Part shown: in pieces, positions 1-64,000 of the stretch
Numbering within the stretch: the first letter of the stretch is position 1
Layout of the letters: each line of letters begins with the position of its first letter
Source of the DNA: Marinifilaceae bacterium
GTDB taxonomy: Bacteria; Bacteroidota; Bacteroidia; Bacteroidales; Marinifilaceae
Direction of reading: 5' to 3'
Length of the DNA stretch: 64,000 nt
Assembly (NCBI GenBank): GCA_025210485.1
Contig: JAOARN010000003.1
Location: 1-64,000 of the forward strand
Position numbers and translations under genes: made by a program
Notes under the pieces: model-generated
What the model saw: the letters and a program-made list of their open reading frames with translations, nothing else
Databases searched by the model: none
What the model was told of the DNA's origin: nothing

Positions 1-1
1 A

Positions 2-340
2 CATGGAGTATTTCATCTTTCTAGCGATAAGAATTACTTTATTCCCAAAATAGTACTTCGTAAGAAGAAAATTTACCTTTCAAAATTCGATTTGGATGGA
101 GAAAAATATTTTGTAGCCTTTTATGGAAATGGAGATAATAATGAATTTACAAATTGTTTCAAGAAGATAAAAATTGACAGCATTTCTAAATTAGTCCAAG
201 CTAATAAATTCTCATGGATAAAATTAGATAATACTAATAAGAAATACTTTTCTATTGGATTCTATAAAAAGGATATGGATGAAGCTTCTATGATTATCCA
301 AATTGAGAATAAGAATGATAGTTCAATAAAAAAATTGTGA
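2..340 (+). CDS. C-terminal part of an unrecognised protein (5' truncated by the window edge)
   Basis: The reading frame is open from base 2 with no stop until TGA at 338-340, so this is the 3' part of a longer gene; a TTG at 92 could start only a shorter version. The visible 112 residues are rich in K, N, D and aromatic residues, with no transmembrane segment or recognisable motif. The next gene starts 20 bases downstream on the same strand, so the two may be co-transcribed. No function is offered. Confidence 0.5.
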   Translation, partial: HGVFHLSSDKNYFIPKIVLRKKKIYLSKFDLDGEKYFVAFYGNGDNNEFTNCFKKIKIDSISKLVQANKFSWIKLDNTNKKYFSIGFYKKDMDEASMIIQIENKNDSSIKKL

Positions 341-360
341 GGAAATAAAAATTAAGAAAT

Positions 361-1026
361 ATGAAAATTAAATTATTAGTTTTAGTAATAATGTTGTGTT
401 TAGATGTTTCTGCTCAGATAAGCAAGGTTAAACTACACGAAATAATAGAGAAATCTGATGGATTTATGTTTACAAATGAATATTTAGAAATAATTAACCA
501 TAATCAATATAATGAAATCAGAACAAAAAATTATCACATTATTCATATTCCATATAAAACAGATGAAACAAATAGTGATGATAGGTTTTCATTGCTGATT
601 TTATTCAGTAATAAAAACTTAGAGACGCCGATATTTTTAACCCACTATTATTATAGTTTGTCTTTGATAGATTTTAACAATGACATTCTCATGTCAAATA
701 ATTTAATTTGTAATTTAAGAGGACAGTGCACAAGATTTATTGAAATAGTAAAATTATATGAAAATAAGGTAAAAATATTAAGAGAGTTTAAAGGTTATGA
801 CAATAGTATGTATATACAATCCCTACACACAACCGATAACTATATCGAATTGAATAAGCATTTATATAAGAATATATGTGTTGACACAGATGTTATTTAC
901 AAGAAGGGAGTTTTTACAATATTTAAAATAAATACCAAACTAATTAAGTTTAATAATGATGATTTTGAAACAGCAGAAAAAGAAATAACAAAACAGATAA
1001 TTCTTAAAGATATTCTTAATGAATGA
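361..1026 (+). CDS. Secreted hypothetical protein, 221 aa
   Basis: The protein opens with a short basic n-region and a hydrophobic stretch ending in VSAQ, a typical Bacteroidota signal peptidase I site near residue 19, so export to the periplasm or outer surface is likely. The rest alternates polar and beta-prone segments with no motif I recognise. It lies 20 bases after an equally unrecognised truncated gene and just upstream of the remains of a polymorphic toxin tail. A toxin-immunity neighbourhood is conceivable, but nothing in this protein proves it. Confidence 0.6.
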   Translation: MKIKLLVLVIMLCLDVSAQISKVKLHEIIEKSDGFMFTNEYLEIINHNQYNEIRTKNYHIIHIPYKTDETNSDDRFSLLILFSNKNLETPIFLTHYYYSLSLIDFNNDILMSNNLICNLRGQCTRFIEIVKLYENKVKILREFKGYDNSMYIQSLHTTDNYIELNKHLYKNICVDTDVIYKKGVFTIFKINTKLIKFNNDDFETAEKEITKQIILKDILNE

Positions 1027-1077
1027 AAAGAGTTATTAAAAACACATATAATAGTATATTAATTCTGAAAGATTTGA

Positions 1078-1614
1078 ATTGCTGATTTTAGTAAACAGCT
1101 TGGATTTAACAAGCGAATTCGGATTTTATCATGCGATAATTCTTCTAAATTAGGGATTTTATCCAATCAGCTTAATTAGGAAATTATAGGCAGTACTGGT
1201 AAAACAAGGATTTATGATAATGGAGTAATACGCTCTTACTCCCACACATTTTCAACAGAAAAAGCAGAATGGATATTATTTAGTCCTGATGGTCGACGTA
1301 CAAAGCTAGATTTAGAAGAAATAGCCAAGTCATCAGGATCTTATATTGAATTAGGGGAAGATGTTTTAGATATAACAAAAGATCTAGATTTAGGCAAGTT
1401 TAATTCATTTGTAAAATCTGGTAAAATAAGTAGTAAGTCAGCACAAAAATTACAGGCTGAAATACTAAAATATCCCCACATAGCCACCCACCTCACCGAC
1501 GAATTTGCCGAGCTGCTTGTTAAAATATCATCATATATATTCGTAGATGGTACAATAATTTATATTAGATTTCTCATCTTCCTTCCTCAGATTACCAATA
1601 ATGTGTTTTGGTAA
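1078..1614 (+). pseudogene. Decayed C-terminal module of an RHS-type polymorphic toxin
   Basis: One frame (codons starting at 1078) translates into DFSKQLGFNKRIRILSCDN, then SSKLGILSNQLN, a TAG stop at 1177-1179, then EIIGSTGKTRIYDNGVIRSY and a W-I-L-F-S-P-D-G segment, and stays open to TAA at 1612-1614. The order 'IRxLSC ... A-type helix ... short D-N-G strand ... WxxFxPDG' is familiar from tails of RHS/YD-repeat toxins in this phylum. There is no start codon in the frame after the upstream TGA (1075-1077) and the module is cut by the TAG. It is therefore a stranded fragment without its RHS core. Bases 1471-1520 are locally more GC-rich than their surroundings. The family assignment is from memory of the motif order. 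Confidence 0.5.
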
Positions 1615-1861
1615 CATATTAATTTTCATTCTATTTCAAATTTAGTTTATCAGCTAATCTATTCATTGTTTTTAGTTTTAGTTTCTGAATCTGTAAAAGA
1701 TGATTGCTTAGTGTGTGATAGCTGTAAGATGTTGATTTATATTGTTATATCACATTATAAGATTAAAAAAAATTATCTCTCGAAATGACGATTTGGCTTT
1801 GTTGGTTGCATTGGCAGATAAAAATATTAGCATATTTACCATTAACAAATTCCCAAACTCT
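1615..1861. other. Intergenic remainder between the toxin remnant and alr
   Basis: AT-rich, with stops in the frames checked apart from a short open frame from 1742 that runs into the antisense of alr. No terminator hairpin or promoter could be supported. Confidence 0.4.
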
Positions 1862-3013
1862 TTATTCAATTATTTTTCGTTTAATATTTTCTGGAAGTCT
1901 TGCAAGTATCTCATAATTCATAGATTTGTTCATTTCAGCGAATGACGAAAAACTTATTTCGATATTATCTTGGTTTCCTATCAATATTACTTGATCCCCT
2001 ATTTCAGCATTCTCTATTCCTGATATATCGCAAATTATCATATTCATATTTACAGAACCAATAACAGCAGCTTTCTGCCCCTTGATTAAAACATGTCCGT
2101 TATTACTCAATGATCTACTATAACCATTTGAATATCCTACTGGAATGATTCCTATTTTTGTTTTTTTATCAGTAAGGTAGCTCATCCCATAGCCTATAAA
2201 TTCTCCTGCATGAACTTCTTTTATTGATATTAATCGAGACGACCAGCTTAAAACCCTTTCTAATGGATCCTTCTTCTTTTTTCGCCTATGTATATATTGA
2301 ATAAAAGTTTCTTTGGTTGGCCAATATCCATATATTAAAATTCCTATTCTGACTAAATCCAATCTTGTGTCAGGGTAAGATATACTTGCTGCCGAGCTTG
2401 CAATATGGTTTATCTCGGAGTAAATATCCTGCGAATTTAGATATTTTACTCTAGATTTAAATGTCTTAAATTGTCTTCTAATTCTTTTGTAGTTGGCAAT
2501 GCTTTCTGCTCCTGCAAAATGACTAGCAAAGCCTTTTATTATTATATAGTCTTTGTTGTTTTTTATTATATCTATTATTTCGGCAAGCTCTTCGTAGCTT
2601 ATACCTGTTCTATTCATGCCTGTTTCAAGTTCTAGATGAATAATAGCCTTATTCTCTATCTCTTTGGCAATTTTTATCGATTTTAAAAGGTCGGCAGCAT
2701 TTGATATATAGAATTCGATACTATTAGAGATTACCCAATTATAATCATCATCAAATATATGTCCCATTATCATTATAGTAGATTCGCTTGTTTGCGAATA
2801 GAAAGCTGTTTTGGCTTCGGGTGAAGAATATACTGAAAAATGATTCACTCCTAGCGATTCAAGACTTGGAACCATAACATGAACACCATGACCGTAAGCA
2901 TTTCCTTTGATTACTGCCGATATTATCGTTTTTTTCCCTAGTAGCGATCTTGTAAATTCAATATTTTTGGCGAGAGCCGATTTATTTATATGTATTTCAG
3001 ATGTGCTTGACAT
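1862..3013 (-). CDS. alr: Alanine racemase (stand-alone)
   Basis: Interconverts L- and D-alanine with PLP, supplying D-Ala for peptidoglycan. The PLP lysine is K36 in the motif SAVIKGNAYGHG. The second catalytic tyrosine lies in the GYG segment that precedes a PVGYSNGYSR strand. The length (383 aa) fits a plain fold-III racemase plus its beta-domain. Many Bacteroidota carry Alr fused to MurF; this copy has no MurF domain, so a fused paralogue may exist elsewhere. It is the last gene of a minus-strand operon, starting 3 bases after the stop of an M23 peptidase gene and following an M20 amidohydrolase and a Na+ symporter. That setting suggests a catabolic or recycling role for D-amino acids rather than the main biosynthetic one. 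Confidence 0.93.
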   Translation of the reverse strand: MSSTSEIHINKSALAKNIEFTRSLLGKKTIISAVIKGNAYGHGVHVMVPSLESLGVNHFSVYSSPEAKTAFYSQTSESTIMIMGHIFDDDYNWVISNSIEFYISNAADLLKSIKIAKEIENKAIIHLELETGMNRTGISYEELAEIIDIIKNNKDYIIIKGFASHFAGAESIANYKRIRRQFKTFKSRVKYLNSQDIYSEINHIASSAASISYPDTRLDLVRIGILIYGYWPTKETFIQYIHRRKKKKDPLERVLSWSSRLISIKEVHAGEFIGYGMSYLTDKKTKIGIIPVGYSNGYSRSLSNNGHVLIKGQKAAVIGSVNMNMIICDISGIENAEIGDQVILIGNQDNIEISFSSFAEMNKSMNYEILARLPENIKRKIIE

Positions 3014-3016
3014 ATT

Positions 3017-3724
3017 CTAAAATTTCAAAATAAGTTTGGGGTTTGGGCAAATAAGTTTATACTTTTCCAAGTCTAGATACTCGCAAACACCAGGATAATC
3101 TCCCTTATATTCTTCAATATCTGTAATTAGTTGTATGTGCAGATGTGGCGGCCAATTCCCATTTTCGTTTGTAGAACCAATTTCTGCAAAAGCTTCTCCT
3201 GAATTTATATAATCTCCAATTTTTAAATTATTGAGTGAATTTTGGGATAAATGACCATATAAACTATAAAATATATTTCCTTCTAAACAATGCTCCAATA
3301 TTATTGTTGGACCATAGTCCCCTACTCTATTATTATCCTTAAAACTATGAATTTTAGCATTTAGAGGCGATTGAATTGGTGTGTATTCATCGCACCAAAT
3401 ATCAATACCTAAATGGATATCTCGATTTGTATTAGTAGCCGAGAAGAGCTTTCTATTTTGGTATATATTCCGTTTTTCTAAATAACCACCAATAGCGATT
3501 TTAGAATTTGATTCATTCAGTTGATTGTTTATATACTGACTAATTATTTCGGCACTAATTTCTGTATTCTTATTTAATGATAAGCTTTCAGATGAAAGGT
3601 TAATTTCAAGTATTTCTGATTTTGAAATCTCGAACGGAAATAGTTTTGAAAATTCATCTCTATGATTTAATATAATATCATTAATTGAAAACTCGCTTAT
3701 TGTTTCGAACTGTCTTTTTATCAT
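3017..3724 (-). CDS. M23 (LytM-type) metallopeptidase, apparently active
   Basis: A 235-aa protein whose C-terminal half is a LytM domain with the full zinc site: H104 and D108 in HLGIDIW, H158 in YGHL, and the H194-L-H196 pair. Such enzymes cut peptide cross-links or muropeptides. There is no signal peptide or lipobox, so the enzyme is predicted cytoplasmic, which suits processing of imported peptides rather than wall remodelling. The stop is 3 bases before alr and the start 35 bases after the M20 gene. Related M23 domains occur fused to class III aminotransferases and end in a similar D-Y-P-G-V segment; here the domain stands alone. The exact substrate is unknown. Confidence 0.8.
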   Translation of the reverse strand: MIKRQFETISEFSINDIILNHRDEFSKLFPFEISKSEILEINLSSESLSLNKNTEISAEIISQYINNQLNESNSKIAIGGYLEKRNIYQNRKLFSATNTNRDIHLGIDIWCDEYTPIQSPLNAKIHSFKDNNRVGDYGPTIILEHCLEGNIFYSLYGHLSQNSLNNLKIGDYINSGEAFAEIGSTNENGNWPPHLHIQLITDIEEYKGDYPGVCEYLDLEKYKLICPNPKLILKF

Positions 3725-3759
3725 TTTCAGATGCTTTAAAATCTTTTATTTGTAATAGT

Positions 3760-4884
3760 TTAAGCTAATGATGCAAGGGCTATATCTTTAAATATTCTTG
3801 CACCAGTTTCGATAATTTCGTCGGGAAAATCATAATTTGGATTGTGTAGGGATGCATGATTTTTACCTGAGCCAAGTCCGAAAAATGCTGTTTTAAATTC
3901 TTTCGAATAATATCCAAAATCCTCAGACCATTTGTATGGTTCATTTCTCTCCTCTATATTGAAATTGTTTTTATTCGCTGCCTGTCTTATTGTATCAACA
4001 AGATAGCTTGTATTTTCTGTAGCTGGAAACTGTTCTGAATATTCTATTTCCAAGCTTAAATTGTGTTTTTGACTCGATTTTGATAAAAAATCTTCAAACA
4101 TATTACTTAGTTGCTCCAATTGCTTATTCGTACTTGATCTTAAAGTTATTCTTATTTCTGCATATCCAGGTGATGTGCCAAAAGCTATTTCTCCAAGTTT
4201 GATATGGACAATTGTTAGCCAAACTCTATCTAAAAAATATTTTGACCAATTTTTATTAATATCTTCACTAAAGTTTATTATCTCTGCTGTATTCAAGGTT
4301 GGGCTAATTCCATTTTCAGGCTCTGCTGCATGGGATGTTTTACCATTTAGCTTTATTGTAATACCTTTGGAAGCCATCGAAAAACTTGTGTCGTTTACTA
4401 TTATACTGTGTTTTGTTTCGCCTGGGATATTATGCAAACCGAAAATGCAGTCGGGTTTTAAGTTTATAAATTTTTCATTATTCATTAATTCTTTTGCTCC
4501 TTCTCCTGTTTCCTCTGCCGATTGAAATAGGATAATCAGATTCCCTTTTTTAAGATTATAGTTAGAGAAATATTCAGCTACAGAAATCATTATAGCCATA
4601 TGTCCATCATGTCCGCATAAATGTGAGATTCCATCATATTTTGATATATAATCTAGATCCGTTTTCTCTTGTATTGGAAGTGCATCTAGTTCGCATCTTA
4701 GCATCACAGTCTTGCCTTTTTCTTTTCCTGCAAATACAAATGCTATGGAGCTTTTCCCAAATTTGATAACTTCTGAGGGATTAAATTTTCGAATTGTTTT
4801 TTCGATATAGTCTGATGTATTTATTTCTATTCCTGATAATTCAGGTGCATAATGCAAATATTGCCTTACTTTAACAATGTCCAT
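3760..4884 (-). CDS. M20-family amidohydrolase / aminoacylase (N-acyl amino acid or peptide hydrolase)
   Basis: A 374-aa M20D-type enzyme of the hippurate hydrolase/aminoacylase group. Metal-binding residues are visible in CGHDGHMA (C90, H92, with D93 and H95) and in the E124-E125 pair of AEETGEGA; the mid-protein dimerisation or lid domain is present. Family members hydrolyse N-acyl or N-acetyl amino acids, aminobenzoyl-glutamate or short peptides. No signal peptide is seen, so it acts in the cytoplasm. It starts 9 bases after the symporter stop, and the pairing suggests that the imported solute is its substrate. Which acyl-amino acid or dipeptide it uses cannot be read from the sequence. 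Confidence 0.85.
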   Translation of the reverse strand: MDIVKVRQYLHYAPELSGIEINTSDYIEKTIRKFNPSEVIKFGKSSIAFVFAGKEKGKTVMLRCELDALPIQEKTDLDYISKYDGISHLCGHDGHMAIMISVAEYFSNYNLKKGNLIILFQSAEETGEGAKELMNNEKFINLKPDCIFGLHNIPGETKHSIIVNDTSFSMASKGITIKLNGKTSHAAEPENGISPTLNTAEIINFSEDINKNWSKYFLDRVWLTIVHIKLGEIAFGTSPGYAEIRITLRSSTNKQLEQLSNMFEDFLSKSSQKHNLSLEIEYSEQFPATENTSYLVDTIRQAANKNNFNIEERNEPYKWSEDFGYYSKEFKTAFFGLGSGKNHASLHNPNYDFPDEIIETGARIFKDIALASLA

Positions 4885-4893
4885 AATTGAAAA

Positions 4894-6312
4894 TTATATT
4901 TTGAGTTTTGTAATAATTATATACGATATCAAAGAACTAGTAATACCGAAAATATTAGGGTCTAGATCCAGAATTAGTTTAATATCTAAACTACTTAGAA
5001 CAATAGTAACAGTTCCACCGCTGAGCATAGATATAAAGGCTGCATTCGAATTAGGTTTTTTGCAGTATAGAGCAAATAATAATGGTATAAATAGTCCTGA
5101 AACCATAAATGCATATGAGTATAGCATGAGCTCAAGTACATTATTCATTTGGCTTGCTAGTAATAGTGCTATAATGCCTATACTAATACTAATAATCTGT
5201 GAACCCAGTATATTTGATTTATCCCTAAAAAATTTAAACTTCTCAAGTATATCGGTTTGTAAATTGCCCGAAGCAGCCATTAGACAACTATCAGCAGTGG
5301 AAAGTATAGCTGAGAAATATGCAGATAACATTAAGCCCATAAAACCAACTGGGAGGACCGTGTTCAGAAGAATAGGTAGCCCCATTTCAGCATCCATTAC
5401 AGAATTCGAATCGTAGCCATAACTTACAAACATAGACTTCTCCATGGCTACTCTTGCCAATAAACCTAGAAATACTCCCATAAAAGCCATAATTGGCCAT
5501 TCGAAGAGTCCTGCTATAAACCATGCTTTTTGAGCCGTTTTTTTCGATTTTGAGGCATATATTCTTTGATATAAGGTCATACCAATAAACCAAATTGGGA
5601 TAATAGTAATACACCAATTTGTTATTTTTTGCCATGAGATGTTTGTAAAGCTTAGGAATTCAGGCGCTAATACTCGTTTTATTTCATCATATCCTCCTAC
5701 TGCATAATATGAAATTGGTAAACCAATAAAAAGTAGTCCTAGTATAAGAATAAGCCATTGAATAGTATCTGTATAAATCACGGCTTTTATGCCGCCAAAA
5801 CTTGTGTAAACAATAGCAATGGTTCCCATTATAATCAAAGCAGTATTTTCCCCCATTTCAGGGAAAGTTGCAGAAGCTAGTTTTGCACCTGCTAACAATT
5901 GCGAACTTGTAAATCCAATATAACCAATAGCCGAAATCACACCAGCCAATAATGCTATTTTTGAATTATAAAAAAATTCAAAAATTTGAGGGAAACTAAA
6001 AAATTTATGTTTAGATGATATTTTGTAAACTATAGGAATTAGAATAACTGCACTAAGCCAAGCTCCAATAAGTCCTGTGAATAGCATCCAAGAGCCTGAT
6101 ATACCAAGCATAAAGCCTAATCCACCCAATCCGATAGAGAATCCACCCCCTACGTCTGTCGCTACTACAGATAAACCGATATGCCATGCTCCTAATGATC
6201 TGCCTCCAACATAATAGTCAGACAGATTCCTGTTTTTGAAGAAAAAGTAAATCCCAACAGACAATATAGAGGCAAAATAGCCAATAAACACAATTTTATC
6301 TATAATATTCAT
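4894..6312 (-). CDS. Sodium:solute symporter (SSS family)
   Basis: A 472-aa integral membrane protein with about 13 hydrophobic segments, the N-terminal FKNRNLSDYYVGGRS motif and the GxSxWxLG-like early helices of the SSS family (relatives of PutP, PanF and SglT). The central helix contains the YTSFGGIKAVIYTDTIQ signature and a later one the SADSCLMAASG Na+-site region. It is the first gene of the M20/M23/alr operon. Substrates of the family range from sugars and proline to sialic acid and cannot be told from sequence alone; the neighbours argue for an amino-acid or peptide-like solute. Confidence 0.88.
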   Translation of the reverse strand: MNIIDKIVFIGYFASILSVGIYFFFKNRNLSDYYVGGRSLGAWHIGLSVVATDVGGGFSIGLGGLGFMLGISGSWMLFTGLIGAWLSAVILIPIVYKISSKHKFFSFPQIFEFFYNSKIALLAGVISAIGYIGFTSSQLLAGAKLASATFPEMGENTALIIMGTIAIVYTSFGGIKAVIYTDTIQWLILILGLLFIGLPISYYAVGGYDEIKRVLAPEFLSFTNISWQKITNWCITIIPIWFIGMTLYQRIYASKSKKTAQKAWFIAGLFEWPIMAFMGVFLGLLARVAMEKSMFVSYGYDSNSVMDAEMGLPILLNTVLPVGFMGLMLSAYFSAILSTADSCLMAASGNLQTDILEKFKFFRDKSNILGSQIISISIGIIALLLASQMNNVLELMLYSYAFMVSGLFIPLLFALYCKKPNSNAAFISMLSGGTVTIVLSSLDIKLILDLDPNIFGITSSLISYIIITKLKI

Positions 6313-6655
6313 TGTTAAAAAAATATAGCTCCTAGTTTGAAAATTAATAAGTTTTCAAATTATGAAAATTGTAAAAAATGGAAATTAAAAAACTCTTATC
6401 AGAAAAGTATAAATAGTTTTGGCAAAAGTAAATTTGTAAAGTCAATAAGCTAATTTACATATTAATTATTAAACAAGTATATAAAAAAAGTACTAATTAT
6501 TTAGGCATAACAAATATATTCTTTGTCCTAAGGCTTGCATATTAGTGTTTTAAATAAACTTGGATTGAGAAATTATTTTTTTTGTGAGACTAAGTGAATA
6601 TCACTAAATTTATTATTCTCATATGGAGAAATGAATAATATTAGGAAAAGAAAAT
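6313..6655. other. Divergent intergenic region between the symporter operon and the RsbU-like gene
   Basis: About 340 AT-rich bases. A minus-strand -7-like TACTTTTG (complement of 6423-6430) has no convincing -33 partner, and a plus-strand near-match (TATTCTTTG around 6518-6526) has one base too many. Promoters for both directions must lie here, but none is called. Confidence 0.3.
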
Positions 6656-7852
6656 ATGCAGATAAGCCCAAAATTAAAGTTAGAATTGATACTTCAGATA
6701 ACACAAACTATCAATAGAAATATATCATCAAATAGTTTTGTTAGAATGTTTAAGGATATTTTGGAAACAAAACTAAGTATTGGAAAATTTATTGCAATAG
6801 CATATCATAAAGGTATGTGGCGAGAGGTGTTTAGTCATGAAATAGGTAAATTTAAATTCCGAGATCATCTTGAATTTATTACTAATATTGATTCTATTTA
6901 TCATATAAATGATTCAAAACTAGAAGATTTAAATACTTTCGATTTTATAATTCCAGTTTTAAGTGATGGTAAAATAATATCATATGTTATTATTGCTGAT
7001 ATAGATGATGATATTATAGGAATGAGTGCTTCCATAAAGCATATGAAATTCATACAAACTCTTTCGAATATAGTATTAGTTGCTTTGGAGAATAGGTCAA
7101 AATTAAGAGATTTAATTAATATAAAACTACTAGATAAAGAGATGAGATTAGCTTCACAGATTCAGAAATTACTGATACCAACTGATAAGCAAATATTAAG
7201 TAATGAAAATATTGAAGCTGATGGATTCTACAAACCATATAAATATATTGGTGGTGACTATTTCGATATATTTGAATTAGATGCCAAGAATTATGGCTTT
7301 TGCATTGCTGATGTTTCAGGTAAAGGTATACCTGCAGCTCTTATTATGTCTAATTTTCAAGCTGCATTGAGAGCTTATTTTACAGCTGATATTGAACTGG
7401 AAGAATTATTATCAATATTAAATAAATTCGTAAATCGATTTTCAGATTCGGATAAATTTATAAGCATTTTCTTAGGGAAATATAATTTTAGCAAGCGCAA
7501 ATTATCATATTTAAATGCTGGGCATAATCCTGCTATTCTGAAAAATCAAGAGACCATCAAACATTTGTGCAAAGGGTCGATAGGTTTGGGAATGATGGAA
7601 GAGCTTCCAAATATAGAATTAGGGGAAGAAATAATCAGTCCTAATTCTATATTATTTGGCTATACAGATGGTTTGATAGAAGTACGAAAAGATGATAAAA
7701 TCAGTTTTTGTGAAGATCTTATATTGGAAAAGATACAAAATAACTCCACAATCTTTGATATTGAAACTTCTATTTTTGATTATATCAATAGCTTGGAATC
7801 TGAAAAAGCTATTCTTGACGATATATCATTTCTATGCATTAAATTCAAATGA
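6656..7852 (+). CDS. RsbU/SpoIIE-type serine phosphatase with GAF-like sensor region
   Basis: A 398-aa protein. Residues about 1-150 resemble a degenerate GAF sensor; residues about 185-398 are a PP2C/SpoIIE phosphatase with metal-binding motifs GGDYFDIF, FCIADVSGKG and YTDGLIE and the NAGHNP strand. It lacks membrane segments. In the general family such enzymes dephosphorylate a STAS-domain anti-anti-sigma factor. The natural counter-player, an RsbW-like kinase, is encoded far away at 52809-53213; no STAS protein is in the window. The 3' end overlaps the convergently transcribed dxs by 21 bases. Confidence 0.85.
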   Translation: MQISPKLKLELILQITQTINRNISSNSFVRMFKDILETKLSIGKFIAIAYHKGMWREVFSHEIGKFKFRDHLEFITNIDSIYHINDSKLEDLNTFDFIIPVLSDGKIISYVIIADIDDDIIGMSASIKHMKFIQTLSNIVLVALENRSKLRDLINIKLLDKEMRLASQIQKLLIPTDKQILSNENIEADGFYKPYKYIGGDYFDIFELDAKNYGFCIADVSGKGIPAALIMSNFQAALRAYFTADIELEELLSILNKFVNRFSDSDKFISIFLGKYNFSKRKLSYLNAGHNPAILKNQETIKHLCKGSIGLGMMEELPNIELGEEIISPNSILFGYTDGLIEVRKDDKISFCEDLILEKIQNNSTIFDIETSIFDYINSLESEKAILDDISFLCIKFK

Positions 7853-9772
7853 TTCGATGGCAGTTTTTATACCTTCTTTGTCAAATCCACATTCTTTGTA
7901 CAATTCCTGTTGTGTTCCTTGTTCTACCCAATTATCAGGTATTCCTAAGCGTTTTATCTTTCTTGCGTATGAATTTTCAGCCATAAATTCTATAATAGCT
8001 GAACCTAAGCCCCCTACTATTGTTCCATCTTCTACGCTTATAATGTTTTCATAATTATCAAATATCTCACTTAATAATTCTTTATCAATAGGTTTTAGAT
8101 AAATCATATTATAATGAGCAATTTTAATATCAGGATTTGCATTTTCAAATTCGCAAATTGCATCAGAAGCTAAATTTCCAATTGGTCCAAGACTCACTAT
8201 TGCTGTTCGATCTCCATCCTTGAATTTTTTCCCTTTTCCAACAGGGAGAATCTCCATATTGTTTCTCCAGTTCTTGATTCTGCCCTTACCTCGTGGATAC
8301 CTTATCGCAAAAGCTCCCATATCTTTCTGCTGAGCTGTATACATTAAGTTTCTAAGCTCATGTTCATCATATGGTGAGGCAATAGTAATATTTGGAATAC
8401 ATCTGAGAAAAGCAAGGTCGAACACACCATGATGTGTAGCTCCATCAGCTCCAACAAGTCCAGCTCTATCAAGACAGAACACAACATTCACATCTTGCAA
8501 TGCAACATCATGTATTATTTGATCATATGCTCTTTGGGCAAAAGATGAATATATAGCACAGAATGGTAGCATGCCTTTAGCTGCCAATCCGCCTGCAAAA
8601 GTAGCAGCATGTTGCTCGGCAATACCAACATCGAATGCTCTATCTGGCAATTCTTCCATCATTTTGTTTACAGAGCTACCAGTTGGCATAGCTGGCGTAA
8701 TTCCTACTATTTTTTCATTCTTTTTTGCTAGCTCAACCAATGTTTCTCCAAATACATCCTGAAATTTTAGTGGAGTTGATTCGCAACTACAATCAAGTAA
8801 TTCTCCTGTGTTTTTATCAAATTTGCCTGGAGCATGCCAATATGTTTGATTCTGCTCAGCTTTCTCAAATCCTTTCCCTTTTTTAGTAATACAGTGAAGT
8901 AGTTTTGGACCTGGAATCTTTTTTAAATCTTCTAATACCTTTACTAGATGATTGACATCATGACCATCAATAGGGCCAAAATATCTAAATTCTAGTGCCT
9001 CGAATAAATTGCTTTGCTTCAGAAGTACGGTTTTAATTCCATGTTCTATTTTCTGAAAAACAGATCGTGTATTAGCATTAATTTTATTGAATTTTCCCAA
9101 TAAACTCCATATATCTTTCTTTACTTTATTATAAGTCTGAGAAGTAGTAATATCGAGTAAATAATTATTAAGGCCCCCTACATTAGGGTCAATTGCCATA
9201 TTGTTGTCATTCAAAATAACTAATAAATCCGCATTAGTATTAGCTGCATTATTCATTCCTTCGAAGGCAAGTCCAGCTGTCATGGAACCGTCGCCAATAA
9301 CCGCTACAGTTCGTCTATCCTTTTCATTATTAAGATGAGCCGATACTGCCATTCCAAGTGCAGCCGAAATAGACGTAGATGAATGTCCTACTGTAAAACT
9401 ATCATATTCGCTTTCGTGTATATTTGGAAACCCACTGATTCCTTTGTATTTTCTGTTTGTATGGAATTTATCTTTTCTGCCAGTTAATATTTTATGTCCA
9501 TATGCTTGATGTCCAACATCCCAAATTAAATTATCATAAGGAGTATTTAATACATAATGTAGAGCAACAGATAATTCCACTACGCCCAAACTAGCACCAA
9601 AGTGACCTGGGTTAGATGAAACTTGCTCTATTATCTCTTGTCTTAATTCCTTACATACCTGAATCAAATCCTTTTCGTCAATCTTCTTAAGATCTTCAGG
9701 ATATTTTATATTATCTAAAAAATTTTTGTTTGAATCTTGCATAGTCTTCTTACAGCTAATTATATTCTGCAA
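7832..9772 (-). CDS. dxs: 1-deoxy-D-xylulose-5-phosphate synthase
   Basis: Condenses pyruvate and glyceraldehyde-3-phosphate with thiamine diphosphate, the first step of the MEP isoprenoid pathway. The 646-aa length is normal. Visible are the GHQAYGHKILTGR segment, the TPP-binding GDGSMTAGLAFEG...NDNNMAI motif, the FGPIDGHD region and the transketolase pyrimidine-domain motif DRAGLVGADGATHHGVFD. The polyprenyl synthase at 47611-48576 would use products of this pathway. A 185-base gap separates it from the upstream CPBP gene on the same strand. The 3' end overlaps the phosphatase gene on the other strand. Confidence 0.97.
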   Translation of the reverse strand: MQNIISCKKTMQDSNKNFLDNIKYPEDLKKIDEKDLIQVCKELRQEIIEQVSSNPGHFGASLGVVELSVALHYVLNTPYDNLIWDVGHQAYGHKILTGRKDKFHTNRKYKGISGFPNIHESEYDSFTVGHSSTSISAALGMAVSAHLNNEKDRRTVAVIGDGSMTAGLAFEGMNNAANTNADLLVILNDNNMAIDPNVGGLNNYLLDITTSQTYNKVKKDIWSLLGKFNKINANTRSVFQKIEHGIKTVLLKQSNLFEALEFRYFGPIDGHDVNHLVKVLEDLKKIPGPKLLHCITKKGKGFEKAEQNQTYWHAPGKFDKNTGELLDCSCESTPLKFQDVFGETLVELAKKNEKIVGITPAMPTGSSVNKMMEELPDRAFDVGIAEQHAATFAGGLAAKGMLPFCAIYSSFAQRAYDQIIHDVALQDVNVVFCLDRAGLVGADGATHHGVFDLAFLRCIPNITIASPYDEHELRNLMYTAQQKDMGAFAIRYPRGKGRIKNWRNNMEILPVGKGKKFKDGDRTAIVSLGPIGNLASDAICEFENANPDIKIAHYNMIYLKPIDKELLSEIFDNYENIISVEDGTIVGGLGSAIIEFMAENSYARKIKRLGIPDNWVEQGTQQELYKECGFDKEGIKTAIESFEFNA

Positions 9773-9966
9773 TTACAAAATACGTTATTATAATCTTTGG
9801 GAACAAACTAAATTTAGTATTTTATAATTATATTCCACAAATAAGGATAAACTAAATTTAAATTATAATTATTGTGTTCAGGTTTTTCTTTATAATTTAG
9901 GGAAACTTAAATTAATAATATAATTATATTAAATCCATGTTTCAATATATTTCGACATATTATGTT

Positions 9967-10881
9967 TTATATGTCGGCTTGACTGATACTATTTGAATTT
10001 TTAATTTTTCGAAGTAGAATTACAACTAATGCTGCCGAGATAAATGCAACAATTATTAGTCCCGTTGAGAGTTCCATTTCAGATGGGTCTTTATTAATTT
10101 CTGATTCAGGAGATATAAAAGCTACAACTACAGCAAGTCCATTATTGACAAAATGAGCTATTATAGGATACCATAGGTTTTTGGTATACCAAAACAAGTA
10201 ACCAAAGAAGATTCCAAGCATAAGGCGTGGTATAAAGCCAAAAAACTGCATATGAACAGCCGAAAAAGTAAATGCAGAAATAAATATAGCCCAATGAGCA
10301 TTTTTAGTCCATTTTTGAATATTGTTTTGTAATAATCCTCTGAAAAGTAATTCTTCACCAAGAGCAGGAATTATTGCAATCATAAATATATTGACTAAAA
10401 AGCTTCCAATATTATCCATGGCAAGGAATTTTTGGGTCATATCAGCAGCAAGATCTTCTTTCGCTCTCATCCAATTTTCAATTCCGTTCATAAATTCTGG
10501 AAAATTCATCTGGGCATTCCATATGCCCGAAACAGTAGCAATAGGAAGTGCTACTAGAATAAGTGATATAGACAGAATGATATTTTTGCTAGTTATATTT
10601 TTTTTGAGATTAAGAGAAGCTATACCCGTTTCTTCAATAAGATAAGCAGAGGCAAAACTTGGAATAATAAATAAACCGATAGAATAAAGTGTTTGAATAG
10701 CTTTAAGCATAGGTATATTTTCATCAGTCATGTTTACAAGTGACTCTACATCAGAAAATATTAGGCTAATTACTCCTCCTATGAATCCGACAAGAGAGAA
10801 ACTCATTATTAAAATAGCGAATGATAATAAAATCTTAAAAGATGGATGTAAATTACTAAATCGACCTTGATATTTTCCCAT
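9967..10881 (-). CDS. CPBP-family intramembrane metalloprotease (CAAX protease-like)
   Basis: A 304-aa membrane protein with about eight hydrophobic helices. The catalytic set of the Abi/CPBP family is present: E176-E177 and R181 in GEELLFRGLL, the FSAVH motif (H210) and a later HFVNN. Bacterial members cleave membrane or prenylated proteins or confer bacteriocin self-immunity; the substrate here is unknown. The gene starts 9 bases after the stop of the FtsX-like permease gene and is probably co-transcribed with it and rbfA. Confidence 0.85.
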   Translation of the reverse strand: MGKYQGRFSNLHPSFKILLSFAILIMSFSLVGFIGGVISLIFSDVESLVNMTDENIPMLKAIQTLYSIGLFIIPSFASAYLIEETGIASLNLKKNITSKNIILSISLILVALPIATVSGIWNAQMNFPEFMNGIENWMRAKEDLAADMTQKFLAMDNIGSFLVNIFMIAIIPALGEELLFRGLLQNNIQKWTKNAHWAIFISAFTFSAVHMQFFGFIPRLMLGIFFGYLFWYTKNLWYPIIAHFVNNGLAVVVAFISPESEINKDPSEMELSTGLIIVAFISAALVVILLRKIKNSNSISQADI

Positions 10882-10890
10882 GATAAACTG

Positions 10891-12108
10891 TTATTTATTT
10901 TTTAGAATATTTGAGCTAATATACCTTACAGGAAAACGGGATGCGATGTAACCTATTAGTATTACTGCTCCCAGACTGTAAATTATATCAGATAATTTGA
11001 TAATAACTGGATAGGAATTTGTAACAAAATCGGTACCTGAAGCCAGACTGATTAAGCCAAACTTTATTTGCGACCAACATATTAAAAGTCCTAAACTCAT
11101 ACCTATTAAACCGCCAAATATACTAATGCACCATCCTTCGAAAAGGAAAATATGTTGAATTAGTTTTTCGGAGGCTCCCATGCTTTTTAATATACTGATA
11201 TCATGTTTTTTGTCAATGATAAGCATACTTAATGATCCAATAATATTGAATGAAGCAATAATAAGTATAAAAACAAGAATAAAGAATATTGCTAATTTTT
11301 CAGTTTTCATCATTTTATACAATAGTTGATGTTGTTCATATCTATTTTGAATATTGAACTTATCTCCTATTATTGTATGTATGTCTGTTTTAAGTTTTTC
11401 GATATCGGTTCCTTTTTTTGCTCTAATTTCTATATGGCTTATTTCGTCCTTATAGTCGAATAATTTTCGTGCAAAATCAATTGGAACCATCATATATTGA
11501 GAATCAAAATCCTGCTGAATCATAAAAAATCCAGTTGGGTAAATATGCTTAATATTAAAAGGATTTTTTGTAATATTATATCCTTTTAATTTTCTTTTTG
11601 GAGCATATATCTTTATAGGATTTATAAAATTTAAACCTACTCCCAATTGCATTCCAAATGAATATCCCATTACAGCATAATCCTGTTGTTTGTGTTTTAT
11701 AATAAATTGTCCATCAACAATCATGCTGTCTATGCCTGAGTGTTTTACAAATTCATTATCTACCCCTTTAATTACTGCGGGTTTTTGACGATTACCATTT
11801 TTAACAAGAGCATTATCTTCCACTACTTGAGCAAAAGATATGATTCTAGCATCGTTTTTTATTTTCAGGAATGATGAATCGGGAATAAAAGTTTTTCCTT
11901 TTACAGGCAATATTTTTAAATCTGGATCAAAGGAGCTATATAAATTTTTGATTAATCCGTCGAATCCGTTAAAAACCGAAAGAACTATAATCAATGCCAT
12001 TGTGCCAATCGATATACCAATTGTTGATATTATAGATATTATATTGATTATATTTTTTTTCTTTTTCGAAAAAAGGTATCTAAATGCTATAAAAGGAATT
12101 ATTCTCAA
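10891..12108 (-). CDS. FtsX-like ABC transporter permease (LolC/LolE type)
   Basis: A 405-aa protein with the architecture of lipoprotein-releasing permeases: an N-terminal helix following FRYLFSKKKKNIINIIS, a large periplasmic domain (about residues 45-260) and three C-terminal helices with the KSMGASEKLIQHIF coupling segment. Such proteins pair with a LolD-like ATPase to extract lipoproteins from the inner membrane; no ATPase gene is adjacent. It sits 13 bases after rbfA and 9 bases before the CPBP gene in one minus-strand run. A general MacB-like role cannot be excluded. Confidence 0.82.
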   Translation of the reverse strand: MRIIPFIAFRYLFSKKKKNIINIISIISTIGISIGTMALIIVLSVFNGFDGLIKNLYSSFDPDLKILPVKGKTFIPDSSFLKIKNDARIISFAQVVEDNALVKNGNRQKPAVIKGVDNEFVKHSGIDSMIVDGQFIIKHKQQDYAVMGYSFGMQLGVGLNFINPIKIYAPKRKLKGYNITKNPFNIKHIYPTGFFMIQQDFDSQYMMVPIDFARKLFDYKDEISHIEIRAKKGTDIEKLKTDIHTIIGDKFNIQNRYEQHQLLYKMMKTEKLAIFFILVFILIIASFNIIGSLSMLIIDKKHDISILKSMGASEKLIQHIFLFEGWCISIFGGLIGMSLGLLICWSQIKFGLISLASGTDFVTNSYPVIIKLSDIIYSLGAVILIGYIASRFPVRYISSNILKNK

Positions 12109-12121
12109 TTTTGAATATATT

Positions 12122-12460
12122 TTAGTTATCTAAATTTTTCTCAATATTTTCAATATAATCAAGTGAATCGTCAACAAAGAAAGCTAATTCAGGAACAATT
12201 CTCAATTGTTTTCCTACAACTTTTCCTAATTGGTATCTTAATTGTCCCGAAATTTTTGATATATGTTTAATCACTTCCTCGTTGTCAGTTGATGGGAATA
12301 TGCTAAGATATGATTTAGCAAGTCCCAAATCAGGTGATACTCTTGTTGTCGTAACACTTATCATTTTTCCTGGATATATATTCGAAATTTCTTTTCTAAA
12401 TATTTCACTTAATTCTTTTTGAATCAATCTTCCTACTTTTCTTTGTCTCTCCGTATACAT
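12122..12460 (-). CDS. rbfA: 30S ribosome-binding factor A
   Basis: A small KH-like protein (112 aa) that binds the 17S/16S rRNA during late 30S maturation and cold adaptation. Diagnostic features are the N-terminal R-Q-x-K-V-G-R-L-I-Q-K-E-L helix, the VTTTRVSPDLGLAKSYLSIF strand and the LRIVPELAFFVDDSLDY segment with the A-kink region before it. It precedes the FtsX-like permease, an order I recall from other Bacteroidota, and follows the SNF2 gene by 46 bases. Confidence 0.93.
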   Translation of the reverse strand: MYTERQRKVGRLIQKELSEIFRKEISNIYPGKMISVTTTRVSPDLGLAKSYLSIFPSTDNEEVIKHISKISGQLRYQLGKVVGKQLRIVPELAFFVDDSLDYIENIEKNLDN

Positions 12461-12506
12461 TTTATAAAATATTTAATATAAATTTTAACAAATTTAATCA
12501 ATGATA

Positions 12507-15500
12507 TTAATCAAACAAATCTTGTATGTCTTTAACACTAAGATTTTTCATTACTCCTTCGTCTGTATGTATTATATCTCCAGCCAATTTTTTCTTTTTT
12601 GCTTGGAGTAATAATATTTTTTCTTCAATTGTATTTTTACAAATCATGCGATATGCAAATACCTTCTTGTCTTGTCCTATTCTGTAGCATCTGTCGATAG
12701 CTTGATTTTCTACGGCTGGGTTCCACCATGGATCCATTAGGTAGACATAATCTGCAGCTGTTAGATTTAAACCAGTTCCTCCTGCTTTTAGCGATATTAG
12801 GAAAACTCTTAGTTCAGGGTTCTCTTGAAAGTTCTTAACTGATATTTCTCGTTGCGAAGGGCTACTTTGACCATCTAAATATTCGTAAGCTATATTTCTC
12901 TTATTTAATTCTGTCTTCACAAGATCTAACATTTTCACAAATTGGGAAAAGACTAATATTTTATGGTTTGAAGTCTTTTCGGAAATGTGTTGCATTAGTT
13001 CATCAAGTTTTGCTGACTCCGAATCTATTATTTCATCATTTTTCGTAAGCTTAGGGCTATCGCATATCAGTCTCAGTTTAGTAAGGGCTTCGAGTACCAT
13101 CATTTTTGATTTTCCTATACCTTCTGCTTCTATATTCTGCATCAGTTTTTCTTTGTATTCGTTTCTAAATGCATCATATACTTTTCTTTGTGCTGTGCCC
13201 ATTTCACAGTAAATTATATTTTCTGTTTTCTCAGGCAATTCTGTTGCTACTTGCTCCTTGGTTCTTCTTAGGATAAATGGATTTACTGTTTTTTGCAGTT
13301 CGGCAGCCATTTGTTCATCTGATTCCTTGTCGATAGGATTTGAAAAATTGTCTTTAAAGTTCTTAACTCCTCCTAAGAAACCTGGATTTACAAAGTTCAT
13401 TTGAGCGTATAAATCGAAGGTACTATTTTCTATAGGAGTACCTGTAAGCGCAATTTTATTTCGTGCATTTATCAGATTACAAGCTTTATATCTTCTAGAC
13501 GAAGGATTCTTGATTGCTTGAGATTCGTCAAGTATAGCATAGTTAAATTCAAAAGCACTTATGAATTCAATATCTCGTAATAGAATACCGTATGTTGTAA
13601 ATATAAGATCGTTCCCATCAAATTTTGAATTATCGTATCCTCTCGAATTTCCGTAGTGGAAATGATATTTCAGACTAGGAGCGAATTTTTTTATCTCATT
13701 CTCCCAGTTGAATAATAGAGTTGTTGGCACTACAATTAAGTTAGGTTTACTGTCTTTCTTTACTATTTTGAGAATAAAACTAAGTATTTGAATTGTTTTA
13801 CCAAGCCCCATATCATCAGCCAAAATACCTCCCCATCCCATTTCATCAAGAAAGTTAAGCCAATTAAGTCCTTCTTTTTGATAAGGTCTAAGTTCAGCAT
13901 TTAGTTCTTGAGGACATTCAATGGTCGATATTTCTTTAAAAGCTCGTAATTTTTGTCGTTTTAAGGCAATCTCTTCTATTATTTGATTATCAAGCATGGA
14001 ATCAAATAGTTCATCTACTATTGAAAACTTAAGTTTAGATATTTCTAATTTATCTTTTTTGATTTCTGCATGACGGAAGTATTTTTCAAATTTTTGTATC
14101 CATTCCTCAGGCATTATACCAACAGAGCCATCTTTAAGTTGAATAAATTTCTGTTTGTTTATAATAGCTTTTTTAATATCTGCTAGTTTGACATGATTAT
14201 CACCAAAGCTTACTTTTAGGTTTAGCTCAAACCAATCAATTCCAGAACTGATATTGCTTGTAATTTTTGCTTTATAAGGCGAATATTTGAAATTTTTCAA
14301 TTCTTTCATTCCAAATACTTCAATTTGTGAATTTTGAAGCTGCTCGTAGAACTTATAAAACCATAAATCTTGCATAAATTCATTTGAATTTAGTGCGAAT
14401 ATTTTACCTGCCTTTTGTTCCTCAAATTTAGGGTGTAATTGTGCAATTTCGTCAAGGAAATCGTTTTCAAGGTCGAAATTTCTATAGAATATTTTAACTT
14501 CATTATTGTCTTTATGTACAATATTACCTTGATTATTTAATTTAATTGGAGCTCCATTTTTATATTCAACAGAAGGAGTAATAATTAGATTATCATCTTC
14601 TTCACTCAGGTATATTTGTTTGGTCTTAAAATCTAATTCTAGTTTTTCAACATCGATGAGTTTCGAATTAAATTCAATATTTACATGTTTTGATAATGGA
14701 ATGATAATTTCATTCAAAAATGCATCTTTATGTTTAGCTGAAATCATTAGAGGAAGCTCTAGTTCTCTACTGTAGATATATGCCTGAAATGATTCGAATA
14801 AGAATAAAGAATTTGCTAATCTGTTTACTACTGCATCCGAATTTATTGAAGATGTAAAGTCTTGATCATCTATCATGTAGATAGGTTCAAGTATTAAATA
14901 ATTTCCTTTATCAGTAAGTTTAAGTGAAAATTTGATTCTACTATTGGATACTTTTACTGAATCTAAATCCTTTTTCTTTATATTGAATTCGAAATCAGGG
15001 GAATTATCATAAAATACAAATTTATTATTTTGCAATAAGTTAAATGCCTTATTTAAAAGTATAAAATCCTGATATGAGTTCGAAGATAGTGTTTCATACT
15101 TATTTGAATATACAAAATCTGCGTATTCATCCTTAACTGGGATTTGAATATCTTCTATACCTAAATCTTGAAAGTTTGAAATCATTTTAGTTCTTGCCTT
15201 ATTTAGCTTTGCAGTAAATGCTTTGATTTCAATTTCGTTGGTCTCGTTTGTATAATCAGTTATTCTAAATTTAAAACCGAGTTCGTAATTATTATATTGG
15301 CTATGAGTATTTGTGGGTATTATATGTGAATTTAAATTATCACTCAGACTTTTAAATCCTCTTAGATATGAACTTAGGTTTTTTACAGATATTATGTTTT
15401 GAAATTCTGCAGTTTTTGGCTGGTAATAACTGCCATTTTCTATCGAATAAAATATGTCAATATTCTTTTTTAATTCTTTTTCACTCGAAAAATCAAAATC

Positions 15501-16286
15501 ATGCATCAAATTATTTATTACATCCTGATATGCTTTTGAAAAGAAGAAGGTGAAAGGTGATTTTTTAGATGAGTCTATGCTTGATAAATATCTAAGCACT
15601 GCGTATTCATAGGGACTAAACTCATTAAAGTAATTAAATCGACCATTTTCAATATCTATGTATACTTTATTGTCTATTTTTCTGAAAATAACTTTATTTT
15701 CTTCTTCAAAATAACTGTCATTTATATCCACAATTATTTCGGAGTCCTCATTCATATAGAAATAGTCCGAGATATTATCTTCTCTGTATATAATTTCACC
15801 TTTATTTGAGTACTTGCGAAGACTTTGGTCGTAATCGTTTAAATTGATATTCTTATATGATTTTAGTTTAAATCCGTTATCTCCTCTTTCGTGTTTTTTT
15901 ACTTTTTTTATTACATCTGATCCTTTTTCTTTCTTTTTTCCTTTTTCTTTAGATTTTTCAGTATCCTCTCCTTCTATTAGAAATTGCCCATTAGCAATGC
16001 TATCTTTCAATTCGAGCAGAGCTGCAACTCTGTGCTTGCACATTACGCCCCAAGTATAGGGACAAGAACAAGAACTTGTCAGCGATCTTTTGGATAATCC
16101 ATTTATAATTATATCATATTTTACAGAGCCAAATACTTCGATATGAAATTTGTCTTTTTCTTCAGAATAAGAAAGTATATTTACTCTGCCTAGCTCATAT
16201 AATTTTCTACCTCTAGCTTTTACTTGCGAAGAGCTAAAATATTCAATATTTCTATCTATTAATTCGAAAAGTTCTTTCTTATTCAT
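12507..16286 (-). CDS. SWIM zinc finger and SNF2-type helicase
   Basis: A 1259-aa protein. A SWIM zinc finger lies at residues 73-85 (C73-x-C75-x7-C83-x-H85). A long, poorly conserved middle part follows, including a K/E-rich linker around 105-135. A C-terminal SNF2/RapA-like ATPase has Walker A DDMGLGKT, the DEAH-box variant LDESQAIKNP, the LTGTPIENS motif and the helicase C motifs ending in DRCYRIGQDKKV. Such SWIM-SNF2 proteins are common in bacteria and are presumed DNA translocases or nucleoprotein remodelers; the exact role is unknown. It lies 46 bases upstream of rbfA. No nuclease or methylase partner is near, so an antiphage role is not supported. Confidence 0.88.
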   Translation of the reverse strand: MNKKELFELIDRNIEYFSSSQVKARGRKLYELGRVNILSYSEEKDKFHIEVFGSVKYDIIINGLSKRSLTSSCSCPYTWGVMCKHRVAALLELKDSIANGQFLIEGEDTEKSKEKGKKKEKGSDVIKKVKKHERGDNGFKLKSYKNINLNDYDQSLRKYSNKGEIIYREDNISDYFYMNEDSEIIVDINDSYFEEENKVIFRKIDNKVYIDIENGRFNYFNEFSPYEYAVLRYLSSIDSSKKSPFTFFFSKAYQDVINNLMHDFDFSSEKELKKNIDIFYSIENGSYYQPKTAEFQNIISVKNLSSYLRGFKSLSDNLNSHIIPTNTHSQYNNYELGFKFRITDYTNETNEIEIKAFTAKLNKARTKMISNFQDLGIEDIQIPVKDEYADFVYSNKYETLSSNSYQDFILLNKAFNLLQNNKFVFYDNSPDFEFNIKKKDLDSVKVSNSRIKFSLKLTDKGNYLILEPIYMIDDQDFTSSINSDAVVNRLANSLFLFESFQAYIYSRELELPLMISAKHKDAFLNEIIIPLSKHVNIEFNSKLIDVEKLELDFKTKQIYLSEEDDNLIITPSVEYKNGAPIKLNNQGNIVHKDNNEVKIFYRNFDLENDFLDEIAQLHPKFEEQKAGKIFALNSNEFMQDLWFYKFYEQLQNSQIEVFGMKELKNFKYSPYKAKITSNISSGIDWFELNLKVSFGDNHVKLADIKKAIINKQKFIQLKDGSVGIMPEEWIQKFEKYFRHAEIKKDKLEISKLKFSIVDELFDSMLDNQIIEEIALKRQKLRAFKEISTIECPQELNAELRPYQKEGLNWLNFLDEMGWGGILADDMGLGKTIQILSFILKIVKKDSKPNLIVVPTTLLFNWENEIKKFAPSLKYHFHYGNSRGYDNSKFDGNDLIFTTYGILLRDIEFISAFEFNYAILDESQAIKNPSSRRYKACNLINARNKIALTGTPIENSTFDLYAQMNFVNPGFLGGVKNFKDNFSNPIDKESDEQMAAELQKTVNPFILRRTKEQVATELPEKTENIIYCEMGTAQRKVYDAFRNEYKEKLMQNIEAEGIGKSKMMVLEALTKLRLICDSPKLTKNDEIIDSESAKLDELMQHISEKTSNHKILVFSQFVKMLDLVKTELNKRNIAYEYLDGQSSPSQREISVKNFQENPELRVFLISLKAGGTGLNLTAADYVYLMDPWWNPAVENQAIDRCYRIGQDKKVFAYRMICKNTIEEKILLLQAKKKKLAGDIIHTDEGVMKNLSVKDIQDLFD

Positions 16287-16362
16287 ATTTACGTATTCTC
16301 TGTTTGATTATAATTATTTAATTATCAATGATTAAATAATAATGAAAAAAAGTAATGGTGAA

Positions 16363-16560
16363 TTATTTCCCCAAAGGGACAAAAATATTAATTATACTTG
16401 AAAGTATTTCAGTAATTAATAAAAGTTTGTATAATTTATTGGGAATATTCTTTTTTAGCTGATTAAGTATATCTGATGTTGGCAATTTGTATTCCCTAAA
16501 TTTACTTCCCCTACTTGAGTATTGTATGGATGCTCCGCTTATTTCAAATTTGCACCAATC
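16363..16560 (-). pseudogene. Orphan open frame without a start codon (possible gene remnant)
   Basis: On the minus strand a frame opens after a stop (16561-16563) and reads 65 codons to TAA at 16363-16365. It gives a protein-like sequence (DWCKFEISGASIQYSSRG, then KFREYKLPTSDILNQLKK and a hydrophobic tail). It lacks ATG or GTG and has only one internal TTG. Its composition is more protein-like than the surrounding AT-rich DNA, so it may be the 3' end of a lost gene. The family is not recognised. Confidence 0.25.
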
Positions 16561-16819
16561 TTAATTCGAACTGCAAAAGTACCTACTTGATATCAATGCT
16601 AATTTTTACTTATTCTGAAATAAGCTTTAAAACAATAATTGAATATAGACTATAATTATAGACAATGTTTTTTAATTTTAATTTCCCATTGAATAAAAAA
16701 AATCAAATCTGAAATATCGCTGCTTTAATAGTTTATTTAAACTTATCAATCAGGTAGTTTAAAATGTTTAATAAAAATTAAGCTAAGCTGTTGTTAGTAA
16801 ATTAAATCCCTAATTATTC

Positions 16820-16848
16820 TTTGTATTCCCAATATTCTGTTATCTTTA
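16820..16848 (+). promoter_or_regulatory. Bacteroidota-type promoter candidate for the lipoprotein gene
   Basis: TTTG at 16820-16823, a 17-base spacer and TATCTTTA at 16841-16848. The -7 box matches TAnnTTTG except for its last base, and the spacer is slightly short. The predicted start would be about 30 bases upstream of the ATG at 16886. Confidence 0.35.
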
Positions 16849-16885
16849 GTACCTATTTTTCCCAAATCACACAACATAAAACAAG

Positions 16886-17641
16886 ATGAGTAGAAACATA
16901 AGATACGCAATACTTTTCTTAAGCCTAGTAAACTTCTCCTGTGGCCTATCCCAACAGGCAATTAAAGAAAAAAATTATAGGATTAAAGAAATAACTCTTT
17001 GTATTAAGGATAAGAAAATTCAGAAAAAAGACTCCTTAGGTAATATCAGATCTTTTCTTCAGTACCAAGTGGGTGATATTATTAATTTTAAAAGAGAATG
17101 GACTTGTCTCAATGAGGAAGTCGAAAAATTTAATTATGTCGAAGGTTATTATTATGTAGTAAAGCTAAGGCGTGTATGGCCAGATAAGAAGAATCCTAAA
17201 AACTATAGTTTAGAATTGTCTGAGATTGTAAAAAAAGAGAAGAATCCATACTATATTAATCCAGTTGCTACTATTCTTTCGACAGAAAAAAATACATACA
17301 GAATAGGAGAAACTATAAAACTAAAATTTACTGTAAGAAATAATAGTGAGAATGATTTTCTTTTTCTTTCATGGGGAACCCCTCTAGATGAGATATTGAC
17401 TAGTGATTGTCTGAAAGTAAAAATTAATAATAAACCTATTGATTATACAGGACTTTTGGTTAAAAGAATGCCACCCGAACCAGAGGATTATAAGCGACTC
17501 TTACCTAGTACTCAAATGAGTGCCGTGTTAAATTTGATAGATGGATATGTTCCTAAAGAAAAAGGTGAGTTGAAAATCTATTTTAAAGATAATTTTAATG
17601 GCTTACCAGAATCCAATACTATAACAATCAATATAATGTAG
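16886..17641 (+). CDS. Lipoprotein with a deuterolysin (M35)-type Ig-like domain
   Basis: A 251-aa protein with a signal peptide whose end (LVNFSC, C19) looks like a lipobox, so a membrane-anchored lipoprotein is likely. Residues about 120-250 resemble the Ig-like inhibitor or pro-domain that precedes the catalytic part of M35 deuterolysin peptidases: YRIGETIKLKFTVRNNS, then WGTPLDEI, an N-K-P-I-D-Y-T-G-L turn, the K-R-M-P-P-E-P-E-D-Y segment and an L-P-S-T-Q-M strand. No HExxH motif or catalytic domain is present. It might bind or inhibit a peptidase, or be a structural Ig domain. The family likeness is from memory; residues 20-110 are unrecognised. Confidence 0.6.
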   Translation: MSRNIRYAILFLSLVNFSCGLSQQAIKEKNYRIKEITLCIKDKKIQKKDSLGNIRSFLQYQVGDIINFKREWTCLNEEVEKFNYVEGYYYVVKLRRVWPDKKNPKNYSLELSEIVKKEKNPYYINPVATILSTEKNTYRIGETIKLKFTVRNNSENDFLFLSWGTPLDEILTSDCLKVKINNKPIDYTGLLVKRMPPEPEDYKRLLPSTQMSAVLNLIDGYVPKEKGELKIYFKDNFNGLPESNTITINIM

Positions 17642-17708
17642 AAAAAAATGGATAAAGATATTATTGTTAAGAAATCCCAGAAATTATATTATTACAAATG
17701 TAAAGCCT

Positions 17709-17926
17709 TACCTGAAAGGTACTTACAATAAAATAAAAAGGCTGTAATGTAGATTCAAGTATCAACTGCAACAACTCAATTCAAAGAGGCCTAAAAAGAC
17801 ATAAGAATACAGTCGGAGATATTGGTCTATCGATAATTGATTTATCTTGCCTGAAAGGCATATATAACAAAGCCCAATGCGCCGCATTGGGCTGAAAAGA
17901 TTTATAAATAAAAAGGCTGTAAGCCT
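17709..17926. repeat. Cluster of REP-like small palindromes
   Basis: Four short perfect inverted repeats are packed into about 220 bases: tacct-gaa-aggta (17709-17721), tgcct-gaa-aggca (17848-17860), an 11-bp stem around a single central base (17871-17881 / 17883-17893, arm agcccaatgcg) and aggct-gta-agcct (17914-17926). The first two share the loop and differ by compensating bases, which argues for selection on structure. Such elements resemble the REP/RAYT-type palindromes scattered between genes in this phylum. No RAYT transposase is in the window. Confidence 0.6.
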
Positions 17927-17983
17927 GAAATAAGAATTAATAAATATTTTTTTAAATTAAACCACCCTGCAGTTATACTGATT
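17906..17983 (+). repeat. Dispersed ~77-bp repeat, copy A
   Basis: This stretch matches 41708-41784 with about ten differences by eye and no net gap of consequence. It begins with the aataaaaa-gctgtaa-cctgaaataag block and ends with agttat-ctgat. In this copy the first part folds into the aggct-gta-agcct hairpin; in the other copy two substitutions break that stem. Confidence 0.65.
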
Positions 17984-18016
17984 CAAAAAAAATCTCATAA
18001 ATATTACTAATCCTAA

Positions 18017-18060
18017 TCAAAAATGCCTTGTTTTTATTATTCAAAACAAGGCATTTTTGA
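18017..18060 (-). terminator. Strong intrinsic terminator between convergent genes
   Basis: A perfect 18-bp stem (18017-18034 with 18043-18060, arm tcaaaaatgccttgtttt) and an 8-base loop. It lies just past the stop of the minus-strand propeller gene. The A/T flanks of the stem could provide a U-tract in either direction. Confidence 0.85.
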
Positions 18061-18067
18061 TCTATTC

Positions 18068-20023
18068 TTATTTGCCATGATTATTCAGGCTAATATCATC
18101 ATGGGAATAATATCTCCATATTTTGGTTAAATCATTATTTGTTTTTCTAAGCTTATTAAGATCTGATTTAGAATAAAATTCTCCAGAAAAAATCAGAATA
18201 TCTTTAATTATAGCTACACTTCCGTTTATTTCACTATCATTACCACCAGTGGATTTTGCCCATATACAATTACCCGAGTTTGAATATTTAGAAATAAACA
18301 TTTCTAGAAAACTATTATTTCTTATCTCTGTATTGTGAAAAGCAAGTAGCTTGGAATTATACATTCCTATAAAATAAACATTATCATTATCGTCACATTT
18401 AAGATTCAGAGCATAGTCATATTTACGACCATTAGCCGATTCTACCCATTCAAATTTACCTTTGCTCGATAATTTTGCGATATAGCAGTCAGTCGATTTT
18501 ACACAAGTGATAGTTTTATCTTTACTAAAACTTAGTTTATCATTGTAATCTCCAGCAAAGAAAATATTGTTAGATTTATCGCAAGTTATTGCTTTTATTT
18601 CCATACTTTCTTCTGATTCGAAATTTCTAATCCACTTTTCTTTTCCTGACTTATCTATTTTTAGAATAAATGCATTATAATTTTCATCTGCATCATATTC
18701 GTTAAGCTTACCAAATTGAATTTGTTTATTGTAGACCCCGCCTAAGATTATATTATTTTGTTTGTCCAGACTAATATCTCCTAATTTTGAATACTCTATA
18801 GCTGGATAACTATTCATCCACTGCAAATCGTCATATTTATCGATTTTTGCTATGAAAATATTGTCAACTTTATTTTCATTTACAAACTTTCGGTTGCCAA
18901 ATATTATCTTCTTATTATAGTGTCCAGCAATATATATATTTGCTTCATTATCACATTGTATTTTTATAGGCTTACGTGTATTTGCTGCAAATAGGTGGTA
19001 CTCATTTAATAGTTTTCCTTCGTAATCATATTTAAATACAACCAGATTTGTTTCACCTCTAACCCCTTGTCTTTGTTTGGTTCTAATAAACTGTTCAGCT
19101 AATAGGAAAAAGAATTTATCGGTACATTTTAGATCTAAAATATCCATACTCAGCTTTATATCCTTCTTCCATATCTGCATCCCTTTCTTGTCATAACAAT
19201 ATATGGCAGGAGTTTTGATTGCATTTCCTGCTATGATAACATTATTTTTTCCATCCGAATTTATCAGCACAGGATCATTCAGATATGGGCGTTGGTTGGT
19301 GAAATATTTGAAACCAAAGTTGAGACTTACCATATTACGTTCTACATAATTTTTTAGTTCACAATATTCGGAAAGCCAAGAGCTGTCAACTTTAATTTTA
19401 TTTGTAGCTATTTCATAATTAGGATAATCAGAATCACTTTGTTTTTTATTAATCACAGTTTTTTTGTCTGTTAAACTATTTCCTATTTTGAGTTTACAAA
19501 CAGCTTTTCGAAACTCAACAGGAATATTAACAAAGGCGTCGGAGATTTCATATTCCCTTGTACGTCTTATTTTATATGTATTTATCTTTTCTTTTCTCTT
19601 ATCTTCTAGTAGTTCGTGCGCATTAATAAAAATCCTAAATGGAAGTTTATTGAGTCTATCAATGCTAATGCCAATATAATTTGTATGATTGTAATCTTTA
19701 CAAAGTACCTCAGTTTTGATGTAATATTCACAATTTACTAAATCTATATCTTCTAAAGAATATTGAGTTGTTCCTTTACCTAATTCTAATAGTATAAAGC
19801 CCGACTTGTTTTTATGTAAATGAACTTCCTGATACTCTAATCTTTGGTTATCTTTTACATTTATAACAGAGAATCGAAATTTAAGGAATGAATATTTAGA
19901 AGTATTTTGATCCTGAATATTTTGAGTGTTCTGTGCATTTACAAATACAGATGCTGTTATGAAGAAGACAATTAAAAGAATAAAACGATATTTAGCCATA
20001 ATATTAATATATTTTAGGGTCAT
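18068..20023 (-). CDS. Secreted SBBP-type beta-propeller protein, 651 aa
   Basis: The N-terminus carries a signal peptide ending in VFVNAQ; the internal methionine at residue 9 (start at 19999) gives an equally good signal peptide and may be the true start. After about 240 residues of unrecognised sequence there are repeated units of the pattern 'D-x-x-x-N-I-x-x-A-G-x-Y ... F/I-x-K-x-D-K-x-G-x-x-x-W' (for example NIYIAGHYNKKIIFG and NIFFAGDYNDKLSFS). These are the blades of a seven-bladed SBBP propeller. Such proteins are exported and probably bind protein or carbohydrate. No T9SS C-terminal domain is obvious. It is monocistronic and ends at a strong terminator. Confidence 0.75.
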   Translation of the reverse strand: MTLKYINIMAKYRFILLIVFFITASVFVNAQNTQNIQDQNTSKYSFLKFRFSVINVKDNQRLEYQEVHLHKNKSGFILLELGKGTTQYSLEDIDLVNCEYYIKTEVLCKDYNHTNYIGISIDRLNKLPFRIFINAHELLEDKRKEKINTYKIRRTREYEISDAFVNIPVEFRKAVCKLKIGNSLTDKKTVINKKQSDSDYPNYEIATNKIKVDSSWLSEYCELKNYVERNMVSLNFGFKYFTNQRPYLNDPVLINSDGKNNVIIAGNAIKTPAIYCYDKKGMQIWKKDIKLSMDILDLKCTDKFFFLLAEQFIRTKQRQGVRGETNLVVFKYDYEGKLLNEYHLFAANTRKPIKIQCDNEANIYIAGHYNKKIIFGNRKFVNENKVDNIFIAKIDKYDDLQWMNSYPAIEYSKLGDISLDKQNNIILGGVYNKQIQFGKLNEYDADENYNAFILKIDKSGKEKWIRNFESEESMEIKAITCDKSNNIFFAGDYNDKLSFSKDKTITCVKSTDCYIAKLSSKGKFEWVESANGRKYDYALNLKCDDNDNVYFIGMYNSKLLAFHNTEIRNNSFLEMFISKYSNSGNCIWAKSTGGNDSEINGSVAIIKDILIFSGEFYSKSDLNKLRKTNNDLTKIWRYYSHDDISLNNHGK

Positions 20024-20516
20024 AAAGAGAAAAAAATAGAATCATAATTTTATTAAATAATGAAATTGTTCAAAAAAAATATATTAAAGACTGAATGGAA
20101 TGCTTTAATTTAAAATCTAAAATAGATTCTCACCACTCGAATATTTTATCCGATAATCAATCGGCTTATCTGACATAATATAAAATTAAGTGTTTTTTCA
20201 TTTATATAAAAAAAAATATTAGTGACAATGGTCTAATCTACTTGCACATGCTTGTTTTCACATCAAAAAAATACTATTCGCACTAACTATAAATCCTACT
20301 ATCATATACTTATAAATTATAAATGAAAAACATTCGGGATTTCTAATATTTATTAATTCTATTATACAAATTGAATCAGTCAGTTAAATAAAAAATAACT
20401 AATAAAAGTTTCATCCATTGAAATACAGATTTTATAATTTAAATTTGCTGGCTAATTTTAAATATTCTTAGCCTAATTATAAGTCCATATTATTTAGGGA
20501 TTAAAATTTATAACGA
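20024..20516. other. Divergent intergenic region before dusB
   Basis: About 490 AT-rich bases. The plus-strand promoter at 20417-20447 is the only supported element; no promoter for the leftward propeller gene was found. Confidence 0.4.
20417..20447 (+). promoter_or_regulatory. Bacteroidota-type promoter for dusB
   Basis: ATTG at 20417-20420, a 19-base spacer and TAAATTTG at 20440-20447, a full match to TAnnTTTG. Transcription would start near 20454, about 60 bases before the ATG. Confidence 0.6.
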
Positions 20517-21497
20517 ATGAAGATTGGAAATTTAGAACTTGGAGATAGACCTTTACTCTTAGCACCAATGGAAGATGTTACGAATCCTCCATTTAGATTA
20601 TTGTGTAAACAGTATGGTGCTGATTTGACATATACTGAATTCATATCAGCTGATGCTTTGATTAGAGATGTGAACAGAACAGTCAAAAAACTTACTATTC
20701 TAGCTGAGGAACGCCCAGTTGCAATTCAGATTTATGGCAAAGAAGTTGATTCAATGACTCAAGCCGCTATTATAGCAGAACAGGCAAATCCAGAATTTAT
20801 TGATCTGAATTTTGGTTGTCCAGTCAGAAAGGTTGCTACAAAAGGCGCAGGTGCTGGTCTTTTACAAAATACTCCTTTGATGCTTGACATTATTGAATCT
20901 GTATCAAAAGCTGTTAAATTACCTGTGTCTGTAAAAACTAGACTTGGATGGGATGCTGAAAACAAAATAATTGTTGAGCTAGCTGAGCAGATTCAAGATA
21001 GAGGAGCTGCAGCACTAACTATTCATGGCAGAACAAGATGTCAAATGTATAAAGGTGAAGCAGACTGGACTCTTATTGGTGAAGTTAAGAATAACCAACG
21101 AATGACAATACCTATTATTGGGAATGGAGATATTTGTGATCCTATTGCTGCCGAAAATGCATTTAATAAATATGGTGTTGACGCAGTTATGATTGGTCGT
21201 GCAAGTATTGGTAAGCCATGGGTGTTTGAAGAAATTAAGCATTATTTTAAAACTGGAGAACTCCTAAGTCCTAAGACGGTGCGACAGCAGGTTGAAATGA
21301 TAGATGATCAGGTGAGGAAAGCTTGCGAGTGGATAGATGAAAAAAGAGGAATACTTCATATGAGAAGACATATGGCGAATATGTTTAAATGTTTGTATAA
21401 TTTCAAACAAACTAGAATAGACATGCTACGTGCAAATACTATGGAGGAATTAGAAGAAGTTTTTCAAAGAATAATAGAAACTTGGGGCGATGAATAA
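20517..21497 (+). CDS. dusB: tRNA-dihydrouridine synthase (DusB-like)
   Basis: An FMN-dependent TIM-barrel enzyme that reduces uridine to dihydrouridine in the tRNA D-loop. The 326-aa length is usual. Motifs visible are LLAPMEDVTNPPFR at the N-terminus, the catalytic cysteine in LNFGCPVRKV, KTRLGWD, the phosphate-binding IHGRTR and the GNGDI...GRASIGKPW stretch, followed by a helical RNA-binding C-terminal domain (MRRHMANMF). DusB is the usual Bacteroidota type, but the subfamily was not tested. It has its own promoter and terminator. Confidence 0.93.
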   Translation: MKIGNLELGDRPLLLAPMEDVTNPPFRLLCKQYGADLTYTEFISADALIRDVNRTVKKLTILAEERPVAIQIYGKEVDSMTQAAIIAEQANPEFIDLNFGCPVRKVATKGAGAGLLQNTPLMLDIIESVSKAVKLPVSVKTRLGWDAENKIIVELAEQIQDRGAAALTIHGRTRCQMYKGEADWTLIGEVKNNQRMTIPIIGNGDICDPIAAENAFNKYGVDAVMIGRASIGKPWVFEEIKHYFKTGELLSPKTVRQQVEMIDDQVRKACEWIDEKRGILHMRRHMANMFKCLYNFKQTRIDMLRANTMEELEEVFQRIIETWGDE

Positions 21498-21531
21498 TCA
21501 TATATAGAATAACATAAATACCAAATACACC

Positions 21532-21566
21532 TACCTCTATTAATTACTAATAGAGGTATTTTTTTT
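21532..21566 (+). terminator. Intrinsic terminator of dusB
   Basis: A perfect 11-bp stem (21532-21542 with 21548-21558, arm tacctctatta), a 5-base loop and then a run of eight T. Confidence 0.9.
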
Positions 21567-21669
21567 GACTAATTTAGATGAAAAAAAGAAACAAATTTGA
21601 CATATATATTTCACTTTTATTTAAGCTTTAAATAATAATTTATAAATGCTACATATTCTTAGTAATCAG

Positions 21670-21677
21670 TATATTTG
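21670..21677 (+). promoter_or_regulatory. -7 box candidate for the CarboxypepD_reg/MORN gene pair
   Basis: TATATTTG at 21670-21677 fits TAnnTTTG exactly and lies 48 bases before the ATG at 21725. No clear TTG is found at the -33 spacing, so the site is tentative. Confidence 0.35.
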
Positions 21678-21724
21678 TGATGTAAAAATAGTGGTAATAA
21701 AAAAATAAATTAAACTTTTAAGGT

Positions 21725-22096
21725 ATGAAAAAGCTAGTTGTTTTAATCGGACTTATTGTTTCTGTGACTGTGCTATTTGCTACGAATAAAACAGAGAAGA
21801 TTAAAAATAATAAATCGAAAGTCAAGTCTGAAAATATAGTATCTAAAGCTCTACTTAGCGGAAAGGTTATAGATAATGAAACAGGTGAATCACTTACTGG
21901 AGTAGCTATTTATATAAAAGAATTGAATAAAAAGGTTTATACAGATTTTAATGGTGTATTTAATTTTAAAAACCTTAAACCAGGAAAATATAATATTGAG
22001 ACTGATTATATATCCTATAAAACGAATCAAATTGCTGATATGAATTTGGATTCAAATTCAAATTATATAAAGTTGGAATTAACAAAATCAAAATAA
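21725..22096 (+). CDS. Small exported CarboxypepD_reg-like domain protein
   Basis: A 123-aa protein with an N-terminal hydrophobic export signal. Residues about 42-120 form one carboxypeptidase-regulatory-like (transthyretin-like) domain: LSGKVIDNETGESLTGVAIYI, a T-D-F-N-G-V-F-N-F turn and a PGKYNIETDYISYKTNQ strand. The domain is best known as the N-terminal extension of TonB-dependent receptors; here it stands alone with no receptor next to it. The next gene starts directly after its stop codon, so the two are translationally linked. A role in surface or periplasmic protein binding is inferred. Confidence 0.75.
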   Translation: MKKLVVLIGLIVSVTVLFATNKTEKIKNNKSKVKSENIVSKALLSGKVIDNETGESLTGVAIYIKELNKKVYTDFNGVFNFKNLKPGKYNIETDYISYKTNQIADMNLDSNSNYIKLELTKSK

Positions 22097-22564
22097 ATGA
22101 AAAACTTATTATTTAAGTTTCTTCTATTAAGTTTTTTGTTCTTTAGTCTGGAGATATCTGCTCAAGAATTACAAATTATTGACGGAGTTTATACTAGTTT
22201 GAACGGAGATTTATACTCAGGAAGATATACAGAGTTTTATCCATCTGGTCACAAAAGAGTGGAAATGAATATTAAAAATGGTCAGAAACATGGTTTGATA
22301 ATAAAATATTACGATTCGGGAATAAAGAAGGAAATTCAATCATATCAAAATGGACTAATGGATGGAGAATGGACTTCATTTAATAAACGAAATCTGAAAA
22401 TAGCTATAGCTAAATACTTCAAGGGGAAAAAACATGGTAAATGGATTATTTGGGATGATAAATCGATAAAAAGATGCGAAATGTTTTATAATCACGGAAA
22501 AAAAGTAGGAATTTGGAGTATTTGGGATGAAAATGGAAAACTTATAAGTACAAAAAAATATTAG
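22097..22564 (+). CDS. Exported MORN-repeat (YwqK-like) protein
   Basis: A 155-aa protein with a clear signal peptide (cleavage after LEISAQ). The mature part is made of MORN-type repeats: units such as GRYTEFYPSGHKRVE, GLIIKYYDSGIKKE, GEWTSFNKRN and GKWIIWDDKS follow one another. Proteins of this kind are often labelled YwqK-family antitoxins, but the exported location argues against a cytoplasmic antitoxin. The ATG follows the preceding stop with no gap, implying coupled expression. The gene overlaps the 3' end of the convergent GNAT pseudogene by 2 bases. Confidence 0.75.
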   Translation: MKNLLFKFLLLSFLFFSLEISAQELQIIDGVYTSLNGDLYSGRYTEFYPSGHKRVEMNIKNGQKHGLIIKYYDSGIKKEIQSYQNGLMDGEWTSFNKRNLKIAIAKYFKGKKHGKWIIWDDKSIKRCEMFYNHGKKVGIWSIWDENGKLISTKKY

Positions 22565-22884
22565 TGCTTTTTGTTTATTATTGGGATTTGTTTTAAGCAG
22601 TCCCATTCCTTTTTCAAAATAGCATATACTAAATTATCTACCCATTCGCCATTGATATATAAACTTTCTTTAAAATGAGCTTCTTTTCTAAATCCAAATC
22701 ATTCAACAAGTCTAAATGAGATAATGTTACCAGGGGCAATGGAGCAGACTATTATATGTTTATAAAGCCGATTAAATAAATAGTAAATAACAGATTTTAG
22801 AGCCTCAGTAGCACTTATTGATTTCATAATCTGATCTATAATTAAATATTGATTTAGCATCCTATGCGGAGTTTGCCATTTCAA
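22561..22884 (-). pseudogene. GNAT-family N-acetyltransferase remnant
   Basis: The minus strand encodes a typical GNAT C-terminus: EALKSVIYYLFNRLYKH, IVCSIAPGNIISFRLVE, a TGA (22699-22701) where R is expected, then FGFRKEAHFKESLYINGEW and a tail ending in ILKKEWDCLKQ, stop at 22561-22563. The N-terminal part appears in another frame (IFNYRSDYEINK, near 22810-22865) directly before EALKSV. The middle of the domain, including the acetyl-CoA pyrophosphate loop, is therefore deleted and the frame shifted. The gene is dead by at least three lesions. Confidence 0.75.
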
Positions 22885-22932
22885 AGCTCCAAACTTTCAT
22901 TTATCCACTTAGCCAAAGCCGTAATTTCAGTT

Positions 22933-23346
22933 TTATATTTTTTTACTGAAACATTTAGAACATAATCTTAAGTAAAACTCTTTTTCTTCATCGGATTTAG
23001 TCTGAGAAAGGATTATTAAGTTATTAGTTCAACCTATTTCTCTCACCAGTGGTGAGAGTTTTTTGTTAGGATGATAAAATTCATAGAACTTCTTCATTCT
23101 CCATAGATTTTGAGATGAAAATCCTTTAGAATTAGGTTCTTTTTCTTTTAAGTATGATGCTAAACTTTTAACAACAGAACTACCCCAATTTGAATTATTA
23201 CATTTCTCTGAAATATATTTACCAATTTCCCAATATAAATCGATTAACTGACTGTTAATTACTTTGACAGCTTTTGCCCTGGCATGAGTTATTAAATTTT
23301 TCACCTCTGCAAAAGAAGATTCGGAGTTTACATCTAATTTGTCCAT
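22933..23346 (-). pseudogene. DUF1016 (YhcG/PDDEXK nuclease family) N-terminal remnant
   Basis: The ATG-initiated part (23346 down to 23029) is a DUF1016 N-terminal domain with IDLYWEIGKYISEK, NWGSSVVKSLA and SSQNLWRMKKFYEFY. It stops at TGA (23029-23031), exactly where the family has W in 'LVREIxWTHNL'. Behind the stop the frame continues with TNNLIILSQTKSDEEKEFYL to TAA at 22933-22935, and then the nuclease domain is missing. The family includes proteins found next to restriction genes and selfish elements. Only about 135 codons remain, so it is a broken copy. Confidence 0.8.
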
Positions 23347-23433
23347 GTATCAAATTTAATAATTATGATTAAATTTTCATTGAATGTATAAGCTTGTTTC
23401 AATTAGTCATAACATACTCAGATATAGCACTTA

Positions 23434-23886
23434 TTATCTCTTTTGTTTGAAGAAGTCCTTTACAATGCTAGAACATTCATTTTCCATAATATCCCAAACT
23501 ATCTCAGTTTTTGGATGAAGTATTGAAGGACTAAATTTAGAAAAACCACGTTTCTCGTCTCTACATCCTATAACAATTTTGCTAATTTGGGACCATGCCA
23601 AAGCTCCAGCACACATCACACATGGCTCCATTGTGACGTAAATAGTACAATCTTTTAGGTATTTCCCATTTAAATAATTTGCTGCAGAACTAATACTCAT
23701 AATCTCAGCATGAGCAGTAACATCAGTAAGATGTTCAGTAAGATTATGCGATCTCGAAATTATTCTGTTATTTGAAACTACAATTGCACCCACTGGAATT
23801 TCTCCTTGTTTATAAGCATTCTCAGCCTCAATAAGTGCTTGTTTCATAAAATATTCATGAGAAAATGGATTTACTAGCTCAGTCAT
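23434..23886 (-). CDS. tadA: tRNA-specific adenosine deaminase (TadA-like nucleoside deaminase)
   Basis: Converts A34 to inosine in the tRNA anticodon, using zinc. The zinc and catalytic motifs HAEI (with the catalytic E) and PCVMCAGAL are present, and the length (150 aa) matches bacterial TadA. The longest frame begins at 23901. A promoter with TAACTTTG at 23925-23918 puts the transcript start around 23911, so the start at 23886 (protein MTELVNPF) is preferred. A guanine or cytosine deaminase is the alternative, but the spacing of motifs favours TadA. Confidence 0.88.
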   Translation of the reverse strand: MTELVNPFSHEYFMKQALIEAENAYKQGEIPVGAIVVSNNRIISRSHNLTEHLTDVTAHAEIMSISSAANYLNGKYLKDCTIYVTMEPCVMCAGALAWSQISKIVIGCRDEKRGFSKFSPSILHPKTEIVWDIMENECSSIVKDFFKQKR

Positions 23887-23917
23887 AAGATTAATTTGCA
23901 AATTGTTTGTATTTTCG

Positions 23918-23948
23918 CAAAGTTATAATTTATGAATAGCTTTAACAA
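23918..23948 (-). promoter_or_regulatory. Bacteroidota-type promoter for tadA
   Basis: On the minus strand, TTG (23948-23946), a 20-base spacer and TAACTTTG (23925-23918), a full TAnnTTTG match. The predicted transcript start lies only about 10 bases from the longest-frame ATG, which supports the internal start codon for tadA. Confidence 0.6.
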
Positions 23949-24308
23949 TAGAGTAGATTTTTAATTATTAGTTATCAAATCCAATATTTTGTTGTACTAA
24001 ATATAGTATTAAATTGTTTAAGCCTAGTTTTTTTGCTTACAAACTGTCTCGAATTTAAGATTCAGTTTATTTCTTTGAAAAATTAAAAACTAAATTCTTT
24101 AAATTAGATTTTAATAGAATCAATATTCGCATATAATTTGCCATATTATTCTTCTTTTTTCTTAAGTAAATAATTCTAGAAACACTTTTTAAAACAGCAT
24201 AATGGATGTCCAGTTTTTTGCTAATGAGTCTGATTTTGTCAGAACTATGAATACGAATTGTTAAAGCTTAAAAGAAGAAATAAAAGTAATCAATAAAAAT
24301 ATAGTATT
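23949..24308. other. Intergenic region before aspS
   Basis: AT-rich with no open frame. A promoter for aspS is expected, but no full TAnnTTTG box with a -33 partner was found. Confidence 0.35.
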
Positions 24309-26063
24309 ATGTACAGAACGCATACTTGTGGACAATTAAGAATCACAGATGTTGACCAAAACGTTAGTCTTAGCGGATGGGTTCAGAAAAATAGAGATTT
24401 AGGTGGAATGACATTTGTTGACTTGCGAGATCGTTACGGAATTACTCAAATAGCATTTAACATGGATGTAGATGCCGATTTGTGTAAAAAAGCAAGAGAA
24501 TTAGGTCGCGAGTTTGTCGTTCAGGTATCAGGTGTTGTTAAGGAAAGAGAAAGTAAGAACAAGAAGATTCCAACAGGTGAGATTGAAATTATTGCAAATG
24601 ATATTAAGGTATTAAGTTCATCAACAACCCCTCCTTTTACAATCGAAGAAAATACTGATGGTGGTGACGAGTTAAGAATGAAATATAGATATCTAGACCT
24701 GCGAAGAGCAAATGTTAGAGAAAATCTAGTTCTTCGCCATAAAATGGGTATTGAAGTAAGAAACTATCTTGATAAATTAGATTTTATTGAAACTGAAACT
24801 CCTGTATTGATAAAATCTACTCCTGAGGGAGCTCGTGACTTTATTGTTCCTTCACGAATGAACCCAGGCGAATTCTATGCTTTACCTCAGTCGCCTCAGG
24901 TATTTAAACAATTACTTATGGTATCTGGATTCGATAGATATTATCAAATAGTTAAGTGCTTTAGAGATGAGGACTTAAGAGCCGATCGTCAACCAGAGTT
25001 TACTCAAATTGACTGCGAAATGTCATTTGTTGAGCAAGAAGATATTCTTAATACATTCGAAGGCTTAACTAAGCATCTATTTAAGGTTCTTAAAAATGTT
25101 GATATTGACTATGCATTTCCAAGAATGACTTATAAAGATGCCATGGAGAATTATGGTAGCGATAAACCAGATATCCGTTTTGGAATGGAATTCGTAGATC
25201 TTTCGGATATAGCTAAAAATAAAGATTTCCCAGTATTTAATTCGGCTGAATATATTGGTGCTGTATGTGCTCCTGGAGCAGCAAAATTTACTCGTAAACA
25301 ATTAGATAAATTAACAGATTTTGTTAAACGTCCTCAAATTGGAGCTAAAGGTTTAGTATATGTTAAATATAATGAAGATGGAAGCTTCAAATCTTCAGTA
25401 GATAAATTCTACGAAAAAGAAGATCTTCAAGCATGGGCAGATAAAGCAAATGCTAAACCAGGCGATTTATTATTAATTTTAGTAGGTGATAAAAAATCGA
25501 CATTACTTCAATTATGTGAACTTCGTTTAGAAATGGGATCTCAATTGGGATTGAGAAATAATGAAGATTTCAAACCTCTTTGGGTTGTTGATTTCCCTCT
25601 ATTGGAATGGGATGAAGATAATAGCAGATATCATGCAATGCACCATCCATTCACTTCTCCTAAAGCTGAAGATTTTGATAAATTAGAGTCAAATCCAGGA
25701 GAAGTAAGAGCAAATGCATACGACCTTGTAATCAACGGTGTTGAAATTGGTGGTGGATCTATTAGAATTCACGATACGGAATTACAGGCTGAGATGTTTA
25801 AACACCTTGGTTTCACAGAAGAGGAAGCTCAAAACCAATTTGGTTTCTTGATGGATGCTTTCCAATATGGAGCACCTCCTCATGGCGGTATTGCATTCGG
25901 ATTCGATAGACTTGTATCTCTTTTTGCAGGTTTAGAAACTATACGAGATGTAATAGCATTCCCTAAAAATAATTCGGGAAGAGATGTGATGATCGATTCT
26001 CCATCAAGAGTAGTTGATGAACAAATGGATGAATTGAAACTCGATTACAAAAAATCTGAATAA
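24309..26063 (+). CDS. aspS: Aspartyl-tRNA synthetase (bacterial type)
   Basis: Class II synthetase of 584 aa, the bacterial length. The N-terminal OB-fold anticodon-binding domain begins [19 protein letters not shown]. Class II motif 2 is [18 protein letters not shown] and motif 3 is [10 protein letters not shown]. The GAD insertion typical of bacterial AspRS lies between (about residues 285-430). An asparaginyl-tRNA synthetase is also encoded nearby, so this enzyme has no need to be non-discriminating. It ends at a clear terminator. Confidence 0.97.
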
Positions 26064-26072
26064 AAATATTTT

Positions 26073-26109
26073 AAAACTCGCTACTCTAAAGGATTAGCGA
26101 GTTTTTTTT
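26073..26109 (+). terminator. Intrinsic terminator of aspS
   Basis: A perfect 11-bp stem (26073-26083 with 26095-26105, arm aaaactcgcta), an 11-base loop and a T-run to 26109. selD begins 16 bases later. Confidence 0.88.
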
Positions 26110-26125
26110 ACTAGAATAATTAGTC

Positions 26126-27163
26126 ATGGAAAATATAAAATTAACACAATTTAGCCCAGGAGCTGGTTGTGGATGTAAAATTGCACCTAAAGAGTTAGAA
26201 AAGATATTGGAATCATCCAGATGTCAAATACTAGATCCTAATTTAATTGTAGGAAATGACACAAAGGATGATGCAGCAGTATTGGATTTAGGAAATGGAA
26301 CAGCACTAATTAGTACAACCGATTTTTTCACCCCTATTGTAGATGATGCATTTGATTTTGGACGAATAGCAGCAACAAATGCTATTAGCGATATTTACGC
26401 AATGGGTGGTCAGCCAGTATTAGCACTTGCTATTTTGGCCTGGCCTCTTGATAAGTTGCCAACAGAAATGGCAAAACAGGTAATTGAGGGTGCTCGCGAG
26501 GTGTGTACAAAAGCAGGAATAAGAATGGCAGGAGGTCATTCCATAAATATATCCGATCCTGTATTTGGATTAGCAGTAAATGGGATTGTCAACAAAGAGT
26601 ATATAAAACAAAACAATATGGCAGTTGCCAATGCTGATATATACTTGACAAAACCATTAGGAATAGGTCTGTGTACTACAGCAGAGAAGAAAGGTCTTCG
26701 CACAAAAGAACAAAATAAGGAAGTTGTAGAACTAATGTGCGAGTTAAATACTATTGGAATAGATTTAGGAAAAATGGATCAAGTAAAATCATTAACCGAT
26801 GTAACAGGTTTTGGTTTGTTGGGACATCTATCTGAAATATGCGAGGGAAGTAATATCAGTGCTAATATTAAATTCAGTTCAATCCCAAAAATCAGCGGAG
26901 TAGACGAACTTATAGCTGCCAAATCAATGCCTGGAGGAACATCTCGAAATTGGAATTCATATGGTCATTTGATTGCAGATATAAGTGAAGACCAAAAGGC
27001 ACTACTTTGCGATCCGCAAACTAGCGGTGGCTTATTGGCAGTGGTAGAAAAGTCAGGATCTAAAGAATTTGAACAAGTTTGTGCCGAAAAAGGGACTAAG
27101 GTATTCAAGATTGGTGAGACAGCAAATTACGAATCGGGCAAGTACATATTCATTGAAGATTAA
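26126..27163 (+). CDS. selD: Selenide, water dikinase
   Basis: Makes selenophosphate from selenide and ATP, the selenium donor for selenocysteine and for 2-selenouridine in tRNA. The N-terminus has the catalytic GAGCGCK loop: C15 occupies the position that is Cys or Sec in the family (E. coli C17), and K18 matches E. coli K20. The 345-aa length and the AIRxS-like fold motifs (DDAAVL, ATNAISDIYAMGGQP, AGGHSI, DVTGFGLLGHL, CDPQTSGGLL) are normal. No selA, selB, selC or tRNA 2-selenouridine synthase is in the window, so the pathway it feeds is unknown. Confidence 0.95.
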   Translation: MENIKLTQFSPGAGCGCKIAPKELEKILESSRCQILDPNLIVGNDTKDDAAVLDLGNGTALISTTDFFTPIVDDAFDFGRIAATNAISDIYAMGGQPVLALAILAWPLDKLPTEMAKQVIEGAREVCTKAGIRMAGGHSINISDPVFGLAVNGIVNKEYIKQNNMAVANADIYLTKPLGIGLCTTAEKKGLRTKEQNKEVVELMCELNTIGIDLGKMDQVKSLTDVTGFGLLGHLSEICEGSNISANIKFSSIPKISGVDELIAAKSMPGGTSRNWNSYGHLIADISEDQKALLCDPQTSGGLLAVVEKSGSKEFEQVCAEKGTKVFKIGETANYESGKYIFIED

Positions 27164-27477
27164 GAATAAGTATTTTATATTTTGATATAAAACTAAATTG
27201 TTGCAACAATTCTAATATTATAATTATTACATTTGTAGAGATAAAAATTAAAGCTTCATTTATATAAATGAAGTCTTTTATTTTTTATCGAATAATTATA
27301 TATTTCGAAATCGATAAGATTATAATTATATAAAGTATTTTAGTCAATTATAAATGCAATTTTATATTATCTCAATATAGCTTCCAACCATGTGTTTATA
27401 AACGGCTAGTATATTAAATAGTTATTCTAAATAAAAAATAAATTCATTTTATTTTCAAATTAAAGTATAAAAATTAA
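27164..27477. other. Intergenic region between selD and asnS
   Basis: Holds a -7-like TACATTTG at 27228-27235 and, only about 20 bases further, a hairpin with a T-rich tail at 27254-27287. The rest is AT-rich without open frames. Confidence 0.4.
27254..27287 (+). terminator. AT-rich terminator-like hairpin after selD
   Basis: A 9-bp stem cttcattta / taaatgaag (27254-27262 with 27265-27273) followed by a T-rich tail. The nominal loop is only 2 bases, so the real loop would open one or two pairs. It probably ends the selD transcript. Confidence 0.55.
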
Positions 27478-28923
27478 ATGGAACAGAAACGAATTAAGAT
27501 TAAAGAGATTCTGAACTCCAAAGAAATTGGAGCAGAGGTAAATGTAAAAGGATGGGTTAGGAACAAGAGAGGTAATAAACAAGTAAATTTTGTGGCTCTT
27601 AATGATGGATCTACCATTAATAATCTTCAAGTAGTTGTTGATGTTCCTAATTTTGATGAGGAAATAATTAAAAAAATTACTGTTGGAGCCGCAGTATCTT
27701 TCAATGGAAAACTTGTTGAATCACAGGGAGCAGGTCAAACAATTGAGCTTACTGCAACAGAGGTAGAGGTATTAGGAACTGCTGATCCTGAAAAATATCC
27801 TCTTCAACCCAAAAAACACTCATTAGAGTTTTTGAGAGAAAATGCACATCTACGTTTCCGTACAAATACATTTAGTGCAGTATTTAGAGTTCGTCATGCC
27901 TTGGCATTTGCAATTCATGAATTCTTTAATAAAAAAGGATTCTACTATATGCACACTCCACTAATCACAGGTTCGGATGCAGAGGGCGCAGGTGAAATGT
28001 TTAGAGTTACAACCTTAGATCCAGTAAATCCTCCAATGACAGAAGATGGAAAAGTCGATTACAAAAAAGACTTTTTTGGAAAAGAAACAAATCTTACTGT
28101 TTCGGGACAGTTAGAGGGAGAATTAGGAGCAATGGCATTAGGTGAAATCTATACCTTTGGACCAACATTTAGAGCTGAGAACTCAAATACTACTCGACAT
28201 CTTTCAGAATTCTGGATGATAGAGCCAGAAATGGCATTCTATGATATAAAAGATAATATGGACTTGGTTGAAGAGTTCTTAAAGTATCTTATTAAATATG
28301 CTCTAGATAACTGCATGGACGATCTTAAATTTCTTAGCAAAAGACTTCAAGATGAAGAAAAAGGCAAGAAAGCAGATGAGAAGTCTATGGAATTAATCGA
28401 AAAGTTAAACTTCGTACTAGATAATGACTTTGAGAGATTAACTTATACAGAAGCTATTGATATATTGAGAAATTCGAAACCTAATAAGAAAAAGAAATTC
28501 CAATATTTAATTGAAGGATGGGGTGCTGATTTGCAATCAGAACATGAGAGATATTTAGTAGAGAAAAAATTCAAAAAACCAGTTATTCTAACAGATTATC
28601 CAATGGATATTAAAGCTTTCTACATGAAACAAAATCCAGATGGAAAAACTGTAGCTGCTATGGATGTTTTATTCCCAGGTATCGGTGAAATAGTTGGTGG
28701 ATCTCAAAGAGAAGAAGATTATGATAAATTGGTAAGAAGAATGGCCGAAATGGAAGTTCCTGCTGAAGAAATGGATTGGTATTTGGATACTCGTCGCTTT
28801 GGATCAGCTACTCACAGTGGTTTTGGATTAGGATTTGAAAGATTGATTCTATTTGTTACAGGAATGGGAAATATTAGAGATGTAATTCCATTTCCAAGAG
28901 CACCAAAAACTGCTGAATTTTAA
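27478..28923 (+). CDS. asnS: Asparaginyl-tRNA synthetase
   Basis: Class II synthetase of 481 aa charging tRNA-Asn directly. An N-terminal OB-fold ([25 protein letters not shown]) is followed by the catalytic core with [24 protein letters not shown] (motif 2), which is diagnostic for AsnRS over AspRS, and [10 protein letters not shown] (motif 3). It has its own intergenic space on both sides and ends near a hairpin. Confidence 0.97.
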
Positions 28924-28946
28924 GAAATTAAATACATCGAATATAA

Positions 28947-28970
28947 AAGCCGACATGAAAGTGTCGGCTT
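28947..28970. terminator. Hairpin between asnS and the convergent receiver gene
   Basis: A perfect 9-bp stem aagccgaca / tgtcggctt (28947-28955 with 28962-28970) and a 6-base loop. The U-tract is better in the leftward direction, so it may serve both genes. Confidence 0.65.
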
Positions 28971-29018
28971 AACTTTTGTATTATTTTTTCTGGTAGCAAA
29001 TGAAAAAATTATATAAAG

Positions 29019-29399
29019 TTAGATTTTTAATTCTTCTAATACGCTGAATAGATTGTTTAGTTGAAATGGTTTGGTCATATGTGCATCCATACCTGTGTTT
29101 ATACAAGTTTCGGCTGTAGCAACCATAACATCTGCGGTGAGTGCAATTATAGGGGTATGAATATCTTTCTCTAAGTCTCTGATTTTTTTTGTCGCTTCTA
29201 AGCCGTCCATTTCTGGCATCATGATATCCATAAGTATAAAATCATATTGCGAAGCATTGTACTTTTCTATAGCTTCGATACCATTATTTGCAATATCTAT
29301 GCTATATCCGTATTTTTTCAAACTAAACTGAACAACTGTCTGATTTAATACATTGTCTTCAACGAGTAATATTGAATAATTTTTGTCTCCCCAATTCAT
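29019..29399 (-). CDS. Stand-alone response-regulator receiver domain
   Basis: A 126-aa protein that is only a CheY-like receiver. The acidic pocket is E14-D15, the phosphorylation site is D58 in LMDIMMPEMDG, and the switch T and K lie in ALTAD and MTKPF. The FTANN-type sequence (ILLVEDNVLNQTVV) and the MDAHMTKPF end are like receivers found in hybrid histidine kinases. No output domain is present, so it signals by protein contact. The histidine kinase at 34337-36364 lacks a receiver and could be a partner, but the genes are 5 kb apart in opposite orientation. Confidence 0.9.
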   Translation of the reverse strand: MNWGDKNYSILLVEDNVLNQTVVQFSLKKYGYSIDIANNGIEAIEKYNASQYDFILMDIMMPEMDGLEATKKIRDLEKDIHTPIIALTADVMVATAETCINTGMDAHMTKPFQLNNLFSVLEELKI

Positions 29400-29919
29400 G
29401 TCACTTAAAGTTATACTACTGCTTGCAATATAGTAATTTATTTTATTTTTTTTAACACTTGTCTATTAAATAAGCATAATATATAAAATTCTGTAAGTTT
29501 TACTTTATGAATATCTATATATATATCTGTATTACTATTTAATTATTAGTCTTTTATATTGATAATAAGATATTTCAAATCAATATAATGCTGTTTAAGA
29601 AATGTTAAAACAGCTAAAGCTTATAATATTTTGTGTTTTTGTATGCTGCATAACAGAATTGTGAATATTTTATTATTTTTGAGGTTCTTATTTTGGTAAG
29701 TATTGACTTATAATTTTCATTTTTTAAGACTAGATTGTTTTTTTGATATTATGCTTGATAAAGAGACACTAAATTAGTGAGCTGTATTTTTTTGCCAGAT
29801 TAAGTTGATATTATCATTTATGGAAATATCCTGAATTCTAATAGAATCAAAAGCATAAAAATCTTTATTGATCAACAAATTACAAATAGTTATCTTTTTT
29901 AGTAAGTAATATAAAATAC
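29400..29919. other. Divergent intergenic region before the acyl-CoA ligase gene
   Basis: About 520 AT-rich bases. A TATTTTTG box at 29674-29681 matches TAnnTTTG but has no -33 partner. No open frame, repeat or RNA fold was supported. Confidence 0.35.
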
Positions 29920-31581
29920 ATGGGAAATAATAATTTAATCTCTGCAATTAAAGATTCAATTTATAAAAATTGGGATAATCCTTGTTTTTCAAATTATAAA
30001 AAGGATAGTTTGACTTACAAACAAGTAGCTGAAAAAATCTACTTTATTCACAATTGTTTTAAATTTTTAGGAATAGAGGAAGGAGACAAAATAGCTTTAA
30101 TAGGTAGAAATTTAAATAATTGGGCTGTAACATATATTGCAAGTATTACTTATGGAGCAACTATAGTTCCTATTTTACCGGATTTTAGTACGGGAGATAT
30201 TCATCATATATTAAATCATTCTGATGCCAAATTATTGTTTACTACGGACAATATATTTAATAAAATCGATGATAATCAGTTAAAAAAAATTATAGGTATT
30301 ATATCTCTAAACGAATTTGAGATTTTATGTGATTCACCAAATGAGCAATTATCCAAGGCTTATGAGTTCTCGGAAATGTTATCCTATAATAATCCCCTGG
30401 ATAAAGAAAATTTAGAATTTTCTGATATTGATAATGAAGCTATGGCTGTTTTATCTTACACCTCAGGAACTTCTGGCTTTTCTAAAGGAGTGATGATTCC
30501 ATATAGAAGTTTATACTCCAATGTAAAGATAGGATTTGATCATATCGACTTGCAGCCAAAGGACAATGTAGTCTCGTTTCTTCCTCTGGCTCATGTTTTT
30601 GGGTGTATGTTCGAATTCTTGACAGAGTTTTGCATGGGTTGTCATATTCATTTTCTATCTAGAGTACCTTCTCCTCAGGTGATTACAAAATCATTTATGG
30701 AGATAAAACCTAAGCTAATATGTGCTGTACCTTTGATTCTTGAGAAAATATACAAGAAGAAAATAGTACCAGTTTTGAATCGAAAGAGAATTAAGCTTAT
30801 GTTAAAATTGCCATTCTTTGAGAAAAAGATATATCAGAAGATAAAGGATAATTTAGTTCAAAATTTTGGAGGCAATTTTATACAAGTAATTGTTGGTGGA
30901 GCAGCATTAAACAAGGAGGTTGAAGATTTTTTTAAAAAAATAGGATTCCCTTTTACTGTTGGATATGGAATGACCGAATGTGGCCCATTAGTTAGTTATA
31001 CCCCGTATGAAAAATTTATCCAACATTCTTGTGGTGGTGTGGTAGATAGAATGGAAGTTCGAATCGATTCGGAAGATCCATATAATGTAGTTGGGGAAAT
31101 ACAAGTAAAGGGTGAAAATGTAATGCTAGGGTACTATAAAAATGAAGAAGCTACTAAGGAGGTTTTTACAGATGATGGTTGGTTGAGAACAGGAGATCTT
31201 GGACTTATAGATACAGAACAGACTATTTTTATTAAGGGTAGAAGCAAAAATATGTTGTTGGGTCCCTCAGGACAGAATATATATCCTGAAGAAATTGAAA
31301 CTATGTTGAATAATATGGAGTATATTCAAGAATCAGTGGTGACTGAAGATGACAATCATAAGCTGATAGCTTTAATATACCCCGATTATGAATTATGCGA
31401 TTCAATAGGTATGACCAAGGATCAAATACAAGAGGAATTTAATTCAAATATAGCTACAATAAATAAGCAATTGCCTGCATATATGAATTTAAGTAGAGCT
31501 ATATTATATCCAGAGGAATTTGAAAAAACACCTAAACGTAATATTAAAAGATACCTTTATACAGGTTTGTATAAAAAATAA
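29920..31581 (+). CDS. AMP-binding long-chain fatty acid-CoA ligase
   Basis: A 553-aa adenylate-forming enzyme. The P-loop is SYTSGTSGFSKGVM, the A5 motif is GYGMTECGPLVSYT, and the A7/A8 region reads TGDLGLID...KGRSKNMLLG. The catalytic A10 lysine is in TPKRNIKRYLY. The overall pattern (QNIYPEEIE) matches long-chain acyl-CoA synthetases rather than acetyl-CoA synthetases. It would activate fatty acids for degradation or lipid synthesis at the inner membrane face. No beta-oxidation genes are adjacent, and the chain length is not predictable here. Confidence 0.9.
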   Translation: MGNNNLISAIKDSIYKNWDNPCFSNYKKDSLTYKQVAEKIYFIHNCFKFLGIEEGDKIALIGRNLNNWAVTYIASITYGATIVPILPDFSTGDIHHILNHSDAKLLFTTDNIFNKIDDNQLKKIIGIISLNEFEILCDSPNEQLSKAYEFSEMLSYNNPLDKENLEFSDIDNEAMAVLSYTSGTSGFSKGVMIPYRSLYSNVKIGFDHIDLQPKDNVVSFLPLAHVFGCMFEFLTEFCMGCHIHFLSRVPSPQVITKSFMEIKPKLICAVPLILEKIYKKKIVPVLNRKRIKLMLKLPFFEKKIYQKIKDNLVQNFGGNFIQVIVGGAALNKEVEDFFKKIGFPFTVGYGMTECGPLVSYTPYEKFIQHSCGGVVDRMEVRIDSEDPYNVVGEIQVKGENVMLGYYKNEEATKEVFTDDGWLRTGDLGLIDTEQTIFIKGRSKNMLLGPSGQNIYPEEIETMLNNMEYIQESVVTEDDNHKLIALIYPDYELCDSIGMTKDQIQEEFNSNIATINKQLPAYMNLSRAILYPEEFEKTPKRNIKRYLYTGLYKK

Positions 31582-31646
31582 TATTTTATAATTCTTTTGA
31601 ATAAATGGCTTTTTAATTAGCTATGATTTAATTGATATTTAATTAT

Positions 31647-31677
31647 TTTGCTGATGTACAGACAATAATTATATTTG
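31647..31677 (+). promoter_or_regulatory. Bacteroidota-type promoter for efp
   Basis: TTTG (31647-31650), a 19-base spacer and TATATTTG (31670-31677): a full match to the phylum consensus. Transcription would begin near 31684, leaving a leader of about 150 bases before the ATG at 31836. No leader fold was recognised. Confidence 0.7.
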
Positions 31678-31835
31678 TAACTTTGATTTTAGGCAAAATG
31701 ATATGAAGCTAATTTTTAATTGTATATCAACTTTTAATTTAGTTATATCATTATAGTTAATCAATATCAATCAATTTAGATTAGGAATATATTTTATACA
31801 TTATTCGTAAATAAAAAACATTAAATTATAAAGAG

Positions 31836-32405
31836 ATGGCAAGTACAGCGGATTTCAAGAACGGAATGTGTATTCATTTTAAAAATGACTTATATACAAT
31901 TATACAATTTCAACACGTAAAGCCAGGTAAAGGTCCTGCATTTGTAAGAACTAAACTTAAGAATGTAAAAACAGGTAAAGTTATTGATAATACTTTTACA
32001 GCAGGTTTGAAAGTTGATGTTGCTCGTATCGAAAGAAGACCATACCAATTCTTGTATAAAGATGATTTGGGATATAACTTAATGCATGTTGAAACTTATG
32101 AGCAAATAAGCTTAGAAGAAAGTTTATTTAATGCTGCTGATTTATTAAAAGATGGCGACACTGTTGAGGCTGTTTTTCATGCAGATACTGAAACTCCATT
32201 ATATGTTGAGTTAAAACCTCATGTTTCTATGGAAGTTACTTATACAGAGCCAGGATTAAGAGGTGATACTTCTTCTACTTCATCCTTAAAGCCAGCTACT
32301 GTTGAAACAGGTGCTACTATCATGGTACCATTATTCATCAATACTGGTGATAAAATTAAGATTGACACTAGAGACCACTCATACGTTGAGCGTGTAAAAG
32401 AATAA
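31836..32405 (+). CDS. efp: Elongation factor P
   Basis: Rescues ribosomes stalled at proline stretches. The 189-aa protein has the three beta-barrel domains; the tip loop of domain I is [10 protein letters not shown], with K32 in the place of the E. coli modified lysine K34. The C-terminal domain ends [19 protein letters not shown] as usual. A KamA-family radical SAM gene lies 4.5 kb downstream, but no EpmA-like ligase is in the window, so the modification state is open. Confidence 0.97.
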
Positions 32406-32423
32406 TCTTATCTTAGGATAAAG

Positions 32424-32453
32424 AAAAAAGACCTCATTTGAGGTCTTTTTTTA
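32424..32453. terminator. Bidirectional terminator between efp and the U32 gene
   Basis: Perfect dyad aaaaaagacctca / tgaggtctttttt (32424-32436 with 32439-32451); the effective loop is 4 bases. A-runs and T-runs on both sides allow termination in both directions. The minus-strand gene's stop is embedded in it. Confidence 0.9.
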
Positions 32454-33707
32454 TTGAATTAGATTGGAATTTGTTTCAACAATTTTATATAATTTGTCAG
32501 ATCTTCGAACAATTTGATCAATCATCATCGAAAATCTATCGCCTTTTACAACCTTGTCAACAGTCTTCCTATCAAGATGCAGCTCTTTTACAGTGGTTTC
32601 TATAACACCAGTAGTTGGGCCTGTAATTAATATTTTATCTCCTACTTCAAGCTCTTTGGTTTCCATTAAGAATTCCGCAACTTTAAGTTTTGAATAGTAA
32701 TTTGTTCCCTTGCCTACATATATTTTACGAGTACTAGCTCTGTTCCCATATTCAGAACTCCACTCTCCTAGTTTCTGACCTAAGTAATATCCATCCCAAA
32801 AACCACGATTAAATACTGTAGCTAATTTGGATTTCCATTCTTTAATCTTGTCCTCAGTATATTCACCTGAAATATATGCCATAACTGCGTTCTGATAAGT
32901 TTCAACAACAGTTTTTACATATTCAGGAGATCGAGCTCTTCCTTCAAATTTGAACACTCTAACACCAGCATCAATAAGTTTGTTTATAAATCCTATTGTG
33001 CATAAGTCTTGAGGAGACATAATATACTCGTTCTCAATATCAAGTTGATTTCCTGATTCGCGTTCTGTTACTGTGTATGCTTTTCTGCAAGTTTGCATGC
33101 AAGCACCTCTATTAGCCGATGAATTTTTCTCGTGTAGACTCAAATAACACTTGCCTGATACAGCCATACATAAGGCTCCATGTGCAAACATTTCGATCTG
33201 GATTAGTTTCCCAGAAGGGCCACACAGATTATCTTCTTTTATTTTTTTGTATATCTCGGAAACCTGATTAAGATTTAATTCACGAGCAAGTACAACAACA
33301 TCTGCATACTGAGCATAGAATTTTACAGCTTCGTAATTGGTAATATTGCATTGGGTTGAAATATGTACTTCTACCCCAATTTGTCTAGCATAAATGATAG
33401 CACTGATATCAGAAGCAATAATTGCAGTAATATCATTATCTTTTGCAGCATCAACAACTTGATGCATAATTTCAATATCATTATCAAATAATATTGTATT
33501 TACAGTTAGATATGATTTTACATTATTATCTCTACAGATTGAGGCTATTTTTTTTAAATCTTCAAGGGTGAAATTATTTGAAGATCTAGCTCTCATATTT
33601 AATAACTCAACTCCAAAATATATGGAATTTGCTCCAGCATTAATAGCTGCCATTAATGATTCGTATGAACCTACAGGAGCCATTAATTCTATATCTTCTC
33701 TTATCAT
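32451..33707 (-). CDS. U32 peptidase-family protein (TrhP/YegQ-like, tRNA uridine hydroxylation)
   Basis: A 418-aa U32 protein. Recognisable parts are ELMAPVGSYESLMAAINAGANSIYFG at the N-terminus, FAHGALCMAVSGKCYLS and the cysteine-rich NRGACMQTCRKAY, and FKFEGRARSPEYVKTVV. The cysteines likely hold an iron-sulfur cluster, and relatives (TrhP, RlhA, UbiU/V) make hydroxylated nucleotides or quinones rather than acting as proteases. The length and C-terminal RNA-binding-like region suit TrhP, which makes 5-hydroxyuridine at tRNA position 34; RlhA is longer. The subfamily was judged by eye only. Confidence 0.82.
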   Translation of the reverse strand: MIREDIELMAPVGSYESLMAAINAGANSIYFGVELLNMRARSSNNFTLEDLKKIASICRDNNVKSYLTVNTILFDNDIEIMHQVVDAAKDNDITAIIASDISAIIYARQIGVEVHISTQCNITNYEAVKFYAQYADVVVLARELNLNQVSEIYKKIKEDNLCGPSGKLIQIEMFAHGALCMAVSGKCYLSLHEKNSSANRGACMQTCRKAYTVTERESGNQLDIENEYIMSPQDLCTIGFINKLIDAGVRVFKFEGRARSPEYVKTVVETYQNAVMAYISGEYTEDKIKEWKSKLATVFNRGFWDGYYLGQKLGEWSSEYGNRASTRKIYVGKGTNYYSKLKVAEFLMETKELEVGDKILITGPTTGVIETTVKELHLDRKTVDKVVKGDRFSMMIDQIVRRSDKLYKIVETNSNLIQ

Positions 33708-33762
33708 TATTAATAAAATTTTTCAGAATAAATAAATGCCTACCAATAAACTGGAAAGATAA

Positions 33763-33957
33763 TTAATCTTGTTTTTTATTTTGAGGGAAAAATGATGAAA
33801 TAAATACTCCTATTAAAGCTCCATATGCACACATTGTATACCAATTTGACTTGATAAAACAGCTTCCCGAACTGCAATCTACAAATTTCCAATATATAAA
33901 GCCTCCCAATCCACCCAAGAAGCAGAACAAAATATTTAACCAGTTTTTTCTAAGCAT
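33763..33957 (-). CDS. Small inner-membrane protein, DUF6132-like
   Basis: A 64-aa protein with two predicted helices (about residues 8-24 and 42-60) separated by a CSSGSCFIKSNWY loop with two cysteines. This arrangement matches a small Bacteroidota family (DUF6132) of unknown function, often near redox or thioredoxin-type genes. Its start is 250 bases to the right of the U32 gene start on the same strand. Confidence 0.7.
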   Translation of the reverse strand: MLRKNWLNILFCFLGGLGGFIYWKFVDCSSGSCFIKSNWYTMCAYGALIGVFISSFFPQNKKQD

Positions 33958-34336
33958 AGTAAAAATTTTTGCGAAGTTAGTTATATTTTCTTTTAAAACA
34001 GATTATTATTTAGCAGCTAGCAAAAAATATAGAGATGTGTATATCTGATATTTTTCGTCTCTAAAAATATCAAATGTTAAATTTAGGAATATTTTGATTT
34101 AGTAGAATAAAATTAACAAAGATAATTTAAAACATTCAGAAGGATAGCTTTATCCTTTGTTTGTAGGCTGTATAGCGTGTTTGATATGTATAAGTATTTT
34201 TAGTTTTTACTTTATTTTATGTTTAAGATATGATAAATTCGAAACTTATTGGTATAATTACAAAAAAATAAATATTATTCATTCAAATTTTCTTAGATTT
34301 ATTAAAATTGATAACTAGTCAAAAGAGTTTTGTCAA
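33958..34336. other. Intergenic region with one AT hairpin before the sensor kinase gene
   Basis: A 10-bp dyad tgatattttt / aaaaatatca (34046-34055 with 34063-34072) lies in otherwise unremarkable AT-rich DNA. No gene ends nearby that would need a terminator on the plus strand, so its role is unclear. Confidence 0.35.
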
Positions 34337-36364
34337 ATGTGCAGATATAGAGAGATGTTTAAGGCTAATCTAAAAATAAGTTTTGTTATTTTATTTGTTA
34401 TCTTGCTTGCAAGTAACTTCTTTTATTTTGGCAAAGCTGAAAAATATGTATCTCGCAAAATATCACAAAATGACACAATAGATGTCTTATTTGGTTATCA
34501 TGCCCCTCCTTATGCATTTTATAATCACGAAGGTGAATATGTTGGAATGCTAATAGATTATTATAATGAATTGAAGAAAAATTCTAAAATCAATTTTAGA
34601 ATAAAGAATTTCGACACCTGGGATAATCTTATAAAATATGCTAAAGTATCCGATAATTATATCATAATTGGAGCAAATAGATCCAGTGAACGAGAAAATT
34701 ACCTCTCCTTTACAAACACATTTATAAAGGCTCCTCATGTTGTCGTTACTAGACGAAACTCCAAGATATCTGACCTGAAAGATATATATGGAAAGAAGGT
34801 TTTAACGGTCAAGAATTACACTGTAAATGAGTTTATTGAAGAGAATTATCCAAATATAAAAGCCACGAAAGTGGATAATGATCTCATTGGATTACAAAAA
34901 TTATCATTGGGTGAATATGATGCAATGATATTAAATCAGATATACGTATCCTACTTTGTTGAAAGTGAGAGCTTATCGAATCTAAAAATTGCTTATCAGT
35001 TCGATTATTATGACAGATTAGCCATCGCTGTGTCAAAAGTAGATTGGGATTTATATGAGGAAATAGACAAGGTATTATCAAAAATAAAGCCTGAAAGACA
35101 TAGAGAAATATTTAATAAATGGGTAACTGTTTCATCTCCATTAATAAACAAGACTATTCGTAATATAATTTTAGGCATAATTATCTTACTAGTACTTTCT
35201 TTATTGCTTACATGGGGATGGTTAACTAGTCTCAGAAAACAAGTAGAACAACAAACTCAAACTATTAAAGAATCAGAGTCGAAATATAGACTATTAGTGG
35301 AGAATTCTCAAGATGCTATTTACATTCGATACCAACAAAGATTTCTGCTTATAAATGACAAGTTCGCTGCACTGTTTGGATATACTAAAGATGAAATATT
35401 ATCAAAGGATTTTGATATATTAAGATTAATAGATGAGGAGAGTAAAGATTTTGTAAAAAAGGTTATTCAAGAAAGTCCTAAGCCTGTTATCAATGAGGGT
35501 ATCCATGAACTTAAAGGTATTACGAAAGAAGGACGAAAATTACACCTAAATATTACGGTTACCTATATAGCTTATAAGGACTCCTATATTTCTCAGGCAA
35601 TAATACACGATATAACAAGCCTTAGAGAGAACGAGAAAGAGCTATTGGAAGCAAAAAACAAAGCAGAAGAAGCCGATAGATTGAAAACAGCTTTTCTTGC
35701 TAATATGAGTCACGAGATAAGAACTCCAATGAATGGAATTATTGGTTTTTCTGAGCTATTAAAGAATCCAGGCTTAGAAGATGAAGATAGAGATCGGTAT
35801 ATTGAAATTATAAATCAAAGTGGAATGAGAATGCTTGATACTCTAAACGATATTATTAATATATCAAAGATTCATTCGGGGCAAGTTAGCATTAACAATA
35901 CCGAGTTTGATATTGTAGAGCTTATAAATAATTTGTACGATTTTTTCAAACCAGAGGCTGTAAAGAAAAATCTAGGTTTAAATTACAAGCAAATACAAGC
36001 TTTCGATTCGAAAATAATCATTTCTGATAAACTAAAAATAGAGTCGATTGTTACCAATTTAGTCAAAAATGCTATTAAATATACCAATGAAGGGCATGTT
36101 GATATCATTTTGAATATACAAGATAATATGCTGGAAATTGTAGTTGAGGATACAGGAATAGGTATAGCCGAAGATAAAACATCAAAGATATTCGAAAGAT
36201 TTATTCAGGAAAATGAGAATAATAAACTTGTTACTGAGGGTTTTGGATTAGGATTGGCAATATCGAAATCCTATAGCAACTTGATGAAAGGCAACTTATC
36301 AGTTAAGTCACAAAAAAATGTCGGCTCCGAATTTAGTTTAAAGATCCCTTTATTCAATCAATAA
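34337..36364 (+). CDS. Sensor histidine kinase with periplasmic substrate-binding (SBP_bac_3) and PAS domains
   Basis: A 675-aa membrane kinase. A signal anchor (residues 12-32) is followed by a type 3 solute-binding domain (about 47-265, with a YAFYNHEGEYVGMLIDYY start and FNKW end). A transmembrane helix lies at about 274-296, a PAS domain at about 315-430, and a HisKA dimerisation helix with the phosphorylated H459 in NMSHEIRTPMNG. The HATPase domain (about 555-675) has N, G1 and G2 boxes NLVKNAIKY, EDTGIGIA and GFGLGLAIS. It probably senses an amino acid or similar small ligand. It lacks a receiver; no response regulator gene is adjacent. An alternative start at residue 7 is possible. Confidence 0.92.
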   Translation: MCRYREMFKANLKISFVILFVILLASNFFYFGKAEKYVSRKISQNDTIDVLFGYHAPPYAFYNHEGEYVGMLIDYYNELKKNSKINFRIKNFDTWDNLIKYAKVSDNYIIIGANRSSERENYLSFTNTFIKAPHVVVTRRNSKISDLKDIYGKKVLTVKNYTVNEFIEENYPNIKATKVDNDLIGLQKLSLGEYDAMILNQIYVSYFVESESLSNLKIAYQFDYYDRLAIAVSKVDWDLYEEIDKVLSKIKPERHREIFNKWVTVSSPLINKTIRNIILGIIILLVLSLLLTWGWLTSLRKQVEQQTQTIKESESKYRLLVENSQDAIYIRYQQRFLLINDKFAALFGYTKDEILSKDFDILRLIDEESKDFVKKVIQESPKPVINEGIHELKGITKEGRKLHLNITVTYIAYKDSYISQAIIHDITSLRENEKELLEAKNKAEEADRLKTAFLANMSHEIRTPMNGIIGFSELLKNPGLEDEDRDRYIEIINQSGMRMLDTLNDIINISKIHSGQVSINNTEFDIVELINNLYDFFKPEAVKKNLGLNYKQIQAFDSKIIISDKLKIESIVTNLVKNAIKYTNEGHVDIILNIQDNMLEIVVEDTGIGIAEDKTSKIFERFIQENENNKLVTEGFGLGLAISKSYSNLMKGNLSVKSQKNVGSEFSLKIPLFNQ

Positions 36365-36880
36365 AATGATGATAAAAAATAATTATCAAGTTTGTTGTTA
36401 AACTAAAATGTTAATAGTTAGAACATAAACCAAATTATATAATTAGATATTATATAAGCGTATTTACTTCAGTATTTTGTAATTGATTGAAAAATAAACT
36501 TTTGGATATATAGACCTAGCTTAGCTTAAATTAGACTTACAATATGTATTAACATAAAAAACAAACATATTGTTAGTTAAAATTTATTTAACTATCGAAT
36601 AACCAAAAGTGTAGATATTGCTTAATTCCATAGATTTTTATACTTTAGCGCATCAGCTATTTGAGTCGTATTTTGCTAACTGAGTACCAGTTTGTAAATC
36701 AGCTTTATACGCTATTTTTTCTTGTCTAATTTTAGATTATCTAAAATTTTTATTTTAGCTATAAAATTAAGCATAAATTTAGTTTATAACTTAATACTAT
36801 AGCAGAATCTATTAAAATAAAGCTAATATCGATCTGTTGATCGACCTCCATAATTTTAACATATAAATTAAAACTAAACT
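36365..36880. other. Intergenic region before the KamA-family gene
   Basis: About 515 AT-rich bases. A weak promoter-like pair (TTG at 36618-36620, 20 bases, TACTTTAG at 36641-36648) could serve the downstream gene with a leader of about 225 bases. No open frame or strong hairpin was found. Confidence 0.35.
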
Positions 36881-38152
36881 ATGAAGTATAGAGCATATAC
36901 TCTGAAAACATTTAAAGATATTCCACAGATTTCTAAATTGACCCCTGAAGAAATATTTGATATTGAAGTTGTAGGTGAAGTTTTACCATTTAAGGTAAAT
37001 AACTATGTTGTAGATAATTTGATTGATTGGGAAGATGTGAAGAATGACCCTATCTTTAAATTAACTTTTCCTCAAAAGGGTATGCTCTCTGAAGAAAGAT
37101 ACAATGCAATGGCTGATCTTATCAGAAATAAAGCTAGCCGCGAAGATATAAGAGAGCTTTCAAATAAAATTAGACTTGAATTAAATCCAAATCCAGCAGG
37201 TCAGGCACATAATGTTCCTGTGCTTAATGGTGAGAAACTGGACGGAATTCAACATAAGTATAACGAAACTATGCTATTCTTCCCTTCTCAGGGGCAGACT
37301 TGTCATGCATTTTGCACCTTTTGTTTTAGATGGCCTCAATTTACAAATCTTGATGGGCATAAATTTGGAATGAAAGAGGTGGAGCATTTAATTGAATACT
37401 TGAGACAAAATCCACAAATCACAGATTTACTTTTTACAGGAGGTGATCCGATGGTTATGAAAGCTACAAGTTTCAAATCATATATAGATGCTATTCTGGC
37501 AGCTGATTTAAAAAGTTTGAAAACCATTCGAATAGGAACAAAAACTTTAGGATATTGGCCTTATAGATATACAAATGATGCTGATTCAAAGGAATTATTA
37601 GATGTTTTTAAATCTATTACCGATGCAGGATTAAACCTGTCTGTAATGGCACATTTCAATCATATAAATGAGCTTAAGACTGATGTTGTTTTGGAGGCCA
37701 TAAAAAATATTAGAGAAACAGGAGCTATTATAAGAACTCAATCTCCAATCATGAAACATCTTAATGATGATGCTGATATGTGGGCAAAAATGTGGAGGAA
37801 GCAGGTTGATTTAGGAATGGTTCCATACTATATGTTTATCGCACGTGAAACAGGAGCTCAGGAATATTTTGCAATTGATTTGGAATCAGCTTGGCAAATA
37901 TTTAGGAAAGCATACTCACAGGTTAGCGGCGTTTGCAGAACAGTTAGAGGACCTAGTATGTCTGCTACTCCTGGTAAAGTTCAAATTTCAGGTATTACAG
38001 AAATTAATGGAGAGAAAGTATTTGTACTCAATTTTATTCAGTGTAAGAACGCCGAATTGGTAGGAAAACCATTTTTTGCTAAATATAAAAGCGATGCTTT
38101 ATGGTTGGATGATTTAGAACCAGCTTTTGCGGATAAATTTATATATCAGTAG
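36881..38152 (+). CDS. KamA-family radical SAM aminomutase-like protein
   Basis: A 423-aa radical SAM protein with the cluster motif C141-x3-C145-x2-C148 in QTCHAFCTFCF and the TGGDPMVMK (GGE-like) SAM-binding strand. The overall frame matches a lysine/glutamate 2,3-aminomutase-like branch that starts 'YRAYTLKTFKDIPQI' and is distinct from the lysine-fermentation KamA. The substrate is unknown; candidates are production of a beta-amino acid as osmolyte or antibiotic part. EpmB-type modification of EF-P is less likely because EpmB proteins are shorter. The gene stands alone with its own terminator. Confidence 0.8.
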   Translation: MKYRAYTLKTFKDIPQISKLTPEEIFDIEVVGEVLPFKVNNYVVDNLIDWEDVKNDPIFKLTFPQKGMLSEERYNAMADLIRNKASREDIRELSNKIRLELNPNPAGQAHNVPVLNGEKLDGIQHKYNETMLFFPSQGQTCHAFCTFCFRWPQFTNLDGHKFGMKEVEHLIEYLRQNPQITDLLFTGGDPMVMKATSFKSYIDAILAADLKSLKTIRIGTKTLGYWPYRYTNDADSKELLDVFKSITDAGLNLSVMAHFNHINELKTDVVLEAIKNIRETGAIIRTQSPIMKHLNDDADMWAKMWRKQVDLGMVPYYMFIARETGAQEYFAIDLESAWQIFRKAYSQVSGVCRTVRGPSMSATPGKVQISGITEINGEKVFVLNFIQCKNAELVGKPFFAKYKSDALWLDDLEPAFADKFIYQ

Positions 38153-38161
38153 TATATATAC

Positions 38162-38195
38162 TAAAAGAAGCTGTCATTGTAGACAGCTTCTTTTA
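38162..38195. terminator. Bidirectional terminator between kamA-like gene and the CDP-glycerol transferase gene
   Basis: A perfect 14-bp stem taaaagaagctgtc / gacagcttctttta (38162-38175 with 38182-38195), a 6-base loop and a T-run to the right. It covers the 3' end of the minus-strand gene. Confidence 0.92.
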
Positions 38196-39239
38196 TTTTT
38201 TTATTTTTCCGAATATTTTTTTAGATTTTCTTCTTCTCAGGAAACTGAGTTTTCTATTTTCAGGGACACCGTTCTCAGAAATATATTCAACTACTGCGTC
38301 AACCATTCTTTTTGAGCTATTCCCATCTATATATGGATCATAATTATTAACTATCCATTTGCGTTTGTCTATATATTCTTGGTCGTCCTGAACTTGATCA
38401 TATGCTTCTGTTATTTCATCTATTTCTTTTATATCCTTCCAATATAGATTTTTTCCTATTGTGTTATAGGTGATAACAGGTTTATCTAAAAGTAAGAATT
38501 CATAAATAACCGAAGATGTGTCAGAAATCATAATGTCTGCAGCTATTAAATATCTAAGTATATTAGTATCTTCAATATATAAGATATTTTTATTTTCCTT
38601 AGCTAGTTTTCTGTATTTAGCCTTTAGTTCGTCTGATGTTTTATCGTGAAGTTTAACCAATACTAGACATTCACGCTCTTTAACAAGTTTCTCCAAACCA
38701 ACATTCATATCAAAAGCTGATGTGCATGATGGAGAGAATGTAGGAGCATAAAGTACAATCTTTTTCTTATTAGAATCTGATAATAATTTATTTTTGTAGT
38801 CTGAATAAAGATTCAAGCTTTTGTAGACTGTATCTTGCCTAGACCATCCAGTTTCAACTACCTTGAAATTTTTATGTTTCTTTTCTAATTTTTGAAATTC
38901 CTTAGTGAAAAATGGACCTTGAGTCAAGTACATGTCAAAGTAGGACCTAATCCTAAACTGATCACCTTTTTCAGCAGCATAGCCATGAAAAACACTTACT
39001 TTTACCCCTGAGAGATAGTACGGAATAGAGTTCCCAGGAGCAAATATCATATCAGGTTTCAAATTATATATTTCCTGCATAGAGCAGGTGTATTTGTATT
39101 TGCCTTTGTATGGAAATTTATCTTCGATACCAGATTTTAAAAACCATATAGTTTCAATATCTCTTGATTGAAGTTCTAGGCAAATGGGTTCTAAAATTGA
39201 AAAAGAATAAGGCTGCTGACAGAGTAATACTGCTTTCAT
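38193..39239 (-). CDS. CDP-glycerol glycerophosphotransferase-like protein (TagB/TagF family)
   Basis: A 348-aa GT-B-like polymer transferase. The C-terminal CDP-binding half has the family pattern VLYAPTFSPSC, LVLVKLHDKT, ILRYLIAADIMISDTSSVIYE and LLDKPVITYNT. The family transfers a phosphate-linked alcohol from a CDP donor to a glycan or lipid carrier, as in teichoic acid synthesis. In a Gram-negative genome it more likely decorates an O-antigen or capsule. It follows the aminotransferase gene by 3 bases in a three-gene operon that also encodes a CDP-forming-type nucleotidyltransferase, so the donor is probably made by the neighbours. The exact donor is unknown. Confidence 0.8.
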   Translation of the reverse strand: MKAVLLCQQPYSFSILEPICLELQSRDIETIWFLKSGIEDKFPYKGKYKYTCSMQEIYNLKPDMIFAPGNSIPYYLSGVKVSVFHGYAAEKGDQFRIRSYFDMYLTQGPFFTKEFQKLEKKHKNFKVVETGWSRQDTVYKSLNLYSDYKNKLLSDSNKKKIVLYAPTFSPSCTSAFDMNVGLEKLVKERECLVLVKLHDKTSDELKAKYRKLAKENKNILYIEDTNILRYLIAADIMISDTSSVIYEFLLLDKPVITYNTIGKNLYWKDIKEIDEITEAYDQVQDDQEYIDKRKWIVNNYDPYIDGNSSKRMVDAVVEYISENGVPENRKLSFLRRRKSKKIFGKIKK

Positions 39240-39242
39240 TAA

Positions 39243-40115
39243 TTATCTAATTTTTTTTATTTCCTTAGCAAGATTTTCATAATCAGAAGTTTTTTCAACA
39301 TAGGTGAATATCTGAGTTTTATGACCTTGAACATGTGATCCATATAAATTGTATTTAAGACACAATTCATTAGGAATTATTCCATCCTTGATTGTAAGTA
39401 CAGGACATCTTCTATCTCCTATTATATTTTCTTCACCTATAGCATCTACGATTAGGTCGGAATGAAGATTGATTTCATTTCTGCATTCTGTTAGATCGAA
39501 GGCTTCAAGTTTTTGAAGAAAATCATCATAAAGAGCCATTGCTGGGGTATGATGAGTTTGAAATATAGAATCCGATTTCAACATTCGTGATACATTCATG
39601 TATGAGAATACATCCGTTGAGATTAGATCAGGGTATATTTCTCTATCAATAACTAAAATACCAAGAACAGGTGCAGCTCCTAGAATTTTACTTGAAACAG
39701 TTGCCCATGCTTTTGCATTTTTTGGAATATCATAATATGGAAATGCCGAAACTGCATCGACAAAGTAAGGATTGTCAAATTTGTTAACTGTTGAACAAGA
39801 TGTCTCCAATTGAATCATAAGAGATTTATCAGAATCGGAATCTAATTTATTATATGTTTTTAATAGTTGATTCCATCTAGAGTTAAACTCTCCTTCCACT
39901 CCTACAATCTTTAACTTGTGATTTGTAGAATAAATAAAAGATTCAACAGCAAGAGTACCACTGCCTGTTATTATTAATATTTCGTAGTTCTCAGGAATGC
40001 TAAATTTCTCTCTGAATATTTTTTTAATAGATTTTATCTTGTCAAAAAATATTGGTTCTCTGTGATGAGAATTTATTATTCCTGAATAGTTAGTGCTTTT
40101 ATTTGGACCGAACAT
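39243..40115 (-). CDS. Class V aminotransferase (2-aminoethylphosphonate:pyruvate / alanine:glyoxylate aminotransferase-like)
   Basis: A 290-aa fold-type I PLP enzyme. The GSGTLAVES phosphate-binding turn (residues 51-59), D120 in FVDAVSAFPYYDIP for the pyridine nitrogen and K143 in VSSKILGAAP for the Schiff base are all present. At 290 residues it is shorter than the usual 360, with a trimmed C-terminal domain. The start overlaps the nucleotidyltransferase gene by 17 bases, and the transferase gene follows by 3 bases. Its relatives include PhnW, which acts with the PntC cytidylyltransferase in phosphonate decoration, but no phosphonate-forming PepM is in the window. A conventional amino-alcohol or aminosugar substrate remains possible. 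Confidence 0.72.
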   Translation of the reverse strand: MFGPNKSTNYSGIINSHHREPIFFDKIKSIKKIFREKFSIPENYEILIITGSGTLAVESFIYSTNHKLKIVGVEGEFNSRWNQLLKTYNKLDSDSDKSLMIQLETSCSTVNKFDNPYFVDAVSAFPYYDIPKNAKAWATVSSKILGAAPVLGILVIDREIYPDLISTDVFSYMNVSRMLKSDSIFQTHHTPAMALYDDFLQKLEAFDLTECRNEINLHSDLIVDAIGEENIIGDRRCPVLTIKDGIIPNELCLKYNLYGSHVQGHKTQIFTYVEKTSDYENLAKEIKKIR

Positions 40116-40803
40116 CTTTATTGATTATTTCATTTACGTAGTTTAGATCTTCTTTAAAGTCTACTTCTACACAATTATATTGGGATATATCTAAGGCTTG
40201 GAATTTTACATTATCTTTTTTGATAGATTCTTCCATTCCTTTTTCGTAATAGTCGTTAGCATCACATTCCTGAAGTCTGTTAATAAGAGTTTTGATGTCT
40301 TTTGATGAAATGAAATTCATGCCAACAGCCTCTCCTAATCCATTTTCAACTTCTTTGGAAATTTCCGCTATATTATGTTCTTCATCTAAGGTGTATTTTA
40401 CCTCTTCTTCTCCAACTTTTGAATTGTTAACTGCTGCGAAAGAAATATTCTGATCAATTTTTGTTTTAAAAAGTTTGATTATTTCTTTATCAAAAACAAC
40501 ATCTCCATCAAACCACAATACAGAATCCTCTGGGAATTTTATTAATGCCTTTAGTAAGCTTTTAGAGGTGTTGGTTTGATCAAATATATTATTATAAATA
40601 AAGTTTGCTTCTGGAAAAGCATCCATTATTAAGTCTTTTTTAAAGCCTACAACGATGCTAATATTTTCGATTGGAATTATCTCTGATAGATTTTCAATCT
40701 GCTGTTGCATGATAGTTTTACCATTAGCTAAAGGAGTAAGTGGTTTAGGGAAAGGGTTTCCTAGTCTGGATCCAATTCCTGCCGCTAAAATTACTGCTCT
40801 CAT
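40099..40803 (-). CDS. LicC/PntC-like nucleotidyltransferase (CTP-dependent sugar/alcohol phosphate type)
   Basis: A 234-aa nucleotidyltransferase. The signature LAAGIGSRLGNPFPKPL (with K20) binds the nucleotide. D99-G-D101 in WFDGDVVFD and the aspartate in CVEVDFKEDL provide the metal site, the pattern of choline-phosphate and 2-aminoethylphosphonate cytidylyltransferases. It would activate a phosphate or phosphonate head group with CTP. It is first in the operon with the aminotransferase and the CDP-glycerol transferase-like gene, and has a full consensus promoter 180 bases upstream. A sugar nucleotidylyltransferase activity cannot be ruled out. Confidence 0.75.
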   Translation of the reverse strand: MRAVILAAGIGSRLGNPFPKPLTPLANGKTIMQQQIENLSEIIPIENISIVVGFKKDLIMDAFPEANFIYNNIFDQTNTSKSLLKALIKFPEDSVLWFDGDVVFDKEIIKLFKTKIDQNISFAAVNNSKVGEEEVKYTLDEEHNIAEISKEVENGLGEAVGMNFISSKDIKTLINRLQECDANDYYEKGMEESIKKDNVKFQALDISQYNCVEVDFKEDLNYVNEIINKDVRSK

Positions 40804-40981
40804 TTTTCTTAATGTTTTAGTTCAGTTTATAATGATGAGGATAATAAACTGTTTTTGCGATTTTGTATCACATTATGACTGGATATTAAAATATCTTAAT
40901 CTATTTAAAGTATAGAATCTATATGTAGAATAAAATCAAAAACAAGCTTAGTTAACATAATAACATGTGTTGTTGTTGTTG

Positions 40982-41013
40982 CAAATATAAACTTTATACA
41001 GATAAAAATCAAA
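40982..41013 (-). promoter_or_regulatory. Consensus promoter for the nucleotidyltransferase operon
   Basis: On the minus strand: TTTG (41013-41010), a 20-base spacer and TATATTTG (40989-40982). Both boxes match the phylum consensus. The predicted transcript would begin in a CAA-repeat (complement of 40968-40981) and have a leader of roughly 170 bases. Confidence 0.7.
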
Positions 41014-41707
41014 AATATAAATAAGATTAAATCTAATTTATAGATGATTAACGAAAATAGTTTAATAATATTATTCTAAATATGCTAATAGATAGACTTT
41101 AGCACGATCATTAGATGATGTGAAACTATAGCAGTGTTGTTTTTATACAATTAATTTTCCACTTAGAATTAGAAACTCACAAACTTAGATTAATAAAATC
41201 GTAAAATTATCATAAGTTAAAAATAAGGATTATAGGCTATTAATTTATAGCATGAGGTTGGAGATTAATGCGCCAGTTTAAATAATAGGTTGACTACATA
41301 AAATTATGCATATAGTATAGTAAAACCATATATGAATATTTGATTATAATACTTTTCGAGTAAGAATGGTTTCCTCTTTTCTGTTACAAAAATAGATGTG
41401 TATTAATTTGAGAAGTAGATTGTGTCATACTGAGAGCTGTAAATTTTTAGTCTTGCAATGTGATATGATCTTACATATCATTAACTTATATCTATTCTAC
41501 ATAAAGTAAGGGTCTTTGTAAATTCAGAAAAAAAACTATGAATAGATTAGCCTTAGAATTTAATTTGAAATTAACTGAAGGCTAAAGAGTTACCAAAAAT
41601 GCGTTATTGATAGTAGATTTTATCTAGTTTAATAAGTTAAGTTTCAGCCATACAGGCTTATTTAAAAAGGTGGATTTCATAACATCAGGCAATTCTGTTA
41701 TATTTCC

Positions 41708-41784
41708 AAATAAAAATGCTGTAATCCTGAAATAAGCATTAATTAATAATTTTTTTAATTAAAACACCGTGTAGTTATGCTGAT
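41708..41784 (+). repeat. Dispersed ~77-bp repeat, copy B
   Basis: Matches 17906-17983 with about ten differences. Identity covers the aaataaaaa-gctgtaa-cctgaaataag-attaat start, the AT-rich middle and the caccg/c-tg-agttat-ctgat end. Neither copy has an open frame. Two substitutions (G to T) destroy the short hairpin seen in the other copy. Confidence 0.65.
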
Positions 41785-41820
41785 GGTATTTGAATTGATA
41801 AATTAGCGTATATGTTGCAA

Positions 41821-41864
41821 AAAAAAGAGGAACGAAACAGTTCATCTGTATCGTCCCTCTTTAC
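41821..41864 (-). terminator. Intrinsic terminator of ilvE
   Basis: On the minus strand the transcript folds as AAAGAGGGACGA paired with UCGUUCCUCUUU (12 pairs including one G-U), capped by an ACAG/CUGU extension, followed by a run of U. It lies about 30 bases past the ilvE stop. Confidence 0.85.
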
Positions 41865-41892
41865 ATAGGAGTAAAAGCAATGCAATTGCAGA

Positions 41893-42912
41893 TTATTCGA
41901 AATCTACGATTGTATTCCAGTTATGTTTATCTTCTACTGTTCCGTACTGAATACCTCTTAAAGTCTCGTACAACTTCAAGCTAGTTTCTCCAGCTTCCTC
42001 ACCGAAAGTATATTCTATATTGTTATCAGCATCAACGATTTTTCTGATTGGAGAAATAACAGCTGCCGTACCACAAGCACCAGCTTCATTGAAATTAGCT
42101 AATTCGTCAACTGCGATTGGACGACGCTCTACAGTTAAACCTAAATCTTCTGCAATCTGGCATAAACTTTTGTTTGTGATAGAAGGTAGAATTGATTCAG
42201 ATTTTGGAGTAACGTATTTGTTTCCTTCAATACCGAAGAAGTTAGCAGGACCACACTCGTCAATATATTTCTTTTCTTTTGAATCAAGGAATAATACTGC
42301 TGAGTATCCTTTGTCGTGTGCTAATTCACCTGAACGTAAACTTGCAGCATAGTTACCACCTACTTTGTAGCAACCTGTTCCTTGTGGAGCAGCTCTATCA
42401 TATCCTCTATAGATTACATAGTCAGTTGGTTTGAATCCTTCTTTGAAATATGGACCTACAGGCATTACAAATACAACAAATGTATATTCAGCAGCTGGTT
42501 TTACACCTACTTGTGCACCAGATCCGAATAATACAGGACGGATGTATAATGAAGCTCCTGATTCGTATGGAGGAATCCATTTTTTGTTTAATTGAACAGC
42601 CTTAAGAATAGCTTTTTCAAAGATATCAAGAGGCAATTCTGCCATCATAATACCATGACATGAGTTTTGTAAACGCTTACCATTCTCTTCTAGACGGAAA
42701 ATTCTAACATTACCATCAGGACCTTGGAATGCTTTTAAACCTTCGAAAGCTTGTTGTCCATAGTGAAGACCTGTACAAGCCATGTGTACATTTACTTGAT
42801 CAGATTCTGATACTTCTAATTCTCCCCACTTGCCATCTTTGTAAGTGCATCTTACATTGAAATCAGTTTTTGTGTAACCAAAACCGAATTCACTCCAATT
42901 AATGTTTTCCAT
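41893..42912 (-). CDS. ilvE: Branched-chain amino acid aminotransferase
   Basis: Fold-type IV PLP enzyme (339 aa) that makes leucine, isoleucine and valine from their keto acids with glutamate. Motifs include HYGQQAFEGLKAF, the PLP lysine in GCYKVGGNYAAS, and ECGPANFFGI and EAGACGTAAVISPI near the C-terminus. The length and sequence fit the type found in Bacteroidota and other bacteria as BCAT with a longer N-terminus. Codon use here is the most GC-rich in the window, as expected of a highly expressed gene. Confidence 0.95.
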   Translation of the reverse strand: MENINWSEFGFGYTKTDFNVRCTYKDGKWGELEVSESDQVNVHMACTGLHYGQQAFEGLKAFQGPDGNVRIFRLEENGKRLQNSCHGIMMAELPLDIFEKAILKAVQLNKKWIPPYESGASLYIRPVLFGSGAQVGVKPAAEYTFVVFVMPVGPYFKEGFKPTDYVIYRGYDRAAPQGTGCYKVGGNYAASLRSGELAHDKGYSAVLFLDSKEKKYIDECGPANFFGIEGNKYVTPKSESILPSITNKSLCQIAEDLGLTVERRPIAVDELANFNEAGACGTAAVISPIRKIVDADNNIEYTFGEEAGETSLKLYETLRGIQYGTVEDKHNWNTIVDFE

Positions 42913-43085
42913 TTTATGTAAAAAATTAGTGTTTTTATGATAAAAGCCTAAATTAATAGGCGATTTTATTCCTGTTTTATTTTTCTAAAAAAATTAATTT
43001 ATTAACAAAGCTTGTTGATTCTAATCATCTGATGCCTAATTGTTTATTTTTATTAACATCAAATATTAACAAGTTATCAACATGT

Positions 43086-43886
43086 TTAGTTTATTGTTAA
43101 TTCAATTAAATATCCTGAATGTCTTCGGATATTAACTACTATTTCGTTATCTAATATTAAATACTGTCCTTTTACTCCTGTAAGAATTCCTGAAATCTCT
43201 TTCTCTTTATCCAGATTTTTACTTTTTAGTTTTTCTGGTGTATTTTCTAAGGGGTAATTAAATCTATAGACAGTATTGTCTTGACTAATATATTGTTTCA
43301 ATTCGTTGTGCAATAATCTGCTAGCTTTTAATTTTTCTGATTCTAGCATCTGACAACAGGTATTTCCTAATTTTAGCATTTCTTGCCATTTTGTTTTATC
43401 CGAGAAATATTTTTTCATATATACTTCTATAGCACCAGCTATGTGTCGGTTTGGAGTTTCGGCAAGAATAATGGCGCTGCTAGCACCTTGATCGATCCAA
43501 CGAGTTGGAATTTGATTGTGTCTGGTTACTCCTATTTTTACATTTCCCGAATAAGCTAGGTATACTATATGAGGTATTAGTGAATGTTTTTCGGACCAAT
43601 TCATATCTCTAGATATACCAAGATGGGAAAAATCAGTTTCGGGACGTAATACTCCGCTATCTGTTTGTGGAAGAGTTTGATAGCACTTATAACAAAAGCC
43701 TTGAGAAAATGATGTTTTTGTCCTCTTACCACAAGCAATACAGTTAATTGTATTTAGAAAATTGATAGATATATTCTTTCCTAAAAGAGAATTTATATTT
43801 ATTATATCCTCTCCTATTTTTAATGAATATTCTACTCCTTCATCTACTTTTGTAGACATTTTTAGTAAATTACCTGTATACTTCAT
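43086..43886 (-). CDS. DUF2797 protein with zinc-finger-like cysteines and a GIY-YIG-like region
   Basis: A 266-aa member of DUF2797. Four cysteines at C49, C52, C65 and C68 (CIACGK ... FCYKC) form a likely zinc site. The segment VYLAYSGNVKIGVTRHNQIPTRWIDQG (given here in part only) resembles a GIY-YIG nuclease fold, followed by EVYMKKYFSDKTKW. The function of the family is unknown. It starts 36 bases after the polA stop on the same strand, an association consistent with a nucleic-acid role. Confidence 0.78.
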   Translation of the reverse strand: MKYTGNLLKMSTKVDEGVEYSLKIGEDIININSLLGKNISINFLNTINCIACGKRTKTSFSQGFCYKCYQTLPQTDSGVLRPETDFSHLGISRDMNWSEKHSLIPHIVYLAYSGNVKIGVTRHNQIPTRWIDQGASSAIILAETPNRHIAGAIEVYMKKYFSDKTKWQEMLKLGNTCCQMLESEKLKASRLLHNELKQYISQDNTVYRFNYPLENTPEKLKSKNLDKEKEISGILTGVKGQYLILDNEIVVNIRRHSGYLIELTIN

Positions 43887-43922
43887 TTTATATTGATATT
43901 TACATCGATATTTTGTTAATCA

Positions 43923-46670
43923 TTAATGAGCCTCTAGCCAATTTTTGCCACTACCTATTTCTGCAATTAATTTGACGGATAAATCAGCAGCAGCTTCCAT
44001 TTCGGTTCTAATTATATTTTCGAGTGCTTCTTTCTCTGAAATTAGGCATTCAAAATTTAATTCATCATGCACTTGTAATACCATTTTTGATTTAAGGCCT
44101 TCTTCCTGCATTTTGTTATGAATGTTAATCATAGCAATTTTTATGACATCGGCAGCAGAACCTTGTACTGGTGCATTAATGGCATTTCTCTCGGCTATAC
44201 CTCTAACAATCGCATTAGATGAATTTATATCTCGCAAATTTCGTCTTCGGTTAAATATAGTACTTACATAGCCTTTTTCTCTGGCACTTTCTATTGCTTT
44301 GTCCATAAATATTTTGACTCCTGGATATGAATCAAAATATCCATCAATAAGTTCCTTGCCTTCTTTTCTACTAATATTTAATCTGTCAGCTAATCCAAAA
44401 GCAGATATTCCGTATACAATACCAAAGTTTGCAGTTTTGGCTCTTGTTCTCATATCACGATTTACCTCTTCTTCTGAAAGCTTATATATTTTTGCTGCCG
44501 TAGCTCTATGAAAATCTTCAGCATTATTAAATGCCTCTATCATATTTTTATCTTGACTAATATGTGCTATTAGTCGAAGTTCGATTTGTGAATAGTCGGC
44601 TGATAAAAATATGTATTCATCCGATTCAGTTGAGAAAGCTTTTCTAACCTTTCTTCCATCCTCGGTTCGGATAGGAATATTCTGAAGATTAGGATTATTT
44701 GAACTTAATCTACCTGTAGCAGCTTCGGTTTGATTGAAATTAGTATGAATTCTACCTGTTTTGTTATTGATATATGATGGAAGCGGATCAATATAAGTAG
44801 AAACTAATTTTTTCAGACCTCTAAATTCTAATATTTTAGGAATGATTTCGTGCTTTTTCGCAAGTTTTGACAAAACGGCTTCGGAAGTCGAATATTGACC
44901 CGATTTTGTTTTTTTAGCTTTAGCATCTAATTTCATTTTCTCGAAAAGAACTTCTCCTAGTTGTTTTGGTGAACCAACATTGAATTCGCAGTCTGCTAGT
45001 TCTATTATATCTTTTTCGAGATTATGTATTTTATTTTTTAATTCCTCAGAATTCTGTTTTAATTCCTTAGTGTCAAGTTTCACACCGTTTGATTCCATTT
45101 CTGCTAGTACAAATACTAGAGGAAGTTCAATATCGGTATAAATTTTATCAAGTTCTTTGGTGGTAATATCTTTCGAGAGTTTTTTGTGTAATTCTCTGTA
45201 AAGTATTACTTTTTCACAGTTGGAATCGTTTATTTCATTGTCTTCTTCAAAAAGTAGACCTATTTGGGTGTTTTCTTCGCTTTTATCTTCTTTTTCCGAT
45301 TTATAATTTAAATATGTATTGGTAATATATTCAAAATCATGTTTTTGATCAGGGAAAATAAGATAATGTGCGATGGATATATCGAAAATATTTTCAGCTA
45401 AATGAATATCATAACTTTTAAGACATATAATATCATGTTTGACATTATAACTTATTTTAGTGATATTCTTGTCTTCGAATATAAATTTGAATTCATTTAC
45501 AATTTCAAAATCTTGTTTTTTATCTCCACTAAGCTCAATATAAAAAGCCTTATCGTCAGAAAATGAGAAGTATAAAGATTTGATTGCAGAATTATGAATA
45601 TCCGAAGGGTCCGACAATTCTATTTTATAGGTGAAATTGTCGTGTATACACAAATCGGCTTTTAGATTTTGTCTAAGTAATTTTGTGTCTGTATTATAAT
45701 TATTGTAGTCAAGTACTATTTTCTCTTTTATTTCTTCTGTATCAGCTTTTGTGGAAGCATCTGATTCTTGATTTTCAGAATCCTTATTGATAAGTTTTTT
45801 AGCTAGCGTGAAGAATTCCAAATCGTCAAATACTTCTTTTAATAGGGAATTATTGAAAGATTTTAGTTTACAATCTTCTTCATTAAAATCAACAGGAACA
45901 TCCATTGAAATTGTAGCAAGAGTTCTAGAGAGTCTAACTTGTTCTTCAGAAGCTATTACCTTTTCTTTCTGTTTTCCTTTTAGTTTGTCTGTGTTTTGGT
46001 ATAAACCATCAATTCCGCCGTATGCTTGAATAAACTTTTGAGCAGTTTTTGGTCCAATTCCAGGGCAGCCAGGGATATTATCAGAGGCATCCCCCATCAA
46101 TCCTAATAAATCAATCACCTGTTCTGGATTGTCAACGCCCATATTATCTTTAACTTCATCTACTCCCCATATCTCTAATTCTTTTCCAGACCTTTTAGGT
46201 TTGTACATAAATACCCTATCTGTAACAAGTTGAGCATAATCTTTATCAGGAGTCATCATATAAGTTAGATAGCCTGCCTGTTCTGCCTTTCTTGATAATG
46301 TTCCTATGATATCATCGGCTTCATATCCTTTTACGACTATGTCGCAGATGTTCATAGCTTTAAGTATATTATGAATGTATGGTATAGACTTTTTTAGATC
46401 TTCAGGCATTGGCGGACGATTAGCCTTATATTCTTTATACATTTCATTTCGAAATGTGGGTCCCTCGGGGTCAAATATTACTGCTAAGTGAGTTGGTTTT
46501 TCTTTTTCGATAACCTCCACAAGGGTATTTGTGAAGCCAAGCATAGCGGATGTATTTAATCCCTTAGAATTATATCGTGGATTTTTAATAAACGCGTAGT
46601 ATGATCTATATATTAAAGCAAAAGCATCGAGCAAAAATAATTTTTTGTTACTCTCTGACAATGTGTTCAT
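43923..46670 (-). CDS. polA: DNA polymerase I with a degenerate 3'-5' exonuclease domain
   Basis: A 915-aa polymerase. The 5'-3' exonuclease (about residues 10-300) has EADD (117-120), DKDY and GDASDNIPGCPGIGP. The polymerase domain has SADYSQIELR, the O-helix DMRTRAKTANFGIVYG and VHDEL. The central proofreading domain is changed: the FDTET position reads YKIEL (348-352), so the E. coli D355 equivalent is lost. The region of D501 (around residues 483-490) has no clear aspartate, while D413 (E. coli D424) remains. Replication repair and Okazaki processing should be intact but proofreading is probably absent. DUF2797 follows 36 bases downstream. Confidence 0.93.
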   Translation of the reverse strand: MNTLSESNKKLFLLDAFALIYRSYYAFIKNPRYNSKGLNTSAMLGFTNTLVEVIEKEKPTHLAVIFDPEGPTFRNEMYKEYKANRPPMPEDLKKSIPYIHNILKAMNICDIVVKGYEADDIIGTLSRKAEQAGYLTYMMTPDKDYAQLVTDRVFMYKPKRSGKELEIWGVDEVKDNMGVDNPEQVIDLLGLMGDASDNIPGCPGIGPKTAQKFIQAYGGIDGLYQNTDKLKGKQKEKVIASEEQVRLSRTLATISMDVPVDFNEEDCKLKSFNNSLLKEVFDDLEFFTLAKKLINKDSENQESDASTKADTEEIKEKIVLDYNNYNTDTKLLRQNLKADLCIHDNFTYKIELSDPSDIHNSAIKSLYFSFSDDKAFYIELSGDKKQDFEIVNEFKFIFEDKNITKISYNVKHDIICLKSYDIHLAENIFDISIAHYLIFPDQKHDFEYITNTYLNYKSEKEDKSEENTQIGLLFEEDNEINDSNCEKVILYRELHKKLSKDITTKELDKIYTDIELPLVFVLAEMESNGVKLDTKELKQNSEELKNKIHNLEKDIIELADCEFNVGSPKQLGEVLFEKMKLDAKAKKTKSGQYSTSEAVLSKLAKKHEIIPKILEFRGLKKLVSTYIDPLPSYINNKTGRIHTNFNQTEAATGRLSSNNPNLQNIPIRTEDGRKVRKAFSTESDEYIFLSADYSQIELRLIAHISQDKNMIEAFNNAEDFHRATAAKIYKLSEEEVNRDMRTRAKTANFGIVYGISAFGLADRLNISRKEGKELIDGYFDSYPGVKIFMDKAIESAREKGYVSTIFNRRRNLRDINSSNAIVRGIAERNAINAPVQGSAADVIKIAMINIHNKMQEEGLKSKMVLQVHDELNFECLISEKEALENIIRTEMEAAADLSVKLIAEIGSGKNWLEAH

Positions 46671-47010
46671 CTTTGTTTATTTTATTTGTTTTTAATAAGT
46701 TATATCTGTTGAATTTAACAGGGGTATAAAATTACTTAATTTTTTAAAATAATTCTAGGCTTTGAAAAACCACTATTCTCTGACTATAACTTATTTGTGC
46801 GCAAGATAACAATTTAATATCAGAACTTAAAAAAAACTATTAAATTATAATCTAAAACAAGTTTTTGGCTTATGATTTATATCATAGTCGGTCTTATATT
46901 TTTTTATTTTAAATTGTGAATTGCTTCTAAATTGACAATTTTGAGACCATATTCTTCTAAAATAAAATAAACATAAGTATTTATGAAAGCAGTAGATGTA
47001 AATTGAAGAC
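46671..47010. other. Intergenic region upstream of polA
   Basis: About 340 AT-rich bases with no open frame, hairpin or full promoter box recognised. Confidence 0.4.
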
Positions 47011-47484
47011 TTATGAATCGATAGCTAGGTATATCTTAATTTCTGAATCGTTTTTATTCCAATTGAATTTATAGTCATATTTTTCGAAATAGATTATTCT
47101 ATTTTCTGTTTTTGTATTTAATTTGATATTCGATTTTGGGACTATTTCTTTGAATATATTGTAAATAGTATTTTTTAAAGATAATAGATTTCCCTTATGC
47201 GTGAAGCTTTCATACTTGCCAGCATGTATAGATACTTGTCTGAATTTTGAACTTTTTATATTTTCAACAAAAGGAATAGCTGCAGCATAAAAATATTGGC
47301 TTCCATATTTATAGACTATTCCATATTTCGTCCAATTTGTTTTGCTTTGACTAAGCATATTAAATCTCAATTCATTATTGAATAAAATCCAATGTTTTTG
47401 TATAATATCGAAATTCTTTGATTGAGATCTAGTTAATTCTGTTACAATACCAATAAGTTTTATATTTTGCGATAATTCAAGCAT
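47011..47484 (-). CDS. GyrI-like (effector-binding domain) small protein
   Basis: A 157-aa protein resembling the small-molecule binding domain of the AraC/GyrI family: an N-terminal beta strand with W-x-x-F, KYGIVYKYGSQYFYAAAIPF, the VSIHAGKYESFTHKG core and a C-terminal FEKYDYKFNWN...SEIKIYLAI. There is no DNA-binding helix-turn-helix. Stand-alone members bind drugs or act as hydrolase-like ligand traps. It has no close operon partner: the polyprenyl synthase gene ends 126 bases upstream. The N-terminal 25 residues are less typical. Confidence 0.72.
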   Translation of the reverse strand: MLELSQNIKLIGIVTELTRSQSKNFDIIQKHWILFNNELRFNMLSQSKTNWTKYGIVYKYGSQYFYAAAIPFVENIKSSKFRQVSIHAGKYESFTHKGNLLSLKNTIYNIFKEIVPKSNIKLNTKTENRIIYFEKYDYKFNWNKNDSEIKIYLAIDS

Positions 47485-47610
47485 AAAAAAATCGATTGCA
47501 ATATACTTTCAAGCATATATATTTTGCATTTTTTATTGGTGAATAAATCAATTGTATGTTTTGATTATTAGCTTACCAATGGAATCTAGATACATGACAT
47601 ACTTTATTAA

Positions 47611-48576
47611 TTATTTGTCACGTTTCATAATGTATTTTGCTAAATCCACCATAGCGGTTTTAAGTTCAGAGTCTTCAAATATGTTTAAGTTATTGATAGA
47701 ATTGCGATAATATGACTCCATTTTTTGTTCAGTGTATTTAATTCCACCTTTTTCATGAACAAAATTAATTAATTCAAGAACCTGTTCCTTATCACTGCTT
47801 TTTTTCTTTATTATTTTCATTATCCATCTTTTTTCTTTGCGAGATGAATTGTTTAAACTATGGATAATTGGAAGAGTTAATTTGTGTTCTTTTATGTCGT
47901 TTGCAGCTGGTTTTCCTGTATTATTATTTAAACTAAAATCAAAAAGATCATCTTTTAGTTGGAATGCCATTCCGATATTCATGCCAAAATTTTTCAGAGC
48001 ATTTACTTGCTCTTTGTTTGCATCTGCCGAAATAGCACCCAAACAGGTACATGTTTCTATCAAGCTAGCTGTCTTTTTGTAAATTATATCGTAATATACT
48101 TCTTCTGTAATATCTAATTTTCGGGCTTTTTCAATTTGTAGTAATTCACCCTCACTCATCATTTTAACAGCATTCGAAGCAATATCTAGTAGATCATAAT
48201 TTTTGGTTTCAAGTGCTGCCAAAAGACCTTTCGATAGAAGAAAATCGCCAACCAGAACAGCGATTTTGTTTCTCCAAATAGCATTGAGAGAAAAGAACCC
48301 ACGTCGCTTGTGAGAGTAATCAACCACATCATCGTGTAAAAGAGTTGCCGTATGTAGCAATTGCATTAGACTTGCTGCAACATGTGTCTTTTGGTTCACA
48401 TTACCACAGAGTTTAGCAGCAAGAAAAACTAGAATAGGTCTTAGTTCTTTTCCTTTACGTTTAATTATATATCTATTAATTATATCAAGAAGTTTGATAT
48501 TGCTTTTAAGGCTTGAGTTAAAATATTTATCAAACTCTTTCAACTCTTGATTTATAGCAGCTTTAAAACTATGCAT
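47611..48576 (-). CDS. Polyprenyl diphosphate synthase (trans, medium/long chain)
   Basis: A 321-aa all-helical isoprenyl synthase. The first aspartate-rich motif is LLHDDVVD (82-86) and the second is QLKDDLFDF; KGKELRP near residue 42 binds pyrophosphate. Chain-elongating enzymes of this class make the side chain of quinones (octaprenyl or similar); menaquinone is the usual quinone in the phylum. The chain length cannot be read reliably from sequence. It lies 61 bases after xth on the same strand. Confidence 0.9.
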   Translation of the reverse strand: MHSFKAAINQELKEFDKYFNSSLKSNIKLLDIINRYIIKRKGKELRPILVFLAAKLCGNVNQKTHVAASLMQLLHTATLLHDDVVDYSHKRRGFFSLNAIWRNKIAVLVGDFLLSKGLLAALETKNYDLLDIASNAVKMMSEGELLQIEKARKLDITEEVYYDIIYKKTASLIETCTCLGAISADANKEQVNALKNFGMNIGMAFQLKDDLFDFSLNNNTGKPAANDIKEHKLTLPIIHSLNNSSRKEKRWIMKIIKKKSSDKEQVLELINFVHEKGGIKYTEQKMESYYRNSINNLNIFEDSELKTAMVDLAKYIMKRDK

Positions 48577-48637
48577 CTTTTTACAGGTTCAATAATTTGG
48601 ATTATCAGGCTATTAATAAAACTTAGATTTTTTTGTT

Positions 48638-49414
48638 TTAGAAATTCATTTCGACTACTACTGGACAATGATCAGAGTGTACCACTTCGTTTAGGATATG
48701 TGCACCATGAAGATTAGTCTTCAGAGTCTCACTTACCATATTATAATCAATTCTCCAACCTGCATTTCTTTCTCGTGATTTAGCTCTATAAGACCACCAC
48801 GAATACTTTTCGGCAGATTTATCAAATTCTCTAAAACTATCAATAAAGCCACTTTCAATAAAATTATCGACCCACTCTCTCTCTTCGGGAAGGAATCCAG
48901 AAACATTCTTTTTGTTTTCAGGTTTGTTTATATCAATAGCTTTGTGACAGATATTGAAATCTCCGCAAATGATAAGTTTGGTTCTATCTTGCTTAATTTC
49001 GTTTATATGATTTTGAAAAGCATCTAGCCATTGCATTTTATAATCTTGGCGAGGTCCCCCAGTGGTTCCTGAAGGATGATAAGTGGAAAAAATCGAAATA
49101 TCCCCAAAATCGGCTCTTATCGCCCTGCCTTCGATATCGTATTTTTCTATACCTATACCACAAACAATATTATCAGGTTTTATTTTTGTAAGAATACCTA
49201 CCCCGCTATAACCTTTTTTCTCAGCACTAAACCAATAAGTATGATAGCCTAATTCTTGAAATAATTCGGATGCTATTTGATTTTCTTGAGCTTTTGTCTC
49301 TTGAATACAAACTATATCTGGTTTTTCTTCAGACAACCATTTAATTAGATCTTTATTAATAGCAGCTCTAATTCCATTTAAATTATAACTAATGATTTTT
49401 ACAATTCCTTTCAT
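48638..49414 (-). CDS. xth: Exodeoxyribonuclease III
   Basis: A 258-aa AP endonuclease/3' exonuclease of the ExoIII family, acting in base-excision repair. Key motifs are KIISYNLNGIRAA, the catalytic glutamate in CIQETKAQ, GVGILTK, the CGDFN loop with catalytic Asp and Asn, and HSDHCPVVVE at the C-terminus. It is preceded by a 520-base spacer holding a large AT palindrome and followed by the polyprenyl synthase gene. Confidence 0.95.
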   Translation of the reverse strand: MKGIVKIISYNLNGIRAAINKDLIKWLSEEKPDIVCIQETKAQENQIASELFQELGYHTYWFSAEKKGYSGVGILTKIKPDNIVCGIGIEKYDIEGRAIRADFGDISIFSTYHPSGTTGGPRQDYKMQWLDAFQNHINEIKQDRTKLIICGDFNICHKAIDINKPENKKNVSGFLPEEREWVDNFIESGFIDSFREFDKSAEKYSWWSYRAKSRERNAGWRIDYNMVSETLKTNLHGAHILNEVVHSDHCPVVVEMNF

Positions 49415-49936
49415 AAAAATATATTCTGTGGTATGTGTTATTTTATTTTATACAAATATGAAATAAAATATTTGCATATCTTATATATAATTTCTTAAAA
49501 TTTCAAATCATAGCTTTATTTTTCCTGCAGAATGAAATTTATTGATGCTATATTTTTGTTCTTATATTTTTTTTGTTAACAAATATTAAATGTTTTTAAC
49601 AAAAACATTTAATATTATGATAACGACACAGGCTATTATGTAAAGTCTGATTAGTGAGTTTTTGTCTAGTCCAAATAGCCAGAATAGTGATAAAACTACA
49701 TATTTAGTAGATGAATTAAGTCTTAGAAGTGATTTAGATTAAAGAATAGCTATGTTACACTAGTAATAATTGAAAGTTTATGTTTTTTATTAGAAATAAA
49801 CTTATAACTTAAGTAGATAAAAAAAACGGATTTTAATTAAGGATAATTGAATCTTTTATTATGATTAATCCTAACTAGTTATTTACATATACATAGAACT
49901 AGATATATGTAAAATAAACAATACACTTTACACTTA
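49415..49936. other. Divergent intergenic region between xth and the first aldo/keto reductase gene
   Basis: AT-rich, without open frames. It contains the perfect dyad at 49582-49616 and a 12-base palindrome tttgttaacaaa (49572-49583) immediately before it. No full promoter was identified. Confidence 0.45.
49582..49616. repeat. Perfect 16-bp inverted repeat (AT-rich)
   Basis: Arms aatattaaatgttttt and aaaaacatttaatatt (49582-49597 and 49601-49616) are separated by only aac. It lies between two divergent genes, so it is not a terminator of either. It may be an operator or a cruciform-prone element. Confidence 0.7.
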
Positions 49937-50887
49937 ATGAATTTACTACTTACAAACGGAAACCCTATGCCTAATATTGCAATAGGAACATGGAGGTTTA
50001 AAAGAAATGGAACCTATGCAATTGTTTATGAAGCGATAAAAGATGGTTATAGAAATATTGACTGTGCTAGTTGCTTTCGAAATGAGCGAGAAGTTGGTCG
50101 TGCTATTAATGACTGTATTAGAGGAGGTATAGTAAAAAGAGAAGATTTATGGATTACTACAAAATTATGGAATAACTGTCATGGGGAAGAAAATGTAATT
50201 CCCAACCTTAAGCATTCTCTTGCCGATTTAGGTCTTGACTACGTAGATTCTTATTTAATAAATTGGCCAGTTGTTTTTCGCAAAGATATTACAATGCCTG
50301 TTCATAGAGATGAATTTTTGGCTCCTGGTGAAATTCCTCTTTCAGAAACATGGAAAGGTATGGAGGCAGCCAAGGGAGCTGGTTTGGCAAGAACCATTGG
50401 GGTCAGTAATTTTAATATTGCAAGGCTAGAAGAAATTTTGAAAGATGCTTATTATAAGCCAGAATTTAATCAAATTGAAATTCACCCATACTTAAAACAA
50501 GAGAAATTGGTAAATTTTTGTCAAAAGAATGACATTAAACTTACTAGTTTGGCTACTTTAGGGGCTTTTGATAGACCTTCTATGATTAAGAAAAAGGATG
50601 AGCCTGCAGTATTATTGAATCCTGTGCTAACAGAGATAGCTACAGAATTAAATATTTCAAATGCACAATTGATAATTGCTTGGCTGGTTAATAGAGGTAT
50701 AGCTCCTGTTATAAAATCTACTAATCCAAATCATTTGAGAGAAAACTTGGAGGCTGTGAATATAAGATTGTCTGAATCTCATATGAATAGAATATTTTCA
50801 ATTTCCGAGAAATACAGATATATAAGTTCTGAGTATTTTGAAATTCCTGGAAGTCCATATACTCATGATTATATTTTCGAGGAATAA
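49937..50887 (+). CDS. Aldo/keto reductase paralogue 1, with two tetrad residues replaced
   Basis: A 316-aa (beta/alpha)8 AKR: GTWRF at the N-terminus, D42 in the NIDCAS strand, K76 in LWITTKLW, the IGVSNFN loop, the NQIEIHPYL strand and the NADPH-binding IKSTN near the C-terminus. The normal catalytic Tyr is F47 (DCASCFRNE) and the normal catalytic His is N109 (YLINWP). With only D and K left, ordinary carbonyl reduction is doubtful. A near-identical layout is found in the second copy 420 bases downstream. Cofactor binding appears intact, so a changed reaction or a binding role is possible. Confidence 0.88.
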   Translation: MNLLLTNGNPMPNIAIGTWRFKRNGTYAIVYEAIKDGYRNIDCASCFRNEREVGRAINDCIRGGIVKREDLWITTKLWNNCHGEENVIPNLKHSLADLGLDYVDSYLINWPVVFRKDITMPVHRDEFLAPGEIPLSETWKGMEAAKGAGLARTIGVSNFNIARLEEILKDAYYKPEFNQIEIHPYLKQEKLVNFCQKNDIKLTSLATLGAFDRPSMIKKKDEPAVLLNPVLTEIATELNISNAQLIIAWLVNRGIAPVIKSTNPNHLRENLEAVNIRLSESHMNRIFSISEKYRYISSEYFEIPGSPYTHDYIFEE

Positions 50888-51307
50888 TATTTAAACTCTT
50901 TTCTTTTACACCTTTTGAAGCTATTCCTTATTAAAAGAAGGGAATAGCTTCTTGTGTATTTAAAAATACTTAAACAAAAATAAAGATTAGTCACCTAAAT
51001 AAAATTATGTTTAACAGTACCGCTAAGTTTTATTTAAATTAATTTAATATAATTTTTTTGGCAAGTGTGAATTAAACTTGACAAACTACTATTGGGGCGT
51101 GATTAATGTTTTATAAACACCTGTGTGATTTGTAATTAAATCTTTAGTTGAAAATTGAAATATCCGAAAACGGATGGTATTGAAAGCTAATTTATTATTT
51201 TAGGATATAAAATGATATTGAATATAAGGATAAGTGTTCAATATTGTTATGATAATAAAAAAGGAACACAACACACAATTACCATTATAAACTAAAACAC
51301 CCAAAGA
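50888..51307. other. Spacer between the two aldo/keto reductase genes
   Basis: Contains the hairpin at 50917-50951 and otherwise AT-rich DNA with no open frame; a promoter for the second gene is expected but not identified. The spacer suggests the two paralogues are expressed separately. Confidence 0.4.
50917..50951 (+). terminator. Hairpin after aldo/keto reductase 1
   Basis: A perfect 11-bp stem gaagctattcc / ggaatagcttc (50917-50927 with 50941-50951) and a 13-base loop. The U-tract that follows is weak, so it may attenuate rather than fully stop transcription. Confidence 0.65.
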
Positions 51308-52258
51308 ATGAAACAAGTTTTTAAAAATGGAATCGATCAACACAAAATTGTAATTGGTACTTGGCGATTTAAGCAGCGTGATACATTCACTAATGTTTAC
51401 GACGCTATAAAATCTGGATTTAGGCATATTGATTGTGCCACAGCTTATAGGAATGAACGAGAAGTTGGGCGTGCAATTCACACATGTATAAAGGAAGGAA
51501 TTGTGAACAGAGAAGATCTTTGGATCACCTCGAAGTTATGGAATGATTCGCATGGAGAAGACAATGTAATATTGAACTTGAAGCAGAGTCTTTCCCACTT
51601 AGGGTTAACATATTTGGATTCATATCTAATAAACTGGCCAGTATTATTTCGAAAAGGTGTATTTATGCCTGCTCAAGGCTCTGATTTTATAGCGCCAGAT
51701 CAAATACCCCTTAAGGAAACATGGAAAGGTATGGAGGCTGCTAAAGGAGCTGGTTTAACTAGAACTATAGGAGTAAGTAATTTCAATATTGCTAGACTTG
51801 AGGAGATAATGGAGGATGCATACTATAAACCTGAAATTAATCAAATAGAGGTTCACCCTTATTTGAAACAAGAGAAATTGGTGGATTATTGTCAAAAAAA
51901 CAAAATAAAAGTCACAAGTTTGTGTTCTTTAGGATCCTATGATAGGCCTCGAATGGTTAAAGCTATTGATGAACCTGCTGTTTTGTATGATGATGAAATA
52001 GTTCGTATTTCGAACGAACTTAATATTTCGACAGCACAATTAATTATAGCTTGGCTTAATAATAGAGGAATTTGTCCAATTATAAAATCTACTAATCCTA
52101 TTCATATGAAAGAGGACGTAGAGGCCGTTAATATTAAATTGTCTGATGATGTTATGGCTCAGATAAATGCTATCGATCGAGAATTTAGGTATATATGCTC
52201 TGATTATTTTGTAATTCCTGGTAGCCCATACACTGCTGAATATTTTTTCGAACAATAA
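51308..52258 (+). CDS. Aldo/keto reductase paralogue 2, catalytic His replaced by Asn
   Basis: A 316-aa AKR clearly derived from the same duplication as the preceding one (the same length and long identical blocks, such as TWKGMEAAKGAGL). It keeps D42, the catalytic Y47 (DCATAYRNE) and K76, but N109 replaces the usual His in YLINWP, as in the first copy. Substitution of this His alters substrate scope in known AKRs (for example Glu in 5-beta-reductases), so activity is plausible here. It ends at a bidirectional terminator. Confidence 0.9.
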   Translation: MKQVFKNGIDQHKIVIGTWRFKQRDTFTNVYDAIKSGFRHIDCATAYRNEREVGRAIHTCIKEGIVNREDLWITSKLWNDSHGEDNVILNLKQSLSHLGLTYLDSYLINWPVLFRKGVFMPAQGSDFIAPDQIPLKETWKGMEAAKGAGLTRTIGVSNFNIARLEEIMEDAYYKPEINQIEVHPYLKQEKLVDYCQKNKIKVTSLCSLGSYDRPRMVKAIDEPAVLYDDEIVRISNELNISTAQLIIAWLNNRGICPIIKSTNPIHMKEDVEAVNIKLSDDVMAQINAIDREFRYICSDYFVIPGSPYTAEYFFEQ

Positions 52259-52291
52259 TGTTTTTATTTAAACTGTTTATATCATAACAAA

Positions 52292-52326
52292 AAAGGCTGT
52301 TCAATAATAGAACAGCCTTTGTTTTT
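52292..52326. terminator. Bidirectional terminator between aldo/keto reductase 2 and ybeY
   Basis: A perfect 11-bp stem aaaggctgttc / gaacagccttt (52292-52302 with 52310-52320), a 7-base loop and a T-run to the right. Flanking A-runs allow leftward termination too. Confidence 0.9.
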
Positions 52327-52747
52327 ATATTTTATCGTATAATTCTAGCATTTGATTTTCCATAGTAGTCATTATTCTTTGTTCTTTGTCGGTTTTATCT
52401 TTGAATCCGATAAAGTGAAGAACCCCATGAATGATAACTCTTTTTAATTCGGAGATAAATTCAGTTTCAAATTTTTCAGAATTAGATTTTACTGTATCTA
52501 TACTCAAAACGATATCACCCGAAATAATATCACCCATACAAGCATCAAAACTTATTATATCTGTATAATAATCATGTTCGAGATACTCTTTGTTGACTTC
52601 AAGAATGTATTCATCATTGCAAAATACGTAGTTTATCTCACCTATTTCGTAATCGAAATAGTCTACCACCTTTTCAATCCAATATTCTATTTTTTCTAAA
52701 TTAATATTTAAATCATATTGACTTTGAAATTCAAAACTAATGCTCAT
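52325..52747 (-). CDS. ybeY: Endoribonuclease YbeY (16S rRNA maturation)
   Basis: A zinc endonuclease for 16S rRNA 3'-end maturation and 70S quality control. The zinc motif is HGVLHFIGFKDKT, where the last ligand position is the Bacteroidota-type KDKT in place of the usual D-H. The longest frame starts at 52795, but that gives 16 extra residues not found in relatives; the MSISFEFQ start at 52747 is preferred. A TATATTTG box (52800-52793) would place the transcript start between the two. The upstream RsbW-like gene ends 61 bases away. Confidence 0.9.
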   Translation of the reverse strand: MSISFEFQSQYDLNINLEKIEYWIEKVVDYFDYEIGEINYVFCNDEYILEVNKEYLEHDYYTDIISFDACMGDIISGDIVLSIDTVKSNSEKFETEFISELKRVIIHGVLHFIGFKDKTDKEQRIMTTMENQMLELYDKI

Positions 52748-52792
52748 ATAATTTGTTCTACTTGTATTAATATTTGCTATTTTAATATTTTG

Positions 52793-52800
52793 CAAATATA
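52793..52800 (-). promoter_or_regulatory. -7 box candidate for ybeY
   Basis: TATATTTG on the minus strand fits TAnnTTTG exactly, but no TTG lies at the expected -33 distance. The predicted start near 52786 excludes the long-frame ATG at 52795 and supports the start at 52747. Confidence 0.35.
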
Positions 52801-52808
52801 GATGAAAT

Positions 52809-53213
52809 TTAGAATATAAATTTTAATTCGACTTCCGAGCCATTTTTATTAAATGCAATTTTATCTGCAAGATGATTCATAAGATATAATCCTCTCCCAT
52901 TTGTTTTTTCCAAATTTAATGGAGATGTTGGATCTGGAATTTCTGAATAATCAAATCCTACTCCTTCATCTTTTATATTAAAGACAAGTTCATTATTATT
53001 GATTTGGTATTCTATAAACACAGATTTGTCTTCATCAAGTTCATTTCCGTGGATTATAGCATTATTAACTGCTTCGATAACTGCAAGAGTTAACTTTCCA
53101 TATATTTCAGAACTAAATTCATTAACAGTACTAATTTCGTCAATTAGTTGTTCGACTATAGGAATGCTATCTAAGTTTGATTTTAGTTTAAGTAAATTGT
53201 CAGATTTAATCAT
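52809..53213 (-). CDS. RsbW-like anti-sigma factor / serine kinase (HATPase_c_2)
   Basis: A 134-aa GHKL-type protein. The N-box is AVIEAVNNAIIHGNE, the G1 box is KDEGVGFDY and the G2 box is NGRGLYLM. In partner-switching systems such kinases phosphorylate a STAS-domain anti-anti-sigma factor and bind a sigma factor. The 8-base overlap with the upstream DUF4175 gene implies coupled translation. Neither a sigma factor nor a STAS protein is adjacent; the RsbU-like phosphatase at 6656-7852 would be the natural antagonist if it belongs to the same circuit. Confidence 0.88.
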   Translation of the reverse strand: MIKSDNLLKLKSNLDSIPIVEQLIDEISTVNEFSSEIYGKLTLAVIEAVNNAIIHGNELDEDKSVFIEYQINNNELVFNIKDEGVGFDYSEIPDPTSPLNLEKTNGRGLYLMNHLADKIAFNKNGSEVELKFIF

Positions 53214-56200
53214 TACGCAAATTTATCATATAGTTAATATATAACTCTCTATTTTCATCATTAAGTTCAATATCTTCCTTAAATATGAACTCGTTGTAAT
53301 ATTGTTTTCTGTTGTTTAGTTTTAATAATTTATCGAATTTTTGTTTGTATTTATTTTGATCTAAAATTGATTTACTTGATCTATTCTTCTTATCTTCTTC
53401 TTTTTGTTCGTATGATGCTTTTTCGTATTCAATAAATCTTTTAAAACTTTGTTTTTGTCGTTCAAAAGTACTGGAATTTAGATAAAAATAGGATAACTGT
53501 CTGCCAATTTGGTCAATCATTTTAGTGAGTTCGCGTAAATTCTTATTCGAGTTTGGATTATTAGCATAATGTTTTTTAGAGTCTTCTATCTGTTTTTTTA
53601 ATTCCTCTAGTTCTTTTAATGCTTTTCCATATTGTTCAAACTTGTTCTCCCCTCCTGGTTTTGATTTTTGTCCCGATTTATTAGCCTTATCTATTTTACC
53701 AAGCATTTTTTCCAAGGCTTTTTGCATATCTTCAATTTTATTAAAATTGTTTTTACCTTCCCCTTTTTGCTTAGGTTTGTTACAGGAGCCTTCTCCATTG
53801 TTCTTACATGACTCGTTTTCCTGTAATTCAAGATTTTCTAACAATTCCGAGAATATGAGACTTAAGTCATTAAGTTTTGTAATAATGTATCTTTGCTTCT
53901 GGTTTACTATTGAAAATCTTAGCTTTGTTGCATATTCTTCGGTTTCCTTGAATATCCTGATTAGCTCATCTGGAGTTTGTTTAAGCATCGAAGCCAACAT
54001 GAAATTTCTTTTGCTGACACTGAAAATACTATCGTAGCAGATATTATATTTTTGTTTTTCGATACTTATTTTATTTATATTGCTTGCTTGGTTTGAGCTG
54101 TTTGGATTTGAATTCTTGATGTTTTCGTATATTTCTTCTTGTTTCAGCGAAAGAGAATTCAAATTATATAATAAGTCTCTGATTGCTGATATATCCATCT
54201 TTATGGACATTGATTTAATATTCTGTTGTTTTTTCTTTAGTAGTTGGACAAATTCGAGCTGAAGTTCGCCCAGTCTGTTTATCTCTGAATTTGTATTCGA
54301 TTTATTTATTTCTATTTGATTATTGAGTTTCGAAATTGTGTTTATATCTTGTTGAAACTTGCTAAACTTGTATTTAGTGCGAATCTCACTTCCAATCGAA
54401 TCTACTTTTTTGATATCTTTTTCAATCCCAAACCATTTGTTTTTATTTTGGTTTAGTATATCGCCAGTTATTCTTAGTTTGCTATCATTTATATTCTTTT
54501 TCCCTATACTATCGATTCTAGAAAGAATATTATCAAAAAGATTTTTGTGTTTTGCTTGAAGGTACAGTGCTTTATCTCTTTCAAGTTTTCTTTTGAATGA
54601 TTTTATTTCCTTACTAAGTTTCTCAGTATCCTTTAATTTATCAAGTTTGGAGTTTTGCTTAAGTAAGTTTTCTATTTCTTTTAATAGTTTATCTATATCG
54701 TTTTTAAGAAGATCGGCTAATTGCTTTTCGGTATTATCTTTTTGTTTTTTATTTAAGTCGTTTATGTTCTTCTTTAATTCCTCCCCTAGTTTCTTCAATT
54801 CATTTTTTACGGATTTCTTTTCCCATTCGTCCATTTTGCCTTGAAGCAATTTCATTTTAATTTCATCTATCTTTTTGAGAATATTATCTATATTATCCTC
54901 ACTTAGGGCTAGGCTTTGTTGTGCGATTCGACTTTGTTTTTCTTCAGATTTAAATTTATTCTCAAAATTTGGTGCTTCAAATTCAAAAGTTCTAGTTCTT
55001 ACAGATTTATAAGCATTGTATATATCATTATCTCTTATTTCGAATAGAAATGACCGTATATTCTCTTTCGCTAATTTGTTTTTATCTAATTGTAGCCTAA
55101 AATTCTGAACTCTTTGGTACTTACTAATATTAATATTTTCGATAAGAGTATCTTTTTTATTATTTATTTTAAGCAGAGATAATGAATGAAAGCCATAATC
55201 ATCTCTTATTATACCTGAAATAAATATGAGTTTATCCTCTTCATCTTTTTCTATAATTATACTCGGATTTTCATCTTCAATAATAGATATATTCTGAGAA
55301 CCAAAATTTTCTATTTCATCCCTATTGCTGCGTAGCTTAATGTTTAGTTTCGTGTCTTGCTTAAACTGTTTTGTGAATAAGCTTTTATTATTATCAATTT
55401 TGTAAATAGAGCTATCTTTATTGTTTGCAATAAGAAGAATCGAATTTGTCTCTTTTGTGTGTAGTTCCCAGCTTATTTTACTCCCGTATGCAAGCTTTAA
55501 ATCAGATAATTGATTAATTATTTTTTCCCTTTTACCTGTATAAGGAGGTGGTTGAACTATGATTCTAGATTTTTCAACATAGGCAGCATCAAATACATTG
55601 ATTTTAAATTCATCAGAAAATTCATCTTCCGCCTGAAAAGAAAAAATTATATCCTCTAGTACTTCATCTATTTTGTATTTAAATTTATGATCTGATATTT
55701 TTTCACACAAATATCTATTATTGTTTAGTAGGATATATAGCTCTTCTAGATTGTATTTTGATTTAATACTGAGATGTAATTCTACCTTCTCGCCTCTTTT
55801 AATATTCGGCTTGGGGTTTTCGAGTTTGAAAATAAACTTACTTGGTTTTGTGAAATTAACATTCATATGCACCAATCTTGAAGAAGCTACTTTAAGCTGT
55901 GGACTTAATATAATAATGGTGCTGAAAGTGCAAACAGTTAAAGCAAAGCTTATAATAAGAGCTTTTAGTTTATTATACTTTATTGCTTTATTAAAATCGT
56001 ATCTAGAAAGAGATTCATTTTTTTGAAGAGAGGCTGCTATTAGAAATTTATCATCAGAGTTTTCAGCCATCTGTTCTAATTCGTAGGCATTCCTAAGTCT
56101 GTCATCTATATCTTTAAATTCGGATGATATTAAAAGTATATCTTTGTCCAAACTTTTTATCTTGTTAGGGGATAAAATTTCTAATAATCGAGGAAGAATA

Positions 56201-56418
56201 CTCAAGCAAAATGCAAAACAAAAAGTTCCAAGAATGGAAAATAGAATTATTTTTTTGCTGTTTGATGAAAAATAAACAAAATGTTCTATGCCTATCAGAG
56301 TTAAAAGCATTACTGATGTAACTATTAGGCATAGAATTATAAATAATAGTATATAAAGTTTATTATATGATTTATGAAAAGACTTTATTCTATTTTTTAT
56401 ACTTTGTTTATTGTTCAT
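53206..56418 (-). CDS. DUF4175-type large membrane protein, 1070 aa
   Basis: Two N-terminal helices (about residues 22-50 and 57-77) and a third near 148-170 precede a long extracytoplasmic part: an Ig-like stretch (about 190-480) and then coiled-coil-rich K/E/N sequence (about 500-1050). This matches the Bacteroidota DUF4175 family, whose function is unknown; similar proteins are often encoded with MoxR/BatA-type genes, which are absent here. It sits between EnvC (12 bases upstream) and the RsbW-like gene (8-base overlap). An envelope stress or scaffold role is inferred only from location. Confidence 0.75.
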   Translation of the reverse strand: MNNKQSIKNRIKSFHKSYNKLYILLFIILCLIVTSVMLLTLIGIEHFVYFSSNSKKIILFSILGTFCFAFCLSILPRLLEILSPNKIKSLDKDILLISSEFKDIDDRLRNAYELEQMAENSDDKFLIAASLQKNESLSRYDFNKAIKYNKLKALIISFALTVCTFSTIIILSPQLKVASSRLVHMNVNFTKPSKFIFKLENPKPNIKRGEKVELHLSIKSKYNLEELYILLNNNRYLCEKISDHKFKYKIDEVLEDIIFSFQAEDEFSDEFKINVFDAAYVEKSRIIVQPPPYTGKREKIINQLSDLKLAYGSKISWELHTKETNSILLIANNKDSSIYKIDNNKSLFTKQFKQDTKLNIKLRSNRDEIENFGSQNISIIEDENPSIIIEKDEEDKLIFISGIIRDDYGFHSLSLLKINNKKDTLIENINISKYQRVQNFRLQLDKNKLAKENIRSFLFEIRDNDIYNAYKSVRTRTFEFEAPNFENKFKSEEKQSRIAQQSLALSEDNIDNILKKIDEIKMKLLQGKMDEWEKKSVKNELKKLGEELKKNINDLNKKQKDNTEKQLADLLKNDIDKLLKEIENLLKQNSKLDKLKDTEKLSKEIKSFKRKLERDKALYLQAKHKNLFDNILSRIDSIGKKNINDSKLRITGDILNQNKNKWFGIEKDIKKVDSIGSEIRTKYKFSKFQQDINTISKLNNQIEINKSNTNSEINRLGELQLEFVQLLKKKQQNIKSMSIKMDISAIRDLLYNLNSLSLKQEEIYENIKNSNPNSSNQASNINKISIEKQKYNICYDSIFSVSKRNFMLASMLKQTPDELIRIFKETEEYATKLRFSIVNQKQRYIITKLNDLSLIFSELLENLELQENESCKNNGEGSCNKPKQKGEGKNNFNKIEDMQKALEKMLGKIDKANKSGQKSKPGGENKFEQYGKALKELEELKKQIEDSKKHYANNPNSNKNLRELTKMIDQIGRQLSYFYLNSSTFERQKQSFKRFIEYEKASYEQKEEDKKNRSSKSILDQNKYKQKFDKLLKLNNRKQYYNEFIFKEDIELNDENRELYINYMINLRND

Positions 56419-56430
56419 ATATTTTTTCTG

Positions 56431-57639
56431 TTAACTACTATGTGGTTTTAGCCAAAGTTCAGGATTTAATTTTGTACTTTCTTTCCAGATTTGGAAATTA
56501 AGAATACTGAAATTTTCGTTGGAATTTTTGTGAATTGTTCCAATTTTATCTCCAGCATTTAATTTTTGACCTTTTTTGACACTTACTACCGATAGATTAG
56601 AGTATACGGTATAATAATTACCATGTTGCACAATAACTACATTATTTACACCAGGAATTGATAAAACATGGGTTACCTTTCCACTAAATACCGATTTACA
56701 TACAGAAGAAGCCGAAGATGTAATATCAATTCCATCATTTCTAACCTTTACATGTTTCAATACAGGATGAAAGTGAGTACCATATTTTTCTGATATAAAA
56801 CCTTTTGTTGGCCAATTTAATTTTCCTCTATATAGTTTAAAATCAGTCGAAATTTTAGTATTTATTTTTTTCTGTTGAGCTCTTTTTTTCTTGTTTTTTT
56901 CTGCCAATCGAGCTTGTTTTTCTCTATTTATCAAATATATGATTTGGCGATTCAGGTTTTTGCTGTATTTCTGTTTGGCTTTTAAATTCTTTTGGAGTCT
57001 TTTTTCTTTGTATTTTAAATTTTTAACCAGCCTGTTCTTACTTCCCTTTTCTCTTTCTAGAGTTTCGCGTTCCTTTGATTTTCCGTCAATCACAATTTGT
57101 TTTTCACGGAGCAATAGATTAAGTCTTTCTCTTTTAAATTTAAGGGAATCGCTTGAATGTTGTATCTCATCCGAATATTTGTGAAGATAATATCTGTAAT
57201 CTTTCAAGTATTCGTATCGCTTGAAAGCTTGGTTAAATGATTCTGCCGATAAAATATAGAGAAGTTTATTTTCATCTCCTCTTTGTTTCCATGAATATAG
57301 TATGGCTTTCTCGTATTGGGATTTTAAGGTTTTTATCTTCTTTTCTAGGGTGTTTATTTGAGAATTTAGATTGTATATGTTTTCAGTGTATAGATTTTTT
57401 TCTTGTTCGAGAACATCGATTAATCTTTGTCGATTCCTAATTTTGTTATTGATAAGCTTTAATTCAGTAATTGTTTTATTCTTATTCGCTTTAGTTTTTT
57501 TCAACAAATTACTTGTATATCGAATATCCCTTAAGGCTTTTTCTTTCTTTTTCTTTAAATCACTTACTTTATTTTGTGCAGATATATTTATAGCAAAAAT
57601 GCTAAACAATATAGTGATTATGAGTTTGTAATTTAACAT
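56431..57639 (-). CDS. EnvC-like murein hydrolase activator (non-catalytic LytM domain)
   Basis: A 402-aa exported protein (signal peptide ending in NISAQ). Residues about 24-260 are coiled coils; residues about 274-400 form a LytM (M23) domain. The zinc ligands are lost: N301 stands for H in the H-x(3)-D motif (D305 remains), YSNL (346-349) replaces Y-x-H-L and N381 replaces the first His of HxH. This is the pattern of EnvC-type activators that stimulate amidases instead of cutting murein. It forms a conserved TPR-DUF4292-EnvC run, starting 7 bases after DUF4292. Its amidase partner is not in the window. Confidence 0.87.
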   Translation of the reverse strand: MLNYKLIITILFSIFAINISAQNKVSDLKKKKEKALRDIRYTSNLLKKTKANKNKTITELKLINNKIRNRQRLIDVLEQEKNLYTENIYNLNSQINTLEKKIKTLKSQYEKAILYSWKQRGDENKLLYILSAESFNQAFKRYEYLKDYRYYLHKYSDEIQHSSDSLKFKRERLNLLLREKQIVIDGKSKERETLEREKGSKNRLVKNLKYKEKRLQKNLKAKQKYSKNLNRQIIYLINREKQARLAEKNKKKRAQQKKINTKISTDFKLYRGKLNWPTKGFISEKYGTHFHPVLKHVKVRNDGIDITSSASSVCKSVFSGKVTHVLSIPGVNNVVIVQHGNYYTVYSNLSVVSVKKGQKLNAGDKIGTIHKNSNENFSILNFQIWKESTKLNPELWLKPHSS

Positions 57640-57646
57640 GCAGAAT

Positions 57647-58516
57647 CTATTTTTTTTCTAATTGAACAAGTTTATATTTTGAAGGAATTCTAAAGCTATA
57701 CTTTAACTTTGGACTGTCAATAGCTATCTTCCCAAATTTTATTTTTGTGGTGATATTAGTATTGTCTGCATTTACTATTACATTTAGAAGTTTTGGAAAC
57801 TTAAATGTGTCGTAATCTTTAAACTCACTATATTCTAATCTTACACTCCTGTTTGATTCCAATTCACGCACTGTCACTTCGCTAATTCTCATGTTTGAAG
57901 GTTCGATAGTGAATGTTTGATAACCATATTTTTGTAATTTGTTTAACTTCTCTTTTCTAAGTTTTCTATTTACTTTTCGCGCCTTTACAGAAACAAATTT
58001 GTACTTGTTATCAACAATTTTCCCATTAAACTTTTTAGTGAAAGTTTTATGTTTTTCCTGTCTTATTATATCAAATAATTGGTTGGTTAGGATATTTTGA
58101 AGCGAATAGAAATCGACATCCATATTTAATTGCTTTTTTATATATTCGATACCATATAAATAATACTCTTTCTCAATTTTGTTAATCATTTTAACCGAAT
58201 CGGGAGTAATGTATAATCTGGCAGCTTCAATTCCTCCTACATTTGCAATTATGGAAATCCAAATAATACTATCCTTTTTAATTCTGATAGAAGCTTTAAA
58301 TTTTTTTCTGATACTATCGGTTTGATAATTAATATTTAATTTCTTGAAATTTAAGTTTGAAAACTTTAAAGAACTATCTTGAATATTTCTATAAAGTTTA
58401 TTGTCTGACATTTGCTTTGCTTTTACACTGCCTGATTGATATACAGTTTTACATGATGAAAAAGCAATTGTGCTAATTAATGAAATTAAAATTAATCGAA
58501 GTGGTGTTTTTAACAT
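57647..58516 (-). CDS. DUF4292 lipoprotein
   Basis: A 289-aa lipoprotein with the lipobox F-S-S-C (C22). The mature part is a half-barrel, LolA/LolB-like fold by its pattern of beta strands, with FKASIRIKKDSIIWISI and a closing AIDSPKLKYSFRIP strand. The family is typical of Bacteroidota and may carry lipoproteins or lipids between membranes; that is an inference from fold resemblance. It starts 4 bases after the TPR gene and ends 7 bases before the EnvC gene, an order I recall from other members of the phylum. Confidence 0.82.
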   Translation of the reverse strand: MLKTPLRLILISLISTIAFSSCKTVYQSGSVKAKQMSDNKLYRNIQDSSLKFSNLNFKKLNINYQTDSIRKKFKASIRIKKDSIIWISIIANVGGIEAARLYITPDSVKMINKIEKEYYLYGIEYIKKQLNMDVDFYSLQNILTNQLFDIIRQEKHKTFTKKFNGKIVDNKYKFVSVKARKVNRKLRKEKLNKLQKYGYQTFTIEPSNMRISEVTVRELESNRSVRLEYSEFKDYDTFKFPKLLNVIVNADNTNITTKIKFGKIAIDSPKLKYSFRIPSKYKLVQLEKK

Positions 58517-58520
58517 GATC

Positions 58521-60263
58521 TTACTCTACTAAATTCCCTGTTTTTATTTTTTCCTTTAAATTCTTTGAACCTTCTCCTATACTGTCTGCTTTTTTCCATT
58601 GTTCTTTGGCTGCTTCTTTATCACCCAATTTATACAATATATCTCCATAGTGTTCTACTATTACAGCTGACTTTCCTCCCCCATTTGCAATCGATCTTTC
58701 AATCATTTCTTTTGCTTTTTCGAATTTGGAATTTTTATAAAGAGTCCAAGCATATGTGTCTAGATATGTGTGGTTGTTTGGTTCTTTTTTTACGCATATT
58801 TCAGCCATTTTTTCAGCCTTGTCTAAATCTTTCATATCTACTGATAAAAAGTAACTATAATTATTTAGTACAAATACATTTTCAGGATCTAATGCCAATA
58901 CTTTGTCATAGAACTCATATGCTTTATCATTTCTTTCTAGTTGATGATATGCGTCCCCAAGATAAGAATATAACTGAATATTCATCTCCTTGTTTGTTCC
59001 AGAATAAAGAAGTCCTTTTTCAAATGTCTTTACAGCAATTTGGGTTTTGTTTAATTGTAATTCTGCAATTCCTTTAAGTACATAAAAGAATGGTTGATTT
59101 GGAAAATATTTAATAGCTTCTGTTCCTGTTTTCTCCATTTGCTCGTAATCTTCAAGTTGGTTGTTGGCAAACAGAAGCTCTTGCCATACCATAAAACTAG
59201 ATTTGTCTATTTTGATTATTCTATTTAGGTATTTTCTACTTCCTCTGAAGTCGTTCTTTTTCTTGAAATAGTCTGCATATAAAGCGAGTACACGTTTATT
59301 ATCAGGATGTGATTTTTCTAATATTTCTAAATATGTTTCTAATTCATCATCCGATATTTCATATTGCTTCTGGTTCAGTAAAATTGAAATTAGATATTGT
59401 ACTTTTTGTTCTGAGTTCAATTTTGAACTTTTAAACATTTTAGTCAATGATTTTTTACCTTCGCTAAATTTCTTGTTCTTGAAGTAATGGTCTGATAAAT
59501 AATAATGTACAATCCCATTATCTGGTTCTATCTCTAAAATCTTATTGTAAATCTTAAGAGCCTTGCCTTCTTCTTTGTCTTCTAAGTACATTTCTGCTAA
59601 AAGTCCATAAAAATCAGCTCTGTGAGGATATTTTTTTATTAGCTTTTCAATTTCTCCATATGCTTGTTTTCTTTTCTTAAGATTAAGATAAAGTCTTTGT
59701 TTCTCAATAGATACAACATCACTTATGCCGAATTTCTTTTCAACTCTATTAAGTTCCTCTACAGCTTGCTCAAATTTCTCAACCGAGGAATATAGATTTG
59801 CTTTAATATAGTAATAGTTAATTTTGCTTGGGTCAAGTTTAATTAAATCCTCGTATACAGAACATGCTTGTTCAATCATTGCTTTTTCTTTATATATGCC
59901 TGCGAGCTGTAGTTGATACCAGGTGTTTTGTGGATTGTACTCAACTGCTTCCCTAGCTAGCTTTAGGGCATTATCAAGATCTTTTTGAGATATGTATAAA
60001 TTTGCAAGTTGATACCTAACAACAGAGCTCGATTGGTCTATTTTTAGACATACGGCAAAATGAGAAATTGCAGCTTCATAATCTCCAATCATCATTGCTT
60101 TATTAGCTTCAGCAAAGCTAAAGTCAAAGTTTAACTTTTGTTCTTCCGAAAGAATGACTTCCTTTGAGTCTGTCCTCTTTTTATTCTTATCCTTTGCGGA
60201 TAGATTAATATTTGAAACTAATAATAATATTAAAGCTAGTATTTTAAATATTTTAATATTCAT
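58521..60263 (-). CDS. Secreted tetratricopeptide repeat protein, 580 aa
   Basis: The protein has a signal peptide (cleavage near NINLSAKD) and about a dozen TPR units across residues 50-560, for example VRYQLANLYISQKDLDNALKL, ADFYGLLAEMYLEDKEEGKA and VLNNYSYFLS. TPRs mediate protein assembly; here the protein is probably periplasmic or anchored at the outer membrane side. It is the first gene of the TPR/DUF4292/EnvC/DUF4175/RsbW run. In relatives a dut gene often lies upstream; here a 1.1-kb gene-free region does. Confidence 0.85.
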   Translation of the reverse strand: MNIKIFKILALILLLVSNINLSAKDKNKKRTDSKEVILSEEQKLNFDFSFAEANKAMMIGDYEAAISHFAVCLKIDQSSSVVRYQLANLYISQKDLDNALKLAREAVEYNPQNTWYQLQLAGIYKEKAMIEQACSVYEDLIKLDPSKINYYYIKANLYSSVEKFEQAVEELNRVEKKFGISDVVSIEKQRLYLNLKKRKQAYGEIEKLIKKYPHRADFYGLLAEMYLEDKEEGKALKIYNKILEIEPDNGIVHYYLSDHYFKNKKFSEGKKSLTKMFKSSKLNSEQKVQYLISILLNQKQYEISDDELETYLEILEKSHPDNKRVLALYADYFKKKNDFRGSRKYLNRIIKIDKSSFMVWQELLFANNQLEDYEQMEKTGTEAIKYFPNQPFFYVLKGIAELQLNKTQIAVKTFEKGLLYSGTNKEMNIQLYSYLGDAYHQLERNDKAYEFYDKVLALDPENVFVLNNYSYFLSVDMKDLDKAEKMAEICVKKEPNNHTYLDTYAWTLYKNSKFEKAKEMIERSIANGGGKSAVIVEHYGDILYKLGDKEAAKEQWKKADSIGEGSKNLKEKIKTGNLVE

Positions 60264-61403
60264 ACTTCATATTTGTTAATGACAGCTTTGCGGCTGAGGG
60301 TTTATTGTATGATTTATATGTTTAAATTATTCTAGAATGATAAATACATTATTATATATAAAACATACTTTTTACAACTTATGTAATAAAAATAGATATT
60401 CTGATTGACTTTAAAAGCTATCTATTTATATGGTTAATATATATTGAATAAAGCCGGAATGAAATGAATTCGTATTTTCTGACATGGCTAACAAAATTAA
60501 ATACAAAAATTATAATATCATACTTTATTAAATGGCATAATGCAAATAGTTAACATTTTTTTTAAAAATCGATGATTATATTCTGCTATCAATACAAAAA
60601 AATATCTATTTTCTAGTATTGGTATTTGGGAAAGTTTCCTCCTGTTTTTAAAATATAATTATTATTCATAAAAATATAATAGGTGGCCTTATAATAGTCT
60701 GAGAAAACTTCTGCATTATCCAAAGTTTTTGTAATTGATTGTACAATAGAGATTAAAGATAAATTAACATAGATATTATTTATATATAAATAGGTATTAT
60801 TATTAGCATAAAAAACAACTTTTTTTTAGATTACAATATTGGTGCATGCTTATTTCCGTAAACAATCCAATATTTAGGATGTATTTACTTATTATTTGTA
60901 TTTAAAACAATAAATGAAGGATTAATAAAGCTTAAAATTATATGCTTTTGGTATTAAAACAATTCTTGTTTTAATAAGAATTAACTGCATTAGTAATCAG
61001 TTGTTTAATTTGGAATTTATCTATTTAGATAAAAGACTCATTTTAGTTGATGAAAAATGAAAAATTATCAAAAAAAGACTTTTTTATTTAAACTATCATT
61101 TATATGTTTGTGCCGTCAAAAAATGTTCACTATGATATTTATATTATGTATTGAGCATTGAGATAAGCTCCATTTAGGATTGGATAAAAGTTATCTTTTT
61201 GTAGATGGACTGCAAAAAAAGTTGGATAAAGGGCTTTGGAGATTTGTTTAAGCTATTAGATTAGTAAAAAAAATTACTATATTGGGCTAGAGTTTCCATT
61301 GATTATGATTTTAACATTATTGGGATTTATACAAATTGTTGTTTTTTCCTGATTTTAATAATGTTTTTTTTGTGACTAAATAGAGAATAGAAATTAAACT
61401 AGT
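60264..61403. other. Gene-free 1.1-kb region between divergent genes
   Basis: AT-rich with stops in the frames checked. I found no hairpin terminator, promoter pair, RNA fold or gene remnant that could be supported. The upstream signals of the TPR operon and the HYR gene must lie here. Confidence 0.4.
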
Positions 61404-62984
61404 TTGATTAATAGACTTCATATAATAAAGTTTTCACTAGTCCTTGTAGGGCTGTTTGTGGTAAATCTGATTTTTGCCCAATCTAAAAGTTCGCCAACTG
61501 AAGCTGTTTGTAAGGGTGAGTTGCGTTCTTATAGGATTGTTGGTCAGGCAGGTTCTACCATAAATTGGAGTTTGCCAGTAGGTGGAGTTATTGTAGATGA
61601 TGGAGCTGATAAAGGTAGCACTTGGGCTGAGCCTGTTGTTTTTAATGCTACTGAATCTGTATATGAGAGTAAAATTCAGATCAGGTGGACTGGTGCTTCG
61701 GCAACGGCTTACACTCTCGAAGCTTGGGAAGTCGGAGGAAATGGTTGTGAATCTGAACGAAAAACACTTTCTATCACAATTTATGACAGACCAAATATTA
61801 GCTCCTTAGATTTTTCTCTTTCGCCAACTGTTATATGTAAAAATTCGGCTCCTGTTATGAATATTACAGGACTTGCTGCTAATACTAAATACACAATAGG
61901 CTATAATGATAATGGTAGTCTGAAAACTGCAAATATTACTACTAATGGGTCAGGTAATGCCTCGATTAGTGGTCTTAATCCTGTTATTGCAACTTCAACT
62001 TATAATATAACCTCTGTATCATTTAATGATTCGTTTAGAAATTGTGAGGCAAATCCAGGGCCATCCTTGACTGCTAAATCGGTTAGCATCGAAAAGCTTA
62101 AGCCTGTTGTGAATTGCCCATCAGCATTGATTAGGCGTTCGGCTAGTGGTTTGGCTTGCGATTATACTGTTGCTGGTGCAGAGCTTAATCCTACTTCTGT
62201 TACTGATAATTGTAGTTTGGCTTCTGTTACTAATAATATTAATTCAACAAACAGTCTTGCAGGCGAATCATTCTCGATTGGAAATCATACTATTACATGG
62301 ACAGCAACAGATGTTTCTGGAAATACATCTTCTTGTTCTTTTACTTTAATTGTAGAGGATAAAGCTGCTCCTTTGATTGTTGGTTGTCCTACATCTCCTA
62401 TAGAAGAGGAAAAAACCAACTCTTGTAATTTTGCTATTAAAGATTATACAAAACTGATTACTGTTACAGATAATTGCGGAGGAGCTGTAAATATTGTACA
62501 GTCACCTGCTCCGGGAACTTTAGTCACTGTTAACACTAATGTTCAAATTGTAGCTACCGATGGAGCAGGTAATTCGAGTAGCTGTAATTTCGAAGTTCGA
62601 TTAGTTGACAAAATAAAACCTATTATATCCGATTTAAGCTCATTGAATGCTGATGAATGTGCTGATAGTGAACTTATTTCTCCACAGGTAAGTATGATTG
62701 CAGGATTGAATTTAACAAATTCTATGATTTCTGATAATTGTACTGCTGATGTTAATTTAAGAATACAATATCGAATAAAACTTCCTGATAGTTCTTTTGC
62801 TAATAATTGGGGTGTGAAGGCACCTGGTGCTAACTCAGCTTCGGATCCTTCGGCTTATGCATTTCCTCAGGGTAATAGTGAAATTTTATATAGAATTATC
62901 GATGAAGCGGGTAATATAAGTAATGTGAAGGTTGTTACGATAAGAGTTCGACCTAAACCCAATCCTGGGGAGATAGAATTTTAA
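61404..62984 (+). CDS. Secreted HYR-domain protein, 526 aa (TTG start)
   Basis: The only possible start after the in-frame TAA at 61395-61397 is TTG at 61404, giving a signal peptide ending in LIFAQ. A PKD-like Ig domain covers about residues 28-125. Two HYR (hyalin) domains with the 'VTDNC ... V..TATD.SGN.SSC.F.I.V.D' pattern lie at about 235-410; a further DNC-containing Ig-like unit ends the protein. The C-terminus reads RPKPNPGEIEF, not a T9SS type A or B domain I recognise. The next gene follows after 35 bases and encodes another exported protein. Surface adhesion or gliding is a guess from domains. Confidence 0.78.
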   Translation: MINRLHIIKFSLVLVGLFVVNLIFAQSKSSPTEAVCKGELRSYRIVGQAGSTINWSLPVGGVIVDDGADKGSTWAEPVVFNATESVYESKIQIRWTGASATAYTLEAWEVGGNGCESERKTLSITIYDRPNISSLDFSLSPTVICKNSAPVMNITGLAANTKYTIGYNDNGSLKTANITTNGSGNASISGLNPVIATSTYNITSVSFNDSFRNCEANPGPSLTAKSVSIEKLKPVVNCPSALIRRSASGLACDYTVAGAELNPTSVTDNCSLASVTNNINSTNSLAGESFSIGNHTITWTATDVSGNTSSCSFTLIVEDKAAPLIVGCPTSPIEEEKTNSCNFAIKDYTKLITVTDNCGGAVNIVQSPAPGTLVTVNTNVQIVATDGAGNSSSCNFEVRLVDKIKPIISDLSSLNADECADSELISPQVSMIAGLNLTNSMISDNCTADVNLRIQYRIKLPDSSFANNWGVKAPGANSASDPSAYAFPQGNSEILYRIIDEAGNISNVKVVTIRVRPKPNPGEIEF

Positions 62985-63019
62985 TTAGTAAAATAAACAA
63001 AAAATTATACTACTTATTT

Positions 63020-63889
63020 ATGAGAACTACATTTAAATATTTTTTAGGACTAGCTGCTTGCCTGCTTATGGCTCAGGTGAGTATGGCTCAGTGGGTTGAT
63101 GCAACTACTGCTCCTCTTGGTGATGGAGACAACCCATATGTTGGAAATGAATATACTTATACTGTTACTACGGGTACTCCTGCCGGTACAGCAAAAGTAT
63201 GGGCTATTTTTACAGACAAAGGAACTACTGCTGCTTTAGCTGCAGATTATACTATGACTGGAATTAATACAGGTTCGGCAAAAATTACATGGAAAAAAGC
63301 AGGTACTTATTACCTTCGTTATGCTGAAACACTAAATGGATGTACTACTTATCGTGGTCAGAAGATTGTTGTTTCTGAAAATAATTTCTATATCACTCTT
63401 GCTGCTGATGGAGATAAGTGTAATGTGGAAGCTGGTAATGTTTTAGATTGGACAACTTATGAAACTAAGGCTGATAATAAAACTGATTTAGTGTATACAG
63501 TTACTAGACATACTGAGGCTGGATTCACCATAGACTCATGGAAGTTTGAAGCTACAATTGATTTACCAACAGGTATTAGTATTGATGCTGGTGAACTTAC
63601 AACAAATGATGCTGGTTGTACTGTTACCAATACTACTGGTTCGACATATACTTTTACTGGAATTACAAAAACGGACCTTGTGATAACTGTTAAAGCAAAA
63701 GGAAAAGTTACAGATGGAGGAAATCTTAAACTTACTTTATCTAAAGGTATTGCGATGAAAGGTGCTCTTGAGCTTAAAGATAACGAATTAAGACCTAGTA
63801 ATGTAGAAGAAACAAATGCTGCCCTTCGTGACAGAATTCAGACAATGGTTCTTAAACCACTTCCTGCAGCTAGTAATATTCAATTTTAA
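63020..63889 (+). CDS. Secreted hypothetical protein, 289 aa
   Basis: A strong signal peptide (ending in QVSMAQ) precedes two Ig-like segments: residues about 25-125 (YVGNEYTYTVTTGTPAGTAKV ... YYLRYAETLNGC) and about 128-260. The sequence is rich in T, A and G, and codons are more GC-rich than in the rest of the window. The C-terminus LKPLPAASNIQF resembles the RPKPNPGEIEF end of the preceding protein. I do not recognise the family. It lies between two other exported proteins and is probably in the same transcript. Confidence 0.65.
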   Translation: MRTTFKYFLGLAACLLMAQVSMAQWVDATTAPLGDGDNPYVGNEYTYTVTTGTPAGTAKVWAIFTDKGTTAALAADYTMTGINTGSAKITWKKAGTYYLRYAETLNGCTTYRGQKIVVSENNFYITLAADGDKCNVEAGNVLDWTTYETKADNKTDLVYTVTRHTEAGFTIDSWKFEATIDLPTGISIDAGELTTNDAGCTVTNTTGSTYTFTGITKTDLVITVKAKGKVTDGGNLKLTLSKGIAMKGALELKDNELRPSNVEETNAALRDRIQTMVLKPLPAASNIQF

Positions 63890-63902
63890 TAATATTTGAA
63901 TT

Positions 63903-64000
63903 ATGAATTATATGAAAAATATTTTTGTGGTACTAATAATGTTTGTTGCAATTAGTGCCACGGCTCAAACAGGTAAAACTCCATTTTTGAATTCAACCCA
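63903..64000 (+). CDS. Start of a further exported protein (truncated by the window)
   Basis: An ATG at 63903 (or at 63912) opens a frame with a signal peptide, NIFVVLIMFVAISATAQ, followed by TGKTPFLNST before the window ends. It begins 13 bases after the previous stop and continues the run of secreted genes. Confidence 0.6.
   Translation, partial: MNYMKNIFVVLIMFVAISATAQTGKTPFLNST

Follow-up and report, generated by a model that had tools for sequence, protein, structure and literature searches.

A LicC/PntC-like nucleotidyltransferase, a PLP-fold protein, and a PF04464 transferase encoded together in a Marinifilaceae bacterium: a candidate cassette for a phospho-amino-alcohol

What might a bacterium of the family Marinifilaceae (order Bacteroidales) make with three tightly packed genes for a nucleotidyltransferase, a PLP-fold protein, and a CDP-glycerol-type transferase? 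We analyzed the first 64,000 nucleotides (the window) of contig JAOARN010000003.1 from GenBank assembly GCA_025210485.1. The original prediction was that these genes activate a head group with CTP, carry out a transamination, and transfer the head group to a surface glycan, perhaps by an undescribed route. All three genes are real and are packed as claimed: they lie on the minus strand, with an overlap of 17 bases between the nucleotidyltransferase gene and the middle gene and a gap of 3 bases between the middle gene and the transferase gene. The features are as follows.

40099..40803, minus strand: LicC/PntC-like nucleotidyltransferase, 234 amino acids (PF12804; AF2 model and Foldseek; catalytic residues aligned)
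40507..40509, minus strand: codon 99 (Asp) of the nucleotidyltransferase, at the amine-contact position (aligned with Glu104 of Tde-PntC)
39243..40115, minus strand: middle protein, a short and divergent class V-like PLP protein, 290 amino acids (profile homology; K143 and D120 kept)
38193..39239, minus strand: PF04464 (CDP-glycerol-type) phosphotransferase, 348 amino acids (Pfam score; PLP-linked clade)
40982..41013, minus strand: candidate Bacteroidota-type promoter, TTTG-N20-TATATTTG (pattern match; about 180 bases 5' of the nucleotidyltransferase gene)
38162..38195, no strand assigned: hairpin between the transferase gene and a convergent KamA-like gene (terminator scan and fold, z of -7.9)

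Because the flanking genes are ordinary (a convergent gene for a KamA-family radical SAM protein, a class IV aminotransferase, and a DUF2797 protein), the cassette stands alone. In the 64-kb window, LPS genes do not adjoin it, and no RNA families or tRNAs were found; the source genome has one copy of a LicD-family gene elsewhere. The genes had been thought to lie behind a consensus promoter. As a sigma-70 site, this is unsupported: the window contains 23 such sites, which is no excess over shuffled sequences (19.7 ± 4.6), so we discarded it. The pattern TTTG-N20-TATATTTG, which we take to be the Bacteroidota-type promoter consensus, occurs 12 times in the window when 6.0 are expected, so the instance at 41013-40982 is only a candidate. 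The transferase gene ends within the hairpin, which contains its stop codon.

The nucleotidyltransferase and its two-gene relatives

The first protein scores 53.3 bits against PF12804 (cut-off 27), and its AF2 model has a pLDDT of 91.7. When this model was searched with Foldseek, the first match was LicC (E = 8e-16), and the PntC-AEPT fusion was among the next. In a structural ranking (VIA table), GlmU- and GalU-type chains were level with PntC and LicC (Z of 24 to 26); therefore, the subfamily cannot be assigned from structure alone. A profile of the nucleotidyltransferase group gave PntC (E = 4e-30) and LicC (E = 3e-27) as its best matches among solved sequences. The protein also has the GXG(T/S)R...PK motif of the PntC pathway and the equivalent of Lys153: its R13, K20, and K150 align with R15, K25, and K153 of Tde-PntC, which are named as catalytic in the available portion of PMC6697681. 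According to the same portion, Glu104 of Tde-PntC touches the amine of 2-aminoethylphosphonate (AEP), and Glu196 is the second contact. The position of Glu104, which contacts the amine in PntC and LicC structures, is held here by Asp99, and the position of Glu196 is held by Glu187, which is invariant across the subfamily.

The lic phosphocholine pathway resembles the cassette in the fold of its cytidylyltransferase and in its logic of activation followed by transfer. LicC of S. pneumoniae (PDB 1jyk and 1jyl) also has Asp at the amine-contact position, as the window enzyme does. However, the transferase of the cassette belongs to PF04464 instead of being LicD, and the cassette has a PLP protein.

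Scanning with the window nucleotidyltransferase and one relative gave 145 loci, and we analyzed the best 80. In 79 of these 80, a PF04464 transferase gene directly follows the nucleotidyltransferase gene (gap of -59 to +12 bases); the other one runs off its contig. A middle gene, or any aminotransferase gene, between the two was found in none of the best 80. The transferase ORF exceeds 600 residues in 34 of the best 80, and in the one fusion examined (from G380), the additional segment is a GT2 domain. Around the best 80 of the 145 loci we saw members of a GT2 cluster at 57, LicD-like genes at 40, and TagD-like genes at 33, with family names taken from G380 and by eye. These surroundings look like LPS core loci, with GT2 adjoining or fused to the transferase, LicD, and the Kdo/WaaP kinase family. 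Viral scans with alignments of the nucleotidyltransferase and the transferase gave no matches.

All 83 distinct relatives from the subfamily (the best 80 of the 145 loci plus G380, G198, and G097) have Asn at position 99, where the window enzyme has Asp. This Asn-to-Asp difference is a single event and is suggestive. We also considered whether an acidic residue at this position accompanies PLP enzymes more broadly. Among more distant nucleotidyltransferases, Asp or Glu is present in 25 of 25 with a detected PLP neighbor or fusion (20 with an adjacent HisC-like gene and 5 with a fused aminotransferase domain) and in 15 of 25 with no PLP partner detected in flanks that were about 1.5 kb for most. 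On the sequences compared, kinship explains much of this pattern, because a tree-aware test of the link across 69 nucleotidyltransferases found 4 supported independent pairs, with 1-2 concordant and 0 discordant, which is not significant.

The transferase and its PLP-linked clade

The transferase scores 82.2 bits against PF04464 (cut-off 22.1) and matches TarL (8va1) with E = 2e-8. It thus shares its family with the TagF/TarL-type enzymes that transfer groups from CDP-glycerol or CDP-ribitol. Unlike those systems, the window transferase is short and its relatives lie in LPS-type loci of Bacteroidota.

In a first tree, the window transferase grouped with the transferases of genomes G055 and G093. 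Placing it instead with the Bacteroidales two-gene group was rejected by the AU test (p = 0.003), on a tree with long branches and with groups that were defined only once the first tree had been seen. A profile of these three transferases found three more in the same order (G206, G165, and G194), and the six form one clade (support 100/99). At a threshold of at least 400 bits, 8 of 247 genomes of the order have a transferase of either type (six of the PLP-linked clade and two of the pair type).

Five of the six members of the clade have a gene for a PLP enzyme in the cluster, and these enzymes are of three types. In G055 and G093, the genes upstream of the transferase encode a HisC-like PLP enzyme and a nucleotidyltransferase of another LicC/PntC-like subfamily. 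In G206, which belongs to the same family as the source of the window, genes for a PhnW-like class V enzyme, a TagD-like cytidylyltransferase, and the transferase are consecutive and overlap by 4 bases, and a gene of the Kdo-kinase family comes next. G165 has the same PhnW-like, TagD-like, and transferase genes, plus LicD. For the class V enzymes of G206 and G165, PhnW-AepZ is the best-scoring model, with scores under its cut-off. The 5.3-kb contig of G194 has a LicD-like gene and lacks both a class V gene and a close HisC-like one; a gene for an AspC-type aminotransferase lies about 440 bases off, and we excluded it from the count of PLP enzymes. The clade is thus served by three kinds of cytidylyltransferase: LicC-like from the subfamily of the pairs (the window), LicC/PntC-like from another subfamily (G055 and G093), and TagD-like (G206 and G165).

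At 83 loci of the other branch, the flanks examined contained neither a class V nor a HisC-like gene; these flanks extend at least 3 kb to either side of the nucleotidyltransferase gene in 68 of the 80 named loci. The branches also differ in sequence. Y87, A89, D93, Q135, T201, and D301 are common to all six members of the clade, and in the other branch position 89 is Gly and position 301 is His in 80 of 80. In comparison with TagF/TarL, Y87, A89, D93, T201, and D301 are specific to the clade (6 of 6) and sit beside conserved motifs. The link between this clade and PLP genes suggests that the inserted PLP-fold protein is still part of the pathway, and so does the Asn-to-Asp difference at the amine-contact position.

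A lack of conservation of the triad had been named as something that would refute the original prediction. Taken literally, the triad is not conserved, because the relatives (79 of 80) are a two-gene unit without the middle gene. As a module, it does recur, because a PLP enzyme and a cytidylyltransferase, both of other kinds, are found again with transferases of this clade.

The middle PLP-fold protein

The middle ORF has 0.31 bits per codon in its own frame and less than 0 in the other two sense frames, and its GC content is 0.308. Because its codon statistics match those of 14 reference genes of the window (0.246-0.499), we regard it as coding. The protein has no match in Pfam, PF00266 included, and it is absent from the list of PF00266 proteins of its own genome. 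Its matches in NCBIfam are weak ones to class V families; in particular, it scores 19.4 bits against PhnW (AEP transaminase, TIGR03301), for which the cut-off is 360.8. More sensitive comparisons gave an hhalign probability of 97.2 with a class V alignment and 67.4 bits against a class V profile of 6 members. AF2 on the single sequence reached a pLDDT of only 34.7, so the assignment of the fold rests on sequence profiles. Judged by its sequence, the middle protein is a class V homologue, and its gene is a coding gene.

The aminotransferase had been described as about 70 residues short, and it is indeed shortened: it has 290 residues and its relatives have about 350, so that about 60 are missing, in large in-frame deletions. 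The other frames show no sign of a frameshift at its C-terminus. The PLP-binding Lys (K143) and Asp (D120), which are invariant in two alignments, are kept. A C-terminal Arg that is present in 4 of 4 aligned class V relatives, and that we take to bind the carboxylate of the amino acid, is replaced.

We found no close relatives of the middle protein in plasmids, phages, viral contigs, or genome contigs, and viral contigs yielded no homologues for a deeper alignment. Weak matches occur in 1 of 247 genomes of the order, 15 of 395 of the phylum, and 6 of 345 of the class (these samples overlap, and the source genome is excluded from the numerators). The weak matches that we inspected are SerC/serine-pyruvate-type enzymes and not close relatives. 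The sole match from the order is no class V protein, and the match spans a stop codon. Nor is the middle protein particularly close to the class V enzymes of G206 and G165 (18.3 and 13.4 bits); it scores 36.7 bits with a SerC-like protein. Because it is an orphan, is shortened, and has lost the conserved C-terminal Arg, the middle protein may be altered or inactive.

The proposed pathway and its alternatives

Our preferred reading, which we believe about as much as we doubt it, is that the cassette makes and transfers a phospho-amino-alcohol by a non-phosphonate variant of the LicC/PntC logic. The PLP enzyme would supply or chemically alter a small phosphorylated amine, for example the phosphate of ethanolamine or of serinol. 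The LicC/PntC-like enzyme would couple the phospho-amine to CMP, its amino group facing Asp99 and Glu187, and the PF04464 transferase would move the phospho-head group to a glycan, most likely the LPS core, given the gene context of the relatives. We infer the activity and substrate of the PLP protein, the use of CTP as donor, the acceptor, and a shared pathway for the three proteins. Of what was originally predicted, the protein families suggest CTP activation, a PLP step, and transfer to a surface glycan; the link to PhnW and phosphonates is not supported.

What we doubt most about this pathway is the activity of the PLP protein, a shortened orphan. It might be a degenerate, noncatalytic relative of class V enzymes, in which case the two-gene pair would do the work and would use the same head group as its relatives (such as glycerol phosphate). 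The pair does occur without the middle gene in 79 of the 80 relatives named (the best 80 of 145), and the middle protein is an orphan that has lost about 60 residues and the conserved C-terminal Arg. However, it keeps the PLP Lys and Asp and has normal codon statistics, its partner transferase falls in the PLP-linked clade, and at the amine-contact position the nucleotidyltransferase is unlike 83 of 83 relatives. We consider this explanation rather doubtful.

PLP enzymes are common in glycan loci, and the PLP protein might instead have a different sugar or amino compound of the surface glycan as its substrate and share only the operon, so that the head group would carry no amine from it. The cassette does lie apart from other glycan genes in the window, but the repeated link between the transferase clade and three types of PLP enzyme, like the change to Asp99, points to the head group, and we think that this explanation is quite unlikely.

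An AEP cassette of the PntC-AEPT kind, with its PEP mutase in the unassembled 6% of the genome, is highly improbable: the order of a nucleotidyltransferase and then a class V PLP protein mirrors the PntC-AEPT fusion of Treponema denticola (6pd1/6pd2; available portion of PMC6697681), the catalytic Arg, Lys, and Lys are conserved in the window enzyme, and the class V enzymes of G206 and G165 lean toward PhnW-AepZ, but the middle protein is far under the PhnW cut-off, and no PEP mutase over the Pfam cut-off was found in the source genome (94% complete), in any of the 8 pair genomes, or in G206, G165, G194, G106, and G133. It had been noted originally that no PepM is present, and this agrees with our search. 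The sole weak match to PF13714 in that genome is PanB (20.3 bits; cut-off 31.5). The search itself works, because it recovered a fusion of a nucleotidyltransferase, a cytidylyltransferase, and a PEP mutase in G111; a score in G093 was borderline (31.5 bits). Because PEP mutases over the cut-off are absent from the genomes listed, a phosphonate route is unlikely for the cassette, within the limit of a 94% complete assembly.

Returning to the phospho-amino-alcohol pathway, a more specific form of it is that the donor for the clade is CDP-serinol (CDP-glycerol in its 2-amino analogue). Dihydroxyacetone phosphate (DHAP) would be converted to serinol phosphate by a PLP enzyme, and a cytidylyltransferase of the glycerol-phosphate type would activate the product with CTP (TagD-like in G206 and G165; in the window, LicC-like and bearing Asp99). 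A transferase of the CDP-glycerol type, its pocket changed, would then attach amino-glycerol phosphate to the LPS core. We offer this form as speculation that is probably wrong. If it were true, the product would be a zwitterionic replacement for a glycerol-phosphate substituent, and the types of PLP enzyme and cytidylyltransferase would have been swapped several times around one transferase clade. More generally, a single transferase clade with three types of PLP enzyme and three types of activating enzyme is a clear example of the swapping of parts around one chemical logic.

The usual source of phosphoethanolamine on LPS is phospholipid, from which it is taken in the periplasm. If Bacteroidota had a CDP route for an amino head group in the cytoplasm, this would give them a second means of placing positive charge on the cell surface, and it would bear on how they tune their surface charge. 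Which substrate is used can be tested directly through the residues specific to the transferase clade and through residue 99 of the nucleotidyltransferase.

That the route is undescribed fits with the literature we searched, which was open access with few subscription papers: the combination was not found there. The available portions of PMC3210612, PMC12871550, PMC11199400, and PMC5156936 contain nothing on this gene set, and in the literature on the LPS core of Flavobacteriaceae we found nothing on CDP-linked decoration. There are precedents for parts of the pathway. In the supply of amines for the Campylobacter capsule, as given in the available portion of PMC11800397, PLP enzymes also make phospho-amino-alcohols for a surface glycan: Cj1437 converts DHAP to serinol phosphate, and Cj1436 converts phosphoserine to ethanolamine phosphate. 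Cj1438 then joins the amine by an amide bond (same portion of PMC11800397), whereas for the cassette we infer CTP activation and transfer as a phosphodiester. Within the Bacteroidales, the core of P. gingivalis is reported to carry phosphoethanolamine and glycerol (available portion of PMC13086638).

Aminotransferase-like partners of nucleotidyltransferases

In five loci, the nucleotidyltransferase is fused to an Aminotran_1_2 domain, and in each fusion the position of Asp99, the residue at the amine-contact position of the window's nucleotidyltransferase, is glutamate:

L149, 1501-3306: nucleotidyltransferase and Aminotran_1_2 fusion
L150, 421-2232: fusion of the same two domains
L151, 1501-3312: fusion of the same two domains
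L152, 1393-3321: fusion of the same two domains
L155, 121-1863: fusion of the same two domains

The L152 fusion belongs to G194, the member of the PLP-linked transferase clade that has no PLP gene adjoining its transferase.

Acidic-type nucleotidyltransferases (Asp or Glu at this position) also lie about 0.8-1.1 kb or less from a HisC-like PLP gene in L025 (1480-3658) and L028 (1-2232), with the same proximity (about 0.8-1.1 kb) in L026, L027, L029, L138, L140, L144, and L145. By eye, the intervening gene in L025 and L028 resembles a CDP-alcohol phosphotransferase; if so, these loci would encode a lipid-type version of the cassette's logic. In G055, another clade member, two inserted genes separate the HisC-like gene from the nucleotidyltransferase (L164, 9570-10312); by eye, one is PIN-domain-like and the other is its small partner.

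Variation in the transferase

Among the best 80 of the 145 loci matched by the window's nucleotidyltransferase and one relative (L056-L135), the transferase ORF exceeds 600 residues in L058 (8684-10525) and 33 others. In genome G380, the additional C-terminal part is a GT2 domain, which hints at glycosylation directly after head-group transfer. In Flavobacterium sp. 11, the transferase gene is split into two ORFs (L121, 8688-9721).

Other genes in the source genome

In locus L055 (5784-8263), contig C27 of the window's own genome encodes a fusion of IspD and a short-chain dehydrogenase, which we presume to be of the CDP-ribitol-synthase type. It adjoins another PF04464 transferase and an ORF that, by eye, is O-antigen-ligase-like. 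These genes are a CDP-polyol cassette, separate from the window's cassette and within one genome. Within the window, a KamA-family radical SAM gene (36881-38152) is convergent with the cassette and shares a hairpin with it; it does not reach the cut-off of any named aminomutase.
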